Both the position numbers and the translations under genes were made by a program. Shown in pieces: positions 1 through 64,000 of a stretch of DNA of 64,000 nucleotides (position 1 is the stretch's first letter; each line of letters opens with the position of its first letter). The DNA comes from Thermoplasmatales archaeon SW_10_69_26 (lineage in GTDB: Archaea > Thermoplasmatota > SW-10-69-26). The stretch is taken from positions 85,854 to 149,853 of the forward strand of contig PXUB01000001.1 in the NCBI GenBank assembly GCA_003009755.1, read 5' to 3'. The notes beneath the pieces were generated by a model. That model ran no database searches and was not told the DNA's origin. It saw nothing but the letters and a program-made list of their open reading frames with translations.

Positions 1-1
1 G

Positions 2-445
2 CCGGAGGACGCCGTCGTCGTCAACGACCGCATCGCCGACAACATGCTCCAGCAGTTGCTCACCCGCACCGACCAGTACGACGTGCTGGCGATGCCCAAC
101 CTCAACGGCGATTACCTGTCCGACTCCGCCGGCGGCCAGATCGGCGGCCTCGGCATCGCGCCCGGCGCCAACCTCGGCGACGGCCGCGTGCTCGCCGAGC
201 CCGTCCACGGCTCCGCGCCCAAGTACGAGGGCCAGGACAAGGTCAACCCGAGCGCGTTGATGCTCTCCGGCGTCCTCATGCTCGAGCAGATCGGTTGGGA
301 CGACGCCGCCAAGCTGGTGCGCGACGCCGTCGAGGCCCAGATCAGCTCGGGCCGGGTCACCTACGACATCCACCGCAACATCGAGGGCGGCACCAAGCTC
401 GCCACGAGCGAGTTCGCCGACGAGGTCGCCAAGCGGATCTCGTAG
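2..445 (+). CDS. icd: Isocitrate dehydrogenase-like (isocitrate/isopropylmalate dehydrogenase family), C-terminal part; gene truncated by window start
   Basis: Frame open from the window edge; motifs VNDRIADNMLQQLLTR, PNLNGDYLSD, GGLGIAPGANLGD, EPVHGSAPKYEGQDKVNPSA. Confidence 0.85.
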   Translation, partial: PEDAVVVNDRIADNMLQQLLTRTDQYDVLAMPNLNGDYLSDSAGGQIGGLGIAPGANLGDGRVLAEPVHGSAPKYEGQDKVNPSALMLSGVLMLEQIGWDDAAKLVRDAVEAQISSGRVTYDIHRNIEGGTKLATSEFADEVAKRIS

Positions 446-585
446 AGCACGCATCGACGGGCCTGGGGGATCGGCTATCCGCGGGCCGTCCAGGCTGGCC
501 CGAAAAGAGGCCCCCTGGGCCCCGCTCGTCGACCGCGTCTGCTGTCGGGGAAGGCGTTTAGGACCACCGTCGGCCTGCGAGGCTC

Positions 586-1221
586 ATGCCCACGTTCCAC
601 GGCGACGGGCCCCTCTCCGTCGTCGGCATCCCCGGCAGCCTGCGCGACCCCAGCTACACCCGCTTCACCGTTCGCTTGGCCCTCGCCGGCGCCGAGGAGG
701 CCGGCGCCCGGACCCACCTGGCCGACCTGCGCGAGTACGAGCTCCCCTACTGCGACGGCTCCCAAGAGCAGGGCGAGGTCGGTGACGTCGCCAAGTTGCG
801 TGAGGAGGTGCGCGAGGCCGAGGGCATCGTGCTCGGCACGCCCGAATACCATGGCGGCTACTCCGGCGTGCTGAAGAACGCGCTCGACCTGATGGGCTTC
901 GACGAGTTCGAGGGCAAGATGATCGGCCTCGTCGGCGTCAGCGGCGGCCGGATGGGCGGCTTCGGCGCCATGAACGCGCTGCGCGAGGTCGGCCGCGCCC
1001 TGCACGCCTGGGTCGTCCCCACGCAGACCTCGATCCCGAAGGCGTGGAGCGTCTACGACGACGAGACCGGCGAGATCGACGACGAGGAACTCGGCCAGCG
1101 CGTGCGCGAGGTCGGCGAGGAGGTCGTCCGCTACGCGAACCTCCACGAGGCCGAGGACAAGCTCGACTTCCTGCGCACGTGGGAGTGCGCCACCGAGAAC
1201 CCCGGCGCCGAGGCGCGCTGA
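586..1221 (+). CDS. NADPH-dependent FMN reductase / flavodoxin-like fold protein
   Basis: VVGIPGSLRDPSYTR N-terminus and GTPEYHGGYSGVLKNALDL motif typical of the NAD(P)H-dependent FMN reductase family. Confidence 0.8.
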   Translation: MPTFHGDGPLSVVGIPGSLRDPSYTRFTVRLALAGAEEAGARTHLADLREYELPYCDGSQEQGEVGDVAKLREEVREAEGIVLGTPEYHGGYSGVLKNALDLMGFDEFEGKMIGLVGVSGGRMGGFGAMNALREVGRALHAWVVPTQTSIPKAWSVYDDETGEIDDEELGQRVREVGEEVVRYANLHEAEDKLDFLRTWECATENPGAEAR

Positions 1222-1309
1222 GCGCTCGCCCGGCCGACGAGCGAGGTCCCCGGGCGGGCTCGCGCCGGACCGAAGGCGCTTTGGGCCCCCCACCCACGGT
1301 GAGGGTCGA

Positions 1310-1498
1310 GTGGACCTCCCCGACCTCGTCTCCGACCTCAGCAGCGACGAGGAGGCGGGCAGGGCTGCCGCCTGGAAGGAGGAACGATTCGACGAGATCG
1401 TCGCGGAGAACCTCGAGATCGCGGCAGCGGTCCCTGATCCGTCCCCCTCTCCCGCGGATCACGCACGGCTCGTGCCGCATCAGACCCAGCCGTCCTAA
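1310..1498 (+). CDS. Small acidic hypothetical protein (62 aa)
   Basis: GTG-start ORF with acidic composition; runs into the repeat array. Confidence 0.3.
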   Translation: MDLPDLVSDLSSDEEAGRAAAWKEERFDEIVAENLEIAAAVPDPSPSPADHARLVPHQTQPS

Positions 1499-1666
1499 TC
1501 CGGGAGAGGGGACAGCTGACGCTATTCCCCTGTCAGGATCTTGGATCAGTCCCCTCTCCCAGGGATCACGGACGACCGTGCTGCGGTGTCTGCGGTCGTC
1601 CTAATCCGGGAGAGGGGACAGCTGACGCTACTCCCCTGTCAGGATCTTGGATCAGTCCCCTCTCCC
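1437..1666. repeat. Palindromic tandem array, ~106-bp period (1492-1560 vs 1598-1666 plus a degenerate upstream copy), built from the tRNA-Tyr 3' end
   Basis: GTCCTAATCCGGGAGAGGGGACAGCTGACGCT(A)..TCAGTCCCCTCTCCC occurs twice 106 bp apart; each copy contains the stem GGGAGAGGGGAC/GTCCCCTCTCCC matching the tRNA-Tyr T-arm/acceptor. Confidence 0.8.
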
Positions 1667-1770
1667 GGATTCGAACCGGGGACATCCTGCTCTCTGCAGC
1701 GCCTGTCGGGTGCTCACCCGAGAGTGTTCTTCTACAGGCAGGCGCTCCGGCCAGTCTGAGCTAAGAGGGG
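1656..1770 (-). tRNA. tRNA-Tyr(GTA) with ~40-nt intron in the anticodon loop
   Basis: Reverse complement CCCCTCT..TAGCTC..GAGC..CCTGC CTGTAG [intron] A GCAGG..CCCGG TTCGAAT CCGGG AGAGGGG A; canonical 37/38 intron position. Confidence 0.85.
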
Positions 1771-1932
1771 AGCGCCAGGCGATTCCAGAACCTGTACTTC
1801 AGCGTTCCGGCCCCGGCCGGGAGCGGACGTCGCGAACACCTGCCCCGAGCCCGGCAACTACAAGGTAGGCGAGGTTTTCATCGCCGCCGCGGTCGGCGCA
1901 GCGTTCCGCGGACCGCGTGCGGAGGACGACGC

Positions 1933-2310
1933 TTGCCCGACGACACCGTCACCGAGCCCGAGGAGCCCATCGTCGACGAGGACAAGGTCCAGGACCTGCG
2001 TTCCCTGCTCGGCGACGGCCCCGAAGGTGTCGACGGTCTGATCGACACGTTCGTCGACCGCATCCCCGAGGTCATCGAGGACCTCGAACAGGCCGCCAGC
2101 AACGGCGACCTCGAGGAGGTCGGCAACCTCGCCCACAAGGTGAAGGGCGAATCCGCCACGCTGGGCGCCAAGCGGCTCTCGGAGCTGGCCAAGCGCATCG
2201 AGGGGCAGGCCCGCAACGACGAGCTGGCGGACCCCGAAGCGGCGGTCCAACTGCTGATCGACGCCTACGCGGAGACCGAGGACGCCTACGCGGCGCGGCG
2301 CAAGGATTAG
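1933..2310 (+). CDS. HPt (histidine phosphotransfer) domain protein
   Basis: AHKVKGESATLGAKRLSELAKRIEG matches the Hpt motif. Confidence 0.75.
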   Translation: MPDDTVTEPEEPIVDEDKVQDLRSLLGDGPEGVDGLIDTFVDRIPEVIEDLEQAASNGDLEEVGNLAHKVKGESATLGAKRLSELAKRIEGQARNDELADPEAAVQLLIDAYAETEDAYAARRKD

Positions 2311-2709
2311 CTACTTGATCCGGCCCGAGCTGCCCTCCTCTCGCCGGAGCAAGCGGATCAGCTCCTCGACGTCCGAGGAGTGGATCGGCTTCTGCAGGAA
2401 GTCGAAAGCCCCCTTCATGATCATCTCGCGCACACGGGGATCGTCCTCCATCAGGCCCGTGATGACGACGACGCGCGTGTCGGGGTCCTCGTTGAACATG
2501 ACCTGAGCCGTCTGATCGCCGTCCACGTCGGGCAGCATGATATCCAGCAGGACGATGTCGGGTTTCTCCGCTCGGAAGACCTCGAGCGCCTCCTCCGAGC
2601 TCTCCGCCGTCAGGATCCGCTCATCCCGGTCCGTGAACCGCCGAAGCATCTTCTCCAACGTCTGGCGGATGACGGACGAGTTGTCGACGATCAGGTACGT
2701 GCGGCTCAT
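2311..2709 (-). CDS. CheY-like response regulator receiver protein
   Basis: TYLIVDNSS, DIVLLDIMLPDVDG, VVVITG, FDFLQKPI motifs. Confidence 0.9.
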   Translation of the reverse strand: MSRTYLIVDNSSVIRQTLEKMLRRFTDRDERILTAESSEEALEVFRAEKPDIVLLDIMLPDVDGDQTAQVMFNEDPDTRVVVITGLMEDDPRVREMIMKGAFDFLQKPIHSSDVEELIRLLRREEGSSGRIK

Positions 2710-2799
2710 CGTTGGCGCTCGCGAGCGGTCCCCCCAGACCCATCTCGGTCCTCAACGTATAAGTTCCTGGCGTTTCCCCCTGCCGCGAAGGTCAGCCTC

Positions 2800-4257
2800 T
2801 CAGAACAGCGTCTCCTGCTTGCGGTGCTCCTCGCCGGGGATATCGACCGGATACCGACCGGTGAGGCATCCGGTGCAAAGGCTGCCCTCGGGCTTCCCGA
2901 TCGCTCGCTTGAGACCCGGGATCGAGACGTAGGCGAGGGAGTCGGCACCGATCGTGTCGCGGATCTCCTCGACGGACTTGTCGGCCGCGATGAGCTCCTC
3001 GCGCGTCTTCATGTCGATGCCGAGGTAACAGGGCGCCTGGATCGGCGGGCACCCGATACGGACGTGGACCTCCTCGGCGCCGGCCTCGCGCAGCATGTCG
3101 GTGAGCTGGCCCATCGTCGTGCCGCGCACGATCGAGTCGTCGACGAGCACGACCCGGTTGCCCTCGACGACGCTCTGGACCGGGTTGAGCTTGATGTTGA
3201 CGCCGCTGGCGCGCTCCTCCTGGCTGGGCATGATGAACGTGCGGTGCACGTAGCGGTTCTTCATCAGGCCCTCCGCCATCGGGAGATCGAGCTGCCGGGC
3301 GAACCCGAGCGCGTGCGATCGACCGCTGTCCGGCACGGGCACGACGATGTCGGCGTCCACCGGGCTCTCGTTGGCCAGCTGCTCGCCGATGCCGACGCGC
3401 ACGTCGTAGACCTCGCGGTCGTCGATGCGGCTGTCGGCGCGCGAGAAGTACACGTACTCGAACTGGCAGTGCGCCAGGTCGGCGCTTTGCGCGTTCGTCA
3501 TGTGGCCCTCGTAGCCGCCGGGCGTGATCTCGACGATCTCCCCCGGCTTCACGTCGCGGATCGGCTCGCCGCCCAGGGCCTCGATGGCGACGGTCTCGCT
3601 GGCGACGGCGTAGCCGCCGACCTCGCTCTCGGAGCCGTTCTGACCGCCGTAGGCGGCCGGCAGCTTGCCAAGCGCCAACGGCTTGATGCCGCGCGGGTCA
3701 CGGACCGCGAGGATCCGTTCGCCGACGACGAGCACGAGGCTGTAGGCGCCCACGATCTGCCGCATGACGCGACGCATCGCGCGCACCGGGGACTTCGCGT
3801 CGGAGAGCTCGTTGGCGAACAGGCGGACGATGACCTCGCTGTCGTTGTCCGTGATGAACGCCCAGCCGCTCTCCTGGAGATCCTCGCGGATCCCGTCGGC
3901 GTTCACGATCTCGCCGTTGTGGCCGAGCGCGATCGAGCCCTCGGCGCTGGAGACGCACACCGGGTGCGCGTTCTCGAGCCGCGAGGTGCCGGCCGTCGAG
4001 TAGCGGGTGTGGCCGAGCCCGACGCGGCCCGTCAGCTGCTCGAGCTCCTTGGCCTGGAAGATGTTCTCGACGAGGCCCATGCCTTTGATCGTCTGCAGAC
4101 CGTCGTCGAAGGTCGCGATCCCGGCCGACTCCTGTCCACGGTGCTGGATCGCGCGCATCGCCTGGTAGAGGGCGGGCGCAACGTCCCGCTCCGCGGCGAT
4201 GCCAGCGACCCCGCACTTGTCCTGCGCGAGCCCGGAGCGGTCCGGGAGACCATCCAT
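2800..4257 (-). CDS. purF: Amidophosphoribosyltransferase
   Basis: DKCGVAGIAAERDVAPALYQAMRAIQHRGQESAGI, GHTRYSTAG, VVLVDDSIVRGTTMGQL. Confidence 0.95.
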   Translation of the reverse strand: MDGLPDRSGLAQDKCGVAGIAAERDVAPALYQAMRAIQHRGQESAGIATFDDGLQTIKGMGLVENIFQAKELEQLTGRVGLGHTRYSTAGTSRLENAHPVCVSSAEGSIALGHNGEIVNADGIREDLQESGWAFITDNDSEVIVRLFANELSDAKSPVRAMRRVMRQIVGAYSLVLVVGERILAVRDPRGIKPLALGKLPAAYGGQNGSESEVGGYAVASETVAIEALGGEPIRDVKPGEIVEITPGGYEGHMTNAQSADLAHCQFEYVYFSRADSRIDDREVYDVRVGIGEQLANESPVDADIVVPVPDSGRSHALGFARQLDLPMAEGLMKNRYVHRTFIMPSQEERASGVNIKLNPVQSVVEGNRVVLVDDSIVRGTTMGQLTDMLREAGAEEVHVRIGCPPIQAPCYLGIDMKTREELIAADKSVEEIRDTIGADSLAYVSIPGLKRAIGKPEGSLCTGCLTGRYPVDIPGEEHRKQETLF

Positions 4258-4378
4258 GACGGGCGAGTCATGGGTCGCTGCGGTACTTCAACGTTTGCTT
4301 CCGCACCGTCGAGCACCGGACAGGGGATCTCCAGCCGGCGCCCTGGGACCGGTCGGCGAACCCCCTCGCGATCGAGCC

Positions 4379-4798
4379 TCACACGGTGGATTGGTCGAGG
4401 ACCCGGCGGGCCTCGGCGTTGTCGTCGGTGATCAACACGAAGTTGCCTTGCTTCCCGTACGTCGTGCCGAAGCAGCTCTCGATGTTGATGCCCGCCTTCG
4501 CCAAGCGTCGACAGACGTCGGCGAAAGCGTGTCGGTCGTTCGACAGCGTCATCACGTGCACGTCCTCGCGCGTGCCCGCGAAGCCGGCCTCCTCGAGCAC
4601 CTCGAGGCATCGGTCGCCGTCGCTGACGAGGAACTGCGCCTCGCCCTCGCGGCCTTTGGGGACCACGTTGACGCCCTCCACCTGCACCCCGCGCTCGGCC
4701 AAGATGCCCGTCAGCTTGGCCATCGCCCCCGGCTCGTCGGGGATCACGGATCGGATCACGTCCGCCATCGGGTTGCTCAGATGTTCGGCCGACCGCAT
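4379..4798 (-). CDS. ACT domain protein (tandem ACT)
   Basis: RSVIPDEPGAMAKLTGILAERGVQVEGVNVVP and a second ACT-like repeat. Confidence 0.75.
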   Translation of the reverse strand: MRSAEHLSNPMADVIRSVIPDEPGAMAKLTGILAERGVQVEGVNVVPKGREGEAQFLVSDGDRCLEVLEEAGFAGTREDVHVMTLSNDRHAFADVCRRLAKAGINIESCFGTTYGKQGNFVLITDDNAEARRVLDQSTV

Positions 4799-4845
4799 AA
4801 GGACTAGGGAAGGGCCGGGGATCGCTGCCGCCTGACCGACCCCCC

Positions 4846-5146
4846 GGTCGGCCGTCCGATCGAAGACGTCGTCGTGCTACATCGACTCCAACGCTCGGTC
4901 GAGGTCCGTCGTGAGATCGACTGGAACCCCCACCCCGAGCATCGGCTCCCCACGGTGGGCCCCGCAGCAACGATGCTCGGGATCCGGCCGAAGCAGAGCT
5001 TAGGCCTCCCGCTGGCGTCGGCCCTGCGGGCAGCGACGCCAGCGACACGGACGGCCTCGACGGTGGGCACGGTCGGCCGTCCTATCGAAGACGTCGTCGT
5101 GCTACATCGACTCCAACGCTTGGTCGAGGTCCGTCTCGAGATCGAC
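4846..5146. repeat. Direct repeat of the 3' end of the PLP enzyme gene (4846-4921 vs 5071-5146)
   Basis: GGTCGGCCGTCC(G/T)ATCGAAGACGTCGTCGTGCTACATCGACTCCAACGCT(C/T)GGTCGAGGTCCGTC.. ~95% identical, 225 bp apart. Confidence 0.9.
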
Positions 5147-6277
5147 GACGTCTTCGATCCCGACGCTCAACCGGATCAAGCCGTCGGCGATGCCGGCCTC
5201 GCGGCGTTCCTCGTCGGAGAGCGGCGCGTGCGTCATGCTGGCCGGGTGCTGGATGAGGGTCTCGACGCCGCCCAGGGACACGCCCAGGGTGGCGACCTCG
5301 GTCGATTCGAGGGCGCGGCGGCCGGCCTCGACGCCGCCGTCGACCTCGAAGGACACGATCGCGCCGAAGCCGTCCATCTGGCGGGCGGCCACGTCGTGGC
5401 CGGGGTGGGTCTCGAGGCTGGGGTGGTAGACCTCGGTGACGAGCGGATGGTCGTCGAGGAAGGCGGCCAGCTGGCGTGCGGTCTCGTTCTGGCGTTGCAC
5501 GCGCAGCTCGAGGGTCTTCATGCCGCGGTGGGCGAGGAAGGCGTCGTTGGGCGCCAGCGATGGGCCCAGCATCTTGTACGTCGTCCACATCGACTCGATC
5601 GTGTCCCGATCGGCGACGATGGCGCCGGCGGTCACGTCGCTGTGGCCGGCGAGGAACTTCGTGCCGGAGTGGAGGACGACGTCGGCGCCCAGCTCGAGCG
5701 GGCGCTGGTTGACGGGGCTGGCGAACGTGTTGTCGACGAACACCGGCACGTCCCTCTCGTGCGCGATGTCGCTGATCGCCTCGACGTCGGCGACCTGCAG
5801 CAAGGGGTTGGAGGGGGTCTCGAGGTAGACGAGGGAGGTGTCCTCGGTGATCTCGTCGGCGAACCGGTCGACGTCGGTGCCGGGCAGGAACGTCGTCTCG
5901 ACCCCGTAGTCCGGCAGCAGGCGGGCCATCATCTCTTGCGTGGCGCTGTAGAGGCTGTTCTGCGCCACGATGCGCTCGCCCTCGCGCGCCTGGTCGATCA
6001 AGGCGGTCGCGATGGCGCCCATGCCGGAGCTGGCGGCCAGCGCGGCTTCGCCGCTCTCGACGTCGGCCAGGGCCTCCTCGAAGCGGGCCACGGTCGGGTT
6101 ACCCCATCGCGCGTAGAACTCCTCGGGGCGCTTGGCTTGGGCGAACGCGGCGCCCTGTTCGGCGCTCTCGAGGCTCCAGGTGGCCGATTGCTCGATCGAG
6201 AGGCCAAGCCCGTCGTGATCTTCCTCGGAGGCGGTGGCTTCGAGGAACGCGGTGGCGCGTTGCCGGTCCCCGCTCAC
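5102..6277 (-). CDS. Cystathionine gamma-synthase/lyase family PLP-dependent enzyme
   Basis: SGMGAIATALI, VFVDNTFASPVNQRPLELGADVVLHSGTKFLAGHSDV (PLP lysine), GGVETLIQHPASMTH. Confidence 0.92.
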   Translation of the reverse strand: MSGDRQRATAFLEATASEEDHDGLGLSIEQSATWSLESAEQGAAFAQAKRPEEFYARWGNPTVARFEEALADVESGEAALAASSGMGAIATALIDQAREGERIVAQNSLYSATQEMMARLLPDYGVETTFLPGTDVDRFADEITEDTSLVYLETPSNPLLQVADVEAISDIAHERDVPVFVDNTFASPVNQRPLELGADVVLHSGTKFLAGHSDVTAGAIVADRDTIESMWTTYKMLGPSLAPNDAFLAHRGMKTLELRVQRQNETARQLAAFLDDHPLVTEVYHPSLETHPGHDVAARQMDGFGAIVSFEVDGGVEAGRRALESTEVATLGVSLGGVETLIQHPASMTHAPLSDEERREAGIADGLIRLSVGIEDVVDLETDLDQALESM

Positions 6278-7041
6278 GGGCGATCCCTCCGGGGGCCGGT
6301 CTCGTGGCGGTCGAGCACGGCGTCCACCTGCTCGTGCAGGATCTCCGGGTCGGGCACGTCGACGTCGTCGAAGCCGGCCGAGCGCTCGGGTTGGCCATCC
6401 AGGTCCGGATGGCCGGGCACGAGGTCCCCGCCGGTCGGCGGCGCCGGGCCGGGCGCCCTCACGGTGGGGCGCACGCGGTGGCGAGGGTCGTCGTCGGTCT
6501 CCGTCGAGGGCGCAGGGCGAGCGGGCACGCGGCGACCCGCGTCGGTCCCTCGCGGCGGGCGGTCCCTGGTCTCGGCGGGTCGGCCGGTCTCGGCGGACAC
6601 GGGCGCCGGCTGCGGCGCGGGCTCGGCCGGCTCGTCCGCGTCGATCGCCGGCTCGAGCTCGTCGGTCGCCACCTCGTCGGCCCCCTCGGTCTCGTCGAGG
6701 CTCTCCGGTTGGGGGTTCTCGGTCTCGTCGGCATCGTCGTCGCCGAGCCCGATGCGGCGCCGGAGCCGAGCCAGCAAGCCATCGTCGGCCTCGTCGACCT
6801 CCTCGGCGTTCTCGGCCGTGGCGGGGCTCTCGTCGGCGTCGGGGGCTTGCCCGGGGTCGAAGCGGTCGACGAGCTCGTCCACCACGCTTCCGCCGGACGA
6901 GCCGGTCGCCGATCCCGAGCGGCCCCGGGTGGGGACCATCGGGGTCGGCGGCGGAGCCGTCCGTGGGCCGGCGTCTGGTGTGCTCGTCGGCTGAGCCTGG
7001 CTGTCGTCGACCGTCGGCCGCGAGGCCGCATCCTCGACCAT
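6274..7041 (-). CDS. Hypothetical low-complexity acidic/proline-rich protein
   Basis: ORF overlapping the PLP gene start by 4 nt; D/E/P/T-rich. Confidence 0.5.
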   Translation of the reverse strand: MVEDAASRPTVDDSQAQPTSTPDAGPRTAPPPTPMVPTRGRSGSATGSSGGSVVDELVDRFDPGQAPDADESPATAENAEEVDEADDGLLARLRRRIGLGDDDADETENPQPESLDETEGADEVATDELEPAIDADEPAEPAPQPAPVSAETGRPAETRDRPPRGTDAGRRVPARPAPSTETDDDPRHRVRPTVRAPGPAPPTGGDLVPGHPDLDGQPERSAGFDDVDVPDPEILHEQVDAVLDRHETGPRRDRP

Positions 7042-7090
7042 CGGCCGGCCAACCGCGTCCCGCCAGGTAAAGGCTTCCGGGCGCGGCAGG

Positions 7091-7903
7091 TCAGCCGTCG
7101 GTCAACAGCTTGCGGGCCTCGCGCCAGTCGCCCTTGCGCGGCTCGGTGCGGTCCTGGTCGGCGTAGAAGGCCTCGACGAGGACGCGATCGACGTCGGCCT
7201 CGCGCGTGGCTTCCAGGATCGCGTCGAGGTCGGCCTCGCCGGCGCCCGGCATCAGGTGATCGCGGATGCCGGCCTCGGTCTCGACGAGGTCCATGACGTG
7301 GGTGAGCTGCCAGGGATCGCCCAGCGCGTGGCCCCAGGTGTCCAGGTCCCAGCGGTTGCCGTCGCGGTGGGCCTGGATGGCCGCGTGGCCGGGGTCCAGG
7401 CAGAAGCCGACCTCGGTGAGCGGGTCGAGGAACGCGGCGACCTCTTGGGGGGTGCCCATCGGGGAGCCGGTGTTCTCGACGATGACGTCGACCTCGTCGC
7501 CGGCGCTGCGCGCCAGCGCTTGCAAGCTGGCGTGGGCGGTCTGCAGGCCCTCCTCGAGCACCTCGCGGCGCGGGTAGCCGCGGAAGTCGGGGGCCTCGAC
7601 GTGGAACACGATGTAGCTGGCCTCGGCGGTGCGGGCGATCGCCAGGCAATCCTGGGCGATCTCGCGAGCGGCCCGCGCCAGCGGCTCGCGGGGATGAGCC
7701 AAGGCCTGGGTCCGCCAGGGGGCGTGGATGCCCAGCCCGACACCCAGCTCGTCGCAGGTGTCGGCCAGGTCCGTCGGGTCGAGCCCGTCCGGCCAGGGTG
7801 CATCGAGGGAGAGTTCGACGAAGTCGTAGCCCGTCTCGGCCGCCAGCTCGAGCCCCTGGCGGGGCTGGCCGGCACCGATCCACCACGGCAAACCGAGCTG
7901 CAC
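7091..7903 (-). CDS. Sugar phosphate isomerase/epimerase-like TIM barrel (AP endonuclease family 2)
   Basis: YDFVELSLDAPWP, IVENTGSPMGTPQEVAAFLDPL..FCLDPGHAAI. Confidence 0.75.
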   Translation of the reverse strand: MQLGLPWWIGAGQPRQGLELAAETGYDFVELSLDAPWPDGLDPTDLADTCDELGVGLGIHAPWRTQALAHPREPLARAAREIAQDCLAIARTAEASYIVFHVEAPDFRGYPRREVLEEGLQTAHASLQALARSAGDEVDVIVENTGSPMGTPQEVAAFLDPLTEVGFCLDPGHAAIQAHRDGNRWDLDTWGHALGDPWQLTHVMDLVETEAGIRDHLMPGAGEADLDAILEATREADVDRVLVEAFYADQDRTEPRKGDWREARKLLTDG

Positions 7904-8049
7904 ACCTCACGAACGCGGACGTGCGTGAAAAGCCAACGGGTGGGGAGGGGGGCCATAGGGAAGCTCAGCGCTTCGCCCGTCAATCATCCACAACGCGGAT
8001 GTGAATCTTCTCGAAGGGACGCTTTTACCTCTGTATGTTCTAGATTCGA

Positions 8050-8244
8050 ATGGGAAAACGAACGGTGGATCGGAGAGTTACTTTCGGGACCCTACTGGGT
8101 TTGGCGCTGATCGTGGCCGCTCTTCCCGCCGGCCTGGCAGACGCACTGACGTGCTCGACCAGCATGCCAGGATGCGAAATGGATCTCCTTCCATCCACAG
8201 GCACCGTAGAATCGGAGGTTCGCGTAGACCGGTATCGGGATTGA
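8050..8244 (+). CDS. Short putative secreted protein (64 aa), possibly truncated
   Basis: Signal-peptide-like N-terminus MGKRTVDRRVTFGTLLGLALIVAALPAGLADA. Confidence 0.35.
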   Translation: MGKRTVDRRVTFGTLLGLALIVAALPAGLADALTCSTSMPGCEMDLLPSTGTVESEVRVDRYRD

Positions 8245-8327
8245 CCGGCGAAACAGACTGACGTAAGAGGGGGCGGGCCCCCCACTTAGACCCTCCAAAG
8301 ATAGCCCACATCACTGGAAGACGGATC

Positions 8328-9590
8328 ATGTCATCGCCGCGAACTGTCGTGTTCCTGGCCGTATTCAGCCTCACCCTGGGTTCGATCATCCCCACCGCGA
8401 TCGCGGTGAACCCGACGGACGACGATGCCGGATCTGGAGGCGATGCAGGCGATCGACCTGAGGCCGCGACCCGCATCCAGCCTGGCGTCTACGAGGGGGA
8501 GACGAGCCCACCGATGGACGAGTACGATTGGTACGAGTTCCACGCCGAACGAGGGGAGGGGCTGACGATCCAAGCCTCGAACTTGGCGAGCAGTCAACGA
8601 TTGTCTCTCTACGATCCCAGCGGAACTGAGAGGGTTGAGCTCTCCAGGTTCGACAGCACCCGGACGATCACCGTCCACGAGGCGGGCGTCTGGCAGGTCG
8701 AGATCCGTCAGAGCCGGTACAGCCTCAGCCCTCCGAGCGAGTACGCGTTCTCGGTCCGCTTGGAACCGCAGGAGGCCTTCGCGGTCGGGGAGGAGCTTCC
8801 CGGCGGTAGCGTCGTGGAAGCCTCGGTGGATCGACCGGCCTCGATGAACCTGCAGGCGTTCGCGTGCGCTCGGCAAGGCCCAGGCGTCGGCCCCGAGAGC
8901 GCCGGCTACCAGTTCTCCGTGAACGCCACTGTCGACGGACAAACAGGCACCCTCATGCTCATCGGGTTCATCGGTTCGTCTGGCACAGACGAGGCGGTGT
9001 TCGTGGACGGTCCCCTCGCAGGGAGCATAGAGCTCCCTCTCGAGGTTGATCTGGACCGCTTCGGCCACTGCATCGGGGTCATATTCAGCGGGGATGTGGA
9101 TCGCGCTCTCGTGCGGGGAGGGGTCTTCGCTCTCCACGCCGACACCGACTCGATCCTCTCCTTCGGCACCAACCGGACCGCCGAAACCCGGTCGTTCGCG
9201 ACCGACGAGGTCGTCCGCTGGGACGGAGCCTCCAACAGCACCCGGGTCCGCGGCCCTGGCGTGAACGTAGCCGACGACCGTTCCACCGAGCGAGCTCTCC
9301 CGGAGGGCTTCTTCGGTCGCTTCTCCACCTACGGCTCGGGGGGTTGGGTCGAGACACCCGACGGTTCACGGATCCAGATCGATGAAGGGGAAGGCGGGAT
9401 CGCGTTGGCTTCGCAGCCGTCGGGGGAATGGCGGTTCCACGTCGATCGGTCCGTCTCGGTCGTTGCTGCCGACCGCTCCTACCTGATCGGTGCCCGATTG
9501 CCAGCACTGGGTCTTGCCGAGCCTGTCACCGTCCTCACCGAGCCAGACCCCTGCCCCAGCGCCGAATGCCGGTTGACGATAGGGATCTGA
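8328..9590 (+). CDS. Secreted protein with pre-peptidase C-terminal-like domain
   Basis: Signal peptide; PPMDEYDWYEFHAERGEGLTIQAS..LSLYDPSGTERV. Confidence 0.65.
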   Translation: MSSPRTVVFLAVFSLTLGSIIPTAIAVNPTDDDAGSGGDAGDRPEAATRIQPGVYEGETSPPMDEYDWYEFHAERGEGLTIQASNLASSQRLSLYDPSGTERVELSRFDSTRTITVHEAGVWQVEIRQSRYSLSPPSEYAFSVRLEPQEAFAVGEELPGGSVVEASVDRPASMNLQAFACARQGPGVGPESAGYQFSVNATVDGQTGTLMLIGFIGSSGTDEAVFVDGPLAGSIELPLEVDLDRFGHCIGVIFSGDVDRALVRGGVFALHADTDSILSFGTNRTAETRSFATDEVVRWDGASNSTRVRGPGVNVADDRSTERALPEGFFGRFSTYGSGGWVETPDGSRIQIDEGEGGIALASQPSGEWRFHVDRSVSVVAADRSYLIGARLPALGLAEPVTVLTEPDPCPSAECRLTIGI

Positions 9591-9620
9591 GTCGGGCTCG
9601 TTCGCCGGGCAGTCGGCCCG

Positions 9621-10331
9621 CTATTCCTCGTCGACCTCGACGGGGACGCCTTGCACCTTGGCGCCGGCGGGCACGTGGCCGTCTTTCGGGACGACGCTGC
9701 CGGCCCCGACGACGGCGCCCTCGCCGATGTGGGCGCCGGGGAACACGATGGCGCCCTCGCCGATCGCAGCGCCGTCCTCGATCACGACCTCGTCGATGTA
9801 GAGGTCGTTGCCTTGACCGGCGTGGGCCATGACGACGGCGCTGCCGCCGATCACGACGCCGTCACCGATGGTGAGCAGATTGAGGTCGTACACCTGGGGC
9901 GTGTTGATGACGACGCCCTTGCCGACCTCGGCCCCCATCGCTCGATAGAACAGGATGTTGAACCGCGTGGTGCGGGTGAAGGGCAAGAACAGGTAGCGGG
10001 CGATCATCACGAGCAGGTTGTAGATGAAGAACTTCGTGACGGCCCACGAGCGCAGGTCCCTCTCGCCCTCGGGGACCGAGATCCGGAAGACGTTGCGGAC
10101 GAGCGCGATCGTCGTCAACAGGACAAGGCCCCACGCGATGAAGGTGAGGAAGCCGAGACCGCCGACGGCCGCGCCTCGGGCGATCGGGTGCAGACCGGTG
10201 ACCCAGCCCCACCACCAGCTGGCCAGCGGCCACACGACGGCGGTGGCTGCCCCGATGACGAGCGCCGAGATGCCGTAGCCGAGCATCGCCGGCGTGTTGT
10301 ACATGACGACCTTGTTCAGGCGCCGCAGCAA
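9621..10331 (-). CDS. Membrane-anchored hexapeptide-repeat (left-handed beta-helix) transferase-like protein
   Basis: N-terminal TM segments then hexapeptide repeats GDGVVIGGSAVVMAHAG..GAAIGEGAIVFPGAHIGEGAVVGAGSVV. Confidence 0.75.
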   Translation of the reverse strand: MLRRLNKVVMYNTPAMLGYGISALVIGAATAVVWPLASWWWGWVTGLHPIARGAAVGGLGFLTFIAWGLVLLTTIALVRNVFRISVPEGERDLRSWAVTKFFIYNLLVMIARYLFLPFTRTTRFNILFYRAMGAEVGKGVVINTPQVYDLNLLTIGDGVVIGGSAVVMAHAGQGNDLYIDEVVIEDGAAIGEGAIVFPGAHIGEGAVVGAGSVVPKDGHVPAGAKVQGVPVEVDEE

Positions 10332-10411
10332 CGCGCCGGCCAGCCTGGCTTGCCCGGAAAAGGTTAGCCCGTCCCCGTCAGCGTTTTCCGGTCGAGCCCG
10401 GTGCAGGGCCC

Positions 10412-11260
10412 GTGTCCGAGCGCCCGATCGACCTGCAGACGCACTCCGTGCACTCGGATGGCACGCTCACGCCGACCGAGATCGTCGAACGCGCCGCCGA
10501 GACGGACCTGGCCGCCGTCGCGCTCACCGACCACGACACGACCAGCGGCTTGGAGGCCTTCGAGCAGGCGGGCGAGGATCGCGACGTCGAGACGGTGCCG
10601 GGCGTCGAGCTGTCGGCCCGCGTCGGTCGTCAGGACGTCGACATCCTCGGCTACTTCGTCGACCCGGACGACGAGACCTTGCAGGAGGTCATGGAGAAGG
10701 CTCGTCGGTTCCGGCGCGAGCGGGCGCCCGAGATGATCGAGCGGTTGGCGGAGGTGGGCGCGCCGATCGAGATCGAGGCCGTCGAGGAGCACGCCGGCGA
10801 GGCCGCGATCGGTCGCCCGCACATCGCGCAAGCCCTCGTCGATGCGGGCCACGTCGACGACGTGGACGAGGCCTTCGCCGAGCTGATCGGCGAGGAGCAG
10901 CCCGGCTGTGTACCCAAGGAGCGGCTGGATCCGCCCGAGGCGATCGGCGCGATCCACTCGGCGCATGGCGTGGCCGTGCTGGCGCATCCCTCGCACATCC
11001 ACCCGGCCGCGTTCGGGCGCATCCTCGAGGTCCTGTTCGAGGCGGGGGTCGACGGGATCGAGGTCTGGCACAGCGACCACGACCGCAACCACGAGCAGTT
11101 CTTCGGCCAGCAGGCCGCCAAGCACGGGCTCGTCAAGACCGGCGGCTCGGACTTCCACGGCGACAACAAGCCCGACATCGCGCTCGGCGAGGGCCGCGGC
11201 GACCTGGGCGTGCCCTACGAGTCGCTGGAACGACTGCGCCAGCGCGCGGGTTCGGAGTGA
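10412..11260 (+). CDS. PHP domain phosphoesterase (TrpH-like)
   Basis: DLQTHSVHSDGTLTPTEIVERAAE, ALTDHDTTSGL, VPGVELSA, GGSDFHG. Confidence 0.85.
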   Translation: MSERPIDLQTHSVHSDGTLTPTEIVERAAETDLAAVALTDHDTTSGLEAFEQAGEDRDVETVPGVELSARVGRQDVDILGYFVDPDDETLQEVMEKARRFRRERAPEMIERLAEVGAPIEIEAVEEHAGEAAIGRPHIAQALVDAGHVDDVDEAFAELIGEEQPGCVPKERLDPPEAIGAIHSAHGVAVLAHPSHIHPAAFGRILEVLFEAGVDGIEVWHSDHDRNHEQFFGQQAAKHGLVKTGGSDFHGDNKPDIALGEGRGDLGVPYESLERLRQRAGSE

Positions 11261-11264
11261 GGGC

Positions 11265-12221
11265 TCAGATCACTTCCTCGGCCATCCACTCGGCCGTGGT
11301 GCGCACGGCCTCGTCGCTGGTGAGCTCGGGCTCCCAGCCGAGCTTCTCGAGCGTGGGGATGGCCAACCGCATCTTCTTGACGTCGCCCTTCCATCCGCCG
11401 CCGCCCTCGACGCCGCCGGTGTACTCGTAGTCGACGTCCTCGAGGCCCATCGCCTCGCACACGAGGTCGGCGATGTCGGTGACGCTGGTCCAGGACTCGG
11501 TCCCGACGTTGACGATCTCGGCCCGCTCTCGGCCCTCCCACGCCTGGAGGGCGAACACGGCGTCGACCATGTCGTCGATGTGGCAGTAGGATTTCTCCTG
11601 GCTGCCGTCGCCGAGGATCTCGAGCGTCGTCGGGTCGTCCTCGAGCTTGTGCACGAAGTCGTAGACGACGCCGTGCGTGAGGCGGGGGCCGAGGATGTTG
11701 GCGAACCGGTAGACGATCGCGTCGAAGTCGAAGGTGTGGGCGTGCCCGCTGACGATCGCCTCACCGGCGAGCTTGGAGGCGCCGTACGTGCTGATCGGCT
11801 TCATCGGGCCGTAGTCCTCGGGTGTCGGGAACTGCTCGACCTCGCCGTACACCGTCGAGGTGCTCATGAACAACAGCTCGTCCACGGCGTCGGTGGTGCG
11901 GCAGGCCTCGACGACGTTCTGCGTCGTCGCCACGTTCTCCTCGAAGTGGCGTTGGGCGTGCTTGTGACCGACGCGGACGTCGGGATCGGCGGCGCAGTGG
12001 ACGACCAGGTCGCAGCCCTCACTGGCGGCCCGGACGCGGTCGGCCTCGCGGAGGTCGGCCTCGACGAGATCGATCTCGCCCTTCGGCAGGAAGTCGCGGC
12101 GGCCGCTGGAGAAGTTGTCGTAGACGACGACCTCCGTGCCCCGGTCCAACAGCTCGTCGACGAGGTGGCTGCCGATGAAACCGGCGCCCCCGGTCACGAG
12201 CGCTCGCTCGGTGGAGCTCAT
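11265..12221 (-). CDS. NAD-dependent epimerase/dehydratase (UDP-glucose 4-epimerase-like)
   Basis: ALVTGGAGFIGSHLVDELL, STSTVYGE, YGASKLAGE; start chosen at 12221. Confidence 0.85.
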   Translation of the reverse strand: MSSTERALVTGGAGFIGSHLVDELLDRGTEVVVYDNFSSGRRDFLPKGEIDLVEADLREADRVRAASEGCDLVVHCAADPDVRVGHKHAQRHFEENVATTQNVVEACRTTDAVDELLFMSTSTVYGEVEQFPTPEDYGPMKPISTYGASKLAGEAIVSGHAHTFDFDAIVYRFANILGPRLTHGVVYDFVHKLEDDPTTLEILGDGSQEKSYCHIDDMVDAVFALQAWEGRERAEIVNVGTESWTSVTDIADLVCEAMGLEDVDYEYTGGVEGGGGWKGDVKKMRLAIPTLEKLGWEPELTSDEAVRTTAEWMAEEVI

Positions 12222-12886
12222 CTGTGGATCCTCCGCGTCAACAGGACGGCGAACACGGCTGAAGCTATAAGAACCAGGGAAGCCCGAAGAACGACATCGA
12301 GGCCGAAGACGAACACGGCGGCGCGGATCGCGCCGGCGGCGTAGGCCCAGGCGAACGAGGCCGTGAGCGCGCCGAGCATGATCGCCAGCCACGCGCGCTG
12401 GGCGGGCATCCCGACGAGACGGCCCAGCGTGATGCCGGCGACGGCGCCCGAGCCCTGCATCGGGAAGAAGACGAACAGGATCAGGCCCAGGAACGCCGAG
12501 CGGTCGACGATCGGCTGCTCCTCCATCCAGGCTTGCCCTCTCTCCATGAGCCGCTCGACGAGCTCGCCGACGAGCGGGATGCCGGTGATGAAGTCCCAGT
12601 TCCACGCCATCAGCCAGCCGACCGTCATGTCGATGCCGGCGATGTAGGTCGCGACGAGGAACGGCGAGAACCCGGCCGCGACGGCGGCGGGGATGACGGT
12701 CTCCTTGCCGGCGGGTGGCACCATGTAGGTGACCACCAGGCCGTAGAACTCGGCCCCGCGGTAGGGGAAGACGACGAGGACGGAGGCGATCAGGCCGACG
12801 ACGGCGGCCAGGGGCAACGCCAGCCGCAGCACGACACCGGTCCGCCCGCGCAGGACGCTGGGGAACTCGGTGACCTCGGTGCTCAC
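12218..12886 (-). CDS. Putative small multidrug export family membrane protein
   Basis: Multiple TM segments; VTYMVPPAGKETVIPAAVAAGF, FPMQGSGAVAGITLGRLVGM. Confidence 0.65.
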   Translation of the reverse strand: MSTEVTEFPSVLRGRTGVVLRLALPLAAVVGLIASVLVVFPYRGAEFYGLVVTYMVPPAGKETVIPAAVAAGFSPFLVATYIAGIDMTVGWLMAWNWDFITGIPLVGELVERLMERGQAWMEEQPIVDRSAFLGLILFVFFPMQGSGAVAGITLGRLVGMPAQRAWLAIMLGALTASFAWAYAAGAIRAAVFVFGLDVVLRASLVLIASAVFAVLLTRRIHR

Positions 12887-13413
12887 GGTGAGGCCCCGTC
12901 GAAGTCGGCGACGATCATCACGTGGTCCTCGTGGTGGGGATCCAGGCTGACGATCTCCCGCACGGCGGCCTCCTCGGCGACGCGCTCGCGGGCCCGATCG
13001 AACACCTGCTCGGGCGGTCGGTCGACGGCGATCGAGCGAGCCTTGACGGCCAGGTAGCCGCGCTCCGGTTGGAAGCGGTCGGCGTTGTCGAGGAAGATCT
13101 CGACCTGGTCCGGCTGGGCGACGTCCTGGACCAACAGCCCGAGCTCGGGCACCAGGGGGCCGTAGGCCTCGGGCTGGCGGGCGTCACCGACGACGGGGAC
13201 GAGGTCGGCCTGGGCTTTCGCGCGCTCGACGAGGCGCAGGCCGGCGACCGGGCTCTTCTCCACGGCGAGCACGGAGGTGGCTTGGCGAGCGATCGCGGCG
13301 GCGCGTTCGCCGCCGGCCGCGCCGAGGTAGACGACGGCCTCGCCCTCGGGGGTGAAGCCCTCGCCGCCGGCGTCCTCGTAGGCGGCCAGCTTGCCGACCG
13401 TGGCCCGGCTCAC
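12883..13413 (-). CDS. flpA: Fibrillarin-like rRNA/tRNA 2'-O-methyltransferase
   Basis: GEAVVYLGAAGG, LVQDVAQPDQVEIFLDNA; directly follows nop5. Confidence 0.85.
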   Translation of the reverse strand: MSRATVGKLAAYEDAGGEGFTPEGEAVVYLGAAGGERAAAIARQATSVLAVEKSPVAGLRLVERAKAQADLVPVVGDARQPEAYGPLVPELGLLVQDVAQPDQVEIFLDNADRFQPERGYLAVKARSIAVDRPPEQVFDRARERVAEEAAVREIVSLDPHHEDHVMIVADFDGASP

Positions 13414-14462
13414 CGGTCCGACCCCCGCATCGCTCGTCGGCGCCCGACGCGCTGGATCTCGTCGACGCGGGCTTGCAGGTCGGCCTCGAGCTCGCCGGCG
13501 ATGTCGTTGCCGGTCAACGCGTCGGCTCGGGCCGCGATCGCGACCTTGGCCGCCATCGCCCGCGCGATCGATCCGCGGTCGTCGGGGTGGGCCTCGTGGA
13601 TCATCGGGTGCCGGAAGATGACGCCGTGCTTGGGCGGGGGGGCGTCCTCGGTGAGGTGCTGGAACACGGCGCGCTCGGCACCGAGCATCTGGATCGTGCT
13701 CGCCGGTTGCTTGGCCAACTCCTCGAGGCCGCCGGCGTGCTGGATCAGGCGGGCGGCGATCGCCGGCGTCGTGAGCTGGGCGATGTTCGGCGCCATCTCG
13801 CGGGCGAGCTCGGTGACGAACCGTTCCAGCGGTTCGCGGGCCTGGGCCTGTTGCACGATGCTGGCGGCCAGGCCCTCCAGGGCGCGCATCTCGTTCGGGT
13901 CCAGGGCCGAGCCCATGCCGGGATCGACGTCGAGGGCGCGGGCGATCGCCTCGCGGTCGTCGTGGCGGGCGACCAGGCGCGCCAGCTCGACGCCGTCGTC
14001 GACCTCGTCGACGAGGGCGGGCGCGTGCAGCCGGAACCACGAGGTCAACCGCTCGATCATGCGGTTCTCGATCTCGTGGGTCTCGTCGAGGTAAGCCACC
14101 GCTTGCACGAGGTGGCGGCCCTCCGCGGACAGCTGGGCCTCGATCGCGGCCTCGGCGCGGTCGATCGCGGCCTCCTGGCGGAGGGCGGGATCGAGGTCGT
14201 GGTCGGCGGGTCGTTGGCGGGCCCGCGGGACCGGGCCCTCCATCGTGGCGGCGTGGGTCAGCAGGCGCTCGTCGGCGACCCGCACGTCCTCGACGCCGTC
14301 GAGCATCTGGCGCTCTTCGTCGAGCAGCTGACCGGTTGCGACCGCTTCGAGCCGTCGGGCGATGGCCTCGGCTCGCGCCGGGAAAAGCTCCCGGTCGACG
14401 AGGTCGTCGTCCTCGTAGAGGAAGACGCCGAACCACTGGGTGGCCAGGGCCCGCGAGACCAT
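13410..14462 (-). CDS. nop5: Nop5/Nop56-like box C/D RNP core protein
   Basis: APNIAQLTTPAIAARLIQHAGGLEELAKQPASTIQMLGAERAVFQHL; overlaps flpA by 4 nt. Confidence 0.9.
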   Translation of the reverse strand: MVSRALATQWFGVFLYEDDDLVDRELFPARAEAIARRLEAVATGQLLDEERQMLDGVEDVRVADERLLTHAATMEGPVPRARQRPADHDLDPALRQEAAIDRAEAAIEAQLSAEGRHLVQAVAYLDETHEIENRMIERLTSWFRLHAPALVDEVDDGVELARLVARHDDREAIARALDVDPGMGSALDPNEMRALEGLAASIVQQAQAREPLERFVTELAREMAPNIAQLTTPAIAARLIQHAGGLEELAKQPASTIQMLGAERAVFQHLTEDAPPPKHGVIFRHPMIHEAHPDDRGSIARAMAAKVAIAARADALTGNDIAGELEADLQARVDEIQRVGRRRAMRGSDR

Positions 14463-14935
14463 CGAGGCGTCGAGAACCCGCGCGTGGCTTAAGGCTTCTC
14501 GTGACGGACGTCCTCCCCGAGGCGCGGAGCGGGATCGCTGGGGTTCGACCAGCGGTTGCGGTCCGGCGGTCTGCACGCCGAGGATGCCTTCGCTGTCCTG
14601 CTGGACGCCGGCCACGCAGAGGCGGCCCCTGGGGGTCGTGGACGACGTCCAGGTGGTCGTTGGTCCCGCAGCGGGCAGGGAGCCCGCGCTGGCGTCGGCC
14701 CGGTGATCGCCGCCGGTGGCGTTCACCGTGCCCTCCAAGCCGTCGACGCGCAGAGGCTCGGCGCCGGCGAGCCCGGCCGAGAGGCTCGCCGCCGACGACG
14801 AGCACCAGCCCTGCACGGTGACGTTGCCCGGCGGACGATCGCGGCGCGCCGTCGCGAGCGGTCCGCTGAGCTCGTCGAACCCGCCGGCCTCGCCACGTCG
14901 TTGCGAGATGCGAGACTACGAGTAGGGGACCCGCG

Positions 14936-16018
14936 TTGGCGGCCCGCGTGTACGGGGCGCTGAAACCGCTGTTGTTCCGCGTGGACCCCGAGCGCACTCA
15001 CGGGTGGGCCTTGTCCTACCTGTCGATGGTGCAGCGGTCGGGGTGGCTGCGGGGCTCGATCGCCCGGCGCCGGCCGGACCCGAACCCGCGGCTGAGCGTC
15101 TCCGCGATGGGGATCCAGTTCCCGGCCCCTCTCGGGTTGGCGGCCGGGTTCGACAAGGACGCCGAGGCCCACAATGCGCTGCTGGCTCACGGCTTCGGTC
15201 ACGTCGAGGTCGGCACGGTCACCCCCGAGCCCCAGGATGGCAACCCGCGCCCCCGCGTCCAGCGGTTCCCAGACCATCGGGCCCTCGTCAACTGGCTGGG
15301 CTTCCCGAACGACGGCCAGCAGACGGTGGCCGATCGGCTGGAGGAGCACCCGCCGGAGGGGGTCGTGGGCGTCAACGTCGGGCCCAACAAGGACTCGACG
15401 GGCGAGGCGGCGCTGGCCGACTACGAGGATGCCGCCGCGCGGCTGGCTCGCTACGCCGCCTACCTGACGGTGAACGTCTCGAGCCCGAACACGCCGGGCC
15501 TGCGCTCGTTGCAGGAGCCCGAGCAGGTGGCCGAGCTCGTCGCGCGCGTGCTGGACGCTCTGGACGAGGCCGGGCATCCGCGGCCCGTGCTGTTGAAGAT
15601 CCACCCCGACGCCGGCGGCGCCGAGACCCGACAGGCGGCCGAGGTCGCGGTGGATGCCGGCGCCAGCGGGATCGTGGCCGTGAACACCACCTCGGAGAAG
15701 CCCGAGGGCCTGGGCGACCCCGACCAGGGCGGCCTCTCCGGATCGCCGCTGAGCGGGCGCGCGACGCAGGTCGTCGAGCAGGTGTACGAGGCCGTCGGCG
15801 AGGAGGTCCCGATCGTCGGGGTCGGCGGCGTCGAGACCGGCGAGGACGCCCTCGACAAGATCCGTCACGGCGCGACGCTCGTCCAGGCCTACACCGGGTT
15901 CGTGTTCCGCGGCCCGCGGTTCCCGGGCCTGGTGCACGAGGAGATGCTGGCGACGATGGACGATCTGGGCGTCGACCACGTCACCGATCTCGTGGGTGAG
16001 GCCGTGGACGGCGATTGA
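14936..16018 (+). CDS. pyrD: Dihydroorotate dehydrogenase, class 2 (quinone-type)
   Basis: PLGLAAGFDKDAEA, EVGTVTPEPQDGNPRPR, VNVSSPNTPGLR, VNTTSEK, GGLSGSPL; N-terminal extension. Confidence 0.93.
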   Translation: MAARVYGALKPLLFRVDPERTHGWALSYLSMVQRSGWLRGSIARRRPDPNPRLSVSAMGIQFPAPLGLAAGFDKDAEAHNALLAHGFGHVEVGTVTPEPQDGNPRPRVQRFPDHRALVNWLGFPNDGQQTVADRLEEHPPEGVVGVNVGPNKDSTGEAALADYEDAAARLARYAAYLTVNVSSPNTPGLRSLQEPEQVAELVARVLDALDEAGHPRPVLLKIHPDAGGAETRQAAEVAVDAGASGIVAVNTTSEKPEGLGDPDQGGLSGSPLSGRATQVVEQVYEAVGEEVPIVGVGGVETGEDALDKIRHGATLVQAYTGFVFRGPRFPGLVHEEMLATMDDLGVDHVTDLVGEAVDGD

Positions 16019-16111
16019 TGCCGCCAGCCCCCGTGAGTCGGCGGTTCATACCAACCCGCCGCTTGCGAAAGGGTTAACCCAGGGCCCTGTTATCGCTGGG
16101 GCGGTGTCCCG

Positions 16112-16345
16112 GTGGCGGTGGGTTTCGTCCTGATCCACGCGAACACGGGTGAGGAGCACGATGTCTACAACGTCCTGCTGGACGTTCCAGAGATCATCGA
16201 GCTTCACCCGCTGTTCGGCGAGTACGACCTGATCGGCAAGGTCGAGGCGTCCGACTACGATACCCTCGGCCAGGTGATCACGTCCGAGATCCGTTCGGTC
16301 GACGGCGTGGAGGACACGAAGACCCTCACAGGGACCCGCTTCTAG
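16112..16345 (+). CDS. Lrp/AsnC-type ligand-binding (RAM) domain protein, no HTH
   Basis: VGFVLIHANTGEEHDVYNVLLDVPEIIELHPLFGEYDLIGKVEA. Confidence 0.8.
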   Translation: MAVGFVLIHANTGEEHDVYNVLLDVPEIIELHPLFGEYDLIGKVEASDYDTLGQVITSEIRSVDGVEDTKTLTGTRF

Positions 16346-16356
16346 GAGGGATCGCG

Positions 16357-16659
16357 TTGACGTTGCCCGTGTTCGGGAGCATCACGCTGGCCAGCTTCGC
16401 CTTGTTCACGCTGGGCTCCGGCCTGTTCACCGCCTACTTCGGCGCGGGCAAGTCCCGACGGATCGGGTTCGGCCTGGCCGTGTTCGGCCTGCTGGCCGCG
16501 CTCGTGTTCGTCGTCATCTCGTTCTCCCTGTTCCCGGACGTCATGGAGAGCCCCTGGAGCCTCGACGACATCCTCGTCGGGCTCGCGGGCGTCGCCGGCG
16601 CGATCGTCGGCGGCCTCGTCGGCCTGCTCGCCTTCCTCGGGAGCATCGTGCGCGCCTGA
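16357..16659 (+). CDS. Small membrane protein
   Basis: Three hydrophobic segments. Confidence 0.5.
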   Translation: MTLPVFGSITLASFALFTLGSGLFTAYFGAGKSRRIGFGLAVFGLLAALVFVVISFSLFPDVMESPWSLDDILVGLAGVAGAIVGGLVGLLAFLGSIVRA

Positions 16660-16677
16660 TCGACCGGCCGGGCACGC

Positions 16678-17133
16678 ATGTCTGTCCAAGGTTGGGTTCT
16701 TCATGCAGCACGGGGCAAGCCCGGCGCGGTGGTCCTCGTGCCCGAGCATACCTCCGGCTGGGCCCTGTTCCGCATGGAGAGCCTCTCGTGGTTGAACATG
16801 GCGATCTCCGTCGTCCTGTTGGCCAGCGCAGCGCTCGTCACGCTGCCCGCCTGGACGTTCTGGACGACGGTCGTCGTGGCGGCCACGGTGATCGTGTTGG
16901 AGATCTTCGACGAGTGGGCCGAGCGCCACGACCTGGCCGAGGAGGTCGTGGGCCCGGAGAGCGTCGTGCTCGTCGCCGGGCTGTGGTTGACCGGAACCGT
17001 GCTCGTCACCGGCGGCCCAGCCTGGTTCGTGGCCCTCGCCGCGATCGGGGGCGCGGTGATCGCCGCAGGCGCCGCGATGAACGCGATCGAGTCCTATCGC
17101 CTGGATCCGACCACACGGGGTGAGGAACCGTGA
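16678..17133 (+). CDS. Hypothetical membrane protein
   Basis: Hydrophobic TM segments; ORF position. Confidence 0.5.
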   Translation: MSVQGWVLHAARGKPGAVVLVPEHTSGWALFRMESLSWLNMAISVVLLASAALVTLPAWTFWTTVVVAATVIVLEIFDEWAERHDLAEEVVGPESVVLVAGLWLTGTVLVTGGPAWFVALAAIGGAVIAAGAAMNAIESYRLDPTTRGEEP

Positions 17134-17229
17134 GACGACAACCGCCAAGACGCCGAGAACGTCGGGCTCTGGCCGCCGCACCGGCGATGGGTGCTTCGTC
17201 CGAATCCTTAAGGGCTCCAAGGTGTACCT

Positions 17230-17733
17230 GTGGGTGTGGGTAAGATGGGAGACGACCCCGTGCGCTGCGAGATCGAGAACGTGGTCATGAGCACCCAGGG
17301 CCCGGTCGTCCTCCTGACGCCCGAGACGCAACCGAACCGGGTGCTCCCGATCTTCATCGACCACAGCCAGGCGTTCAACATCCAGACGGCGCTGAAGGGC
17401 CAGGTCCCGCCCCGACCGATGACCCACGACCTGATGAACCACGTCCTCCAGGAGCTGGGCGGGGTCGTCGAGAAGATCGTCGTCGAGGAGCTGACCCAGT
17501 CGACCTTCTTCGCCTCCCTGTTCATCGAGGTGGAGACGGACGGCGAGCAGGACCTGCACAAGTTCGACGCTCGCCCCAGCGACGGGCTGGCCTTGGCCGT
17601 GCGCGCCCACGCTCCCATCTACGTGCGCGGCGAGGTGCTCGACGATGCCACGATCAGCCGGGCCGACATCGAGGGCGAGTCCCTGAAGGTCGAGGAGACC
17701 GACGAGGACATCGACCTCGGCGTCGAGCCCTGA
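17230..17733 (+). CDS. Bifunctional nuclease (BFN/DUF151) domain protein
   Basis: VLPIFIDHSQAFNIQTALKGQVPPRPMTHDLMNHVLQELGG..DARPSDGLALAVR. Confidence 0.85.
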   Translation: MGVGKMGDDPVRCEIENVVMSTQGPVVLLTPETQPNRVLPIFIDHSQAFNIQTALKGQVPPRPMTHDLMNHVLQELGGVVEKIVVEELTQSTFFASLFIEVETDGEQDLHKFDARPSDGLALAVRAHAPIYVRGEVLDDATISRADIEGESLKVEETDEDIDLGVEP

Positions 17734-17816
17734 CCCGATCGCCAACGGCTCGCGCGCCTCCCCGGCCGCCGTTGGGAACCTTCATTAGGCCCTTCCAAAT
17801 ACTCGGCTGTCCCGTC

Positions 17817-17900
17817 GCCGAGGTCGCCTAGCCTGGTAGGGCGCAGCATTGGAAATGCTGTGGGCTTCCACCCACGGGCGTTCAAATCGCCCCCTCGGCG
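17817..17900 (+). tRNA. tRNA-Ser(GGA)
   Basis: GCCGAGG..CAGCA TTGGAAA TGCTG..long variable arm TGGGCTTCCACCCA..GGGCG TTCAAAT CGCCC CCTCGGC G. Confidence 0.92.
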
Positions 17901-17967
17901 CTTCTCGCGGCCACGCGCCGCCTCGCCGAACCGAACACCTTATCCGCGAGCAGCCGATGGTGGGTCG

Positions 17968-18369
17968 ATGGACGGCCGAACGGCCCTCGGCCTCGCCGCG
18001 AGCCTCCTCTTCCTGCTCGCCGGATGCGCCAGCAGCCCGGCCAGCTCGACGGCCGACGAGCGGTTGACCATCGAGCCTATCGCGCCGGAGGACACCGATC
18101 TCCGCCTCGACGAGGGCGAGACCGTGACCTTCGTGGCGACGTGCGATTCCCCCGGGCCCACCAAGAACGTGGTCGTCGAGTGGGAGCACGCGATCCGCGA
18201 CGAGCGCGTCGCGGAGGACAAGCAGGATCTCACGACTTCCGCCAACGAGAGCGCGTTCACCGTCAGCTTCGAGGAGACCGCCGACCAGCTCGTGACCGCC
18301 GTCTGCACGACCGACGACGACCGGACGCAGCCCCGCGTCTGGAACGTGACCGTGCGCGCGGACGGCTAA
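17968..18369 (+). CDS. Putative lipoprotein
   Basis: MDGRTALGLAASLLFLLAGCASSPASS lipobox; start chosen at 17968. Confidence 0.65.
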   Translation: MDGRTALGLAASLLFLLAGCASSPASSTADERLTIEPIAPEDTDLRLDEGETVTFVATCDSPGPTKNVVVEWEHAIRDERVAEDKQDLTTSANESAFTVSFEETADQLVTAVCTTDDDRTQPRVWNVTVRADG

Positions 18370-18405
18370 CCCACGACGCAACGGCACCGCCCGAGACCGA
18401 ATCCG

Positions 18406-18723
18406 TCAGCTGCCCGTCAGATGCAGGCCCACGATCCCCACGAGGATCGTCGCGATGAAGCCCAACCGGGCCAAGCCGGGCGGCTCGTCGAAGAGCACGA
18501 TGCCGACGAGCGCGGTCCCGACGGCGCCGATCCCGGTCCACACCGCGTAGGCGGTGCCGAGCGGGATGCGTTCGACCGCTTGCGCGAGCAGGACCATGCT
18601 CACCGCGAGCGCGGCCAGGGTCGCGATCGACGAGACCAGCCGCGAGAACCCCTCCGAGTACTTCAGACCGACCGCCCAGCCGACCTCGAACAGGCCGGCG
18701 ACGATCAACCGCGCCCAGGCCAA
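18406..18723 (-). CDS. SMR family multidrug/guanidinium exporter (EmrE/SugE-like)
   Basis: LIVAGLFEVGWAVGLKYSEGF, IPLGTAYAVWTGIGAVGTALVGI. Confidence 0.9.
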   Translation of the reverse strand: MAWARLIVAGLFEVGWAVGLKYSEGFSRLVSSIATLAALAVSMVLLAQAVERIPLGTAYAVWTGIGAVGTALVGIVLFDEPPGLARLGFIATILVGIVGLHLTGS

Positions 18724-18848
18724 CGGACCACCTCACGAGAACCGAGCATCGTCCCACCGACGGCGGAGCCCGCTTAAAGGGGTCGGCCCCGGCGGGCGCG
18801 ACGGTGCCCAACGCCAGGTTCTTGCCGGGACGCCGGGCACGCACGAGC

Positions 18849-19178
18849 ATGCCCTACCGCTTCGTCCGCGCCGAGCCCAAGCCGGAGGAGCTGGCCGAGC
18901 TCAAACGCCGGCTCGACCAGAAGGAGATCGAAGCGATCCGCCCGTTCGGCCCCGCGATGACCAAGTCCCTCGAGCAGGCCCGCCTGGACCCGGAGACCGG
19001 CGAGGCGGTCTGGGTGGAGGAAGACCACTGCACGCCGCCGCTGGCCACGGAACGCGAGATCCTCGAGGACTACTTCCAGCAGATCACCGTGGAAGAGGAG
19101 GACGTCGACCGGGCCGGCGGCTGGCGACGCATCGAGGAGCTGCCGTCGATGTGGGTCGAGATGGGGGTGGAAGGGTGA
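18849..19178 (+). CDS. Hypothetical protein
   Basis: MPYRFVRAEPKPEELAELKRRLDQ ORF with coding-like composition. Confidence 0.5.
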   Translation: MPYRFVRAEPKPEELAELKRRLDQKEIEAIRPFGPAMTKSLEQARLDPETGEAVWVEEDHCTPPLATEREILEDYFQQITVEEEDVDRAGGWRRIEELPSMWVEMGVEG

Positions 19179-19193
19179 GCGCGAGCCCTCGCC

Positions 19194-20066
19194 CTAGCGT
19201 CGGTCTCCACGGCCTCGTCCCGCGATCCACGCTGCGACCGGGAGCGCGATCGGCGCGACAGACGTGATGGGAACGCTCGCTAGGCCTCCTGCATCCCCGT
19301 TCCCGTCGTCGGCCTCCTCGACGCCGCCGCCGTGGTGGTCCCCCTCGGCCCCGTGGTCGTGATCGTGGCCGTCCCCGCCCGAGCTCGGGCTGGTTCCCCC
19401 CAGCGACAGCTCGGCGTCCTCGACCTGGGCGACGATCGCTTCCCGACCCTCCGGTGTGCCGAAGGCGTGTTCGCTCACCCGGATGGCCGCGTCTGCGGTG
19501 TCCGCCCGGGGCTGCACCGATAGCGTCGCCAGGTGCGTCCCGCCGAAGGCCTTCGTTCCGTTCGACGCGAGCGTGATCTCCCCCTCGTCCCGTTCGACGC
19601 TCGCGTTGGCCTCGGCCCACACCGTCTCGACGTCGGTCACGTTTACCTTGGTGGCGTTGAAGCGGAGGACGACACGGTAGCGATCGATGCCTTCGAGGCC
19701 CATGTTGGTCAACCCGACGGGCACCTCCTCGGTGCCTGCGCCATCCCACTCGGTGTCGCGCACGGTGAACCGGAGCCCGTATCCGATCTTCGCGCTCTTA
19801 TGCATCTCCGTCACCGCGTCCTCGATCGCGCCTCCGAGGTCGTCGGCGGTCCCGTTCTCGAGGGTTCGGAGGACGGTCGCGAAGGCGCGGTCGGTCGGGC
19901 GGGTTCCCCGGTCGCCGTGGCGCAGGAAGTTCACCCGGTGGTTCCGGTGGTGCTGTTCGGTGTCCTCGAGCAGCTTCTCGGACCTGTCGGGCTCGGTGTC
20001 CATCGTCCGCAGCGCGATGAACAGCGGGCTCTCGATCGAGGCGACGATCCCGCTCACAGCACTCAC
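19194..20066 (-). CDS. Hypothetical surface protein with His/Asp-rich stretch and C-terminal TM
   Basis: GGDGHDHDHGAEGDHHGGG; C-terminal SVAPIALPVAAWIAGRGRG. Confidence 0.55.
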   Translation of the reverse strand: MSAVSGIVASIESPLFIALRTMDTEPDRSEKLLEDTEQHHRNHRVNFLRHGDRGTRPTDRAFATVLRTLENGTADDLGGAIEDAVTEMHKSAKIGYGLRFTVRDTEWDGAGTEEVPVGLTNMGLEGIDRYRVVLRFNATKVNVTDVETVWAEANASVERDEGEITLASNGTKAFGGTHLATLSVQPRADTADAAIRVSEHAFGTPEGREAIVAQVEDAELSLGGTSPSSGGDGHDHDHGAEGDHHGGGVEEADDGNGDAGGLASVPITSVAPIALPVAAWIAGRGRGDRR

Positions 20067-20234
20067 CGCCCAGCGACGCGGACGGATTCACGGCCTTCGT
20101 CACCCCTCCACAACGACGGCGGCGACCGCCAGCAGGCCGAGATCGACTGCCTCGGGTGCCTTTGAGCACTCGCGGGGCGACCAGCCCTCGAAGCCTAAAG
20201 ACCAAGGAGGCCCAGCCGAACCGGGAGGCCGAGC

Positions 20235-21716
20235 ATGGACGTCGAAGCCGCGCTGGCCGTGGCCTTGGCCCTGGCCGCGGTCCCCGCCCTCGCCCTCCCC
20301 GGCGGCGCTGCCGAGCAAGGGGTCGACGCGTCCGCGGACGTCCCACCCCAACCCCACGGGCCGATCCAGGGGGACGCCGAGTTCGAGCTCCCCACCGCCG
20401 TCAACGGGGTCCGCTCCGGCAGCGGGACCGCCGAGGATCCCTACGTGATCAGCGACTGGGTGATCGCGCCGTCGACGACGTTCGCGATCCGCATCTTCGA
20501 CACGGACGCGCACGTTCGCATCGACACGATCCTCGTCCGCGGACAGGGCTGCCCGACCGACTCCGGAGCCACGTGCGACCTGACGGGGCTGGACCTCCGG
20601 GGAGCCGACAACGTCACCGTCGAGGACGTGCGCGTGCTGGGGGCCGGGCGCGGCCTGCACGCGACCGACGTCGAGCACCTGACGATCCGACGCTCGGCCT
20701 TCGGTCTCGCGACGGAGACGCCGTTCGTCGTCACGAGCGAGGGCCTCGACATCCACTTCAGCCGGGACGTCGAGGTGGCGAACGTGACGAGCGTGGCGGT
20801 CTTCCCGCTCGTCCTCACGCGCTCCGAGAACGCCACGTTCCACGATGTGACGCTGCTCGGCGATCCCGCGGCGGCCGAGTCGCTGGCCACCACGTTCGAT
20901 CCCGCCGTCACCGGGGACGACGCCCGCAACGTGTCCTTCGTCCGGACGGACGTGGTCGACGTCAACGCGTTCCTCGGCGGCGAGCGGGGCGACACCGAGT
21001 TCGTCCACAGCCGCTTCCTCCGCGGAGCCGGCCACGGCTTCAGCGAGGGATCCAACGACGCTACCTTCGATTCCCTGTTCGTGTGCGGCTCGACGTTCCG
21101 CGACGTCCCCGACGAGGCGCTCGACGTCTCGGACGTCGAGAACCTGACGATCGAGGGCAACGTGTTCACGAACAACACCGACGCCGTCACCACGAGCCTC
21201 GCGGACGAGAACGTGACCGTCGTCAGGAACCGGGTGGAGAACCAGTCGAGCACCGGGTTGGCGATCGGCGGTCACGACATCACGGTCCACAACAACTCGC
21301 TCGCGAACAACGGGGGGCGTGGGTTCCTCGAAGGTCACGACCTCTCCCCGACCGACGCCGACAACCCCACGGACGCGCGGTTCAACTGGTGGGGCCACGA
21401 GGACGGCCCGAACGTGACCGTGTCCGGCAGCGACGAGATCCTCAACCCGAGCCCCGGCGACCAGCTCGTCGTCGACGCGGTGGACGAGGTCGACTGGAGC
21501 GACTGGCTGAGCCAGCCCCCCGAGGTGGGGCCCGACGCCGTCGACTGCGGCGTCCCCGCGGGCGAGCCCGGCGCCGATCGCGGACCCGACCTGGACGTCG
21601 CCTTCCAGGCGGAGCTCGCGATCGAGGTCACGGTCGACGAACAGCTCGGCCCCACGCACGTCCGAGCCGAAGCCGAGGCCGTCGGCGAGACGGCTCTCGA
21701 CGCCGACGCAGGCTAG
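20235..21716 (+). CDS. Secreted right-handed parallel beta-helix protein
   Basis: Signal peptide and NosD/pectate-lyase-like repeats (VTVEDVRVLGAG, LTIEGNVFTNNTDAV), DARFNWWGHEDGP. Confidence 0.75.
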   Translation: MDVEAALAVALALAAVPALALPGGAAEQGVDASADVPPQPHGPIQGDAEFELPTAVNGVRSGSGTAEDPYVISDWVIAPSTTFAIRIFDTDAHVRIDTILVRGQGCPTDSGATCDLTGLDLRGADNVTVEDVRVLGAGRGLHATDVEHLTIRRSAFGLATETPFVVTSEGLDIHFSRDVEVANVTSVAVFPLVLTRSENATFHDVTLLGDPAAAESLATTFDPAVTGDDARNVSFVRTDVVDVNAFLGGERGDTEFVHSRFLRGAGHGFSEGSNDATFDSLFVCGSTFRDVPDEALDVSDVENLTIEGNVFTNNTDAVTTSLADENVTVVRNRVENQSSTGLAIGGHDITVHNNSLANNGGRGFLEGHDLSPTDADNPTDARFNWWGHEDGPNVTVSGSDEILNPSPGDQLVVDAVDEVDWSDWLSQPPEVGPDAVDCGVPAGEPGADRGPDLDVAFQAELAIEVTVDEQLGPTHVRAEAEAVGETALDADAG

Positions 21717-21752
21717 GCCGCTCGCGGCGGGGGACCGGGCGAGCGCTGGGAA

Positions 21753-21871
21753 CCTCGGGATGCAGAGGTCCGAGGCATCGATGCAGAACGAGGACCTCTG
21801 CCAACGACGGGAACACGAGGCCTGCAGATACCGTGGAAAGAGGCCGAGTGGTCCCGTCGGGACTTAGACCC
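21753..21871. repeat. Dispersed ~105-bp repeat copy 1, ending in tRNA-Glu 3'-like core TGGTCCCGTCGGGA (21849-21862)
   Basis: GCAGAGGTCCGAGGCATCGATGCAGAACGAGGACCTCTGC..AGATACCGTGGAAAGAGGCCGAGTGGTCCCGTCGGGA shared with copies at 28.3 and 28.6 kb. Confidence 0.9.
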
Positions 21872-21908
21872 TCTCGAGGAAATCGGGGCGAGCCAGATTC
21901 TGAGGCTC

Positions 21909-22124
21909 GTGGCTCGGAATGCAGGGTTCTCGCTAGCGCCCTCGCGGGCGCCTCCCTCTTCTTTTTCTCTTTCACTCCCCAGCCGCGAGGCTCGCCAGCT
22001 GCGCGACCAGCTGATCGAGGCGGCCGAGGACCCGCACCTGGAGGCCCTCGACGTCGAACCGGGGTGGCTGATCGCGTTCGCCGCCCACCTGACGGCTCAC
22101 CTGGAGGGGTGGATATCACGGTGA
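21909..22124 (+). pseudogene. Possible coding remnant
   Basis: REARQLRDQLIEAAEDPHLEALDVEPGWLIAFAAHLTAHLEGWISR has coding-like composition; N-terminus looks non-coding. Confidence 0.25.
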
Positions 22125-22141
22125 CTCCTCCTTCCGCGGGG

Positions 22142-22516
22142 TCACTCGAGCATCGCCGCGATGCGGTCCACGAACCCCCGAGCGTCCTCGAGGACGCCGC
22201 GGGCCTCGTCCTTCGAGATCCCCGGCTCGGGCTCGTAGTCGCTGACCTGACGCTTCTGCATCGTCGTCGACAGCAACCGGCCCATCTCGCCGGGCAGCGG
22301 TCCGTCCTGCACGAACCGCTTGCCGAACTCGGTGATGACCCCGCGATGGGTGGAGGCGTCGACGCCTTCCTCGAGGAGAGCCGCCTCGGCGACGAAGAAC
22401 ATCGCGTAGTAGGCACGCGAGACGCAGGACTCGGGGTCCCCGTTGTCCAAGAGCAAACCGGCGCTGTCCAGGTAACGACCCGCGCGATCGAGCAGGGCCT
22501 CGACCTCGCCGGTCAT
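22142..22516 (-). CDS. HEPN domain protein
   Basis: LLDRAGRYLDSAGLLLDNGDPESCVSRAYYAMFFVAEAAL; adjacent MNT gene. Confidence 0.8.
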   Translation of the reverse strand: MTGEVEALLDRAGRYLDSAGLLLDNGDPESCVSRAYYAMFFVAEAALLEEGVDASTHRGVITEFGKRFVQDGPLPGEMGRLLSTTMQKRQVSDYEPEPGISKDEARGVLEDARGFVDRIAAMLE

Positions 22517-22833
22517 GCGGGCACGCCCTCGCGGCGGACGTTGCGAAGTAGGGGGCTGTTGCCTTGCTCGAAGTCCGGCTTGGCTACGGGGACGACGGAC
22601 AGGAGCACCTCGTGCTCCATGTCGATCTGCCAGGTGAGCTCGCCCATCCGGTCGATCTCCTCGAACCGGTCGACCGGGCCCTCGAGGACGACCATCAGGT
22701 CCACGTCCGAGGCGTCGGTCGCCTCGCCGCGGGCTTGCGAGCCGAAGAGGAGCACCTGGTGCAGGCGGTCGCCGTACAGCTCCTGGGCCCTCTGCTTGAA
22801 GGCCTCGACGGCCGATCGGGTCGCCTCGTCCAC
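22513..22833 (-). CDS. MNT-type nucleotidyltransferase (HEPN/MNT pair)
   Basis: VLLFGSQARGEATDASDVDLMVV (GSxARG..DxD); overlaps HEPN by 4 nt. Confidence 0.85.
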   Translation of the reverse strand: MDEATRSAVEAFKQRAQELYGDRLHQVLLFGSQARGEATDASDVDLMVVLEGPVDRFEEIDRMGELTWQIDMEHEVLLSVVPVAKPDFEQGNSPLLRNVRREGVPA

Positions 22834-23014
22834 GGCAGGCCCTGGTAGGCGCTCTACGTCCTTTAGGTTCTCGCTTCCGGCCGCCCGCTGAGCACCGTCA
22901 ACCTCCAGTGAACACCATGTCAACCCGCCCGCGCCTCCTGGATCAGCCCCTTGCCGTTGACGAGGTTGACACCAACGTCGACCCGGCGTTGACATCGCCC
23001 CGGGAGGGAATCCT

Positions 23015-23410
23015 GTGAGCTCGGTTTCCGAGCTGACCGACGCCCAGCAGCGGGTCATCGAGCGCCTCTACGAGGGCAAGTACGCGGCCGCGATCGCCGA
23101 CGAGGTCAACGTCACCCGGCAGGCGGTCAGCAAGCACGTTCGCAAGCTCGAGGAGAAGGGGCTGATCACCGAGCACGCGGGCGAGACCGCCTTCTACCGC
23201 CGCTCGCTCGGACAGGGCACCTCGTTCAAGATCTACGGCCTCACCGACGCCGGCCTCCAGGCCCTCCGCGAGGCCCAGGGCCTGGGGCCAGGGGAGACGC
23301 CGCGGACGCCGTCAACGGGGTTGACGGAGCCTCCACCGGGGCAGTATGAGGACGTCAACGAGCCAGCCGTCCACAACGCGCCAGCCGAGCGTGGGCCGCG
23401 GGTCGAGGTG
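23015..23410 (+). CDS. HTH transcriptional regulator, probably frameshifted into the 23346 ORF near 23410
   Basis: LTDAQQRVIERLYEGKYAAAIADEVNVTRQAVSKHVRKLEEKGLI; downstream frame continues TTIEVKIPIEDDQAKLWLPNEAELNNW. Confidence 0.6.
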
Positions 23411-23839
23411 CACAACTATCGAAGTCAAGATCCCGATCGAGGACGACCAAGCCAAGCTCTGGCTACCCAACGAAGCCGAGCTCAACAACTGGACCCGCCG
23501 CTGGGACGAGAACGTCCACGGCGTCTTCCTCGAAGCCACCACCCGACACCTGCTGCGCGCCGGCGCCGAGGCCCGCTCGGTCGAGATCGCCGAGGGGCTG
23601 GTGCTCCGGAAGCTCGTCAAAGCGATCGAGCTGCTCGAGGACGCCTACGGGCTCGAGTTGGGCGCGCCCGAGTTCCGCTGCACCTACGAGCCCGGCAAGG
23701 GCAAGGTCGGTGTCACCGGCCACCCGCTGGCCGAAGGCCGCGGCCACGACGAAGGGGGGCTGGCGACGATCGACGACACGCCCGAGCCCGACACGATCCA
23801 CGCGACCGACGACCCGGCGGACGTCGACCACGTCGTGGC

Positions 23840-24055
23840 AGTCAACATCGTCGGGCCCGTCCGCGCACCCCCACCAGTTGTGCCGCGCGTCGACGGTCGT
23901 GTCGGTGTTCTCGACCTCGAGCCCAATCCCGCCGGTGTCCTCGAAGTTCGTCTGCCGCACGGTCACGTTCTGGGTCAGCTCGACGTGCATGCCGGCGTCG
24001 GTGTAGTTGGTCACGTCGTTGTGCTGCCAGGTGGGGTCGTTGCGCTTGTAGCGTC
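23840..24055 (-). pseudogene. Fragment of a parallel beta-helix surface protein
   Basis: Minus strand YKRNDPTWQHNDVTNYTDAGMHVELTQNVTVRQTNFEDTGGIGLEVENTDTTVDARHNWWGCADGPDDVDC, similar in style to the NWWGHEDGP region of 20235..21716; no intact gene. Confidence 0.55.
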
Positions 24056-24182
24056 CAAGCCGATGTCGGCGCTCAGGCCGACGGCAATATCCCTAAGCCG
24101 GTCTGTATCCCTGGGGGTCACGCCGAGCTCGGGTTCACCTGGACGGCTGGGTGACGGGGAGGTCTATCGCCTCCGCTCGCCG

Positions 24183-24743
24183 TCAGAGCCGGCTTCTCCC
24201 AAGAAGCGCCCCAACGAAGGCGACGATAAGGAGGAGAGACCCCGGTGCAGGCGATGCTTTCTCCCCCTCTGGGAACTCGCCACCGTCACCGATCGAACCT
24301 TTGTCGTTCTCTTCGTATGGGGGCGTACCCTCGCTGCGGTTGTACTGGGGGACAGTAAGGCTCCCCTCTTCGCCTCGATCCCGATGGTCTCCCTCGTCAC
24401 ACCAGAACACGTATTCCCCTGGCTGCTCGAGGTGAACCGTCATGGCTGCCTCCTCGCCCGGCGGGACGGCATCCCCATCCCCGCTCACGCAGTTGATTGT
24501 ACCGTTGATCTCCATGCAGAGGTCGTGACCGACGGAGCCCTGGTCGTTGTCTAGGAGGACCGTCACGTTCCCCTTACCCACCTTCTCGCCAGGAGGGTTG
24601 AAGCAGTAGGTGTCCCCATCCGGGCAGCCCTCCTCGCGAACCTCGAAGGCCTGTGTCTCCTCCGCCAGAAGTGACGGGGACGCGAGCGACGCCATCAGAA
24701 GGGCGGAGAGGATCACCCGCGTCGTGTCGCCAGCCATGAGCAA
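24183..24743 (-). CDS. Secreted cupredoxin-like protein with C-terminal membrane anchor
   Basis: Signal peptide; GNVTVLLDNDQGSVGHDLCMEING..HLEQPGEYVFWCDEGDHRDRG; C-terminal PAPGSLLLIVAFVGALLGRSRL. Confidence 0.6.
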   Translation of the reverse strand: MLMAGDTTRVILSALLMASLASPSLLAEETQAFEVREEGCPDGDTYCFNPPGEKVGKGNVTVLLDNDQGSVGHDLCMEINGTINCVSGDGDAVPPGEEAAMTVHLEQPGEYVFWCDEGDHRDRGEEGSLTVPQYNRSEGTPPYEENDKGSIGDGGEFPEGEKASPAPGSLLLIVAFVGALLGRSRL

Positions 24744-24888
24744 TGCTACCCGATGACGACGGAAAAGACGTGGGGAAGGATACGGCCTCTACCGACCAGA
24801 TTTGAATGTCCTCGAAGTTTCTCTACAATCGATTCTGGTATTCTGTACAAGGAAGGTCAAGGGTCCAGGCGCAATTTTTTCCCTCCTT

Positions 24889-26328
24889 ATGGAAAGGAAC
24901 AATCGAGCAGAGACCGTCCGAGGAACCGTAGGCCTGGCGTTTGTGATCCTGCTTGCAGGGGTCGGCCCCTCGGCGATCGCCACCGGGGCTGTCGACCAGA
25001 TCGATGAACGGTGCCCAGAGACCATCGGAGAAAGCGGTCCGGACCCAGTATCACGCTGCTCGGCCGAGGACAAGGTGATCTCCGACCGATGCATGCATAT
25101 CGCCATGGAGGGGGCACAGCTTGACGCAGCCGTTGACTGTGGCGGGTTCCCGCCGGGAGAAAGCGACCCCTGCGTCAGGGTAGAGGAGGGCCCGCCACCG
25201 AGCGTGGCCGTGAACACGGACCTCGGGGCCAACGGGACGGACGCCGCCAACGTCACCGACAACAGTTCAGTCCAAGCGGGGTCTGGAGGAGCCGGCGGAG
25301 ATGTTCTCCTGGATCTCGCGGATCCCCACGTCATCCTCATCACCGACACAGCCCAAGTGGCGACGGGGTCAGGCGGCGCCGGTGGCGATGTCAATGTGAC
25401 TCGCGAGAACCGTACCACGGATACGATCAACGGAACGGCAGGACCCGGTGGCGACGGAGGGAAATTGGGGATTCTCGCCGAGGCTAACATCAACGGGAAT
25501 CTCTCAGTCGGCGATGGGGGCGACGGAGGCTCGGCCTACGTGGAACACGTCGATGGTCCCTCCGTCAGTCACGGCGGAGACGGCGGTCGACCGGGTCTCC
25601 TAGGTCTCCCGACGGCCTACGACGCCGAGAGCCTCCACGAAGCTGGACAGCTGGAGGGAGCCAACTCTGGCGACGGCGGCGGAGCCTCCTCGACCTCCCT
25701 TTGTGCTCTCGAAACGAATGGTAGTCCTTACTGTGATGGCTCGGGCGATACGGATACCAGCACGGACAACGAGGATGGAAGAGACGGGGCGGACGCCAGT
25801 GGCCCCGGTAATGCCGGCGGCGACGGCGCAGCCGGCGCCGACGCCTACGCCGAGGGTGGTGACGGTGGCCCTAGATGCGTGCTCGTAGATCCCCCAGACC
25901 CCTACGAATGCGTTGCCATCACCGGTGGCAACGGCGGCAATGCCATCGCAGTTGCCGGGGAAGGAGGCCTCGGTGGAAACGGCGGCGACGGTGTGCACAA
26001 CTCCACCGAGAAAGCGATTCATGGCGGGGACGGTGGAGCAGGCGGTACGGGAGGGACGGCCGAGGCTTACGCCGGAAGCGCCGGATGCGCGACGGTCGGT
26101 GACCGTTGCGGACAGCCGGGCCATGCGAAGGCCCGGAGCGACGGTGGGGACGGAGGCATCCCCGGCGGCTCGGGGTGGACCGAAAACCTCTCCCAGACAA
26201 TCGAAGATAAATGCTCCTCAAACAGCCACGACCTCTGCTGGGAGCCCACACGTCCAAAGATGCCTGTGGACACGTCGGCATCGCTGCGAAGGGGGAAATC
26301 CAGGGACTATGATTGCCGAGAGCGATGA
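24889..26328 (+). CDS. Secreted glycine-rich repeat protein (GGDGG/GGxGG repeats)
   Basis: Signal-like N-terminus MERNNRAETVRGTVGLAFVILLAGVG; GSGGAGGDV, GGNGGNAIAVAGEGGLGGNGGDGV, GGDGGAGGTGG. Confidence 0.65.
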   Translation: MERNNRAETVRGTVGLAFVILLAGVGPSAIATGAVDQIDERCPETIGESGPDPVSRCSAEDKVISDRCMHIAMEGAQLDAAVDCGGFPPGESDPCVRVEEGPPPSVAVNTDLGANGTDAANVTDNSSVQAGSGGAGGDVLLDLADPHVILITDTAQVATGSGGAGGDVNVTRENRTTDTINGTAGPGGDGGKLGILAEANINGNLSVGDGGDGGSAYVEHVDGPSVSHGGDGGRPGLLGLPTAYDAESLHEAGQLEGANSGDGGGASSTSLCALETNGSPYCDGSGDTDTSTDNEDGRDGADASGPGNAGGDGAAGADAYAEGGDGGPRCVLVDPPDPYECVAITGGNGGNAIAVAGEGGLGGNGGDGVHNSTEKAIHGGDGGAGGTGGTAEAYAGSAGCATVGDRCGQPGHAKARSDGGDGGIPGGSGWTENLSQTIEDKCSSNSHDLCWEPTRPKMPVDTSASLRRGKSRDYDCRER

Positions 26329-26443
26329 TCCGGACAATGAACAGACGTATCCACGACCGGGGGACGATGGGAGCACTCCATCGTACGATACGGGTTGTGA
26401 CCACGACAGCCAACATAGCCATATCTGAAGGAGTGCGACAGCC

Positions 26444-27136
26444 ATGAAACGGAACATCCCGAGAACTGCCATCGTCGGGCTAGGTTCCATTTTGATGCTG
26501 ACCTTCGCGGCCATACCATCTCTCGCGTCGGACGCTAATCCGCCGGACGTGGAGATCGAAGACCGCGTGACCTGGTTCCCTAATGCCCATCACCTTGGCT
26601 TCCAAGCCCACGCCGAGGCGTGCGACGAGCGTTCGACTGTACGTCTATCTTTGACAATCAAGGAGGTTGGGTCGGCGTCCGAAACCGGGAACTCCCCCTG
26701 TTTGGAGGTTTCCGAGACGTTCACCCTCCCCAGCCCGGGAGATCACAAGGCCAAGGCAGAAGCCCAGGATGATCACGGGAACGAGGCCCGAAATGAAGGA
26801 AAAGTGACCTCGAGGATTGTCCCCTTCGATACGGGGTCTGTGCCCGGTTACCCCCCGCTCGAGGAAATCCGAGAAACGGAGCTCGGTCCGCGTGTCACCA
26901 TCGAGACGCTGAACGACGCCGGGGGCACAGTGAAGCGCTACGAGGTCTCTTCGCAGGGGGCCGTCCTGATGAGCACCATGGCCGATGCCGTTCCCGAGGA
27001 CGGAGACTTCACGACTCGCGCCGTCCTTGACCGTCCTGTTGGATGGGCCGACGTCCACGTGGACGGTGACGTTACGTGGTCCGGTTTGATTTACCAGTCG
27101 TCGGAGGAATGGTGGCATTTCCGCGCTCTCAAGTAA
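26444..27136 (+). CDS. Hypothetical secreted protein
   Basis: Signal peptide MKRNIPRTAIVGLGSILMLTFAAIPSLASDA. Confidence 0.55.
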   Translation: MKRNIPRTAIVGLGSILMLTFAAIPSLASDANPPDVEIEDRVTWFPNAHHLGFQAHAEACDERSTVRLSLTIKEVGSASETGNSPCLEVSETFTLPSPGDHKAKAEAQDDHGNEARNEGKVTSRIVPFDTGSVPGYPPLEEIRETELGPRVTIETLNDAGGTVKRYEVSSQGAVLMSTMADAVPEDGDFTTRAVLDRPVGWADVHVDGDVTWSGLIYQSSEEWWHFRALK

Positions 27137-27620
27137 TCGTCTCGTGGTGACCGAGGCAGGGTCGACGGCGAAGCGGAGCAGGCTGCATCCGGCTTGAGCC
27201 CGGCGGCCATCTGCATCGACAGCAATGGCCCCGGCGTTCGCCGCTGGCCACCTCGCCGACGTAGCGCTCGACCGAGATCCCTCTCGTGATACGTCTCCGG
27301 GTAGCCCGGGATCCAGCCGTCGGTGACGAGCGCCTCCAGCCCCAACCGTGACGAGATCCCGCCTCCCACGGGGCGATCATCGTCTTCGACGAACCGACGA
27401 GCTCGCTGTCGGGGACCGATCGGGGTGGGCGTGCAGGTGGTAGGCCCGCCAGGCCGTCCGCGAGGCGTCGGCGAACACCGTCTCGCTGAGCGCCACGATG
27501 CCCTCCACGTCCCTGCGGACGGCGGTCCCGCCCCGTGGATGGACCATCGCGCCGGGCAATCCTGCGCGAGCGGGAGCGCCTTCCGCCGTGTGGCATCCAC
27601 GCCAGACGTTAAGACCATCT
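27130..27620 (-). pseudogene. Decayed coding remnant split over frames
   Basis: Coding-like blocks in different frames: DVEGIVALSETVFADASRTAWRAYHLHAHPDR; RFVEDDDRPVGGGISSRLGLEALVTDGWIPGYPETYHERDLG; ISVERYVGEVASGERRGHC. Confidence 0.35.
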
Positions 27621-28286
27621 CTCCACAACGTTAGAGCCTCCGCGGGCTGACCAGCGATTACCCCGACGTGACCACCGGCGGTAGAGCTAGGGTTTTTCCT
27701 CGCGGCCACGCACCCACCGATAGAGGATCCACGCGGAGACTCCCAACAGCAGGGCCACGACGAGAGCGATGATCAGTGAGGCGATCTCCACCTGGCGGAG
27801 CCCGAACATGGTCAGATGTTTTAGAACTGCTTGTTGTATGTATTATTCTAATGGGTGCGGGACCAGGCATTCGCCTGGCTGCAGGCCAGATCCGTCGGCG
27901 ACCTGCTAACAACTCCGGAGACTTTTCTGTTTGAGGATGTCAAAGGGAGATGGGCTTACCCGCACATCCTCGACGAGGGCCGGGACCTAGAGTGCCATTA
28001 CGTGATCACGGACGAGCCCACCGAAGGCGGCGTCACGTGGAACGACCAACCCAGCGGCGACGACCTGAACCTGCAGGACACGACGGCCACGAGAACGTGA
28101 ACACCACCAAGAAAAACTACGAGAACGAAGCCCGGTACCCCCAGAACCTGTATGGAGACCGCTGGCTGTTGCGAGCGCTCGAGGACTCGCTGGCGGTCTC
28201 GAGGCTCGGACGGACCCTCGCTGGCGCTTCGGCTCCGTCGAGCTTCTCGACGGCTGCGCCGCCGTGGGGGATCAGCCGTCGAGAAG

Positions 28287-28405
28287 TGGTCCCGTCGGGA
28301 CGCAGAGATCCGAGGCATCGATGCAGAACGAGGACCTCTGCCGACGACGGGAGCACGAGGCCTGCAGATACCGTGGAAAGAGGCCGAGTGGTCCCCTCGG
28401 GATTC
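28287..28405. repeat. Dispersed ~105-bp repeat copy 2, bracketed by tRNA-Glu 3'-like cores (28287-28300 and 28389-28405)
   Basis: TGGTCCCGTCGGGA..CCGAGGCATCGATGCAGAACGAGGACCTCTGC..TGGTCCCCTCGGGATTC. Confidence 0.9.
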
Positions 28406-28613
28406 TCGTACGAACCTCGCTTCGCTCGGTTCGGACGGCTCGCAAGCCCTTCCCGCTTGCTCGTAACCTGTGGTTCAAATCCCTCGGTCCCACTTCCTCT
28501 GGATGGTGGGCGAGAAGCCGCCCGTCGGGATCTCAAGACGTGGCGGAGACCGGGCACGTCTTGAGAGACGACGGGACCACGAGCGAACGTGGCCACAGGA
28601 GAAGGTGAGCGAG

Positions 28614-28728
28614 TGGTCCCGTCGGGATGCAGAGGGCCGAGACGACGATGCAGAACGAGGACCTCTGCAAACGACGGAGACCCGAGGCCTGGAGATACCG
28701 GAGAAAGAGGCCGAGTGGTCCCGTCGGG
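28614..28728. repeat. Dispersed ~105-bp repeat copy 3, bracketed by tRNA-Glu 3'-like cores (28614-28628 and 28716-28728); candidate att end of the integrated element
   Basis: TGGTCCCGTCGGGAT..GATGCAGAACGAGGACCTCTGC..TGGTCCCGTCGGG. Confidence 0.88.
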
Positions 28729-29222
28729 GACTATCCTCCATACCGGGAGGGGCTGGAGCCAAAACCGCCCCCGGTTTTGACGGTTTCCGGCTTGGACCCT
28801 GATACGTGGACGGCGAACCCGTCCGCGTCTCCCTCTTTCTCCATTTCAGACCCCCCACCTTCTCCGACCCCGACGACGAGCCGAGCGTGCCGCAGCGCCC
28901 TCCGAGGGGCGACCGGCGATCAGGTCGGGCGGCCCATCATGGTCCCGCCCGAGCGACAGCGAGGGCGGGGCCTTGATGAGCGCCGGCCGATGCTCCGCCA
29001 GCCCCGAGGGGAAGCGAAGGCACGCGAGGCAGGAGGAGCGGGGAGCGGCCCCGACGGCGAGCCGAGACGCCGTAGCGACCCTCCGAGGCTCGCCCGCCAA
29101 CCGTCAACCTCACCCGCCAACTTCCCCCACAAGCAGACTCGGGAACGGGCCGTCGAAGGCGGGTGCGGAGAAACCTGGAAACCAGCCACGCACTCTTGTC
29201 TAGTAGACGGAAGCGCACGCAC

Positions 29223-29245
29223 GGGCCGCCCCTATGGGGCGGCCC
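29223..29245. promoter_or_regulatory. Perfect 10-bp stem hairpin just upstream of rep; candidate replication origin or regulatory hairpin
   Basis: GGGCCGCCCC TAT GGGGCGGCCC. Confidence 0.5.
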
Positions 29246-29250
29246 GCTCG

Positions 29251-30252
29251 GTGTATCCTGCCCCTACGGTGGACTACGATGCAGCCCCACCCTCCACAGA
29301 CGAGGCCCAGCATCCGCCCGCCGTCTTCGCCACCCTTCCCGGCCAAGCCGACGAATGCGGCGAGAGCGAGTGCGGCAACGTCATCGGAGCCGAAGCCTGC
29401 TCCCATGCCGAGCACAACCCTGAGGACCACGACCTTCGGCTATTCTATCAGACCTGCGAAGGCCGCACCTGTCCCCAGGGATTCGAGGACTGGATTAACG
29501 ACCGCGCCGACAAAGCCCTCCACCGGCTCGTTGACGGAAAGAAGGCCTACGCTGAGGAAGGCAAGAACCTCGGCCCGGTCAAGCACGTAATCTTCTCCCC
29601 ACCCCCGGAGGAGACCGACGCCTATCGAAACGAGGATGGCTACGGCCAGCTCGTCCGCGATGCCTACGAGCACGCCCGCGAGGCCGGTATGGATGGGGGC
29701 GTGGCTATCCCGCACCTCTGGCGGCTCTCAGACGACCTCAAAGCCTGCCTGCGAGACGAAGGCTATGGAATCGGTGAGGAGAACGGCGGCCTCTGGCAAG
29801 GCGTCCACGACGACGCACTCGGCCTCGGCCATTGGCGAACCTACGTCACCTTCAGCCCCCACGTTCACCTCCTCGGTACCGGCTACCTGGAAAACGCCCG
29901 AGAGTTCAACGACCGAACGGGCTGGGTCTACCACAACAAGGGAAAGCGTCCCTCGCCGGGCTCGGTCCATTCCACGGCCGCCTACATCCTCAGCCATGCC
30001 GCCCTTGTGGACGGCAGCCGCGCCCTCCGCTGGTGGGGTGTCTTCTCCTACAACAAGCTCGCCAAGGTCGAAGAACTCGTCCGCCGAGAGCCGAAGACAT
30101 GCGAATGCGGCGAGCCGATCTATGAGTACCCGACCACCAAGGACGGTACCCGCGTCGGCTGGGAGCATCGGGGCTCTCCAGCAGAACGGGTGGAGAAGAC
30201 CGTTCTCTATCGGGTCGTGGGCAAGCCTCCGCCGGGGGGAGTGCAGTGTTAG
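29251..30252 (+). CDS. HUH-type rolling-circle replication initiator-like protein
   Basis: KHVIFSPPPEE (motif I-like), FSPHVHLLGTGYL (HUH), STAAYILSHAAL (Tyr motif-like), plus Cys pairs; start chosen at GTG 29251, the listed ORF is longer. Confidence 0.65.
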   Translation: MYPAPTVDYDAAPPSTDEAQHPPAVFATLPGQADECGESECGNVIGAEACSHAEHNPEDHDLRLFYQTCEGRTCPQGFEDWINDRADKALHRLVDGKKAYAEEGKNLGPVKHVIFSPPPEETDAYRNEDGYGQLVRDAYEHAREAGMDGGVAIPHLWRLSDDLKACLRDEGYGIGEENGGLWQGVHDDALGLGHWRTYVTFSPHVHLLGTGYLENAREFNDRTGWVYHNKGKRPSPGSVHSTAAYILSHAALVDGSRALRWWGVFSYNKLAKVEELVRREPKTCECGEPIYEYPTTKDGTRVGWEHRGSPAERVEKTVLYRVVGKPPPGGVQC

Positions 30253-30362
30253 AGGTGGAGTGCGAGCGATGTGGCCATACGTGGATGGAACACGGAGTGG
30301 CCCAATGGGAATGTCCGCGATGCGGGAGCCTTTACGGTCGGTGGCCCGCAAACCGCGACTAG
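30246..30362 (+). CDS. Small zinc-ribbon protein (38 aa)
   Basis: GTG start overlapping rep stop: VLEVECERCGHTWMEHGVAQWECPRCGSLYGRWPANRD with two CxxC pairs. Confidence 0.6.
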   Translation: MLEVECERCGHTWMEHGVAQWECPRCGSLYGRWPANRD

Positions 30363-30439
30363 CCGCCCAACACCCGTTCGATAAGTAATCGTCCCGTCCG
30401 AGGATACCGCCTTCTCTCATCGGGAACGAAGATGAAGCG

Positions 30440-31552
30440 ATGGACGGCGTTCCGCGACCGGAGTCCCGGCTTGTTTCGCCTCCGACGGAGGGGAAACTAC
30501 AATTTAGCTGGGCTGCTTTAGACCCGGACGCGGAGACTGAGGGAGCGGCTGTGGAAGATGGTTTCGAATATCCGGGCTATCTGCTGTTCAACGAGATTGT
30601 ACATGTCCAGGAAATCGGCTTCGATGGCCCGCAGACGATAGGAGAGGAGCTTTCGACTTTCGGAGACGGGACCCCCACCAATCCATCGAAGGGGTTTCGG
30701 CAGCTTGATCTGAGTGAGGAGGTCGACGTGCGGGTATTCGAGACTGAGAGCTTCGCCCCTGTCGTCGAAGATATGCAATCCTTCGAGTATATAGCAGAAG
30801 ATTACGGTACCCAAATGGAGTTCGTGACAGGCGAGGGGGACCGCCAACAGGGACGCCCCAGAAGCTTGGACCGAGCCCATATCCATTGGCATTGGCCCGA
30901 CTACTTCTTCGTCCAAGGGTCACAATCTGTTGCCGAAGCTGCAGCAGAGGAGATAGTTTCAGAGCTGGACTTGGACAGCGCAGATGTTCAGCGTTTCACC
31001 TTTGACAACGATTTCTTCTTATGGATGTACAAGAAGAATCACGACGGAGACCCCCTTTCTGAATCACTGGATCTGCTCAAGTGGACTGACGCGGAAGCGA
31101 CGGGCGATCTTCCCTACCTCGGGAGTTCGACAGAAGTCCAGGAGTCAGAGGACGTTGGGCGTTCTATACCCATCCTCGTCGCGGTCCTACGGAATATGGA
31201 CCTAGCCTCGCTGGAGGGAATCTTCGAGGTAGGCTCGTACGCGATGACAGCTAGCATCGGAAGCCAAGGCAAAGTCCACGTTAAATCCGAGCAGACTGTG
31301 CAGAAAGCGTCCAATATCGCTCGGGTCTTTCTGTCAAATCTTTTCCTCCACGAACTTACCAACCTCTACGAGAACTGGAAAACTCTAGATCCTGAGGAGA
31401 AATACCCTCATCCCTCCTTCTTCTCTAGCCTCTGGGATAATGCCTCTGAACAAGGCGCCAACCTTGACATGGACTTCGACAGAGTCGTCGAGGAATACGC
31501 TGCGAAGCGTGGAGAGAGCGCAGAAGACTATGACTTCGATTTCGGTAACTAG
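30440..31552 (+). CDS. Hypothetical protein (element cargo)
   Basis: 370-aa ORF in the AT-richer element, no recognised motif. Confidence 0.65.
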   Translation: MDGVPRPESRLVSPPTEGKLQFSWAALDPDAETEGAAVEDGFEYPGYLLFNEIVHVQEIGFDGPQTIGEELSTFGDGTPTNPSKGFRQLDLSEEVDVRVFETESFAPVVEDMQSFEYIAEDYGTQMEFVTGEGDRQQGRPRSLDRAHIHWHWPDYFFVQGSQSVAEAAAEEIVSELDLDSADVQRFTFDNDFFLWMYKKNHDGDPLSESLDLLKWTDAEATGDLPYLGSSTEVQESEDVGRSIPILVAVLRNMDLASLEGIFEVGSYAMTASIGSQGKVHVKSEQTVQKASNIARVFLSNLFLHELTNLYENWKTLDPEEKYPHPSFFSSLWDNASEQGANLDMDFDRVVEEYAAKRGESAEDYDFDFGN

Positions 31553-31563
31553 GGGTGTGAGAT

Positions 31564-32190
31564 GTGCTGAAAGCCTTGAGAAAAGTGGAAGGCGCCTCCG
31601 GCACCCACCCCAGAAGCCAAAACACAGAAAGCCTGCGGCTAGAGCTCCGCGACGAATGGCGCCTGAATCAAGCGGCCCTTGATGACTATCCATTTCTTGA
31701 TCAGTTAGTGCTGGAGGGACGGTATGAGTATTCAAAAGATCCGACCTGGGGATCACCGGAGCACGTCGATGGTTCCTTCCAACTCCGGACGGCCTCTGGC
31801 CTCCTTCTGATAGAGATCAGCGCAGATCGCCCATCCCCGACGGAGCTCGCGAAGGAATTCGATAAGGCTATCGATTCGGGCTTGCGTGTGAGCAGGGACT
31901 TCGTACCCTCTCGCGGGAAAGTGTGGTCTTTCGTTGATCAGGCGGATAGCGTTCTGAGTCTCCGGGCTCGAGACGAGACAGGACAGGTACGGAATCTTGC
32001 GGAAGTACATGACGCACAAAACCCCAGAGAATGGACCGTAGAACACGCGAGCTTGAAGTTCGGTTATGGTGGCGGATTCTTCCTCGATTTCGAGCGAGAC
32101 TCAATCTCCATATACGGAGTCGATGAGGGGGATGAGGAGCCAGCGATAGAAACTCTGGAAGTTGCCTTTTTGACAGGGATTTGGGACTAG
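31564..32190 (+). CDS. Hypothetical protein (element cargo)
   Basis: 208-aa ORF directly downstream, GTG start; no recognised motif. Confidence 0.6.
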   Translation: MLKALRKVEGASGTHPRSQNTESLRLELRDEWRLNQAALDDYPFLDQLVLEGRYEYSKDPTWGSPEHVDGSFQLRTASGLLLIEISADRPSPTELAKEFDKAIDSGLRVSRDFVPSRGKVWSFVDQADSVLSLRARDETGQVRNLAEVHDAQNPREWTVEHASLKFGYGGGFFLDFERDSISIYGVDEGDEEPAIETLEVAFLTGIWD

Positions 32191-32777
32191 GGGGTCCTGG
32201 GGTGTCCACAGAGAGAATCAAAATATTTTGGAACAGAGCCCGGGAGTGGAGATGGTTTGGCTTCTTCACTTATGCGTCCACATTCCCTTGGATCGGCAGC
32301 TCATTCTTCCAGTCCTTTTCAACCGAGTGGTTTCTAATTGTCGGAGCAGCCCTTCTCACTCATGTTTTCCCTCTAGTCTGGGTGGGACTGACGCAGAGGC
32401 CGTTTTATCTAAAGGTCGATTGGGTCCCCTTAGACGATGAGGGCGTAGCTTGGCGGAGGAAGTCGTCAGGGATCGTAGCGATGGAAAATGGATCTGGCGC
32501 CATCCAGGTCTTCTTTGAGGTAATTGAAGGTGCGGAGGATATCGAGGTCTCTGTGGACGCTGATACGCCTTACTATGCGAGCCCTAACCAGCCTCCTGCA
32601 CCCCTTCGCTGGAGAGATGGCACGCTCTTGTTGGAAGATGGAGACTTGGAGAATAGGGAGTTCTACGTCAAGATAGAGCTCGTCCAGGATAGTGCTCTGG
32701 CTGGCGGAATGGACCATGAAGTCTATCTCCAGGATGAGCGGTCAGGGAAGGAGCTGTTGAGGGTACCCATCAATTAG
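32181..32777 (+). CDS. Hypothetical membrane protein (element cargo)
   Basis: Two hydrophobic segments (WFLIVGAALLTHVFPLVWVGL); overlaps previous ORF. Confidence 0.6.
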   Translation: MGLGGPGVSTERIKIFWNRAREWRWFGFFTYASTFPWIGSSFFQSFSTEWFLIVGAALLTHVFPLVWVGLTQRPFYLKVDWVPLDDEGVAWRRKSSGIVAMENGSGAIQVFFEVIEGAEDIEVSVDADTPYYASPNQPPAPLRWRDGTLLLEDGDLENREFYVKIELVQDSALAGGMDHEVYLQDERSGKELLRVPIN

Positions 32778-32908
32778 GCTTCCGGAGGGCCAACCGGGGA
32801 GTCTTCCGGTCTCTCCGGCAACGATGAGGTCCTTCTTCACGGTGAAGGGAGTATCCTCTTAGGCAGGGAACTGGTTGCTCTACTCACTCCGACTGAGCGA
32901 GGGGATGG

Positions 32909-34306
32909 ATGATGGCGCTCCAAGAACCGATTCCCGGGCCAGATAGCGGAAAGCGGAACAAGCTCCTAGACCGGGACCGGGAGATACACGATTGGTATCG
33001 GTTCGTATTGGGGTATCCGCCCCACCTTGTCCGCCTCTACCTCGATAGGTTGGAAGCTGAACCCGGTGAAGACAGGGTACTTGATCCATTCTCGGGTACG
33101 GCCACAACACCCGTCGAAGCCCGGAAGAACGGCTTTTCGACCATCGGTGTTGACGCAAATCCGATAACTAGCTTGGCCACCCGCGTCAAGCTTCGATGGG
33201 GGTTGGATACGGACGACCTCATAGAACAGCTTGCCTCGATCATAGATGACGCCGCTGGCCGTCTCCTTGCTCACGATCTCGACCCGCTTGTAGACGGAGG
33301 CTTCCAAACTCGTCTTGAGGACAAGGCGTTTGAAGGAGACATACCCGATCTCGGCGCCCTAACCTCCGGCGCGGCCCCTTCTGAGCCAGTCAACGTTGAT
33401 GTTATCCTCTCGGAGAGCGCCAAGAAACTCATTCCGAAAGGGTTCATCAGCGAGAAGCCCCTCAAACGAGTTCTCGCACTCCGGCTGGCAATAGAGGAGA
33501 ATACCGAGGTCATCGAACGAGAGGAGTTCTTCTTCCTAGCCCTATCGAACACAGTCGTTTCCACGGCAGGTAACCTCGGCTTCGGGCCAGAAGTATATCG
33601 AAAGAGCCCGAAAGAGGATGCTGGAGTGTTGTCGGATTTCTTCGGCGTATCGGCCCAAATGATCCACGATCTAACCCGAGTCCAGAATCAAGGGGATCTG
33701 CCGTCCGCCTGGACTCGTTCCGGGGACGCTCGGACAATGGATTGTTTAGAGGGTCTCCCACCCAGCGATCTGATTATCACTTCACCGCCTTATCCGAACG
33801 AGAAGGACTACACGCGGAGTACTCGCCTGGAAACCGTCTTGCTCGGGCTCGTGGAGGAGCAGTCGGATGTTCAAGACATCAAGAGGTCACTGCTCGTCAG
33901 CAACTCCCGGAATTGCTACGTTGATGTAGATGATGGGAAGCATATCGAGGACATAGACGAGATTACCTCCCTCGCGGACAGGATTGAAGAAAAGCGGATT
34001 GAACTTGGCAAGGATTCAGGGTTCGAGAAAAAGTACCACGAGATAGTTAGGCATTATTTCGGCGGTATGTACCTGCATTTCGAGTCCTTGAAGGACCACC
34101 TTAACCCCGGTGCGAAGCTCGCGTATGTCGTCGGAGATCAACAGTCCTATTTCCGCATCAATATCCCAACGGCGGACCTTCTGGAGAAAGTTGGTAAGAA
34201 GGCGGGATACCAGCCTCTCGATACAGAGCTATGGCGCGAGAGGTTTGCTACGGAAACCGAAAAGACGATTGATGAAAACGTGCTCCTCCTGGAGTACCCA
34301 GGATAG
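32909..34306 (+). CDS. DNA methyltransferase (N4-cytosine/N6-adenine type)
   Basis: VLDPFSGTATTPVEARKNGFSTIGVDANP (motif I), LIITSPPYPNEKDYTR (motif IV). Confidence 0.85.
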   Translation: MMALQEPIPGPDSGKRNKLLDRDREIHDWYRFVLGYPPHLVRLYLDRLEAEPGEDRVLDPFSGTATTPVEARKNGFSTIGVDANPITSLATRVKLRWGLDTDDLIEQLASIIDDAAGRLLAHDLDPLVDGGFQTRLEDKAFEGDIPDLGALTSGAAPSEPVNVDVILSESAKKLIPKGFISEKPLKRVLALRLAIEENTEVIEREEFFFLALSNTVVSTAGNLGFGPEVYRKSPKEDAGVLSDFFGVSAQMIHDLTRVQNQGDLPSAWTRSGDARTMDCLEGLPPSDLIITSPPYPNEKDYTRSTRLETVLLGLVEEQSDVQDIKRSLLVSNSRNCYVDVDDGKHIEDIDEITSLADRIEEKRIELGKDSGFEKKYHEIVRHYFGGMYLHFESLKDHLNPGAKLAYVVGDQQSYFRINIPTADLLEKVGKKAGYQPLDTELWRERFATETEKTIDENVLLLEYPG

Positions 34307-34311
34307 TCCAG

Positions 34312-35124
34312 ATGTCTGAGGATGAAGCGACCGTCGAAATAGCCGGGTCAGAGATTCGCCTGACTCAGTTCTCAGACTACGAGCAAGTTCTCCTCGCTGT
34401 CTTTGCGGAGCACTACGAGGAAGGCGATGAGGAGATTGAGTTCGAGAAGGATGAGTTCGCCGACGCCGCAGATGATCTGGGTCTGAGAATAAGGAACATC
34501 CCGGACGTGGTCTACGCTTTCCGATCCCGTAGGCCTCTGCCAGACCCAATCACGACCATTGGAGATTGGATAATCCAGCCGGCAGGCAAGGGGTCATACA
34601 AATTCCAATTGCTACAGAGCGCCCCTCAGTTCGATTTGAACTTTGAGGCGTATCAGCCGATTGAAATCTATAACTCGGTTCCGGAGGTAGTTCAAAAATT
34701 CCTTCGGGACGATGAGCAGTCTCTACTCACTACCATCCTATACAACAGAGTCATCGATATTTTCACAGGGCTAACCTGCTTCCATATCCAGAACCACTAT
34801 CGGGCCAGCGTCCCAGGCACCGGCCAAGTCGAGCTCGACTCTTTTTACGTTGGCGTGGACGACAAGGGAGAACTTTACGCGATCCCTATCGAGGCGAAAG
34901 GTGCAGCGGAATCCGAGAAAATCGGGCGGGTGCAAGTAGCACACATGTCGGAACTCGCACAACAAGATTTCCCTAACTTAGACCGCCGGATTCTCGCCAT
35001 CAAAGAATTGGAAGATGGGACGATCTGTGCCGTCGAGTTCTCAGAAGGCGATTCGCCGGACGATTACAAAGTGAGACAAGTCCGGCGATTCGATCTAATA
35101 CGAGAAGACCGCACTCGTCCGTAG
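34312..35124 (+). CDS. Putative PD-(D/E)XK-type restriction endonuclease partner
   Basis: VELDSFYVGVDDKGELYAIPIEAKG fits D..ExK; 5 bp downstream of the MTase gene. Confidence 0.6.
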   Translation: MSEDEATVEIAGSEIRLTQFSDYEQVLLAVFAEHYEEGDEEIEFEKDEFADAADDLGLRIRNIPDVVYAFRSRRPLPDPITTIGDWIIQPAGKGSYKFQLLQSAPQFDLNFEAYQPIEIYNSVPEVVQKFLRDDEQSLLTTILYNRVIDIFTGLTCFHIQNHYRASVPGTGQVELDSFYVGVDDKGELYAIPIEAKGAAESEKIGRVQVAHMSELAQQDFPNLDRRILAIKELEDGTICAVEFSEGDSPDDYKVRQVRRFDLIREDRTRP

Positions 35125-35128
35125 AAGG

Positions 35129-35782
35129 CTAGTCCGCCTTGTCCGGTCTGGTCCTTTTCTTTTCCTCCTCATCCAGGAGGTTGGGAGGATGATGACCTCG
35201 CTGGAGAGGGTAGGGCCAGGGATCGGGCGGAGTCCAGACATTCGCGCAGGCAGGGCACGCCCAATCGAGCCCAACCCGCCAATCAGCAATCTTCAACGCA
35301 AGGTCGTGGTGCTCCTCTGCCTCTCCTTCTTCGACCGGCTTCCTGGCTCGCGGGCTCAGGTACCAGTCCGGGATTTCCCTCTCAGGAATCCGCTTTGGTA
35401 GAGGATAAGGGTCAATCAGGTACCAAGTCCCGCACTCGGTACATCTCACCCGTTGTTGAGGCTGGACGCACTCAGCGTTTTCGCACCGCCCGGACCCTTC
35501 CTGGATCGAGTCGGCGCAAGCGACACAGTATCTCGCCTGACTGAGAGAGACATAGCCCCCAGCCCCAGGGGAGTGAATAACACGATATTCTTTCTTCAGT
35601 TCCCTCAGAGCACGGTTTTGCGTTCCGGACGGCTCTCCGCTGAACAGCTCTCGCTTGGAAGCGGGGCCATCCTCTAATTCCGTGAGGACTGCCTCTTTCT
35701 CCTCCTCTTGTCGACTCTTTGCCACCTCAGACTCCCCTCCTTGGACCCGCTCGCCCTTCTTCTTGGACCCATTCGGGCCCAT
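35129..35782 (-). CDS. Cys-rich (zinc-finger) winged-HTH-like protein
   Basis: AVLTELEDGPASKRELFSGEPSGTQNRALRELKKEYRVIHS (HTH-like) and CVACADS.., CTECGTW, CPACANVW. Confidence 0.6.
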   Translation of the reverse strand: MGPNGSKKKGERVQGGESEVAKSRQEEEKEAVLTELEDGPASKRELFSGEPSGTQNRALRELKKEYRVIHSPGAGGYVSLSQARYCVACADSIQEGSGRCENAECVQPQQRVRCTECGTWYLIDPYPLPKRIPEREIPDWYLSPRARKPVEEGEAEEHHDLALKIADWRVGLDWACPACANVWTPPDPWPYPLQRGHHPPNLLDEEEKKRTRPDKAD

Positions 35783-35883
35783 TGACGGCTCCGCCTACTG
35801 ATGTGCTAGGGCGAGAATGAGAGCGTGCTTCGCTGGCCCGGGCGGTTCCCCTCCCGACCCGGGCCGGCGGGGCCACCTTAAGC

Positions 35884-37100
35884 ATGTCCGCTGAGAAGCC
35901 ATCCGCCCCAGGCTCGAAAGGGTTTCCCCCTGGATCACTCGCCGTCTCCCCCTCACGGAACGGGGAAAGCTCCAACTCACCGTCTCCTCCTGCGGCCCGT
36001 GGAGGTGAACGCCCAACACCACACACGGGCACACCGATGGCCGAACCCTGGCAAAACGAACACAACGCCAGGGTCCAAGCGATACTTGAGCGAAGCAACA
36101 CGGCAGAGTTCGATCCGACCCGAGAGGGCTGGAAGCAATGGATGAAGGAGGACCGTGGACTGGCGACGAAGACCCGGGCCAGCTACATTCGGAGCCTCGA
36201 CCGACTCGAACGGAACGGAGTCCTGACGGATGGCTCGGTCGGGGATTTCGTCTTGACCGCCCGGGAGCACTTCTTCCACCGCCGAGACGTGGAGGAGCGC
36301 CAGCGACCACTTTGAAGAACGACCTGAAGGCGATCAAGTGCTATGGCGATTATCTCGGCGTCCCCCGGAAACTTTGGCCGAAACAGCCCACGGTCAAGCA
36401 GAAGACCACCAAGCTACCCAGCCCCGAAGCCGTCCGCCACCTCCTGACCGACAACTACCGGGAGGACTCGACCCGCAACGAGCTCGTTCTGACTGTCATG
36501 CGGGTCATGTTCGGGCTAGGACTCAGACCCAAGGAGGCCTACGAACTCCGGCTCCAACACTTCTACCCGGAGGACCACCTCCTCCGAGTCCCGAGCGTAA
36601 AGAACTCGGCGGACGGAACAGAACCGCTCATCATCGAACCGGAATGGCTCTGCTGTGGAACCACCCGGCCCAGCCTGCTGAACTGGGTCGAGCACCACCG
36701 ACCGAAGCTCGACCCTACGACGGACGCCATGTTCCCGCACTTCGAAGGCGGGGACTGGCCCTCCGCCGAGGCCTTCTGGCAATACATCAAGCGCCCGGTG
36801 AAGAAGGTCTACCCGGGCTACTGGAACCGCCTCGGCCGCAAGTGGTCCGTCAACGCTCGCCTGATCGAGAGCAAGCAAGGCAGCCGGTACGACTGGAGGG
36901 GCGTGGCCAAGTTTCATCGACACACTACCGACACGTCAGTTCGGAACTACGAGCAGTCGGTGGAACTCCACGAGAAGCTGTACGGCGACAACTGGATCAC
37001 ACGCGCCTTCCAGAAGCTCCCGGGCGAGGAAACCGAGCCTCGCTGGGGGGTTTTGGACCCGTCCTCTTCTGGGGAGTACGATGGTCCCGTCGGGATTTGA
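35884..37100 (+). pseudogene. Tyrosine recombinase/integrase, split by a -1 frameshift near 36300 (N-terminal frame 35884..36315; C-terminal frame 36138..37100)
   Basis: N-part: DRGLATKTRASYIRSLDRLERNG; C-part: MFGLGLRPKEAYELRLQHF, VKNSADG, FHRHTTDTSVRNYEQ; 3' end overlaps tRNA-Glu. Confidence 0.75.
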
Positions 37101-37156
37101 ACCCGAGTGGTCGCCTCGAGAGGGCGAAATGATTGGCCGGACTACACCACGGGACC
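37082..37156 (-). tRNA. tRNA-Glu(CTC)
   Basis: Reverse complement GGTCCCG TGGTGTAGTCCGGCCAATCA TTCGCC CTCTCGA GGCGA..CTCGGG TTCAAAT CCCGA CGGGACC A. Confidence 0.92.
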
Positions 37157-37335
37157 GTTCCGGCTTGCGCCGTGAGCCCAGCAACCCCATCAGCATCAAA
37201 AAGGTTGCGGGCGGCGCTTGCGACGCCTTGTCGCATCCGCCTTCCCCCTCGATCCACGCTCTCGGCTGGAGCCGCTGCTCTTCGCGTTCTTCCTGCACGA
37301 AACCTTGACCAAGCCCCACGTAGTGACCCCGCCGC

Positions 37336-37844
37336 CGCTTACGTGCGGGCTGCGGGGGTAGCCTAGCCAGGTCATTCGAACGGATCGGAGATCCGTCCTC
37401 TCCCGGGATCCGCGCGAGTCGCCGTCGGTTCCCGGGATTCGCACGGACCTCGCACCGTCGTCGGTTCGTACTCGCCCGAGAAGGCAAGCTTCTCGGGCAT
37501 CCGTACGGCCAAGGCCGTACTCGCTCGGAACCGAAACACGGTTCCTCGCGGAAACCTTGACCTGGAGGCGACCTCCATCGGCACAAGTCTGCGGAGGTAG
37601 CCTAGCCAGGTCATTCGTACGAACCGTTCATCCCTGCCGGTTCGTACTCGCCCGAGAAGGCAAGCTTCTCGGACAGGAAACCTTGACCTGGCAGGCTCCC
37701 TCATTGCCACGAGGTCTGCGGAGGTAGCCTAGCCAGGTCATTCGCACGAACCGCGCGATCGCTACCGGTTCGTACTCGCCCGAGAAGACGAGCTTCTCGG
37801 GCAGGAAACCTTGACCTGGAAGCTACCTCCATCCCACGGTATCC
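37336..37844. repeat. Tandem array of three inverted-repeat units, each starting with the tRNA-Ser 5' half and ending with its reverse complement
   Basis: GCGG(A/G)GGTAGCCTAGCCAGGTCATTCG at ~37346, ~37595, ~37714; each followed by CGGTTCGTACTCGCCCGAGAAG..CTTCTCGG and AAACCTTGACCTGG..GAC/TACCTCC. Confidence 0.88.
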
Positions 37845-37928
37845 GCGGAGGTAGCCTAGCCAGGTCAAGGCGCCGGTCTTGAAAACCGGTGGGCCTAGCC
37901 CACGGGAGTTCAAATCTCCCCCTCCGCG
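37845..37928 (+). tRNA. tRNA-Ser(TGA)
   Basis: GCGGAGGTAGCCTAGCCAGGTCAAGGCG CCGGT CTTGAAA ACCGG TGGGCCTAGCCCA CGGGAG TTCAAAT CTCCCCCTCCGC G. Confidence 0.93.
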
Positions 37929-37932
37929 CTTC

Positions 37933-38138
37933 TCCAGGGCAAGGCGCCGGTCCCGCAGGACGCCCGTCAGGGCGTCCGAGGTGCGGACGAACCGACGATT
38001 GGAGGGTTCGTCCAGCATTGAAAACCGGTGGGCTTAGCCCACGGGAGTTCGAATTCCGGGACCGAGCCTGCCGGCGCCTCGGCCCCGCAAGAGCACGGAT
38101 CTGTGATCCGTGCGAATCTCCCCCTCCGCGCTTCTCTT
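37933..38138 (+). repeat. Interrupted partial copy of tRNA-Ser, with hairpin-rich inserts in the anticodon loop and T loop and no 5' acceptor
   Basis: CCAGGGCAAGGCGCCGGT [~60-nt insert] TTGAAAACCGGTGGGCTTAGCCCACGGGAGTTCGAATT [~60-nt insert] GAATCTCCCCCTCCGCG. Confidence 0.8.
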
Positions 38139-38259
38139 CCCCGACGAGCCATCTGGCTCTCCAGCCCCCACCCCTTCACAACCGCCGTTCGCCCAACCCG
38201 TCGACTGCCGGGCCATCAACGACCTCACCTTCGGGCCCGAAGCGGGAGCCGTGGCACGG

Positions 38260-39700
38260 TCAGTCGAAGGTCTCGTCGCTGGCGTTCCACTCGACCTCGC
38301 AGCCCATGTGTGTACAGATGGCGCTGTTGGCGTGGAGGCCGCCCTCCTCGTCGCGGTAGGCGGCGACGGGTTCGCCTTCGTAGCGGATGATCTCGCCTTC
38401 CCTGGGCTCGAGGTCGATCTCGGTGGCTTTGCCGTAGCGGCGGATGCGGTCCGCGACGAACTCCTTGGCGGCGTGGGCGTTGTGGGAGAGGACCGAGCTG
38501 AGCGAGGTCCCCTGGGCGGGCGGGGTCGAAGGCGGCCAGCTCCTCGGGCGGGTCGGCAGGGCCTCGGCCAGCATGCGGCCGGCGGCGATCCCGTTCGTCA
38601 TGCCCCAGCCACCGAACCCCGTCGCGGCGTAGACGTTGTCGGCGCCGGGACCGACGGGCCCGACGAAGGGCATCTCGTCCAGGGAGACGAAGTCCTGGGT
38701 GGACCAGCGGTACTCGATGGTGTCGACGTCGAAGCGCTGGCGGACGGTCTGTTCGAGCTGCTCGTAGCGGTCGGCTTCGTCGGCTTCGCCGGTCCGGTGG
38801 TTCTGCCCGGTGAACAGGACCAACTCCTCCTGGCGGCCGGCTCGCGGGCGGATCGAGAAGATCGGGGAGGCGTCGTGGTAGTGCGTGCCCTCGGGTTCCT
38901 CGCCGTTCAGGCGCGCGGCGAGCACGTAGGATTTCGTCGGGTCGCACGCGCGCGAAGTAGCCGGCGCGGTCGACGATCGGGAAGTGCGTGGCGAGGACGA
39001 CCTGGTCGGCGGTGACCTCGTGGGATTCGGTCTCGATGCGGCAGGGGTCGCCCTCGTGGACGTCCTTGACGCGGGCTCGCCCGTGCACGGCGTTGGCGCC
39101 ACCGTTGAGGGCCTCGGCGAGGGCCAGCAGGTAGCGGCGGGGATGGAACAGCGCCTGGTCGTCGAAGCGGACGGCTCCCGCGACGTCGACGGGCACTGGC
39201 ACGTCGTCGACGAAGCGGGCGGGCAGGCCCAGCTCCTGGGCGGCCTCGACCTCGGCGTGGATCTCGTCGACGCGGTCCTCGTCCTCGACGTAGGTGTAGG
39301 CGGGGGCTCGATGGAAGTTGCACGCGACGCCGTCGGTCTCGACGCGGTCGGCGACGACCTCGATCGCGGCCTCGTTGGCGTCGGCGCAGCGTTGGGCCCT
39401 CGTCGGCCCGTGGCGATCGAGCAGCGTGTCGTAGATGAGGCCGTGCTGGCTCGTGAGCTTGGCGGTCGTGTGGCCGGTGACGCCTTCGAGGATGCGGTTG
39501 GCCTCGAGCAGGGCGACGTTGTGGCCGGCCTCGCTGAGCTCGTCGGCGGCCACGATGCCGGCGACGCCAGCGCCGACGATCGCGGTGTCGACGGCAATGT
39601 CGCCGGGGAGGACGGGCGCCCTCGTGCTGGAGGTCTCCTCGATCCACAGGGACTCGTGCTCGCTGGGCAGGGTCGCCAGCTTTTCGGGGGCGCGCGCCAT
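38260..39700 (-). CDS. FAD-dependent oxidoreductase with C-terminal Rieske [2Fe-2S]-like domain; reading frame shifted in this sequence
   Basis: VDTAIVGAGVAGIVAADELSEAG, DNVYAATGFGGWGMTNGIAAGRML, AICTHMGCEVEWN; frame changes near 38945 and a compensated shift at ~38510-38570. Confidence 0.75.
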
Positions 39701-39845
39701 GGTTCGCCTGGACCTCGGGGCTCGGGGAGGGAGCCCAGGGGTAAGCGAGGTGTCCAGCGCGGCCTGACCGCAGGCAACGGAGCCTTGGTCGCCAAGCGCG
39801 GGCGAGCCCGAAGGCCCTTGACAACCGTCGGGCCTGCCGGGATCG

Positions 39846-40124
39846 ATGCACGCCGAGTTCCTCGCACGCCGGGAAGAGGGTTGGACGTGGTTGGACGATC
39901 GCGTGCCGGTCGAGGCGGCCTTCGACGAGGTTGGCGCAGCGGTGGACGCCGGGATCGAGGCGATGGAGGTCGAGGTCGAGGAGGATCGGCTCAGCCGGCA
40001 GGAGGCGGCCGAGCTGGCGGCCGATGCTCGCTTCGAGCTGGGCAGCAACGAGCACCATCTCGGCGGGCAGGACTCGGCCGCGATCGAGGCGTTGGCAGCC
40101 TTCGAGGACGAGCTGCGGGCCTGA
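39846..40124 (+). CDS. Small acidic hypothetical protein
   Basis: 92-aa ORF, coding-like composition. Confidence 0.45.
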   Translation: MHAEFLARREEGWTWLDDRVPVEAAFDEVGAAVDAGIEAMEVEVEEDRLSRQEAAELAADARFELGSNEHHLGGQDSAAIEALAAFEDELRA

Positions 40125-40282
40125 CTCCACGGCCGGACGTGATCGGGGGACCCTCTCGTCGCCCTCGGGAGGGGAAACCGCGGAGCCCAGAGGATGGCCC
40201 ATCCCGTGTCGGCCGCTGAGATCTCGCCGGTTCGGACGATCTCAGGCACGCCCGACTCTCTGCTTCGGGCAGTGTCCGTCGA

Positions 40283-40387
40283 CAACCCTCGAGGGTTGCC
40301 TTGCTCGGCCTCCGCGAGCCTGACACGCTGCCTCGCAGGAGCCCGCCGGGGCTCGCAGGCTCGGGAGACCGTACCTTGTCTCCCGAG
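40283..40387. repeat. Intergenic palindrome and hairpin cluster
   Basis: CAACCCTCGAGGGTTG (40283-40298, perfect palindrome) and CTCGGGAGAC cgtacctt GTCTCCCGAG (40360-40387). Confidence 0.6.
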
Positions 40388-40424
40388 ACCGGCGCGAGCG
40401 GTTCGGCAACCCCCGTCCGGCAGG

Positions 40425-41579
40425 CTAGCCGTCCGTGCGGAACGTCAGCTCGTCGGCGAGCTTGCTCGCGCGGTTCAGAAGGCGGTCGACGACGGCTTCC
40501 TGCGGGCCGCTGATCGTGAAGTGCCCCATCTTGCGGAGCGGGCGGACCTCGCGTTTGCCGTACCAGTGCATCGCGGCTCGGTCGCTGGCGAGCACGGCCT
40601 CCGAGCCCTGGAGGTTGGCCGGCTGGGGTTCGTCGACGTCGCCGAGGATGTTGGCGGAGACGGTGGGGGCGCGCAGCTCGGTCGAGCCCGTCGGGGCGCC
40701 GAGCACGGCGCGGACGTGTTGCTCGAACTGGCTGGTCGAGGCGCCCTCGATCGTCCAGTGGCCGCTGTTGTGGGGGCGGGGCGCGATCTCGTTGAGGAGG
40801 ATCTCGCCCTCGCGCTCGAACAGCTCGATGCCGTACACGCCGCGGCCCTCGAGCTCGTCGAGGACGTCCACGGCGACCTCGCGGGCCTGCTCGCGGATGT
40901 CCTGCCGGGTCCGGGCGGGCGAGACGGTGCGGCGCAGGATCTCTTCCTCGTGGATCGTCTCGGTGACGGGGAAGGCGTCGATCTCCTCGCGTCCGACGCA
41001 GCCGATGACGGACAGCTCGCGGTCGAAGTCGACGAAGGCTTCGACCATCGCGTCGCCGCCGACGGCCGCGAAGGCCGCCTCGACGTCGTCGGGGCCGTGG
41101 ATCGGCGCGTTGCCGCGTCCGTCGTAGCCGCCGGTCCGGGCTTTCAGCATCGCGGGGTAGCCCAGCTCGTCGAGCGCCGAGCCCAGCTCGTCCACGGAGC
41201 CGGCCTCGCGGAACGCGGGGCAGGGGACGCCGGCGGCCCGCATGTGGCGTTTCTGGACGAGCTTGTCCTCGATCAGGCGCAGCGTGTCCGGCGACGGGTG
41301 CACGGGGACGCCGGCCTCGGCGGCGGCCGTCTCGAGCCCATCGGGGTCGGCCAGTTCGATCTCGAAGGTGAGGGCGTCCGAGCGGTCGGCGAGCTCGGCC
41401 AGGGCCTCGGGGTCGTCGAAGTCGGCCACGATCTGGTCGGCCACGCGCGAGGCGGGCGCCTCGGGCGTGGGGTCGAGCACGACGACGTCGACGCCGAGCG
41501 GCGAGGCGGCTTCGCCGAGCATACGGCCCAGCTGGCCGCCACCGACGACGCCGAGCGTCTGGCCCTCCAGGGCAGGCAT
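40425..41579 (-). CDS. purK: N5-carboxyaminoimidazole ribonucleotide synthase
   Basis: TLGVVGGGQLGRMLGEAASPLGVDVVVLDP, KARTGGYDGRGN, EIAPRPHNSGHWTIEG. Confidence 0.95.
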   Translation of the reverse strand: MPALEGQTLGVVGGGQLGRMLGEAASPLGVDVVVLDPTPEAPASRVADQIVADFDDPEALAELADRSDALTFEIELADPDGLETAAAEAGVPVHPSPDTLRLIEDKLVQKRHMRAAGVPCPAFREAGSVDELGSALDELGYPAMLKARTGGYDGRGNAPIHGPDDVEAAFAAVGGDAMVEAFVDFDRELSVIGCVGREEIDAFPVTETIHEEEILRRTVSPARTRQDIREQAREVAVDVLDELEGRGVYGIELFEREGEILLNEIAPRPHNSGHWTIEGASTSQFEQHVRAVLGAPTGSTELRAPTVSANILGDVDEPQPANLQGSEAVLASDRAAMHWYGKREVRPLRKMGHFTISGPQEAVVDRLLNRASKLADELTFRTDG

Positions 41580-41876
41580 GGGCGTCGATGAACGCGGTCC
41601 CCTTATCAACGTAGCGGGAGGGCGGAGAGCGGCTGTCTCGTTAAGCAGGGGCCGCGAAGGACACGAAGGATCGCCGAGGCCACGAAGGGCCTGTGACTCG
41701 CCGCCGGGCGGCGTTGTCACGGCAGCTGCTCCCCGTTGTGCCCTGGCGTCCCCTCGCGTACTTGGTGGTCCCCCCGTTTCTTATCCTTGCAGCGCGGGGC
41801 GGAGAGCAGGGGATGGCGGGGAGCCCTCACACAGAGGCACGGAGGCACAGAGGATGCGGAGAGTCGGAGGGCACGC

Positions 41877-42845
41877 TCAGGCCTCCTGGCTCGTGGGGTA
41901 TGGCAGCTCGAGATCGGCCAGCACGTTCTCGATCTCGTCGCGGTCGTCCTCGAGCCAGGGCGGCAGGACGAGGCGTTCGCCGAGGCTCTCGAGCGGTTCG
42001 TCGGCGGTGAAGCCGGGCTCCTCGGTGGCGAGCTCGAACAGGACGCCGCCGGGTTCGCGGAAGTACACCGACCTGAACCAGAACCGGTCGATGACGTCGG
42101 TGGGGTTGAGGCCGTGGTCGGCGACGGCCTCGCGCAGGCGCTTCTCGTCGGACTCGTCGCCGGCGCGCCAGGCGACGTGGTGGACGGTCCCCCGGCCGCC
42201 GCGGGCTCGTTGGGCCTGGGGGGCGGCGCGCAGCTCGAGGTAGCCGCTGGCGGGATCGGTGCCGGCGTAGCGGTGCCAGGAGCCGTCCTCGCCGACGTGC
42301 TCCATGCCGAGGACGTCGGTGACCAGCGTCTGGGTTCCCTCGAGCGAGGTCTCGCGGGCGCGGACGGCGTGGAAGCCGCGCAACTGGTGCTGTTCTGGCA
42401 CGGGGCTGCGTTCCCAGGCGGTCCACTCGCGCTCGGTGGCTTGCTCGGTCTCGACGATGGCCAAATCGAGCCCGTGCGGGCCGGAGAACGTGAGCACCGG
42501 GTCGCCGAAGCGTTCGCCGCGTTGCTTCACATCGGCCTCGCTGTCGGGCCCCCTTAACCGATCCGACCAGTAGTCGAGGCTGTCGGGTCGGACCTGGAAG
42601 GCGACCTCGCCGACGATGCCGGCGCCTGTGCGGCCCCGGCGGCCGTCGGGGAAGGGGAAGAACGTGAGATCGGTGCCGGGTCGGCCCTCGCGGTCGGCGT
42701 AGAACAGGTGGTAGGTGGTCGGGTCGTCCTGGTTGACCGAGCGCTTCACCAACCGGAGGCCGAGCTCGCCGGCGTAGAAGTCGAGGTTCTCCTGCGGGTC
42801 GCCGGCGACCGCGGTCACGTGGTGGATGCCGCCGATCGAGGGCAT
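41877..42845 (-). CDS. Glyoxalase/ring-cleaving dioxygenase family protein (two VOC modules)
   Basis: GIHHVTAVAGDPQENLDFYAGELGLRLVKRSVNQDDPTTYHLFYAD; GTVHHVAW; YFREPGGVLFELATEEPGF. Confidence 0.88.
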   Translation of the reverse strand: MPSIGGIHHVTAVAGDPQENLDFYAGELGLRLVKRSVNQDDPTTYHLFYADREGRPGTDLTFFPFPDGRRGRTGAGIVGEVAFQVRPDSLDYWSDRLRGPDSEADVKQRGERFGDPVLTFSGPHGLDLAIVETEQATEREWTAWERSPVPEQHQLRGFHAVRARETSLEGTQTLVTDVLGMEHVGEDGSWHRYAGTDPASGYLELRAAPQAQRARGGRGTVHHVAWRAGDESDEKRLREAVADHGLNPTDVIDRFWFRSVYFREPGGVLFELATEEPGFTADEPLESLGERLVLPPWLEDDRDEIENVLADLELPYPTSQEA

Positions 42846-42909
42846 GGTGGAGTGGGGAGCAGGGCCTAGCCCCTTAACGCCCCGCCCCCAACGCCGGCCG
42901 CCGGCGCGC

Positions 42910-44892
42910 TTAGGTCGGTCGGCGAGCCGCGAGACCGGCGACCGCGATCGCCGCCAGCGCCACCGTGGCGGGCCAGGGCACCTCGTCGGTGCCGGCCGGG
43001 TAGCCCTCGAGGCTGGCGGGCCCCACGAGCTGGGTGTCCGGGGCATCGGGCTTGGCGTGGACCTCCATCGCCGCGTCGTCGACGGGCTCGAAGCGGACGA
43101 CGGGTCGCTCGCCCTCGCCGACGGTGAAGCTCTGCGAGGGCTCGAACGTCACCGTCACCGGCGAGTCCTCCCCCTCGCACCGTTCGGTCGGGAACGTGAT
43201 CGTGTCCGCGGGGGTGGGATCCTCGGTGGGGTCACCGGCGGCGAACGCGATCTCGATTGAGCCCCCTGTCTGCTCGGTGCAGTGGAGGGAGAGGGTCCAG
43301 GGATCGGTCCCGGTCTCGTAGGTCTCGCCGGCGGGCTGGGCCCCGACCCAGACGAGCGCGCCCTCGGGGCTGGTCTGGCGGGGACCGCCGTCGGGATCGA
43401 TCTCGTCGCGGGCCATCTCCCAGCAGCCCTCGGCGGGGCAGTCGGCCTCGGGGAGGGCCTCGACGGTCCCGAAGGTCCACGCAGGCCCGGAGGCTTCGGG
43501 GTCCTGCGTGTCGGCCTCGTCGGTCGTCTCCTCCTCGTCCTGGCTCTCCTCGGCGGGTTCGTCGGTGGCTTCGACGGTGACGGTCGCGAACTCGGTCCCT
43601 TCGAGGTCGCGGGCGGTTTCGTCGTGGACGGCGGCCTCGAGGGGCATGCGGACGGTCTGGGCCACCTGGGGCCAGGTCACGTCGCCGGTGAACGTCACGC
43701 GCAGGTCGAGGCGATCGGCGTCGCCGGAGGGTTGGACGCCGACTGTGACCGTCTCCTGGACGCCGTCCCCGTCGGGGCCGTCGACGATGGAGACGCTGGA
43801 CGCGATCGACACCGGGTCGCCGGTGTCGGCGTCTTCGGCTTGCCCCGAGAAGGAGGACAGGCGATCGTCGTCGATGTGGTCCGGGAAGACCAAGAACAGC
43901 TTCACCGAGGAGCCGTCGTTGCTCACCTGGGAGACCGTGTAGGTGAACGCGTGCTGGGCCTGCTGGTCGGCCTCGATCGGATCGGGGTCGACCTCGCCGT
44001 CGAGCAGCTCGATGGCCGGCGTGTTCTCGGTTTCGGTGGCGAAGGTGCTCGGGGAGCCTGCTTCGGTGGCGGAGCCGGCCTCGGCGTGGACCTTGAACAC
44101 GTAGCTGGTGCCGGGCTCGAGGTTCGCAACGTCGACGCTGAGGGGCCCAGTCGAGGGGACGGTCTGGGTGTCGGTGCGGGCCAGCGTGTCGTCCTCGTCG
44201 CCCTCGATCCAGTAGGTGAACCAGACGTCGGCGCTGTCGGCGCCGTCGAGCTCGGTGAGATCGCCCCTCAGGGTCGCGCTGGAGGTGCCCACGTCGTCGG
44301 CCGAGTCCGTGGCGACGGCGACGGTCGCCTGGCTGGTGGTCTCGGGTTCGACGGTGACCGAGGCGATCTCTACGAGCGTGACGTCGGGCCCGTCGGGGTC
44401 GATCACGGAGGCCTCGACGGGCATCTCGGTCGTCTCCTCGACCGTGGGCCACTCGATGCTGCCGGTGACGTTGACGAGGAGATCGCGCGTGGCTCGCTCG
44501 CCTTCGGGTTGGACGCCCACGGTGACGGTCTCCTGGATGCCGTCGCCGTCGGGGCCGTCGACGATCGAGGCGCTCGACGAGATCGACACCGTCTCCTGCG
44601 TCTTGCGGTCGGTGACCTCGCCGCCGAATGAGCCCAGGCGCTGGCTGTCGATCCGGTCGGGGAAGGTCACGAACAGCGTGCTCTCGTCGCCCTCGTTGGA
44701 GACGTTGTCGACCTTGTAGCTGAACGTGTGGTCGACCTCCTCGCTCTTGCCGACCGCCTGATCAGGGTCGGCGACCCCGTCGTGGACGTTCTCGGCCGCC
44801 GACGCCAGCCCGGCCACGCCGGTCAACGCGAGCAGGGCGGTCGCGATGGCGATCCCCGTCGGAACCTCGAGACGCTCCCGGTCGCCGAACAT
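42910..44892 (-). CDS. Large secreted surface protein with duplicated domain, FN3-like segment and C-terminal TM anchor
   Basis: Duplicated blocks (IVDGPDGDGIQETVTVGVQPEGE / IVDGPDGDGVQETVTVGVQPSGD); C-terminal PWPATVALAAIAVAGLAARRPT. Confidence 0.7.
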   Translation of the reverse strand: MFGDRERLEVPTGIAIATALLALTGVAGLASAAENVHDGVADPDQAVGKSEEVDHTFSYKVDNVSNEGDESTLFVTFPDRIDSQRLGSFGGEVTDRKTQETVSISSSASIVDGPDGDGIQETVTVGVQPEGERATRDLLVNVTGSIEWPTVEETTEMPVEASVIDPDGPDVTLVEIASVTVEPETTSQATVAVATDSADDVGTSSATLRGDLTELDGADSADVWFTYWIEGDEDDTLARTDTQTVPSTGPLSVDVANLEPGTSYVFKVHAEAGSATEAGSPSTFATETENTPAIELLDGEVDPDPIEADQQAQHAFTYTVSQVSNDGSSVKLFLVFPDHIDDDRLSSFSGQAEDADTGDPVSIASSVSIVDGPDGDGVQETVTVGVQPSGDADRLDLRVTFTGDVTWPQVAQTVRMPLEAAVHDETARDLEGTEFATVTVEATDEPAEESQDEEETTDEADTQDPEASGPAWTFGTVEALPEADCPAEGCWEMARDEIDPDGGPRQTSPEGALVWVGAQPAGETYETGTDPWTLSLHCTEQTGGSIEIAFAAGDPTEDPTPADTITFPTERCEGEDSPVTVTFEPSQSFTVGEGERPVVRFEPVDDAAMEVHAKPDAPDTQLVGPASLEGYPAGTDEVPWPATVALAAIAVAGLAARRPT

Positions 44893-44970
44893 CTCGCTGA
44901 CCCTATACTGGCTGGAGGGGGATAAACGGTGTTCAGCGATCGTCGAAGCCGTGAGAGCCCCGTGGGGGCC

Positions 44971-45495
44971 TCAGACGTCGAGACGATCGACCCTCGCCCG
45001 CTGGGGCGCTTCGTGGGCGAGCAGCCAGCGCTTGATCGCCAGCTTGCCGTCCGTGTCGGTGCCGCGGGCCCCGCCGAATCCGCCCAGGCCGTCGCAAGCG
45101 ACGACGCGGTGGCAGGGCCACACGAGCGGGACGGGGTTGCAGCGGAGGGCTTGGCCGACGGCGCGGGCGGCGCCGGGCTTGCCGATGCGTCGGGCCAGCT
45201 CGCCGTAGGTCACGGGTTGGCCGGGTGCGATCTCGGTCAGCTCGGTGAGCACGCGATGCTGGAAGGCGGTGACGTCGACGTCGGCGAGGGCCACCTCCGG
45301 GTGGTCGGCCCGGCCCTCGAGGTAGGCTTGGAAGGCCTCGTGAACCGGCTCGGGAACGGTCTCTTCCTGGGGCGGGGCCTGGATCGCCAGGTCGACCGCT
45401 TGGACGCGGTCCTCGCTGTCGGTGGTGACGAGGATGGCCCCGAACGGGGCCTCGATGGCGGCCGGCATCGTGCTCGCCAGAGAGCCGGAGGCCAT
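44971..45495 (-). CDS. ogt: Methylated-DNA-[protein]-cysteine S-methyltransferase
   Basis: VTYGELARRIGKPGAARAVGQALRCNPVPLVWPCHRVVACDGLGGFGG. Confidence 0.9.
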   Translation of the reverse strand: MASGSLASTMPAAIEAPFGAILVTTDSEDRVQAVDLAIQAPPQEETVPEPVHEAFQAYLEGRADHPEVALADVDVTAFQHRVLTELTEIAPGQPVTYGELARRIGKPGAARAVGQALRCNPVPLVWPCHRVVACDGLGGFGGARGTDTDGKLAIKRWLLAHEAPQRARVDRLDV

Positions 45496-45518
45496 GAACG
45501 TTGACCCGCTCGGCGGGG

Positions 45519-48500
45519 TCAGGCTTCGGGTTCGGCGAGCGAGAGGACGAGGTCGCCGATCGTGGTCCAGCGGGCCTGGAAGCCGCCCTCGGGGGAGTGG
45601 ATGCAGGCGCTGTCGCCGGCGAGGTGGGTGACCTCGTAGGCCTGGGCCGGTTCCTCGAGCCCGGTGCCCAGGGCCTTGGCGGCGGCCTCCTTGAGCGTCC
45701 AGGCCAGCGTCTCACCGAGGGTGGTCTCGATCTCGGCGTCGGCCAGCATCGCCCGCTCGTCGCTGGTCAGGCTGTCCTCGCGCCAGGCGTCCGAGCGGTC
45801 CTCGATGCGTTCGAGGTCGATCCCGATCGGGCTCCCCTGGCGGGCGGCGGCAATCGCCAGGCCGTGGCCGTGCGTGATGGACACGCTGCCCTCGGCACCG
45901 TCGACGACCGGGCGCCCGTCGTCGCGGTCGAGGCTCGCGTCGTCGCCGAAGGCCTCCTGCAGGGTACGCTCGGCGGCGTGCGTGCCGGCCTCGCGTTCGG
46001 CCTCGCGCTTGCCGCGCGGGTCGCGGGGGTCGAGCACGTCGACGGGCTGGCCGCTGAGCGCGACGCCGTCCGGGGCGAAGCTCACCAGCTCGCCGGTGAC
46101 CTGCTGGTTGGCGTCGGTGCGTTGCAGGCGGAGGCCGCGCACGTGGACGATGGGCTCCTCGCCGTCTCGGACGGTGGCGTCCCAGGTGGAGCCGGTGGCG
46201 TCGGCGGCGACGAGGCGCGCGTCGACGCGCACCTGGCCCTGCCTGGGCGCCGCCTCGAAGCTCAGGGTCTTGATGCCGACGGGCAGCTGGCGGCTCTCGC
46301 GGGTGAGGCCGGCGGCCTGCATGGCGGCCTCGATGGCGAGCGCGTGCGGGGAGGCGCCGCCCACGGTCAGGTCGGCTTGGGCCCTGACGTGGTCCTCGCC
46401 GGGCCGGGCCCGCGTGAGGACCTGGAAGCTGGGCCCGTGGAACAGGCGCTCGTAGATCGCCTCGGCCGCGATCGGGTCGGTCTCGGGGTCGGCGCGGTCG
46501 ACGGGCTTGACACCGGGCCCGGGGCCGGCTCGGGCGCGGGCGTGCACGGTGTCGTTCTGGGTCACCTGCCAGGCCTCTCCGGTTGCCTCGACCCTGAGCG
46601 TGGTCGGCTCCGTGATCCAGGCGGGCTGGGTGAAGCCGACCTCGTGGAGGGCCTCGACGGGGCTCGCGTCCGGTGCGGTCGCCTGGCGGAGGGCTTGCAG
46701 GTAGCGGACGCCGGGTACGAGCGGGCGGCCGGCGACCTGGTGGTCGTCGAGGAAGGCTTCCTCGCCGGTGAGGTGGAGCTCGTCGGTCCCGGTGTGCGGG
46801 GTCCGGGGCTGCTGGTCGGCGACGAGGAAGGTGCCGGGCTGGGCGAAGGCGTCGGTGAAGACCTCGGCGCCTCGCTCGGGGGCGAGGAAGGTGACCTCGC
46901 GGTCCTCGAGCACGGCGCGCACGGTGTCGTCGTCGGCCATGCCGCCGGCGGCGTCCCAGGCGGTCCAGTGGATGAGGGTCCCGTCGACCGGGGCCAGCAG
47001 ACCGGGCAGGCAGCCGTTGGCGAGCGCGTAGTCGGCTTGGCCGGGGTTGCCGTAGGCGCCGGCGATCGAGCCGAAGGCGACGTGGTGGGCCTCGGGCAGC
47101 TCGTCGGTGAGCTTGTGCACGGGCGTGAGCTTGGTGTCGAGCACGAGCTGCATCTCGTCGCGGGTCTTGTCGGCGAAGCCGCGCGAGCGGTCCACGCCGA
47201 CGCCGTGCACGACGAGATCGATCGCGCCCCAGTCGTCCTCGACGGTGGCGACGACCTCGGCCAGCGCGTCACCGTCGGTCGCGTCGGCGCGGTGGTAGCT
47301 GGTCTCGGCGACGGCGGCCAGGGCCTGGTAGGCGTGGGCGCGGCGGGCCTTGCGGACCTCGCGTTGGACCCGTTCTTCGATCTCGGCGGGTGTGGGGTCC
47401 TCGCCGGTCCTCTGGGCCTCGGCGAGCATCTGCTCGCGCAGGTCCTGGATCTCGTCCTCGTCGTCGGGGTCCAGCTCGGGATCCACGAGGGGGCTGCGGC
47501 CGACGAGGGCCAGGCGGACCTCGTGGCGGTCGGCCAGCTCGGCCAGGCAGGGTTGCACGGCGGCGCCGAGGCCGCCGGGGGCGAGCACGGTGATCGGTTC
47601 CGCGAGGTCGAGCTCGGCCTCGGGGTCGGTGGGGGCCGGGGCCGGGCGTTGGCGCAGCGAGCCGTCGAGACGGACGTCCGTGGTCGTGTCGGCGAGGATC
47701 TCGGCGACGAGGGTCTCGTCGGTGACGTCCTCGCCGACGATCACGGCGCGGGCGTCGATCTCCTCGGCGCGCAGCGTGCCGGCCAGCGCCGGGAGGCCCC
47801 GGGCGGAGGCGTCCTCGCCGGCTGCGACGAGCACGGTGCGGGCCTCCTCGGGGACGTCTTGGAGGTGGACGAGGAGATCGGTGAGCGCCTCGGGGTCGGC
47901 CTCGGCGGTCACCGAGACGACGTGCAGGGGCGCGTCGGGGCCGTCGCTGGCGTCCCCCAGGCGGGCCTGCGTGGCCTCGGGCAGCGGGCCCTCGATCGTG
48001 ACCTGGTCGGGCTGGAGGGATCCCTCAGGGGGCTGGGCGGGTCGCCAGCGCCAGGCGGTGCGCTGGATCGCGTCGGCCTCGTGGTGGGTGTCGGCGGAGC
48101 CGTTCTCGGAGGCGGTGTCGGCGTCGCTTGCGGGGGTGCCGGCGTGCTCGGCGAGCAGGCGGGCGGCGTCGTCGACGGTCGGCACGTCAGCCAGACTCAT
48201 GCCCTCGATCGGCGGGATGCCCAGCTCCTCGCGCGCCTCGGCGAGCACCTCGGCCTGCTTGACCGTGTCCACGCCCAGATCGGCCTCGAGATCCATGCCC
48301 GGATCGATCACGTCCTCGGGGTAACCGGTCTTGCGTGAGACGAGGTCGACGAGCAGTGCCTCGACCTCGCTCACGTCGGGGCCGTCGGTCTCGGTCGGCT
48401 GGGTCCCGCTGGAGCCGTTGGTGCTGGCGGGCTCGGCCGCGGCTTCGTCGGCGTCGATGTCGGCCTCGCTGCTTCCGTTGGTCGTGGCACCGTCGGCGCC

Positions 48501-51500
48501 GTCGACGTGCTCGGCGAACAGCTGGGCCGCGTCGTCGACGGTCGGCACGTCGGCCAGGCTCATGCCCTCGATCGGCGGGATGCCCAGCTCCTCGCGCGCC
48601 TCGGCGAGCACCTCGGCCTGCTTGACCGTGTCCACGCCCAGATCAGCCTCGAGATCCATGCCCGGATCGATCACGTCCTCGGGGTAACCGGTCTTGCGTG
48701 AGACGAGGTCGACGAGCAACGCGCGGACCTGGGCGGGATCGACGCCGTCGGTGTTGGCGGTCGAGCCGTCCTGAGCGGTGGCCGATCCGCCCTCGGCGGT
48801 GGGCTCGGGGCTGCGGTCGGGCAGGGGCTGGCTGGTGGAGCCCTTGCCAGGCTGGCGGGCGGCGGCCGGGCGCGCCTCGGCTTCGCGGGTCTGGGTCTGG
48901 GTCGTCTGCGTCTCCCGATCGGGGTCGACGGCGCGCAGCAGGCGGTCCTGGCGGGTGACGGTGGCGTCCCCGACCGCACGGGATAGCCAGTCCTCGAAGG
49001 TGGCCTGGTCGATCTGGCCGGGCGCCTCGGCGATGCGTTCGAAGCAGGCCATGGCGACCTGGCTGCCGAAGCCGGCGGCGAAGCGCAGCGAGCGCGAGCG
49101 GTCGGTCGGGCCGCCCTCGCTGAAGGTGAACGTCTCGAAGGCGGGGTCGGGTTGCTCGAGGTTGGCGACGGGCGGGGCCTGGCGGCGGCGCAGCAGGTCG
49201 ACGGCGATGCCGTCCTCGAGCCCGGCGCCCATGGCGTGGCCTGTGAGGCCCTTCGTGTTGGTGACGAGCACGTCCTCGGCGTCGTCGCCGAGCGCGGCTT
49301 GCAGGGCGTCGATCTCGGCTTCGGCGGACCCGCCGCGGGGCGGGGTGGCGGGTTCGTGGCTGACGAAGACGAGGTCCTCGGCCAGCTCGCTGCGCGACAG
49401 GTCGGCGTCCTGGCGGACCTGGTCGAGGAAGGCCTCGACCTCGGCGCTGACGTGGTCGGGATCCAGGCGGGCGCCGTGGAAGGCGCTGTTGGCGACGCTG
49501 GTCTCGGCGATCTCGGCCAGCGGGGTGAGGCCGCGCTCGGTGGCGGCCTCGTGGGTCTCGACGACGAGCCCGACGGCGCCGGAGCCGACGAGCATGCCGT
49601 TGCGACGCCGGTCGAAGGGCAAGGCGGCCTCGTCGACGGTGTCGGCGGTGCTGGCGGCGCCGGCGGCCATGAAGCCGCTGCCGATCCAGGGCAAAAGCTT
49701 CTCGTTGCCGGCGACGTCGGCGCCGAGCACGATCACGCGCTCGCAGCGACCCTGCTCGATCCAGTCCTGGGCGAGGGCGAGCGCGCTCGTGGTGCTGGCG
49801 CAGGCGGCGTTGACGTGCAGGTTGGGGCCTCGGGCGTCGACGAGCTGGGCGACCTGGGCGTGTCCCATGCCGAGCACGCGGAACAGGAAATCGCGCGGGA
49901 ACTCGTCGGTGCTGGCGTGGGCGGGCTCGGGCTCGGCTCGATCGGTGTCGAGGTGGGTCTGGGCGGCCCAGTCCATCAGCTCGGCGCGGCCCTCGGCGTC
50001 CAGGTGGTCGCCCAGACGGTCGATGGCGTCGACGAGCGTGTCGGGGTCGGCGCCGGCGGGTGTCGGGCTGGGGGCCTGGGTGTCGACGATGTCGAGCAGG
50101 TTGTCGTAGCCGGGGAAGGCGCTGGCGAGGACGACGCCGGTCTCGGCCTGCAGGGGTTCCGGCAGCGACCAGCCCTCCTGCAGCGTCGTGCCGGTGCTGG
50201 TCTCGTGCTCGTCGGGGACCAGCGGGATCGAGGCGTCACTGAGGGCCTCGAGCGCGGCGGCGACGGCCAGGCGGGCGGTCCGGTCGGCGTCCTCGAGCCA
50301 GTCCTCGTCGACGCCGTAGGCCGACAGGTCGACGTCGGCGATGCGGCCGGCGAGCGAGACGACGTCCTCGGGGTCGTCGACGGCCTCGAAGCTGGGGCCG
50401 CCGTCGCCGTTCTTGTCGAGGCGTTGGACGCCCATGTCGGCCATCGTGCGCCGCTCGCCGTCGGGGACCTCGCTGAGGAGGTTCTCGCCCTCGAGCAGCG
50501 CCTGGCGGGCGGCCGGGTCGAAGGGATCCTCGACGCCGGGCACGCCGAGGCTGACGCCGGAGACGACGGTGCGCGGCGTCTGGACCTGCCGGGGCTCGGC
50601 GGGGCGAGCTTGCGCCGGGGTCGGCCGGGGGTCTGGCGTGAGCTGCGTGCTCGGCTGCGGCTCGTCGGCCTCGGCGGTGGGAGGGTCGGCGAGGCCGGCG
50701 GCGGTGAGGGCCAGCCGGGCTCGCGAGAACGAGGCGAGCTCGCCGGTGCGCTCGTGCATGGTGGGCACGGCGGGGATGTGGTCGGCGTTGGCTTGCGCCA
50801 GGCCGGAGAGCACGCGACCGGGGCCCGTCTCGACGATCATGTCGAGGTTCGCGTCGTCGAAGGCCTCCATCGTCTCGACCCACTCGACGGCGCTGGCGAC
50901 CTGCTCGGCGAGCAGGTCCCGGATCGCGTCGGGGTCCTCCGGGTAGGGGTCGCCGGTGGCGTTGGCGATCACGGTCGTCTCGGGCGGGTCGACCGGGATC
51001 CGCTCGAGCACCTCGCGCAGGGGGGCCTGCGCGGGTTCGACGATCGGGCTGTGGAAGGCCGCGGAGACCTGCAGTTGGCTGTTGCGGACGTCAGACTCGT
51101 CGGCGCGCTCGGCCAGGGTCTCGAGCGCGGGCGTGGTGCCGGCGACGACGGTCTGCTCGGGACCGTTGACGTTGGCGGGCCAGGCGTCGAGGTCCTGGAT
51201 GAGATCGAGCGCGCCAGCGCGGTCGGTCTCGAGCGCGACGAGGCCGCCGGGATCGTCGACCTCGACGTCGGCCATCTCCCGGCCGCGCGCGCTGACGGCG
51301 TGCAGGGCGTCCTCGAAGCTGAGCGTGCCAGCCGCCACGAGCGCGGCGTACTCGCCCAGGGAGTGCCCGGCGACGATGTCGGGGTCGACGCCCAGCTCCT
51401 CGAGGACGCGCAGCATGGCGACGTCGGCGGCGAGCACGGCGGGTTGGCAGACCTCGGTCGGGGTCAGCGCCTGGATGCCGTCCTCGCCTTCCTTGGCGAG

Positions 51501-54500
51501 CAGCTCGGTCAGGGGTCGGCCCAGCAGCGGCGTGAGGACCTGGTCGGCTTCCTCGAGCACCTCGCGGGCGGCGGGGAAGTGCTCGGCCAGCTGCAGAGCC
51601 ATCTGCGGGTACTGGCTGCCTTGGCCGGGGAACACGAGGCCGAGCTTGCCCTCGGTGTCGGTCAGGTCGCCGACGGCGACGCCTTGCACCAGCGCCAGCT
51701 GGGGCGGCAGCTCGCCGGTGATGGCTTGCTCGATCGTGTCCTGGTCGACGTCGGGCGTGTGCGCGACGCGGACGGGGTCCTCGGGATCGAAGCGGCGGGC
51801 CTGGGGCGGCTTGGCGATCTCCTCACGCAGCGCCTGGCGGTCGGGGGCGCTGGCGAGGCGGGGCTCGGTCGGGTCCTCGGGGTCCTCGCCGCGGGCTTGG
51901 GGCGGGGCGGAGAGGACGACGTGGCTGTTCGTCCCGCCGAAGCCGAAGGCGGAGACACCAGCCAGGCGCTCGTCGTCGCTCCAATCGGTCGGCTCGGTCA
52001 CCAGGGACAGCGGGGTGTCGTCCCAGGCGACCTCGCTGGTGGGGTCGTCGACGACGGTCGGGGGCAGCGTGGCCTCGTCGATGGCCTTGGCGGCCTTGAT
52101 CAGGCCGGCGGCGCCGGCGGCGGCCTTGAGGTGGCCGATGTTGGCCTTGATCGAGCCGAGCCCGATCTCGCCGGGGTCCTCGTCCAGCACGGCCTCGAGC
52201 GTCTGGACCTCGGTCGGGTCGCCGACCGGGGTGCCGGTGCCGTGGGCTTCGACGAGCGTGAGGTCCTCGGGGTCGACGTCGGCGTCGTCGAAGGCGTTCT
52301 CGAGCGCGCGGCGTTGCCCGCTGGGGTTGGGCGCGGTGATGCCCTTGCCTTTGCCGTCGCTGCTGGAGCCGACGCCGCGGATGCAGGCGTAGACGTGGTC
52401 GCCGTCCTCGATGGCGTCCTCGAGACGTTTGAGGACGAGGCAGCCGGCGCCTTCACCCATCACGAAGCCGCTGGCGCGCTCGTCGAAGGGGAACGAGCCC
52501 TCGGGCGAGAGCGCGCCGATGGCGGAGAACTTGGCGAACGTGCCGGGATCCATCGAACGGTCGACGCCGCCGGTGAGGGCCACGTCGACGCGGTCCTCGT
52601 GCAGGAGGGTGACGGCGTCCTCGAGCGCGGCCAGCGAGCTGGCACACGCCGCATCCACGGTGCGGGCGGGGCCGCCGATGTCGTAGACGCTGCAGACGCG
52701 CGAGGCGACGATGTTGGCCAGCTCGCCGGGCATCGTGTCCTCGTTGATCTCGGGGAGGTCGTCCTGGGCCTGTTCGAGCGTGGCGAGCACGTCCTCGTCG
52801 GCGTCGTCGTCGGCGATGGCTTGCTTGGCCTCCTCCAGCGCCAGGCGGCGGCTGGTCCACATGCGTTGCTCGCCGCCCATCGCGTTGCCGAGGATGACGG
52901 CCCAGTCGTTGCGGTTCTCGTCCTCGAGCAGGCCGGCGTCGGCGAGGGCGTCGCCGGCGGCGTGCACGGCCCACTTCTGGCTGTCGTCCATCTGGTCGGC
53001 GACGTTGGGCGGGATGCGGTGCTCGATCGGGTCGAAGTCGACGTCGTCCTCGTCGACGAACCCGCCGAGCACGGTGTAGGTCTCGCCGCTGACGTCGCGG
53101 GTGTCGGCGAGGTGGGTCTGGGGATCGATCGGCCAGCGGTCCTCGGGGATCTCGTCCACGGCAACACGGCCCTCGAGCACGTTGTCCCACAGCTGGTCGG
53201 GGTCGCCGGCGTCGGGCATGATGCAGCCGAGGCCGACGATCGCGATCGCGTCCTCGGGCACCTCGTCGTAGCCGCCGATCGCGGGGGGTTGGGCCAGGCG
53301 TTCGTCGAGGGCCTGGGCCGCCTGGGCGGCGTCGTCGGTGACGCGGCGGTGCAGGTCCTCGATCGTGTAGGTGTCCTCGATGAGCTCGGCGCCTTGCCCC
53401 ATGAGGTAGTTGCCCTCCTGGAGCTGTTCGTCGCTGGACACCTCGTCGTAGGTTCCGTCGTCTTGTCGGGTGACGCCTTGGGCGGCCAGGCGCGTGGCGC
53501 CGAGGTTCTCGTCCTCGACGCGTTCCTTGCGTTCGTCGAGGTCGACGCCTTCGTTGACGAGCTCTTGCTCGAGCTCTTGGACGCGGTCGGTGAACGGGGT
53601 TGGGGCCGAGCGGGCGCGGATGCCGACGGTCTCGCCGGTGACCTCGGTCTCCCTGGAGGCGAGGACGAGGCGCTGGTACTCGGGCGTGGTGGCGCCGGTC
53701 GCGACGATCTCCTCGGTCGCGAGGTAGGCGGTGCCCATGAGCACGCCCACGCGGGCTTCGTCGACGCCGGCGGCCAGCGTGCCGGCCATCGCGGCGGTCT
53801 CGTCGTCGCTGATGCCGCCGGCCAGCAGGACCTTGACGTCCTCGCCGACGCTGGCAACCTCTTGCAGGGCGACGTCCCAGAGCACGAGGCTCGGCAGCTT
53901 GCCGATGTGGCCGCCGCACTCGTTGCCTTCCACGACGACGTGGTCGAGCCCGGCTTCGATCGCCGAGCGCACGAGCCCGCGGGAGGGCGTGTGCAGGTAG
54001 GTGTCGACGCCGGCGTCCTCGAGCTCGCGGGCTTGTTCGACGGTGCCGGCCGCGATGAGGGCCTTGTCGGGCTGCTCCTCGCGGATCAGGCGTTGGTGGG
54101 CGTCGCGCTTGTCCTCGTTGAGGTCGAGCCCGATGATGCCGCAGCCGAAGGCCTGGTCCTCGTCGAGGGTGTCCAGCGTGCCGTCCATGAGGTCCTCGGC
54201 CCACTCGGGGCGGAGGGAGGCGAAGGCGAGGAACGGCAGCCCGCCGGCGTCGGCGACGGCCTTGGCGAAGGCGGGTTCCTCGCTGACGTTGGCCATGGCG
54301 CCTTGGACGACCGGGAGGTCGGTGCCGTGGGCCTGGGCCAGGGGCGATCCCTCGGTGAGGGGGAACTTGTCGGCTTGCTCACGCACGCGGGTCTCGAGGT
54401 GGTCGAGCGCGGCCTCGAGCGTGCCCATCTCGGCGAAGAAGCCGGCGTGGGCGGCGTCGGCGCCGAGCGCGTGGATCGCGTCGTGGGGGTCCTCGGTCCA

Positions 54501-55262
54501 GTGCCCGCGCTCCTCGTCGAGCAGGGCGCGGAGGTGGGCGCGGCGCGTGGCGGGGCCGAGTTCGCTGGAGTTGCCTTGCTCGTCCTCCCAGGCGTCGTGG
54601 ACGTGTTCGTCGGCGGGGCGGGCCAGCGCGTAGAAGGGCTCGTCGAGCGTGGAGCCGAGCGCGCGGACGTCGCCGCCGTCGAAGGCGCCCAGAGCGCGGG
54701 TCCAGGCGTCCGACAAGCCGGCCTCGGGGAGCCCGTACAGCTGGGCGTCGAGGACGACCATGTCGGCGTGGACGAGCAGGGCGCCGGTCGCGCTGGGGCC
54801 GGCGCCGCCCCAGGCGATCGTCGGCAGGTCGAACTCGTCGAGCGCCGGCAACAGCACCAGGCTGGAGGTGTCGCTGGCGCGGCCGGGGCCTTCGCCGCCG
54901 CGGGCGACGAGCGCGTCGGCGCCGGCGTCGCGGGCGCGGCGGGCCTCTTGCACGTCGCGGACCTCGACGGCGGCGGGGACGCCGGCGGCCTGCCAGGCGT
55001 CGACGGCTTGCCGCAGCTGGGGGAGGCTTCCCGCGTCGATCTGCCAGGTGGCGATCACGGCGATACCGGCCTCGGGGATCGGATCGTCCTCGGGGCGGAC
55101 GCGCACGAGCGTCCGGCTGGGGTCGATCTCGGCCAGGCGGTCGTCGGCATACGGGCGGGTGCGGTCGACGAGCGCCCAGGCGCCGGCGACTTGCGCGGCT
55201 TCGGCGAGCTGGGAATCCGGGACCTGGGGGTCGGCGACGACGAGTCGCTCTCGTGCGTGCAT
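45519..55262 (-). CDS. Multidomain PUFA-synthase/type I FAS-like megasynthase: FMN enoyl reductase-like (NPD family)-KS-AT-KS-like-ACP-ACP-KR-DH-PPTase
   Basis: EGNECGGHIGKLP (NPD/ER); DAACASS, HGTGTPVGDPTE, NIGHLKAAAG (KS); GHSLGEYAAL (AT); NAACAST, NTKGLTGHAMGAG (KS2); two EADLGVDTVKQAEVL (ACP); VLAPGGLGAAV..SIAGAYGNPGQADYALAN (KR); FLDDHQVAGRPLVPG (DH); SITHGHGLAIAAARQG..GIDLE..WTLKEAAAKALG (PPTase). Confidence 0.92.
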   Translation of the reverse strand: MHARERLVVADPQVPDSQLAEAAQVAGAWALVDRTRPYADDRLAEIDPSRTLVRVRPEDDPIPEAGIAVIATWQIDAGSLPQLRQAVDAWQAAGVPAAVEVRDVQEARRARDAGADALVARGGEGPGRASDTSSLVLLPALDEFDLPTIAWGGAGPSATGALLVHADMVVLDAQLYGLPEAGLSDAWTRALGAFDGGDVRALGSTLDEPFYALARPADEHVHDAWEDEQGNSSELGPATRRAHLRALLDEERGHWTEDPHDAIHALGADAAHAGFFAEMGTLEAALDHLETRVREQADKFPLTEGSPLAQAHGTDLPVVQGAMANVSEEPAFAKAVADAGGLPFLAFASLRPEWAEDLMDGTLDTLDEDQAFGCGIIGLDLNEDKRDAHQRLIREEQPDKALIAAGTVEQARELEDAGVDTYLHTPSRGLVRSAIEAGLDHVVVEGNECGGHIGKLPSLVLWDVALQEVASVGEDVKVLLAGGISDDETAAMAGTLAAGVDEARVGVLMGTAYLATEEIVATGATTPEYQRLVLASRETEVTGETVGIRARSAPTPFTDRVQELEQELVNEGVDLDERKERVEDENLGATRLAAQGVTRQDDGTYDEVSSDEQLQEGNYLMGQGAELIEDTYTIEDLHRRVTDDAAQAAQALDERLAQPPAIGGYDEVPEDAIAIVGLGCIMPDAGDPDQLWDNVLEGRVAVDEIPEDRWPIDPQTHLADTRDVSGETYTVLGGFVDEDDVDFDPIEHRIPPNVADQMDDSQKWAVHAAGDALADAGLLEDENRNDWAVILGNAMGGEQRMWTSRRLALEEAKQAIADDDADEDVLATLEQAQDDLPEINEDTMPGELANIVASRVCSVYDIGGPARTVDAACASSLAALEDAVTLLHEDRVDVALTGGVDRSMDPGTFAKFSAIGALSPEGSFPFDERASGFVMGEGAGCLVLKRLEDAIEDGDHVYACIRGVGSSSDGKGKGITAPNPSGQRRALENAFDDADVDPEDLTLVEAHGTGTPVGDPTEVQTLEAVLDEDPGEIGLGSIKANIGHLKAAAGAAGLIKAAKAIDEATLPPTVVDDPTSEVAWDDTPLSLVTEPTDWSDDERLAGVSAFGFGGTNSHVVLSAPPQARGEDPEDPTEPRLASAPDRQALREEIAKPPQARRFDPEDPVRVAHTPDVDQDTIEQAITGELPPQLALVQGVAVGDLTDTEGKLGLVFPGQGSQYPQMALQLAEHFPAAREVLEEADQVLTPLLGRPLTELLAKEGEDGIQALTPTEVCQPAVLAADVAMLRVLEELGVDPDIVAGHSLGEYAALVAAGTLSFEDALHAVSARGREMADVEVDDPGGLVALETDRAGALDLIQDLDAWPANVNGPEQTVVAGTTPALETLAERADESDVRNSQLQVSAAFHSPIVEPAQAPLREVLERIPVDPPETTVIANATGDPYPEDPDAIRDLLAEQVASAVEWVETMEAFDDANLDMIVETGPGRVLSGLAQANADHIPAVPTMHERTGELASFSRARLALTAAGLADPPTAEADEPQPSTQLTPDPRPTPAQARPAEPRQVQTPRTVVSGVSLGVPGVEDPFDPAARQALLEGENLLSEVPDGERRTMADMGVQRLDKNGDGGPSFEAVDDPEDVVSLAGRIADVDLSAYGVDEDWLEDADRTARLAVAAALEALSDASIPLVPDEHETSTGTTLQEGWSLPEPLQAETGVVLASAFPGYDNLLDIVDTQAPSPTPAGADPDTLVDAIDRLGDHLDAEGRAELMDWAAQTHLDTDRAEPEPAHASTDEFPRDFLFRVLGMGHAQVAQLVDARGPNLHVNAACASTTSALALAQDWIEQGRCERVIVLGADVAGNEKLLPWIGSGFMAAGAASTADTVDEAALPFDRRRNGMLVGSGAVGLVVETHEAATERGLTPLAEIAETSVANSAFHGARLDPDHVSAEVEAFLDQVRQDADLSRSELAEDLVFVSHEPATPPRGGSAEAEIDALQAALGDDAEDVLVTNTKGLTGHAMGAGLEDGIAVDLLRRRQAPPVANLEQPDPAFETFTFSEGGPTDRSRSLRFAAGFGSQVAMACFERIAEAPGQIDQATFEDWLSRAVGDATVTRQDRLLRAVDPDRETQTTQTQTREAEARPAAARQPGKGSTSQPLPDRSPEPTAEGGSATAQDGSTANTDGVDPAQVRALLVDLVSRKTGYPEDVIDPGMDLEADLGVDTVKQAEVLAEAREELGIPPIEGMSLADVPTVDDAAQLFAEHVDGADGATTNGSSEADIDADEAAAEPASTNGSSGTQPTETDGPDVSEVEALLVDLVSRKTGYPEDVIDPGMDLEADLGVDTVKQAEVLAEAREELGIPPIEGMSLADVPTVDDAARLLAEHAGTPASDADTASENGSADTHHEADAIQRTAWRWRPAQPPEGSLQPDQVTIEGPLPEATQARLGDASDGPDAPLHVVSVTAEADPEALTDLLVHLQDVPEEARTVLVAAGEDASARGLPALAGTLRAEEIDARAVIVGEDVTDETLVAEILADTTTDVRLDGSLRQRPAPAPTDPEAELDLAEPITVLAPGGLGAAVQPCLAELADRHEVRLALVGRSPLVDPELDPDDEDEIQDLREQMLAEAQRTGEDPTPAEIEERVQREVRKARRAHAYQALAAVAETSYHRADATDGDALAEVVATVEDDWGAIDLVVHGVGVDRSRGFADKTRDEMQLVLDTKLTPVHKLTDELPEAHHVAFGSIAGAYGNPGQADYALANGCLPGLLAPVDGTLIHWTAWDAAGGMADDDTVRAVLEDREVTFLAPERGAEVFTDAFAQPGTFLVADQQPRTPHTGTDELHLTGEEAFLDDHQVAGRPLVPGVRYLQALRQATAPDASPVEALHEVGFTQPAWITEPTTLRVEATGEAWQVTQNDTVHARARAGPGPGVKPVDRADPETDPIAAEAIYERLFHGPSFQVLTRARPGEDHVRAQADLTVGGASPHALAIEAAMQAAGLTRESRQLPVGIKTLSFEAAPRQGQVRVDARLVAADATGSTWDATVRDGEEPIVHVRGLRLQRTDANQQVTGELVSFAPDGVALSGQPVDVLDPRDPRGKREAEREAGTHAAERTLQEAFGDDASLDRDDGRPVVDGAEGSVSITHGHGLAIAAARQGSPIGIDLERIEDRSDAWREDSLTSDERAMLADAEIETTLGETLAWTLKEAAAKALGTGLEEPAQAYEVTHLAGDSACIHSPEGGFQARWTTIGDLVLSLAEPEA

Positions 55263-55275
55263 CGGGTGTGCCTCC

Positions 55276-56883
55276 TCAAAGGGGGGTGTTTCCGTGGGGC
55301 TTGGATGGGGACTCGTGGCCGGCGTCGGAGAGCCGGTCGAGCCACGTGATCATGCGGTTGCGGGTGTGACGGGGTTCGACGACCTCGTCGACGTAGCCTT
55401 CGCGCGCGGCCTGGTAGGGGTCGGCGAAGGCGTCCTCGAACTCCTGGCGGAGCTGGGCGCGCAGGGCTTCGGGGTCGTCTGCTTCGGCCAGCTGTTCGCG
55501 GTGGAGGACGCGGACGGCGCCGTCGGGGCCCATGACGGCGATCTCGGCGGTGGGCCAGGCGAGGTTGACGTCGCAGCCGAGGTGCTGGCTGTTCATCGCG
55601 ATGTAGGCGCCGCCGTAGGCTTTGCGGAGCACGCAGGTGAGCGTGGGGACCTCGGCTTCGGCGTAGGCGTGCACGAGCTTGGCGCCGTGGCGGATGACGC
55701 CGTTGTGCTCTTGGTCGGTGCCGGGCAGGAAGCCGGGTACGTCGACGAGGCTGACGACGGGGAGACCGAAGGCGTCGCAGGTGCGCACGAAGCGGGCGGC
55801 CTTGGTCGAGGCGTCGAGGTCGAGCACGCCGGCGAGGTGGGCGGGGTCGTTGGCGACGACGCCGACGGGGGTGCCGCCCAGGCGGGCGAAGCTCGTGCGG
55901 ATGTTCGGGGCGAAGTCCTGCATGACCTCGAGCGTGCGGCCGCCGTCGACGATGCGTCGGGTGACCTCGTCGATGTCGTAGGGCTTCTCGCGCTGGTCGG
56001 GGATGATGCCGTCGAGCACGGGCTCGGTCGTGGGCTCGGCTTCGGGGCCGTCTCGTGTCGGGAGCTCGTGCTGGGTGCTGCGGGGCAGGTAGTCGAGCAG
56101 GCGGCGGGCTTGGGCGATGGCCTCCTGCTCGTCGTCGGCGACGAAGTGCGCGACGCCGGACTCGGAGCCGTGGACGCTGGCGCCGCCCAGCTCCTCGCTG
56201 GTGACGTCTTCGCCGGTGACGGTCTCGACGACGTCGGGGCCGGTGAGGAACATCCGGCCCGAGCCGCGGACGAGGATGACGAAGTCGGTGAGGGCGGGGC
56301 TGTAGACGGCCCCGCCGGCGCAGGGGCCGGCGACGACGGTGATCTGCGGGACGAGCCCGCTGGCCTCGACGTTGCGTTGGAAGATGTCGCCGTAGCCGGC
56401 GAGGCTGGCGACGCCCTCCTGGATGCGGGCTCCGCCGCTGTCGTTGAAGCCGATGACGGGGCACCGTTGGCGGATCGCCTGGTCGAGCGTCTTGGCGATC
56501 TTGGAGGCGTGCGAGCGGCCGAGGCTGCCGCCTTGCACGGTGAAGTCCTGGGCGTACACGGCGACGGGCTTGCCGTCGACCTCGGCGCTGCCGGTCACGA
56601 CACCGTCGCCGGGGGCGGCCTTCGTGTCCCCGATCTCGGGGTCGCGGGGCTCGCGCAGCGCGTCGGTCTCGATCCAGCTGTCGGGGTCGACGAGCAGCTT
56701 CACGCGCTCGCGCGCAGTGAGCTTCCCGCGGTCGTGTTGACGCTCTTTGCGGGCCCGGCCTCCGCCTTCGTGGGCGCGCTGGCGGCGCCGCTCGAGCTCG
56801 CGGAAACCGTCGAGGTGGCCGCCTTGACCATCCGGGTCGCCTTCGCTACGGCGGTCTGGGACCGGTCGAGCGTCTTGCCTCAT
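55276..56883 (-). CDS. Acyl-CoA (acetyl-/propionyl-CoA) carboxylase, carboxyltransferase subunit
   Basis: GGSLGRSHASKIAKTLDQAI, GFNDSGGARIQEGVASLAGYGDIFQRN, GPCAGGAVYSPALTDF, PGFLPGTDQEHNGVIRHGAKL; ends 13 nt before the megasynthase start. Confidence 0.95.
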   Translation of the reverse strand: MRQDARPVPDRRSEGDPDGQGGHLDGFRELERRRQRAHEGGGRARKERQHDRGKLTARERVKLLVDPDSWIETDALREPRDPEIGDTKAAPGDGVVTGSAEVDGKPVAVYAQDFTVQGGSLGRSHASKIAKTLDQAIRQRCPVIGFNDSGGARIQEGVASLAGYGDIFQRNVEASGLVPQITVVAGPCAGGAVYSPALTDFVILVRGSGRMFLTGPDVVETVTGEDVTSEELGGASVHGSESGVAHFVADDEQEAIAQARRLLDYLPRSTQHELPTRDGPEAEPTTEPVLDGIIPDQREKPYDIDEVTRRIVDGGRTLEVMQDFAPNIRTSFARLGGTPVGVVANDPAHLAGVLDLDASTKAARFVRTCDAFGLPVVSLVDVPGFLPGTDQEHNGVIRHGAKLVHAYAEAEVPTLTCVLRKAYGGAYIAMNSQHLGCDVNLAWPTAEIAVMGPDGAVRVLHREQLAEADDPEALRAQLRQEFEDAFADPYQAAREGYVDEVVEPRHTRNRMITWLDRLSDAGHESPSKPHGNTPL

Positions 56884-57034
56884 AGGTACCCACTCCGCCC
56901 CGGATGACGTGGCCGACTTCAACCTTTGCGACCGCGTTCACCACAGACGCCGATGTCCGCCTCGGTGGTCGTCTCGCTCGTTGACGAACCCGTGGCCGGT
57001 GGGTTGAAGGCGGCGACGGGCGCCTGCCCCCGGC

Positions 57035-58846
57035 ATGTTCGATCGGGTGCTCGTCGCCAACCGGGGCGAGATCGCCGCGCGCGTCATCCGCACCTGCCAC
57101 GATCTTGGGATCGGCACGGTCGCGGTTCACGCCAGCGACGATCGGGCCCAGCCGCACGTCCGCCTGGCCGATCGGGCCGTCGACCTCGGCTCCGCGGGGC
57201 CCCAGGGCACCTATCTGTCGGGGCCTCGGCTGGTCGAGGCCGCCGTCGAGGAGGGCTGCGATGCCGTGCACCCGGGGTACGGGTTCCTCAGCGAGGACGC
57301 CTCGTTCGCGCGTCGCGTCGAGGAGGCCGGTCTGACGTGGGTCGGTCCGCCGCCGATCGCGTTGGAGAGCCTGGGCGACAAGGCGCGGGCGCTGAAGCTG
57401 GCCGAGGACCTGGGTGTCCCGACGACGCCCGGCAGCGACGGGTCGGTCGCCAGCGCCGAGGAGGCCCGCGAGGTGATCGCGGAGATCGGCACGCCCTCCG
57501 TGTTGAAGGCCGTGCACGGGGGCGGCGGCATGGGGATGCGGCAGGTCGACAGCCTGGACGAGGTGGAGACGGCCTTCGAGGAGGCCCGCCAGCAGGCCGA
57601 GGGCGCCTTCGGCTCGCCCGAGCTGCTCGTCGAGCGCTGGTGGGACGACCCCCGCCACCTGGAGGTGCAGATCGCCTTCGACCGCGAGGGCAACGGCGTG
57701 CACGTGTTCGAGCGCGAGTGCTCGGTGCAGCGCCGCCGCCAGAAGCTGTTGGAGGAGGCGCCGGCGCCCTGCGTGGACGAGGACCTGCGCGAGGAGATCA
57801 CCGGGTACGCCTTGGATCTGTGCGAGGCGGCCGAGGTCCACGCGCTGGCGACCGTCGAGTTCCTCTCCACCGACGAGGGGCCCGTGTTCAACGAGGTGAA
57901 CCCGCGCCTGCAGGTCGAGCACACCGTCACCGAGGAGATCACCGGCTACGATCTCGTCGCGTGGCAGCTGCGGTTGGCGGCCGGCGAGCCGCTGGTGGCC
58001 ACCCAGGACGAGATCACCCTCGAGGGGCACAGCATCCAGGCCCGCGTCAACGTCGAGGACCCGCTGGCCGGGTTCAAGCCGGCGCCGGGCCCGGTGACGC
58101 ACACCCACGTCCCCCAGGGCGAGGGCCTGCGCGTCGACCACGCGCTCGTGCCCGGCGGCGAGGTGGCCCCGCACTACGACAGCCTCGTCGCCAAGGTGAT
58201 CACCCACGGCGGGGACCGCGGGCAGGCGATCTATCGCCTGCGCGGCGGGTTGGCCGACCTGCGGGTCGGCTCGCGCCCGACGACGGCCGGGTTCCTGCGC
58301 TTCGTGCTCGACACCGACGAGGTCCGACGAGGCGAGATGGACACCGGGATCGTGGACGAGGCGCTCGTCGACGACTACCGGGCGATCGTGCATGCAGCGA
58401 TGGCTCGCCTCGTCGACGGCGTCACGAGCGGCGACCACGGCGAGGTGCGGCTGGACGGCCACGAGGCCGACTGGCAGCGCAAGGACGGCCAGGTGTTCGT
58501 CGCCGGCGAGGCCGTCGAGCCCAACGGCCAGCGGCTGGACCGCGCCCGCGTGCAGCTCGACGGCTACGTCTTCGAGGGGGAGGCCGCGCCCACGATCGCG
58601 CTCGAGACCGGTGCCGCGGCCCAGGACGAGGTCGACGTCGAGAGCCCGATCCCGGGCACGGTGGCCCAGATCCCCGTCGCACCCGGCGAGGACGTGCCGG
58701 AGGGCACGACGCTCGTCGTCGTGGAGGCGATGAAGATGAAGAACGAGATCGGCGCGCCGCGCGATGGGACGGTCGAGTCCGTCGAGGTCGCCGTCGACGA
58801 GGACGTCGACCAGGGCCAGGCGTTGGTGCGCCTGGACACGGAGTGA
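57035..58846 (+). CDS. Biotin carboxylase with C-terminal biotinyl (BCCP) domain
   Basis: VLVANRGEIAARVIRTCHDLGIGTVAVH, VHPGYGFLSED, VECSVQRRRQKL-like block, EVNPRLQVEHTVTE, VVVEAMKMKNEI. Confidence 0.96.
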   Translation: MFDRVLVANRGEIAARVIRTCHDLGIGTVAVHASDDRAQPHVRLADRAVDLGSAGPQGTYLSGPRLVEAAVEEGCDAVHPGYGFLSEDASFARRVEEAGLTWVGPPPIALESLGDKARALKLAEDLGVPTTPGSDGSVASAEEAREVIAEIGTPSVLKAVHGGGGMGMRQVDSLDEVETAFEEARQQAEGAFGSPELLVERWWDDPRHLEVQIAFDREGNGVHVFERECSVQRRRQKLLEEAPAPCVDEDLREEITGYALDLCEAAEVHALATVEFLSTDEGPVFNEVNPRLQVEHTVTEEITGYDLVAWQLRLAAGEPLVATQDEITLEGHSIQARVNVEDPLAGFKPAPGPVTHTHVPQGEGLRVDHALVPGGEVAPHYDSLVAKVITHGGDRGQAIYRLRGGLADLRVGSRPTTAGFLRFVLDTDEVRRGEMDTGIVDEALVDDYRAIVHAAMARLVDGVTSGDHGEVRLDGHEADWQRKDGQVFVAGEAVEPNGQRLDRARVQLDGYVFEGEAAPTIALETGAAAQDEVDVESPIPGTVAQIPVAPGEDVPEGTTLVVVEAMKMKNEIGAPRDGTVESVEVAVDEDVDQGQALVRLDTE

Positions 58847-58911
58847 GGCTGGACCGTCCCTCAAACGACCGATCGCGAACCCTCAAGAGCAGCCCCGATC
58901 ATGCTTGCACC

Positions 58912-60567
58912 ATGGTCGCGAGCGAACGCGCGCTGATCGTGGGACCCGCGGTCCTGGCCGTCGCGACCGGCCTGGCCATCTTCGCCGCGGGAGCGAGCCT
59001 GGAGGCGGGACCCACCTCCGGGGACGACCCCGAGGGAGCCGTGATGGCCGAGCCCCGCGAGGGCGACCGCGGCGTTCTCGCGCCGCTGGGTGGCGACGAG
59101 GGCGAGACCACCGAGCGCGAGCTGGGCTGGAACAGCACCACGGTCCAGCTTCCGACCGGCGAGGAGCGTGAACTGCCCGCGCTCCTCACCTGGAACACGC
59201 GAACCGAGGAGGAGCAAAGCGACGTCCGCGGCGACGTGCAGGAGCGGACTACGCGGACGTACGGCCACGCCTTCGCCGACCTGCCCGGCACCGCGTCGGC
59301 CCGCGTGACCGAGGTCACGCACCGAGACACCTACGACGAGGGCTACGCGATCCACGAGAACCGGCGCACCGACCTCGAGGTCCGCGAGGAGTGCAACCCG
59401 CACCTGGCGCCCCGCCTCGTCGACCGCGCGCCCGACGAGGCCGAACAAGCCCTCGCCGACTGCCTGAGGAACCGCGTGGAGCGCCACGACGAGGCAACCA
59501 GCCTCTCCCTCGCAACGACCAGCGAGTGGAGCACCTCGGAGGAACACGGTGACGTCTGGACGGCCAACGCGAGCCTCGTCTACGACAACCGCACGGGCGA
59601 GCGCGTCGAGCTCAACGTCTCCGTGACGACGAGCCCCGAGGTCTCCCTGCCGCTGGAGGTCGCCACCCACCGGCGCCTGCTCGACGAGGGCGAGACCGAC
59701 GGCCCGGGCGGACTCGAGCTCGTCGAGTGGGAGGCCGGCGGGGACGCGCTCGAGCGCGATCACGATCCTCTCGGGACCGGCCCCGAGATCGCCACGGTCG
59801 CCTGGGACGGCCAGGGTCCCACCGAGGGCCGGTTCGGCACGTACCCGATCGCCGATGCTCGGGAGGCGGTGGAGCGCACCGACGAGGGCGAGGCGTTCTT
59901 CGAGGACGCCGACGAGACGCTCGTCGAGTCGGCTCGCTTCGTGGAGAACCGGGAAAGCGTGGGCGGCGCTGCGATCCCGACGGGCTCGTCCAGCGGCGCC
60001 AGCTGCCAGGCGCGCGAGGACCCCACGCCTCGGGCGCCCGGGCAGGCCGACGAGCTGTCGTGGCGGCTGTCGTGGGCGAGCGCCGACAGCGGCGAGCTCT
60101 CGGCGTTCGTCGACGCGCCGCGCGCCTCGCAAGACAACCCGACCGACCGCTCGCTGCCGCTCGAGGAGACCCGAGCCCACCGCAGCGAGGACCGGTCCCA
60201 GTTCTTCGAGTTCACATCGTCCCTCGAGGGCCCGGCCCTCGACGAGCTGTGGGCCCAGCGCTCGCTGGCCGACGCCTTCACCGACGAGGGGGTCCACGTG
60301 ATGGAAGCCGGCATCTCGCACGCCTACGACCGCGAGCCCGAGATGACCGGCCACGTGGGCCGCGCGAGCTGCTGGACGAGCAGCGACGGGACGCGGACGA
60401 CGCAGGAAGTCCTCGTCGGCTTCGCCGACGGCACCGCGACCAGGGTCTCGCAGTCGTTCTCCGAGCAGCACCACGAGGGCAACGGCCTCGTCGACCAGCC
60501 GTTCCACGACGACGGGGAGCCGCCGACGCGCGGCCAGCCGTGGCCGAGCTGGCTATCCGAGGGCTAA
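58912..60567 (+). CDS. Large hypothetical secreted/membrane-anchored acidic protein
   Basis: N-terminal hydrophobic segment ALIVGPAVLAVATGLAIFAAGA; long acidic ORF; start chosen at 58912 within a longer ORF. Confidence 0.6.
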   Translation: MVASERALIVGPAVLAVATGLAIFAAGASLEAGPTSGDDPEGAVMAEPREGDRGVLAPLGGDEGETTERELGWNSTTVQLPTGEERELPALLTWNTRTEEEQSDVRGDVQERTTRTYGHAFADLPGTASARVTEVTHRDTYDEGYAIHENRRTDLEVREECNPHLAPRLVDRAPDEAEQALADCLRNRVERHDEATSLSLATTSEWSTSEEHGDVWTANASLVYDNRTGERVELNVSVTTSPEVSLPLEVATHRRLLDEGETDGPGGLELVEWEAGGDALERDHDPLGTGPEIATVAWDGQGPTEGRFGTYPIADAREAVERTDEGEAFFEDADETLVESARFVENRESVGGAAIPTGSSSGASCQAREDPTPRAPGQADELSWRLSWASADSGELSAFVDAPRASQDNPTDRSLPLEETRAHRSEDRSQFFEFTSSLEGPALDELWAQRSLADAFTDEGVHVMEAGISHAYDREPEMTGHVGRASCWTSSDGTRTTQEVLVGFADGTATRVSQSFSEQHHEGNGLVDQPFHDDGEPPTRGQPWPSWLSEG

Positions 60568-60572
60568 CCGTC

Positions 60573-60983
60573 TCAGTCCGAGGCCGAGTCCGGCGAGCGG
60601 ACCTCGTTGCGGTAGTCCCAGGTCTCGCAGTCGTAGGCTCGGAAGTCGTCGGGGTCGGCCGTCACGACCTCGGTGCCCATCAACTGGGCCCTCGCGGCGA
60701 TCTGCGTGTCGGCCCACCCCTGGAAGCTTCCCTCCTGCAGGCCCTGGCGGCCGAGACGAGCGGCCTCGAGGATGTTCTCGCGGACGAGCGGGGCGAGTTC
60801 GAAGCTGCGTTCGATGTCGGCGAGCCCGGCGACGGGATCCTTCATCCCGGCCAGGTACTCGATCGCGGCCTGCGCGGGCACCACGAGCCGCTCGGGTCCG
60901 TCCGCGAGGACGTGGAGGGCCGCCTGGGCCGCGTCCTCACCCTGCTGGAGGTCCACCAGGAAGGTCATGTCAAGAATCGCCAT
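60573..60983 (-). CDS. vapC: PIN domain toxin (VapC-like)
   Basis: MAILDMTFLVDLQQG, WADTQIAARAQLMGTEVVTADPDDF. Confidence 0.85.
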   Translation of the reverse strand: MAILDMTFLVDLQQGEDAAQAALHVLADGPERLVVPAQAAIEYLAGMKDPVAGLADIERSFELAPLVRENILEAARLGRQGLQEGSFQGWADTQIAARAQLMGTEVVTADPDDFRAYDCETWDYRNEVRSPDSASD

Positions 60984-61236
60984 GTCGTTCCTCCCACCGT
61001 TCGATCGCCTTCTCCCGGTCCGCCTCGTCCATCCGCTCGATCGCCTCGAGGTGCTCCTCGTAGCTGAGCGCGCGCTCGCGCTGGGATCGCGTGCGGACGA
61101 AGTGCATCGGGTCCTTGCGGCTGGATCGGGCCTCCTCGATCAGGCGGAGAACGACGTCGCTGTCGCTCTCGCCCTCCTGTTTCTCCTCGCGGAGGGCCTC
61201 GAAGGCCGGGTCGGACAGCGAGACCGGCTTCACCAT
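60970..61236 (-). CDS. vapB: Antitoxin, VapB-like
   Basis: MVKPVSLSDPAFEALREEKQEGESDSDVVLRLIEEA; overlaps vapC start by 14 nt. Confidence 0.75.
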   Translation of the reverse strand: MVKPVSLSDPAFEALREEKQEGESDSDVVLRLIEEARSSRKDPMHFVRTRSQRERALSYEEHLEAIERMDEADREKAIERWEERHGDS

Positions 61237-61724
61237 ATACACCCATATACGCACCCAGGTGTATATGGTTTGGGTCGATGGGCGCGCGTCGACAACCCGC
61301 GAGGGTTGGTTTCCTCGGGCTCCGCGAAGGGCGTGAGCTCCTCGGTGTAGGCGACGTCGTACAGCAGACGCTCGAACCCCGCGAGCACGGGGTCGAGCGC
61401 GGCGTCCGCGAGCCGCCGGAGGTGGTTCTCCAGCGTCGACCAGGTCACGTCCACGCGCCAGGCCAGCTGGTTCTTGTTCAGGCCCGGGCAACGATGGAGC
61501 GTGTCGACGATCGCCGCCCGAAGCGAGTGCTCGAGCAGCTCGCGTTGGAGGGGGTCGAGATCTTCGGCGTCCAGCGTCCACCCTCCTCGACCACGCGAAG
61601 ACGTCCTGGTGGCGGCGAAAGGTGTGTCAAAAAGCGAACCGAGGGTTGGTAGGCAAGAGACGAGGGGGTCGAGGCTGGCCCTCGCGCTTGTGAACAGGCT
61701 GCCGAGGGGAGGTATACCCGTCAC
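61230..61724 (-). CDS. Winged-helix regulator-like protein
   Basis: LRAAIVDTLHRCPGLNKNQLAWRVDVTWSTLENHLRRLADAAL. Confidence 0.5.
   Translation of the reverse strand: MTGIPPLGSLFTSARASLDPLVSCLPTLGSLFDTPFAATRTSSRGRGGWTLDAEDLDPLQRELLEHSLRAAIVDTLHRCPGLNKNQLAWRVDVTWSTLENHLRRLADAALDPVLAGFERLLYDVAYTEELTPFAEPEETNPRGLSTRAHRPKPYTPGCVYGCIW
61232..61269. promoter_or_regulatory. Perfect 12-bp inverted repeat over the vapB start/promoter, likely operator
   Basis: ACCATATACACC ..14 nt.. GGTGTATATGGT. Confidence 0.6.
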
Positions 61725-63009
61725 CCGACGCCATCAACACCGACCGTGCCGGTCACGCCGTCGGTGGCCCACGCCGCCGTCGCCGCGAACGGTTCAGCGT
61801 AACGCAACTGGTCGCAGTCGTTGTAGGGCTCGGCACAGGAAGGCGCCCAGGCGTGGCGTTTGTGCACGTACGAGACGTGCGGTCGCCCCTCTTGATCGAG
61901 GGCGAGGCTGGTCTGGAAGCCAGCCCACGTGCCTTCACGATCGATCTCCTGACTGTGCCAACCATCGGCCAGCTCCACAGCGTACACAGGCAACGCCGGC
62001 TCGGTCGGATCGTCCGGGAAGAACGGATCAATAGTCGTCGTGTACACGACGTGCGGCCGATCGTGCGCATCCACCACGATGTCCAAACTGAACCCCACAT
62101 CCCCACCGGCACGCGGAGGGACGAGCTCGCTGCCATCCTGCGCGACCTCCCGCGAGACCTCCACCCCCTCCGAGCTGCGCTGCGTGTACACGATGCCCTG
62201 GTCGTTATTGCACACCCAATGCACCGTCCCGCCCGTGTCCGTGGCGAGCGCATGATCGCGGCACTCCTCCGTCTTCTCCACCTGCCACGTCCCGTCAAGG
62301 GTGCGATGGGCGTACGTGCTGGCCGTGTTGTGACGAGTCCAGACCGCGTGGACGTGACCCTCAGGCCCAACCGCCATATCCAACCAGCCCAAGCCTTGGG
62401 TCGTGATCGACTCGAAGGCCCACTCCCCGGCGGTCAGATCGTAGGCACCGTGCTTGACGACATCGGGGGAGCCGACATCGACGAGGATGACGTGCAGGGT
62501 CTCCCCGTCCGGGCCGAAGGCGATGCGGGGGTTGGACCCGTCGGTGGGGACGTCAATCCGGCTCCAGGCCTCCTCGTCCGGGTCGAAGACCTCCAGGCGG
62601 GTGTCGGCGTTGTTCATCCAGACGACCCACCCCTGACCGTCCGGGCCGAGCGCGAAGTCGTCGACGAAGGCGGTGTCGTGGTCGGCGGGATGGTCATGCC
62701 AACCGGCTTCGTCGCGGATCTTGAGCCCGATGCGGGCCCGCGGCTCATCGTCGTGGGCCACCCACACGCGTCCTTCGTCGTCGACGGCGGTCTCGGTGTT
62801 GATCGAGGCGCCCTCCTCGTCCAACGTCTCGGTCCGCCAGGCACCCCACGGAGGATCGGTCAAGCCCGGCAGCGTGACATCGTCACCGGTGCTGGGCAGA
62901 GGCTGAGCCTCAGCGGTCGGCGTAAGCGGGCCCCACAACGCGGTGAGTATGACCACCGCGAGGGCCACGATGAATAGCGACCCCGACCTCCGGCGAAGCC
63001 GATCCACGT
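61721..63009 (-). CDS. Secreted beta-propeller/sialidase-like repeat protein
   Basis: TM/signal SLFIVALAVVILTALWG; repeated DExGRVWVAHDDEPR, GPDGQGWVVW, GPEGHVHAVWT, DAHDRPHVVYT, DQEGRPHVSYV; start chosen at GTG 63009. Confidence 0.7.
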
Positions 63010-63234
63010 GAACGATGCTCGTCCGGGACCGCTTCAACCTTTCCCCGTTGCGATCGGTCCTCAGAACAAGGAGTCTGTCACGTGGGCCCCCGGTAGCGAT
63101 GACTCGATTTACTACACCGTGGTCGTGGAAACGCAAACGGATGTCGATGTCGGCTACGAGGTAACCTTCTCGACCGACTGCAAGGAGCCACAGCGATCGT
63201 CAACGAGCTTCGGGAACACCTACAAGGTGGCCTC

Positions 63235-64000
63235 ATGACGAAGCGTTCCACCCCGCCGCGCAACGAGCAAACCTTGAAGAACCCGCCAACAGACAACACA
63301 CCCGTGCGGAGGCACACCGCTGGGCCCACCCTACCCATCGCCCTCGTCCTCACCGCCAGCGCCGTGGCGGGGCTGATGCTCGCCTTAGGCCCCACCGCCA
63401 GCGCCTCCCAATTCGACGACCTCGGCACCAACGACCCCACCGACATCGAAGGCGTCGACGACGCCCCCTGGCGAGCCTGGGACGTCAGCGAACTCCCCTA
63501 CGCGTGGTCGTACGGTCGAACTGACATCGCTACCGGCCCGAACGGCGAACCCTATGTGACCTGGGAGAGGACAGACATCTCCCTCGCCTACCCGGATGAT
63601 GGTTCAGAACCCGGAGCCAACTTCGCCGTGACGACGATCACAGATACCAGCAGATCCGCCCCTGGTGGCATCGCAGTCCGAAACGATGGTCAGGTCTGGG
63701 TCACCTACCAAGCTCAGAACGTCGAGGATGGCTTCGACGAGATCTACGTGAAAACCGCGACGGACCCCGGCGGTGAGTGGACCCGATATCGTCTAGCTGA
63801 GAAGGGATGGAACCCCCGGATAGGATTAGATGACGCCGGCGTCCTCCACGTCGTTTACGAGGGAGATAACCGAGTCCTCCACCACGCAACATTCTCCGAG
63901 GGCGAGGGGTGGTTAGACGAAACGATCACCACCGTGGATCCCAGCGGCGCACGCGATCTTCGGATAGCCGTCGACCACGGGAGACTGCACGTCGTGTGGG
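63235..64000 (+). CDS. Secreted beta-propeller-like repeat protein, paralogue of the 61721..63009 gene; truncated by window end
   Basis: Read from sequence: MTKRSTPPRNEQTLKN..LPIALVLTASAVAGLMLALGPTASAS; GPNGEPYVTWE, VRNDGQVWVTYQ, DDAGVLHVVYEG; open to the edge. Confidence 0.7.
   Translation, partial: MTKRSTPPRNEQTLKNPPTDNTPVRRHTAGPTLPIALVLTASAVAGLMLALGPTASASQFDDLGTNDPTDIEGVDDAPWRAWDVSELPYAWSYGRTDIATGPNGEPYVTWERTDISLAYPDDGSEPGANFAVTTITDTSRSAPGGIAVRNDGQVWVTYQAQNVEDGFDEIYVKTATDPGGEWTRYRLAEKGWNPRIGLDDAGVLHVVYEGDNRVLHHATFSEGEGWLDETITTVDPSGARDLRIAVDHGRLHVVW

What the first reader, a model, noticed from the sequence alone, without database searches (positions are those of the whole stretch)
37336..37844. 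Tandem cloverleaf-like inverted-repeat units built from the tRNA-Ser 5' half
Three consecutive units upstream of tRNA-Ser(TGA) (~190, ~118 and ~130 bp) begin with GCGGAGGTAGCCTAGCCAGGTCA and close with the reverse complement (TTGACCTGG..GCTACCTCC). They enclose two conserved hairpins, ACGAACCG..CGGTTCGT and CCCGAGAAG..CTTCTCGGG. Each unit could fold as a three-way junction with an ~18-20-bp outer stem. I know of no described element of this form; it might be a structured RNA, a MITE-like element, or a by-product of recombination at tRNA genes.
Basis: seen in the sequence. Interest (0 to 1): 0.7.

Follow-up and report, generated by a model that had tools for sequence, protein, structure and literature searches.

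The report
Hairpin elements nested in tRNA loops
In this archaeon about half of the tRNA genes are flanked by broken partial copies of themselves, each split at one of the tRNA's loops by a small cluster of DNA hairpins, which looks like a family of tiny mobile elements that use tRNA genes as landing sites while leaving one copy intact.

Summary
The three units upstream of tRNA-Ser(TGA) are one instance of a genome-wide pattern: 20 of 38 tRNA genes examined carry partial copies of their own ends in their flanks. The broken copies are interrupted in a tRNA loop by one or more hairpins: 14 of 15 measured 3' copies start 2-6 nt past the TTC of the T-loop; 5' copies end in the D loop (3), anticodon loop (1) or further on (1). 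An inverted copy of the same tRNA end closes a cloverleaf. Pairing is strongly supported: 20 of 33 pairs show compensatory change, 0 of 500 shuffles match. A covariance model built from T-loop elements at other tRNAs recovers the reported units, on the minus strand, at modest E-values. The pattern is patchy: common in one other family of the class, absent from 21 tRNAs of the same-family genome. One hairpin module has 42 copies in this genome. At least two element copies lie away from a matching tRNA. Best reading: non-coding multi-hairpin mobile elements inserted at tRNA loops, the disrupted gene end being restored by duplication, as with tRNA-targeting integrases. The enzyme is not identified. 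I found no published description.

The parts
37300..37312 (+). Promoter-like box GAAACCTTGACC upstream of unit 1 (outermost copy)
   Evidence: Repeat family D4. The matching box lies about 39 nt upstream of tRNA-Ser, where other tRNAs of this genome have AT-rich boxes. Its role as a promoter is inferred.
37358..37576 (-). Unit 1: tRNA-Ser 5' 23 nt, TTCG, about six hairpins, GGAAACC, inverted tRNA-Ser 5' arm
   Evidence: R1 match at 37366-37453(-), E 5e-4
37591..37702 (-). Unit 2: same architecture, two hairpins
   Evidence: R1 match at 37604-37693(-), E 1.5e-3
37718..37831 (-). Unit 3: same architecture, two hairpins; its end carries the promoter-like box now nearest the gene
   Evidence: R1 match at 37736-37816(-), E 0.012
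37845..37929 (+). Intact tRNA-Ser(TGA), the only one found with this anticodon
37934..38130 (+). Partial tRNA-Ser copy with two hairpin inserts: about 37953-38017 in the anticodon loop and about 38055-38112 in the T-loop
   Evidence: Repeats D5, D7, D9; weak R1 match at 38043-38122(+), E 0.14
1445..1692 (-). Second array in the window: tandem partial copies of another tRNA 3' end, an inverted arm and a hairpin, beside an intron-containing tRNA
   Evidence: Triad scan; R1 match at 1562-1692(-), E 0.002; tRNA model match at G000:C1:87509-87623(-)
28381..28500 (-). Element copy with tRNA-Glu arms, about 8.6 kb from the nearest tRNA-Glu, closely similar to the element at tRNA-Glu(TTC) on contig C41
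   Evidence: Pairwise alignment; R1 match at 28518-28624 in the same cluster, E 0.19

Best explanation
A family of short (about 60-230 bp) non-coding, multi-hairpin mobile DNA elements that land in the loops of tRNA genes. Insertion splits a copy of the gene at the T, anticodon or D loop, and the disrupted end is regenerated by a duplicate, so one intact tRNA gene always remains and the broken fragment is pushed outward. Repeated insertion or unequal exchange makes tandem arrays. The element is a module of a hairpin, a GA/GAG linker, a second hairpin and (C)GAA, framed by an inverted copy of the neighbouring tRNA end, so the single strand folds into a cloverleaf. SHOWN: loop-precise positions, one intact copy left, inverted arm copied from the local tRNA, compensatory changes, a repeated hairpin module, copies away from a matching tRNA, patchy distribution. 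INFERRED: that the elements move as DNA, that the folded strand is the active form, and that the enzyme is a tyrosine-recombinase type or a replication template switch. They are probably selfish, with no host function.
For: 20 of 38 tRNAs carry flanking self-copies, against 0 of 21 in the same-family genome. Breakpoints: 14 of 15 3' copies start at +2 to +6 from the T-loop TTC; 5' copies end at nt 23, 24, 25 (D loop), 31 (anticodon loop) and 51. 97.6% of cells paired, 20 of 33 pairs with both sides changed, 0 of 500 shuffles. The model built from T-loop elements finds the D-loop units on the opposite strand, so orientation follows the tRNA terminus and not transcription. The hairpin module CGGATCNNNGATCCG occurs 42 times, reversed control 0; in the 20 distinct contexts read it is usually preceded by GA/GAGA and followed by GAA or GGA(A/T), beside tRNAs and elsewhere. 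Element copies away from the matching tRNA: contig C17 carries a tRNA-Arg(TCT) arm with no tRNA on that contig, and window 28381-28500. D, anticodon and T loops are where archaeal tyrosine recombinases are known or proposed to cut, and tRNA regeneration is their hallmark (PMC8371274; PMC4383910).
Against: In an ordinary integrase product the displaced copy keeps an unbroken loop junction; here hairpins sit inside the loop, so a plain attP x attB reaction does not explain it. The inverted tRNA arm is not expected of integrases either. No enzyme is tied to the elements. No polymorphic empty or filled site has been seen. Some copies away from tRNAs could have been carried by an ordinary integrative element or be left from lost tRNA genes.
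Confidence: 0.5

Rival explanations
1. Replication by-product: forks stalled at tRNA genes switch template within the tRNA dyads, giving forward - inverted - forward copies and capturing hairpins from elsewhere; there is no mobile element.
For: The forward-inverted-forward geometry with short turns (spacer, GAACnnnGTTC) is what repeated template switching gives. Copies also occur at protein gene ends (L111:15168, L114:3841). No Y1 transposase, reverse transcriptase or Cas1 was found in the genome.
Against: The same two-hairpin module with conserved linkers recurs at many loci. Breakpoints are too precise. The nearest relative has none in 21 tRNAs.
Confidence: 0.25
2. Structured RNA: the cloverleafs are transcribed with the tRNA and processed into stable RNAs or act in tRNA maturation.
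For: Strong compensatory change; G.U outnumbers A.C, 13 to 4 cells; tandem G.A motifs in the hairpin loops.
Against: 5' and 3' units lie on opposite strands relative to the tRNA, mirrored about the gene. Ser, Arg(CCT) and Arg(TCG) 5' units repeat upstream sequence of the gene. G.T over A.C also fits single-stranded DNA. No Rfam family matches in the window except tRNA. Patchy between genomes.
Confidence: 0.13
3. Integron-like attachment arrays: each unit is a folded recombination site (outer stem plus branched hairpins, like attC) of tRNA-targeting integrative elements, accumulated as empty cassettes.
For: Architecture resembles attC (imperfect outer stem around a variable branched end). An integrase-like ORF abuts tRNA-Glu(CTC) (36138-37100, PF00589 E 7e-4), and the tRNA-Glu end repeats at 21850, 28288, 28390, 28615, 28717 and 37083, with an element copy in that cluster.
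Against: The ORF is below the Pfam cut-off and only weakly like IntI4 (E 0.84). No cassette genes lie in the arrays read. Outer stems differ at each tRNA, so one integrase would need very relaxed specificity.
Confidence: 0.12

Closest known systems
Double-hairpin elements of Allomyces and repetitive hairpin-forming elements of sponge mitochondria
   Same: Short, non-coding, one or two hairpins, dispersed, lineage-specific, inferred mobile, no known enzyme (PMC2800124)
   Different: Here the elements are in an archaeal chromosome, sit in tRNA loops of partial tRNA copies, and carry an inverted copy of the local tRNA end
Integrative elements in tRNA genes (tyrosine integrases, SSV and pTN3 types)
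   Same: Same tRNA sub-sites; one intact gene regenerated and a displaced fragment left; both 5'-half and 3'-half cases (PMC8371274, PMC4383910)
   Different: Those carry genes and are kilobases long, with an uninterrupted att core. Here the insert is hairpins only, lies inside the loop, and has an inverted arm
REP/BIME elements moved by RAYT (Y1) transposases
   Same: Small palindromes in many copies, in clusters
   Different: No Y1_Tnp in the genome; bound to tRNA genes; stems covary instead of keeping one sequence
Integron attC sites
   Same: Imperfect outer stem around a variable folded end, in arrays
   Different: No cassette genes; stem sequence is that of the resident tRNA
tyrT 178-bp repeats of E. 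coli (rtT RNA; from memory, not tested here)
   Same: Tandem repeats after a tRNA gene, each containing the tRNA 3' end
   Different: One locus, no loop-nested hairpins, here about half of all tRNAs
tRNA-Thr fragment with 1.8-kb insertion in Caldiarchaeum (PMC3293823)
   Same: Archaeal tRNA split and a 5' fragment scattered by a mobile element
   Different: Gene-carrying 1.8-kb element at one tRNA

Membership tests
REP/RAYT | Y1 (HUH) transposase in the genome | tested here: not met
   0 matches to PF01797, rings in 5 of 14 controls; genome 95% complete
Retroelement or group II intron-driven | Reverse transcriptase | tested here: not met
   0 RVT_1 in G000 and G002
Casposon (tRNA 3'-end target) | Cas1-type integrase | tested here: not met
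   0 PF01867 in G000 and G002
tRNA-targeting integrative element | Breakpoint in anticodon, T or D loop with one intact gene regenerated | tested here: met
tRNA-targeting integrative element | Uninterrupted att core at the displaced end | tested here: not met
   Hairpins separate the two halves of the loop
tRNA-targeting integrative element | Encoded integrase within the element | tested here: not met
   Units are about 100-230 bp and hairpins fill them; one integrase-like ORF nearby
Mitochondrial double-hairpin / RHE | One or two hairpins, many dispersed copies | tested here: met
   42 copies of one module, 20 contexts read
Mitochondrial double-hairpin / RHE | Insertion polymorphism between close relatives | tested here: inconclusive
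   Absent from 21 tRNAs of the same-family genome, but that is another genus
Integron attC | Integron integrase acting on the folded strand | not testable with these tools
   Needs biochemistry; nearby ORF only weakly similar to IntI4
Functional structured RNA | Conserved pairing with compensatory change | tested here: met
   but also expected of DNA hairpins
Functional structured RNA | Transcription | not testable with these tools
   No expression data
Archaeal tRNA intron | Interrupts the expressed tRNA and is spliced (BHB motif) | tested here: not met
   The interrupted copies are partial tRNA halves beside an intact gene; BHB itself not searched

The most novel reading that the evidence does not exclude
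A new class of gene-free mobile element whose folded single strand borrows its outer stem from the tRNA gene it lands in, so that the target itself becomes part of the recombination structure: a self-adapting, tRNA-templated hairpin transposon or integron-like site.
Probability: 0.25. Interest if true: 0.9.

Novelty: new variant of a known kind. Interest (0 to 1): 0.72.

Why it matters
tRNA genes are the classic landing sites of mobile DNA, and hairpin-only mobile repeats have no known mover. This genome joins the two: about half of the tRNA genes examined carry hairpins placed within tRNA loops, with the local tRNA end copied in reverse to close a cloverleaf. If mobile, it gives a natural, dense set of insertions for finding how gene-free hairpin elements move, which has been open since the mitochondrial double-hairpin elements. 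It also explains a source of tRNA fragments that confuse annotation.

Tried and rejected
The viral contigs pattern scan gave four hits; they read as open coding sequence with no tRNA nearby, taken as chance. RT, Y1 transposase and Cas1/casposase were rejected as movers. The R1 model in 295 other genomes of the phylum found nothing; only 13 candidates were scored per genome and the one-hairpin variants of G002 and G012 also score poorly, so this shows only that the two-hairpin form is private to this lineage. A tRNA-minihelix mimic was considered and dropped: the outer stem covers varying parts of the acceptor and sometimes pairs the discriminator base. G.U against A.C was too weak to decide RNA or DNA. 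Some automated hits are false: G012 L212 is a bacterial-looking 16S-tRNA-23S contig (probable contamination), L231-Leu and L210 are neighbouring tRNAs. By eye G012 keeps four (Ser, Met, Gln, Arg) and G003 one.

Full report
WHAT IS THERE. tRNA-Ser(TGA) lies at 37845-37929. Upstream, its first 23 nt recur three times, each followed by TTCG, hairpins, and an inverted copy of the same arm; then comes a 14-15 nt spacer. Each unit folds 6 standard deviations better than shuffles. [quoted passage not shown]

IT IS GENOME-WIDE. The own genome was searched and tRNA loci fetched. The tRNA-Arg(TCG), Arg(CCT), Leu, Gln, Val, Pro, Glu, Gly, Met and Ser(GCT) loci show the same thing. With shuffled flanks as control, 20 of 38 tRNAs carry significant copies of their own end: 3' side direct 17, inverted 17, both 14; 5' side direct 5. 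The same test gives 0 of 21 in the genome of the same family, 3 of 32 in four others of the class (at least one, L210, is a neighbouring tRNA), and 23 of 37 in G002 of another family. G012, in the same phylum but outside the class, gives 6 of 22, of which four survive reading.

GEOMETRY. Reading outward from the gene on either side: tRNA arm, spacer, inverted arm, hairpins, tRNA arm again. At the 3' side this is P Q - S - Q' P' - P - hairpins - Q, where P|Q is the T-loop. The direct copy starts within the T-loop region in 14 of 15 cases (+2 to +6 from TTC). At the 5' side copies end at nt 23-25 (D loop) for Ser, Arg(CCT) and Arg(TCG), at nt 31 (anticodon loop) for Val, and at nt 51 for Leu(TAA). 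In the Ser locus a box AAACCTT is repeated with each unit and lies 39 nt upstream of the gene; a regular expression for such boxes hits 11 of 39 tRNA upstream regions against 1% of random 80-mers. That it is the promoter is an inference.

STRUCTURE. T-loop elements fold as a four-way cloverleaf: outer stem, mini hairpin GAAC..GTTC, HP1, GA(G), HP2, (C)GAA. In seven elements 13 of 33 pairs change on both sides, in fourteen 20 of 33, with 97.6% of cells paired and no shuffle as good; slides of the partner column destroy it. The fourteen were aligned to the model, which leans toward the structure, but the seven were aligned by MAFFT alone. The model, built only from T-loop elements of other tRNAs, finds the three Ser units on the minus strand (E 5e-4, 1.5e-3, 0.012). 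D-loop units are therefore mirror images of T-loop units about the gene, which argues for a DNA-level process rather than a co-transcribed RNA.

DISPERSAL. The hairpin core CGGATCNNNGATCCG has 42 copies in this genome, none for the reversed pattern, none in five class members and three in G003. Its neighbours repeat: usually GA/GAGA before, GAA or GGA(A/T) after. Adjacent hairpin pairs number 28 in 450 kb against 2 in shuffles. A copy of the tRNA-Arg(TCT) element lies on contig C17, where the tRNA search lists no tRNA, and a copy of the tRNA-Glu(TTC) element at window 28381-28500. The latter lies among repeats of the tRNA-Glu end that look like attachment sites of an integrative element, so it may have been carried by that. 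Two copies sit at protein gene ends with the gene end duplicated.

MECHANISM. No Y1 transposase, reverse transcriptase or Cas1 was found. The breakpoints coincide with the tRNA loops that archaeal tyrosine recombinases cut or are proposed to cut, and an intact tRNA regenerated on integration is their hallmark, including rare 5'-half cases (PMC8371274). But in a plain integrase product the loop is not interrupted and no inverted arm appears. I therefore favour a mobile multi-hairpin element landing in tRNA loops with end duplication (0.5), over pure template switching (0.25), structured RNA (0.13) or integron-like sites (0.12).

LITERATURE. Nine searches of the held open-access library found no description of this arrangement; subscription papers are not covered. 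Nearest are mitochondrial hairpin elements (PMC2800124), tRNA-integrating elements (PMC8371274, PMC4383910, PMC9897764) and the Caldiarchaeum tRNA-Thr case (PMC3293823).

Noticed in passing
window 36138-37100 (+) and 37082-37156 (-): Integrase-like ORF (PF00589, E 7e-4, below cut-off) whose end runs into tRNA-Glu(CTC); the core GGTCCC(G/C)TCGGG recurs at 21850, 28288, 28390, 28615, 28717 and 37083, suggesting one or two integrative elements between about 21.8 and 37.1 kb.
   Followed up: partly
window 41630-41800: A 165-175 bp palindromic repeat, 85-98% identical among at least seven copies in about 450 kb; probably a MITE-like family distinct from the tRNA elements.
   Followed up: partly
window 40207-40423: Second dispersed multi-hairpin repeat (about 150-240 bp, at least eight copies), ending near CCGGCAGTCTAG.
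   Followed up: no
L017 (contig C34), upstream of tRNA-Arg(CCT): The TATA-like box TTATAT sits in the loop of a hairpin whose stem matches the anticodon arm of the same tRNA (GGCACCGGCC / GGCCGGTGCC).
   Followed up: no
G000 contig ends (C1, C4, C6, C19, C20, C29, C30, C45): Several copies of the CGGATCNNNGATCCG hairpin lie within 600 bases of a contig end, so these repeats may break the assembly.
   Followed up: no
window 45519-55262 (-): Very long open reading frame (3247 aa).
   Followed up: no
L212 (G012): Bacterial-looking 16S - tRNA-Ile - tRNA-Ala - 23S segment in an otherwise archaeal bin: probable contamination.
   Followed up: no
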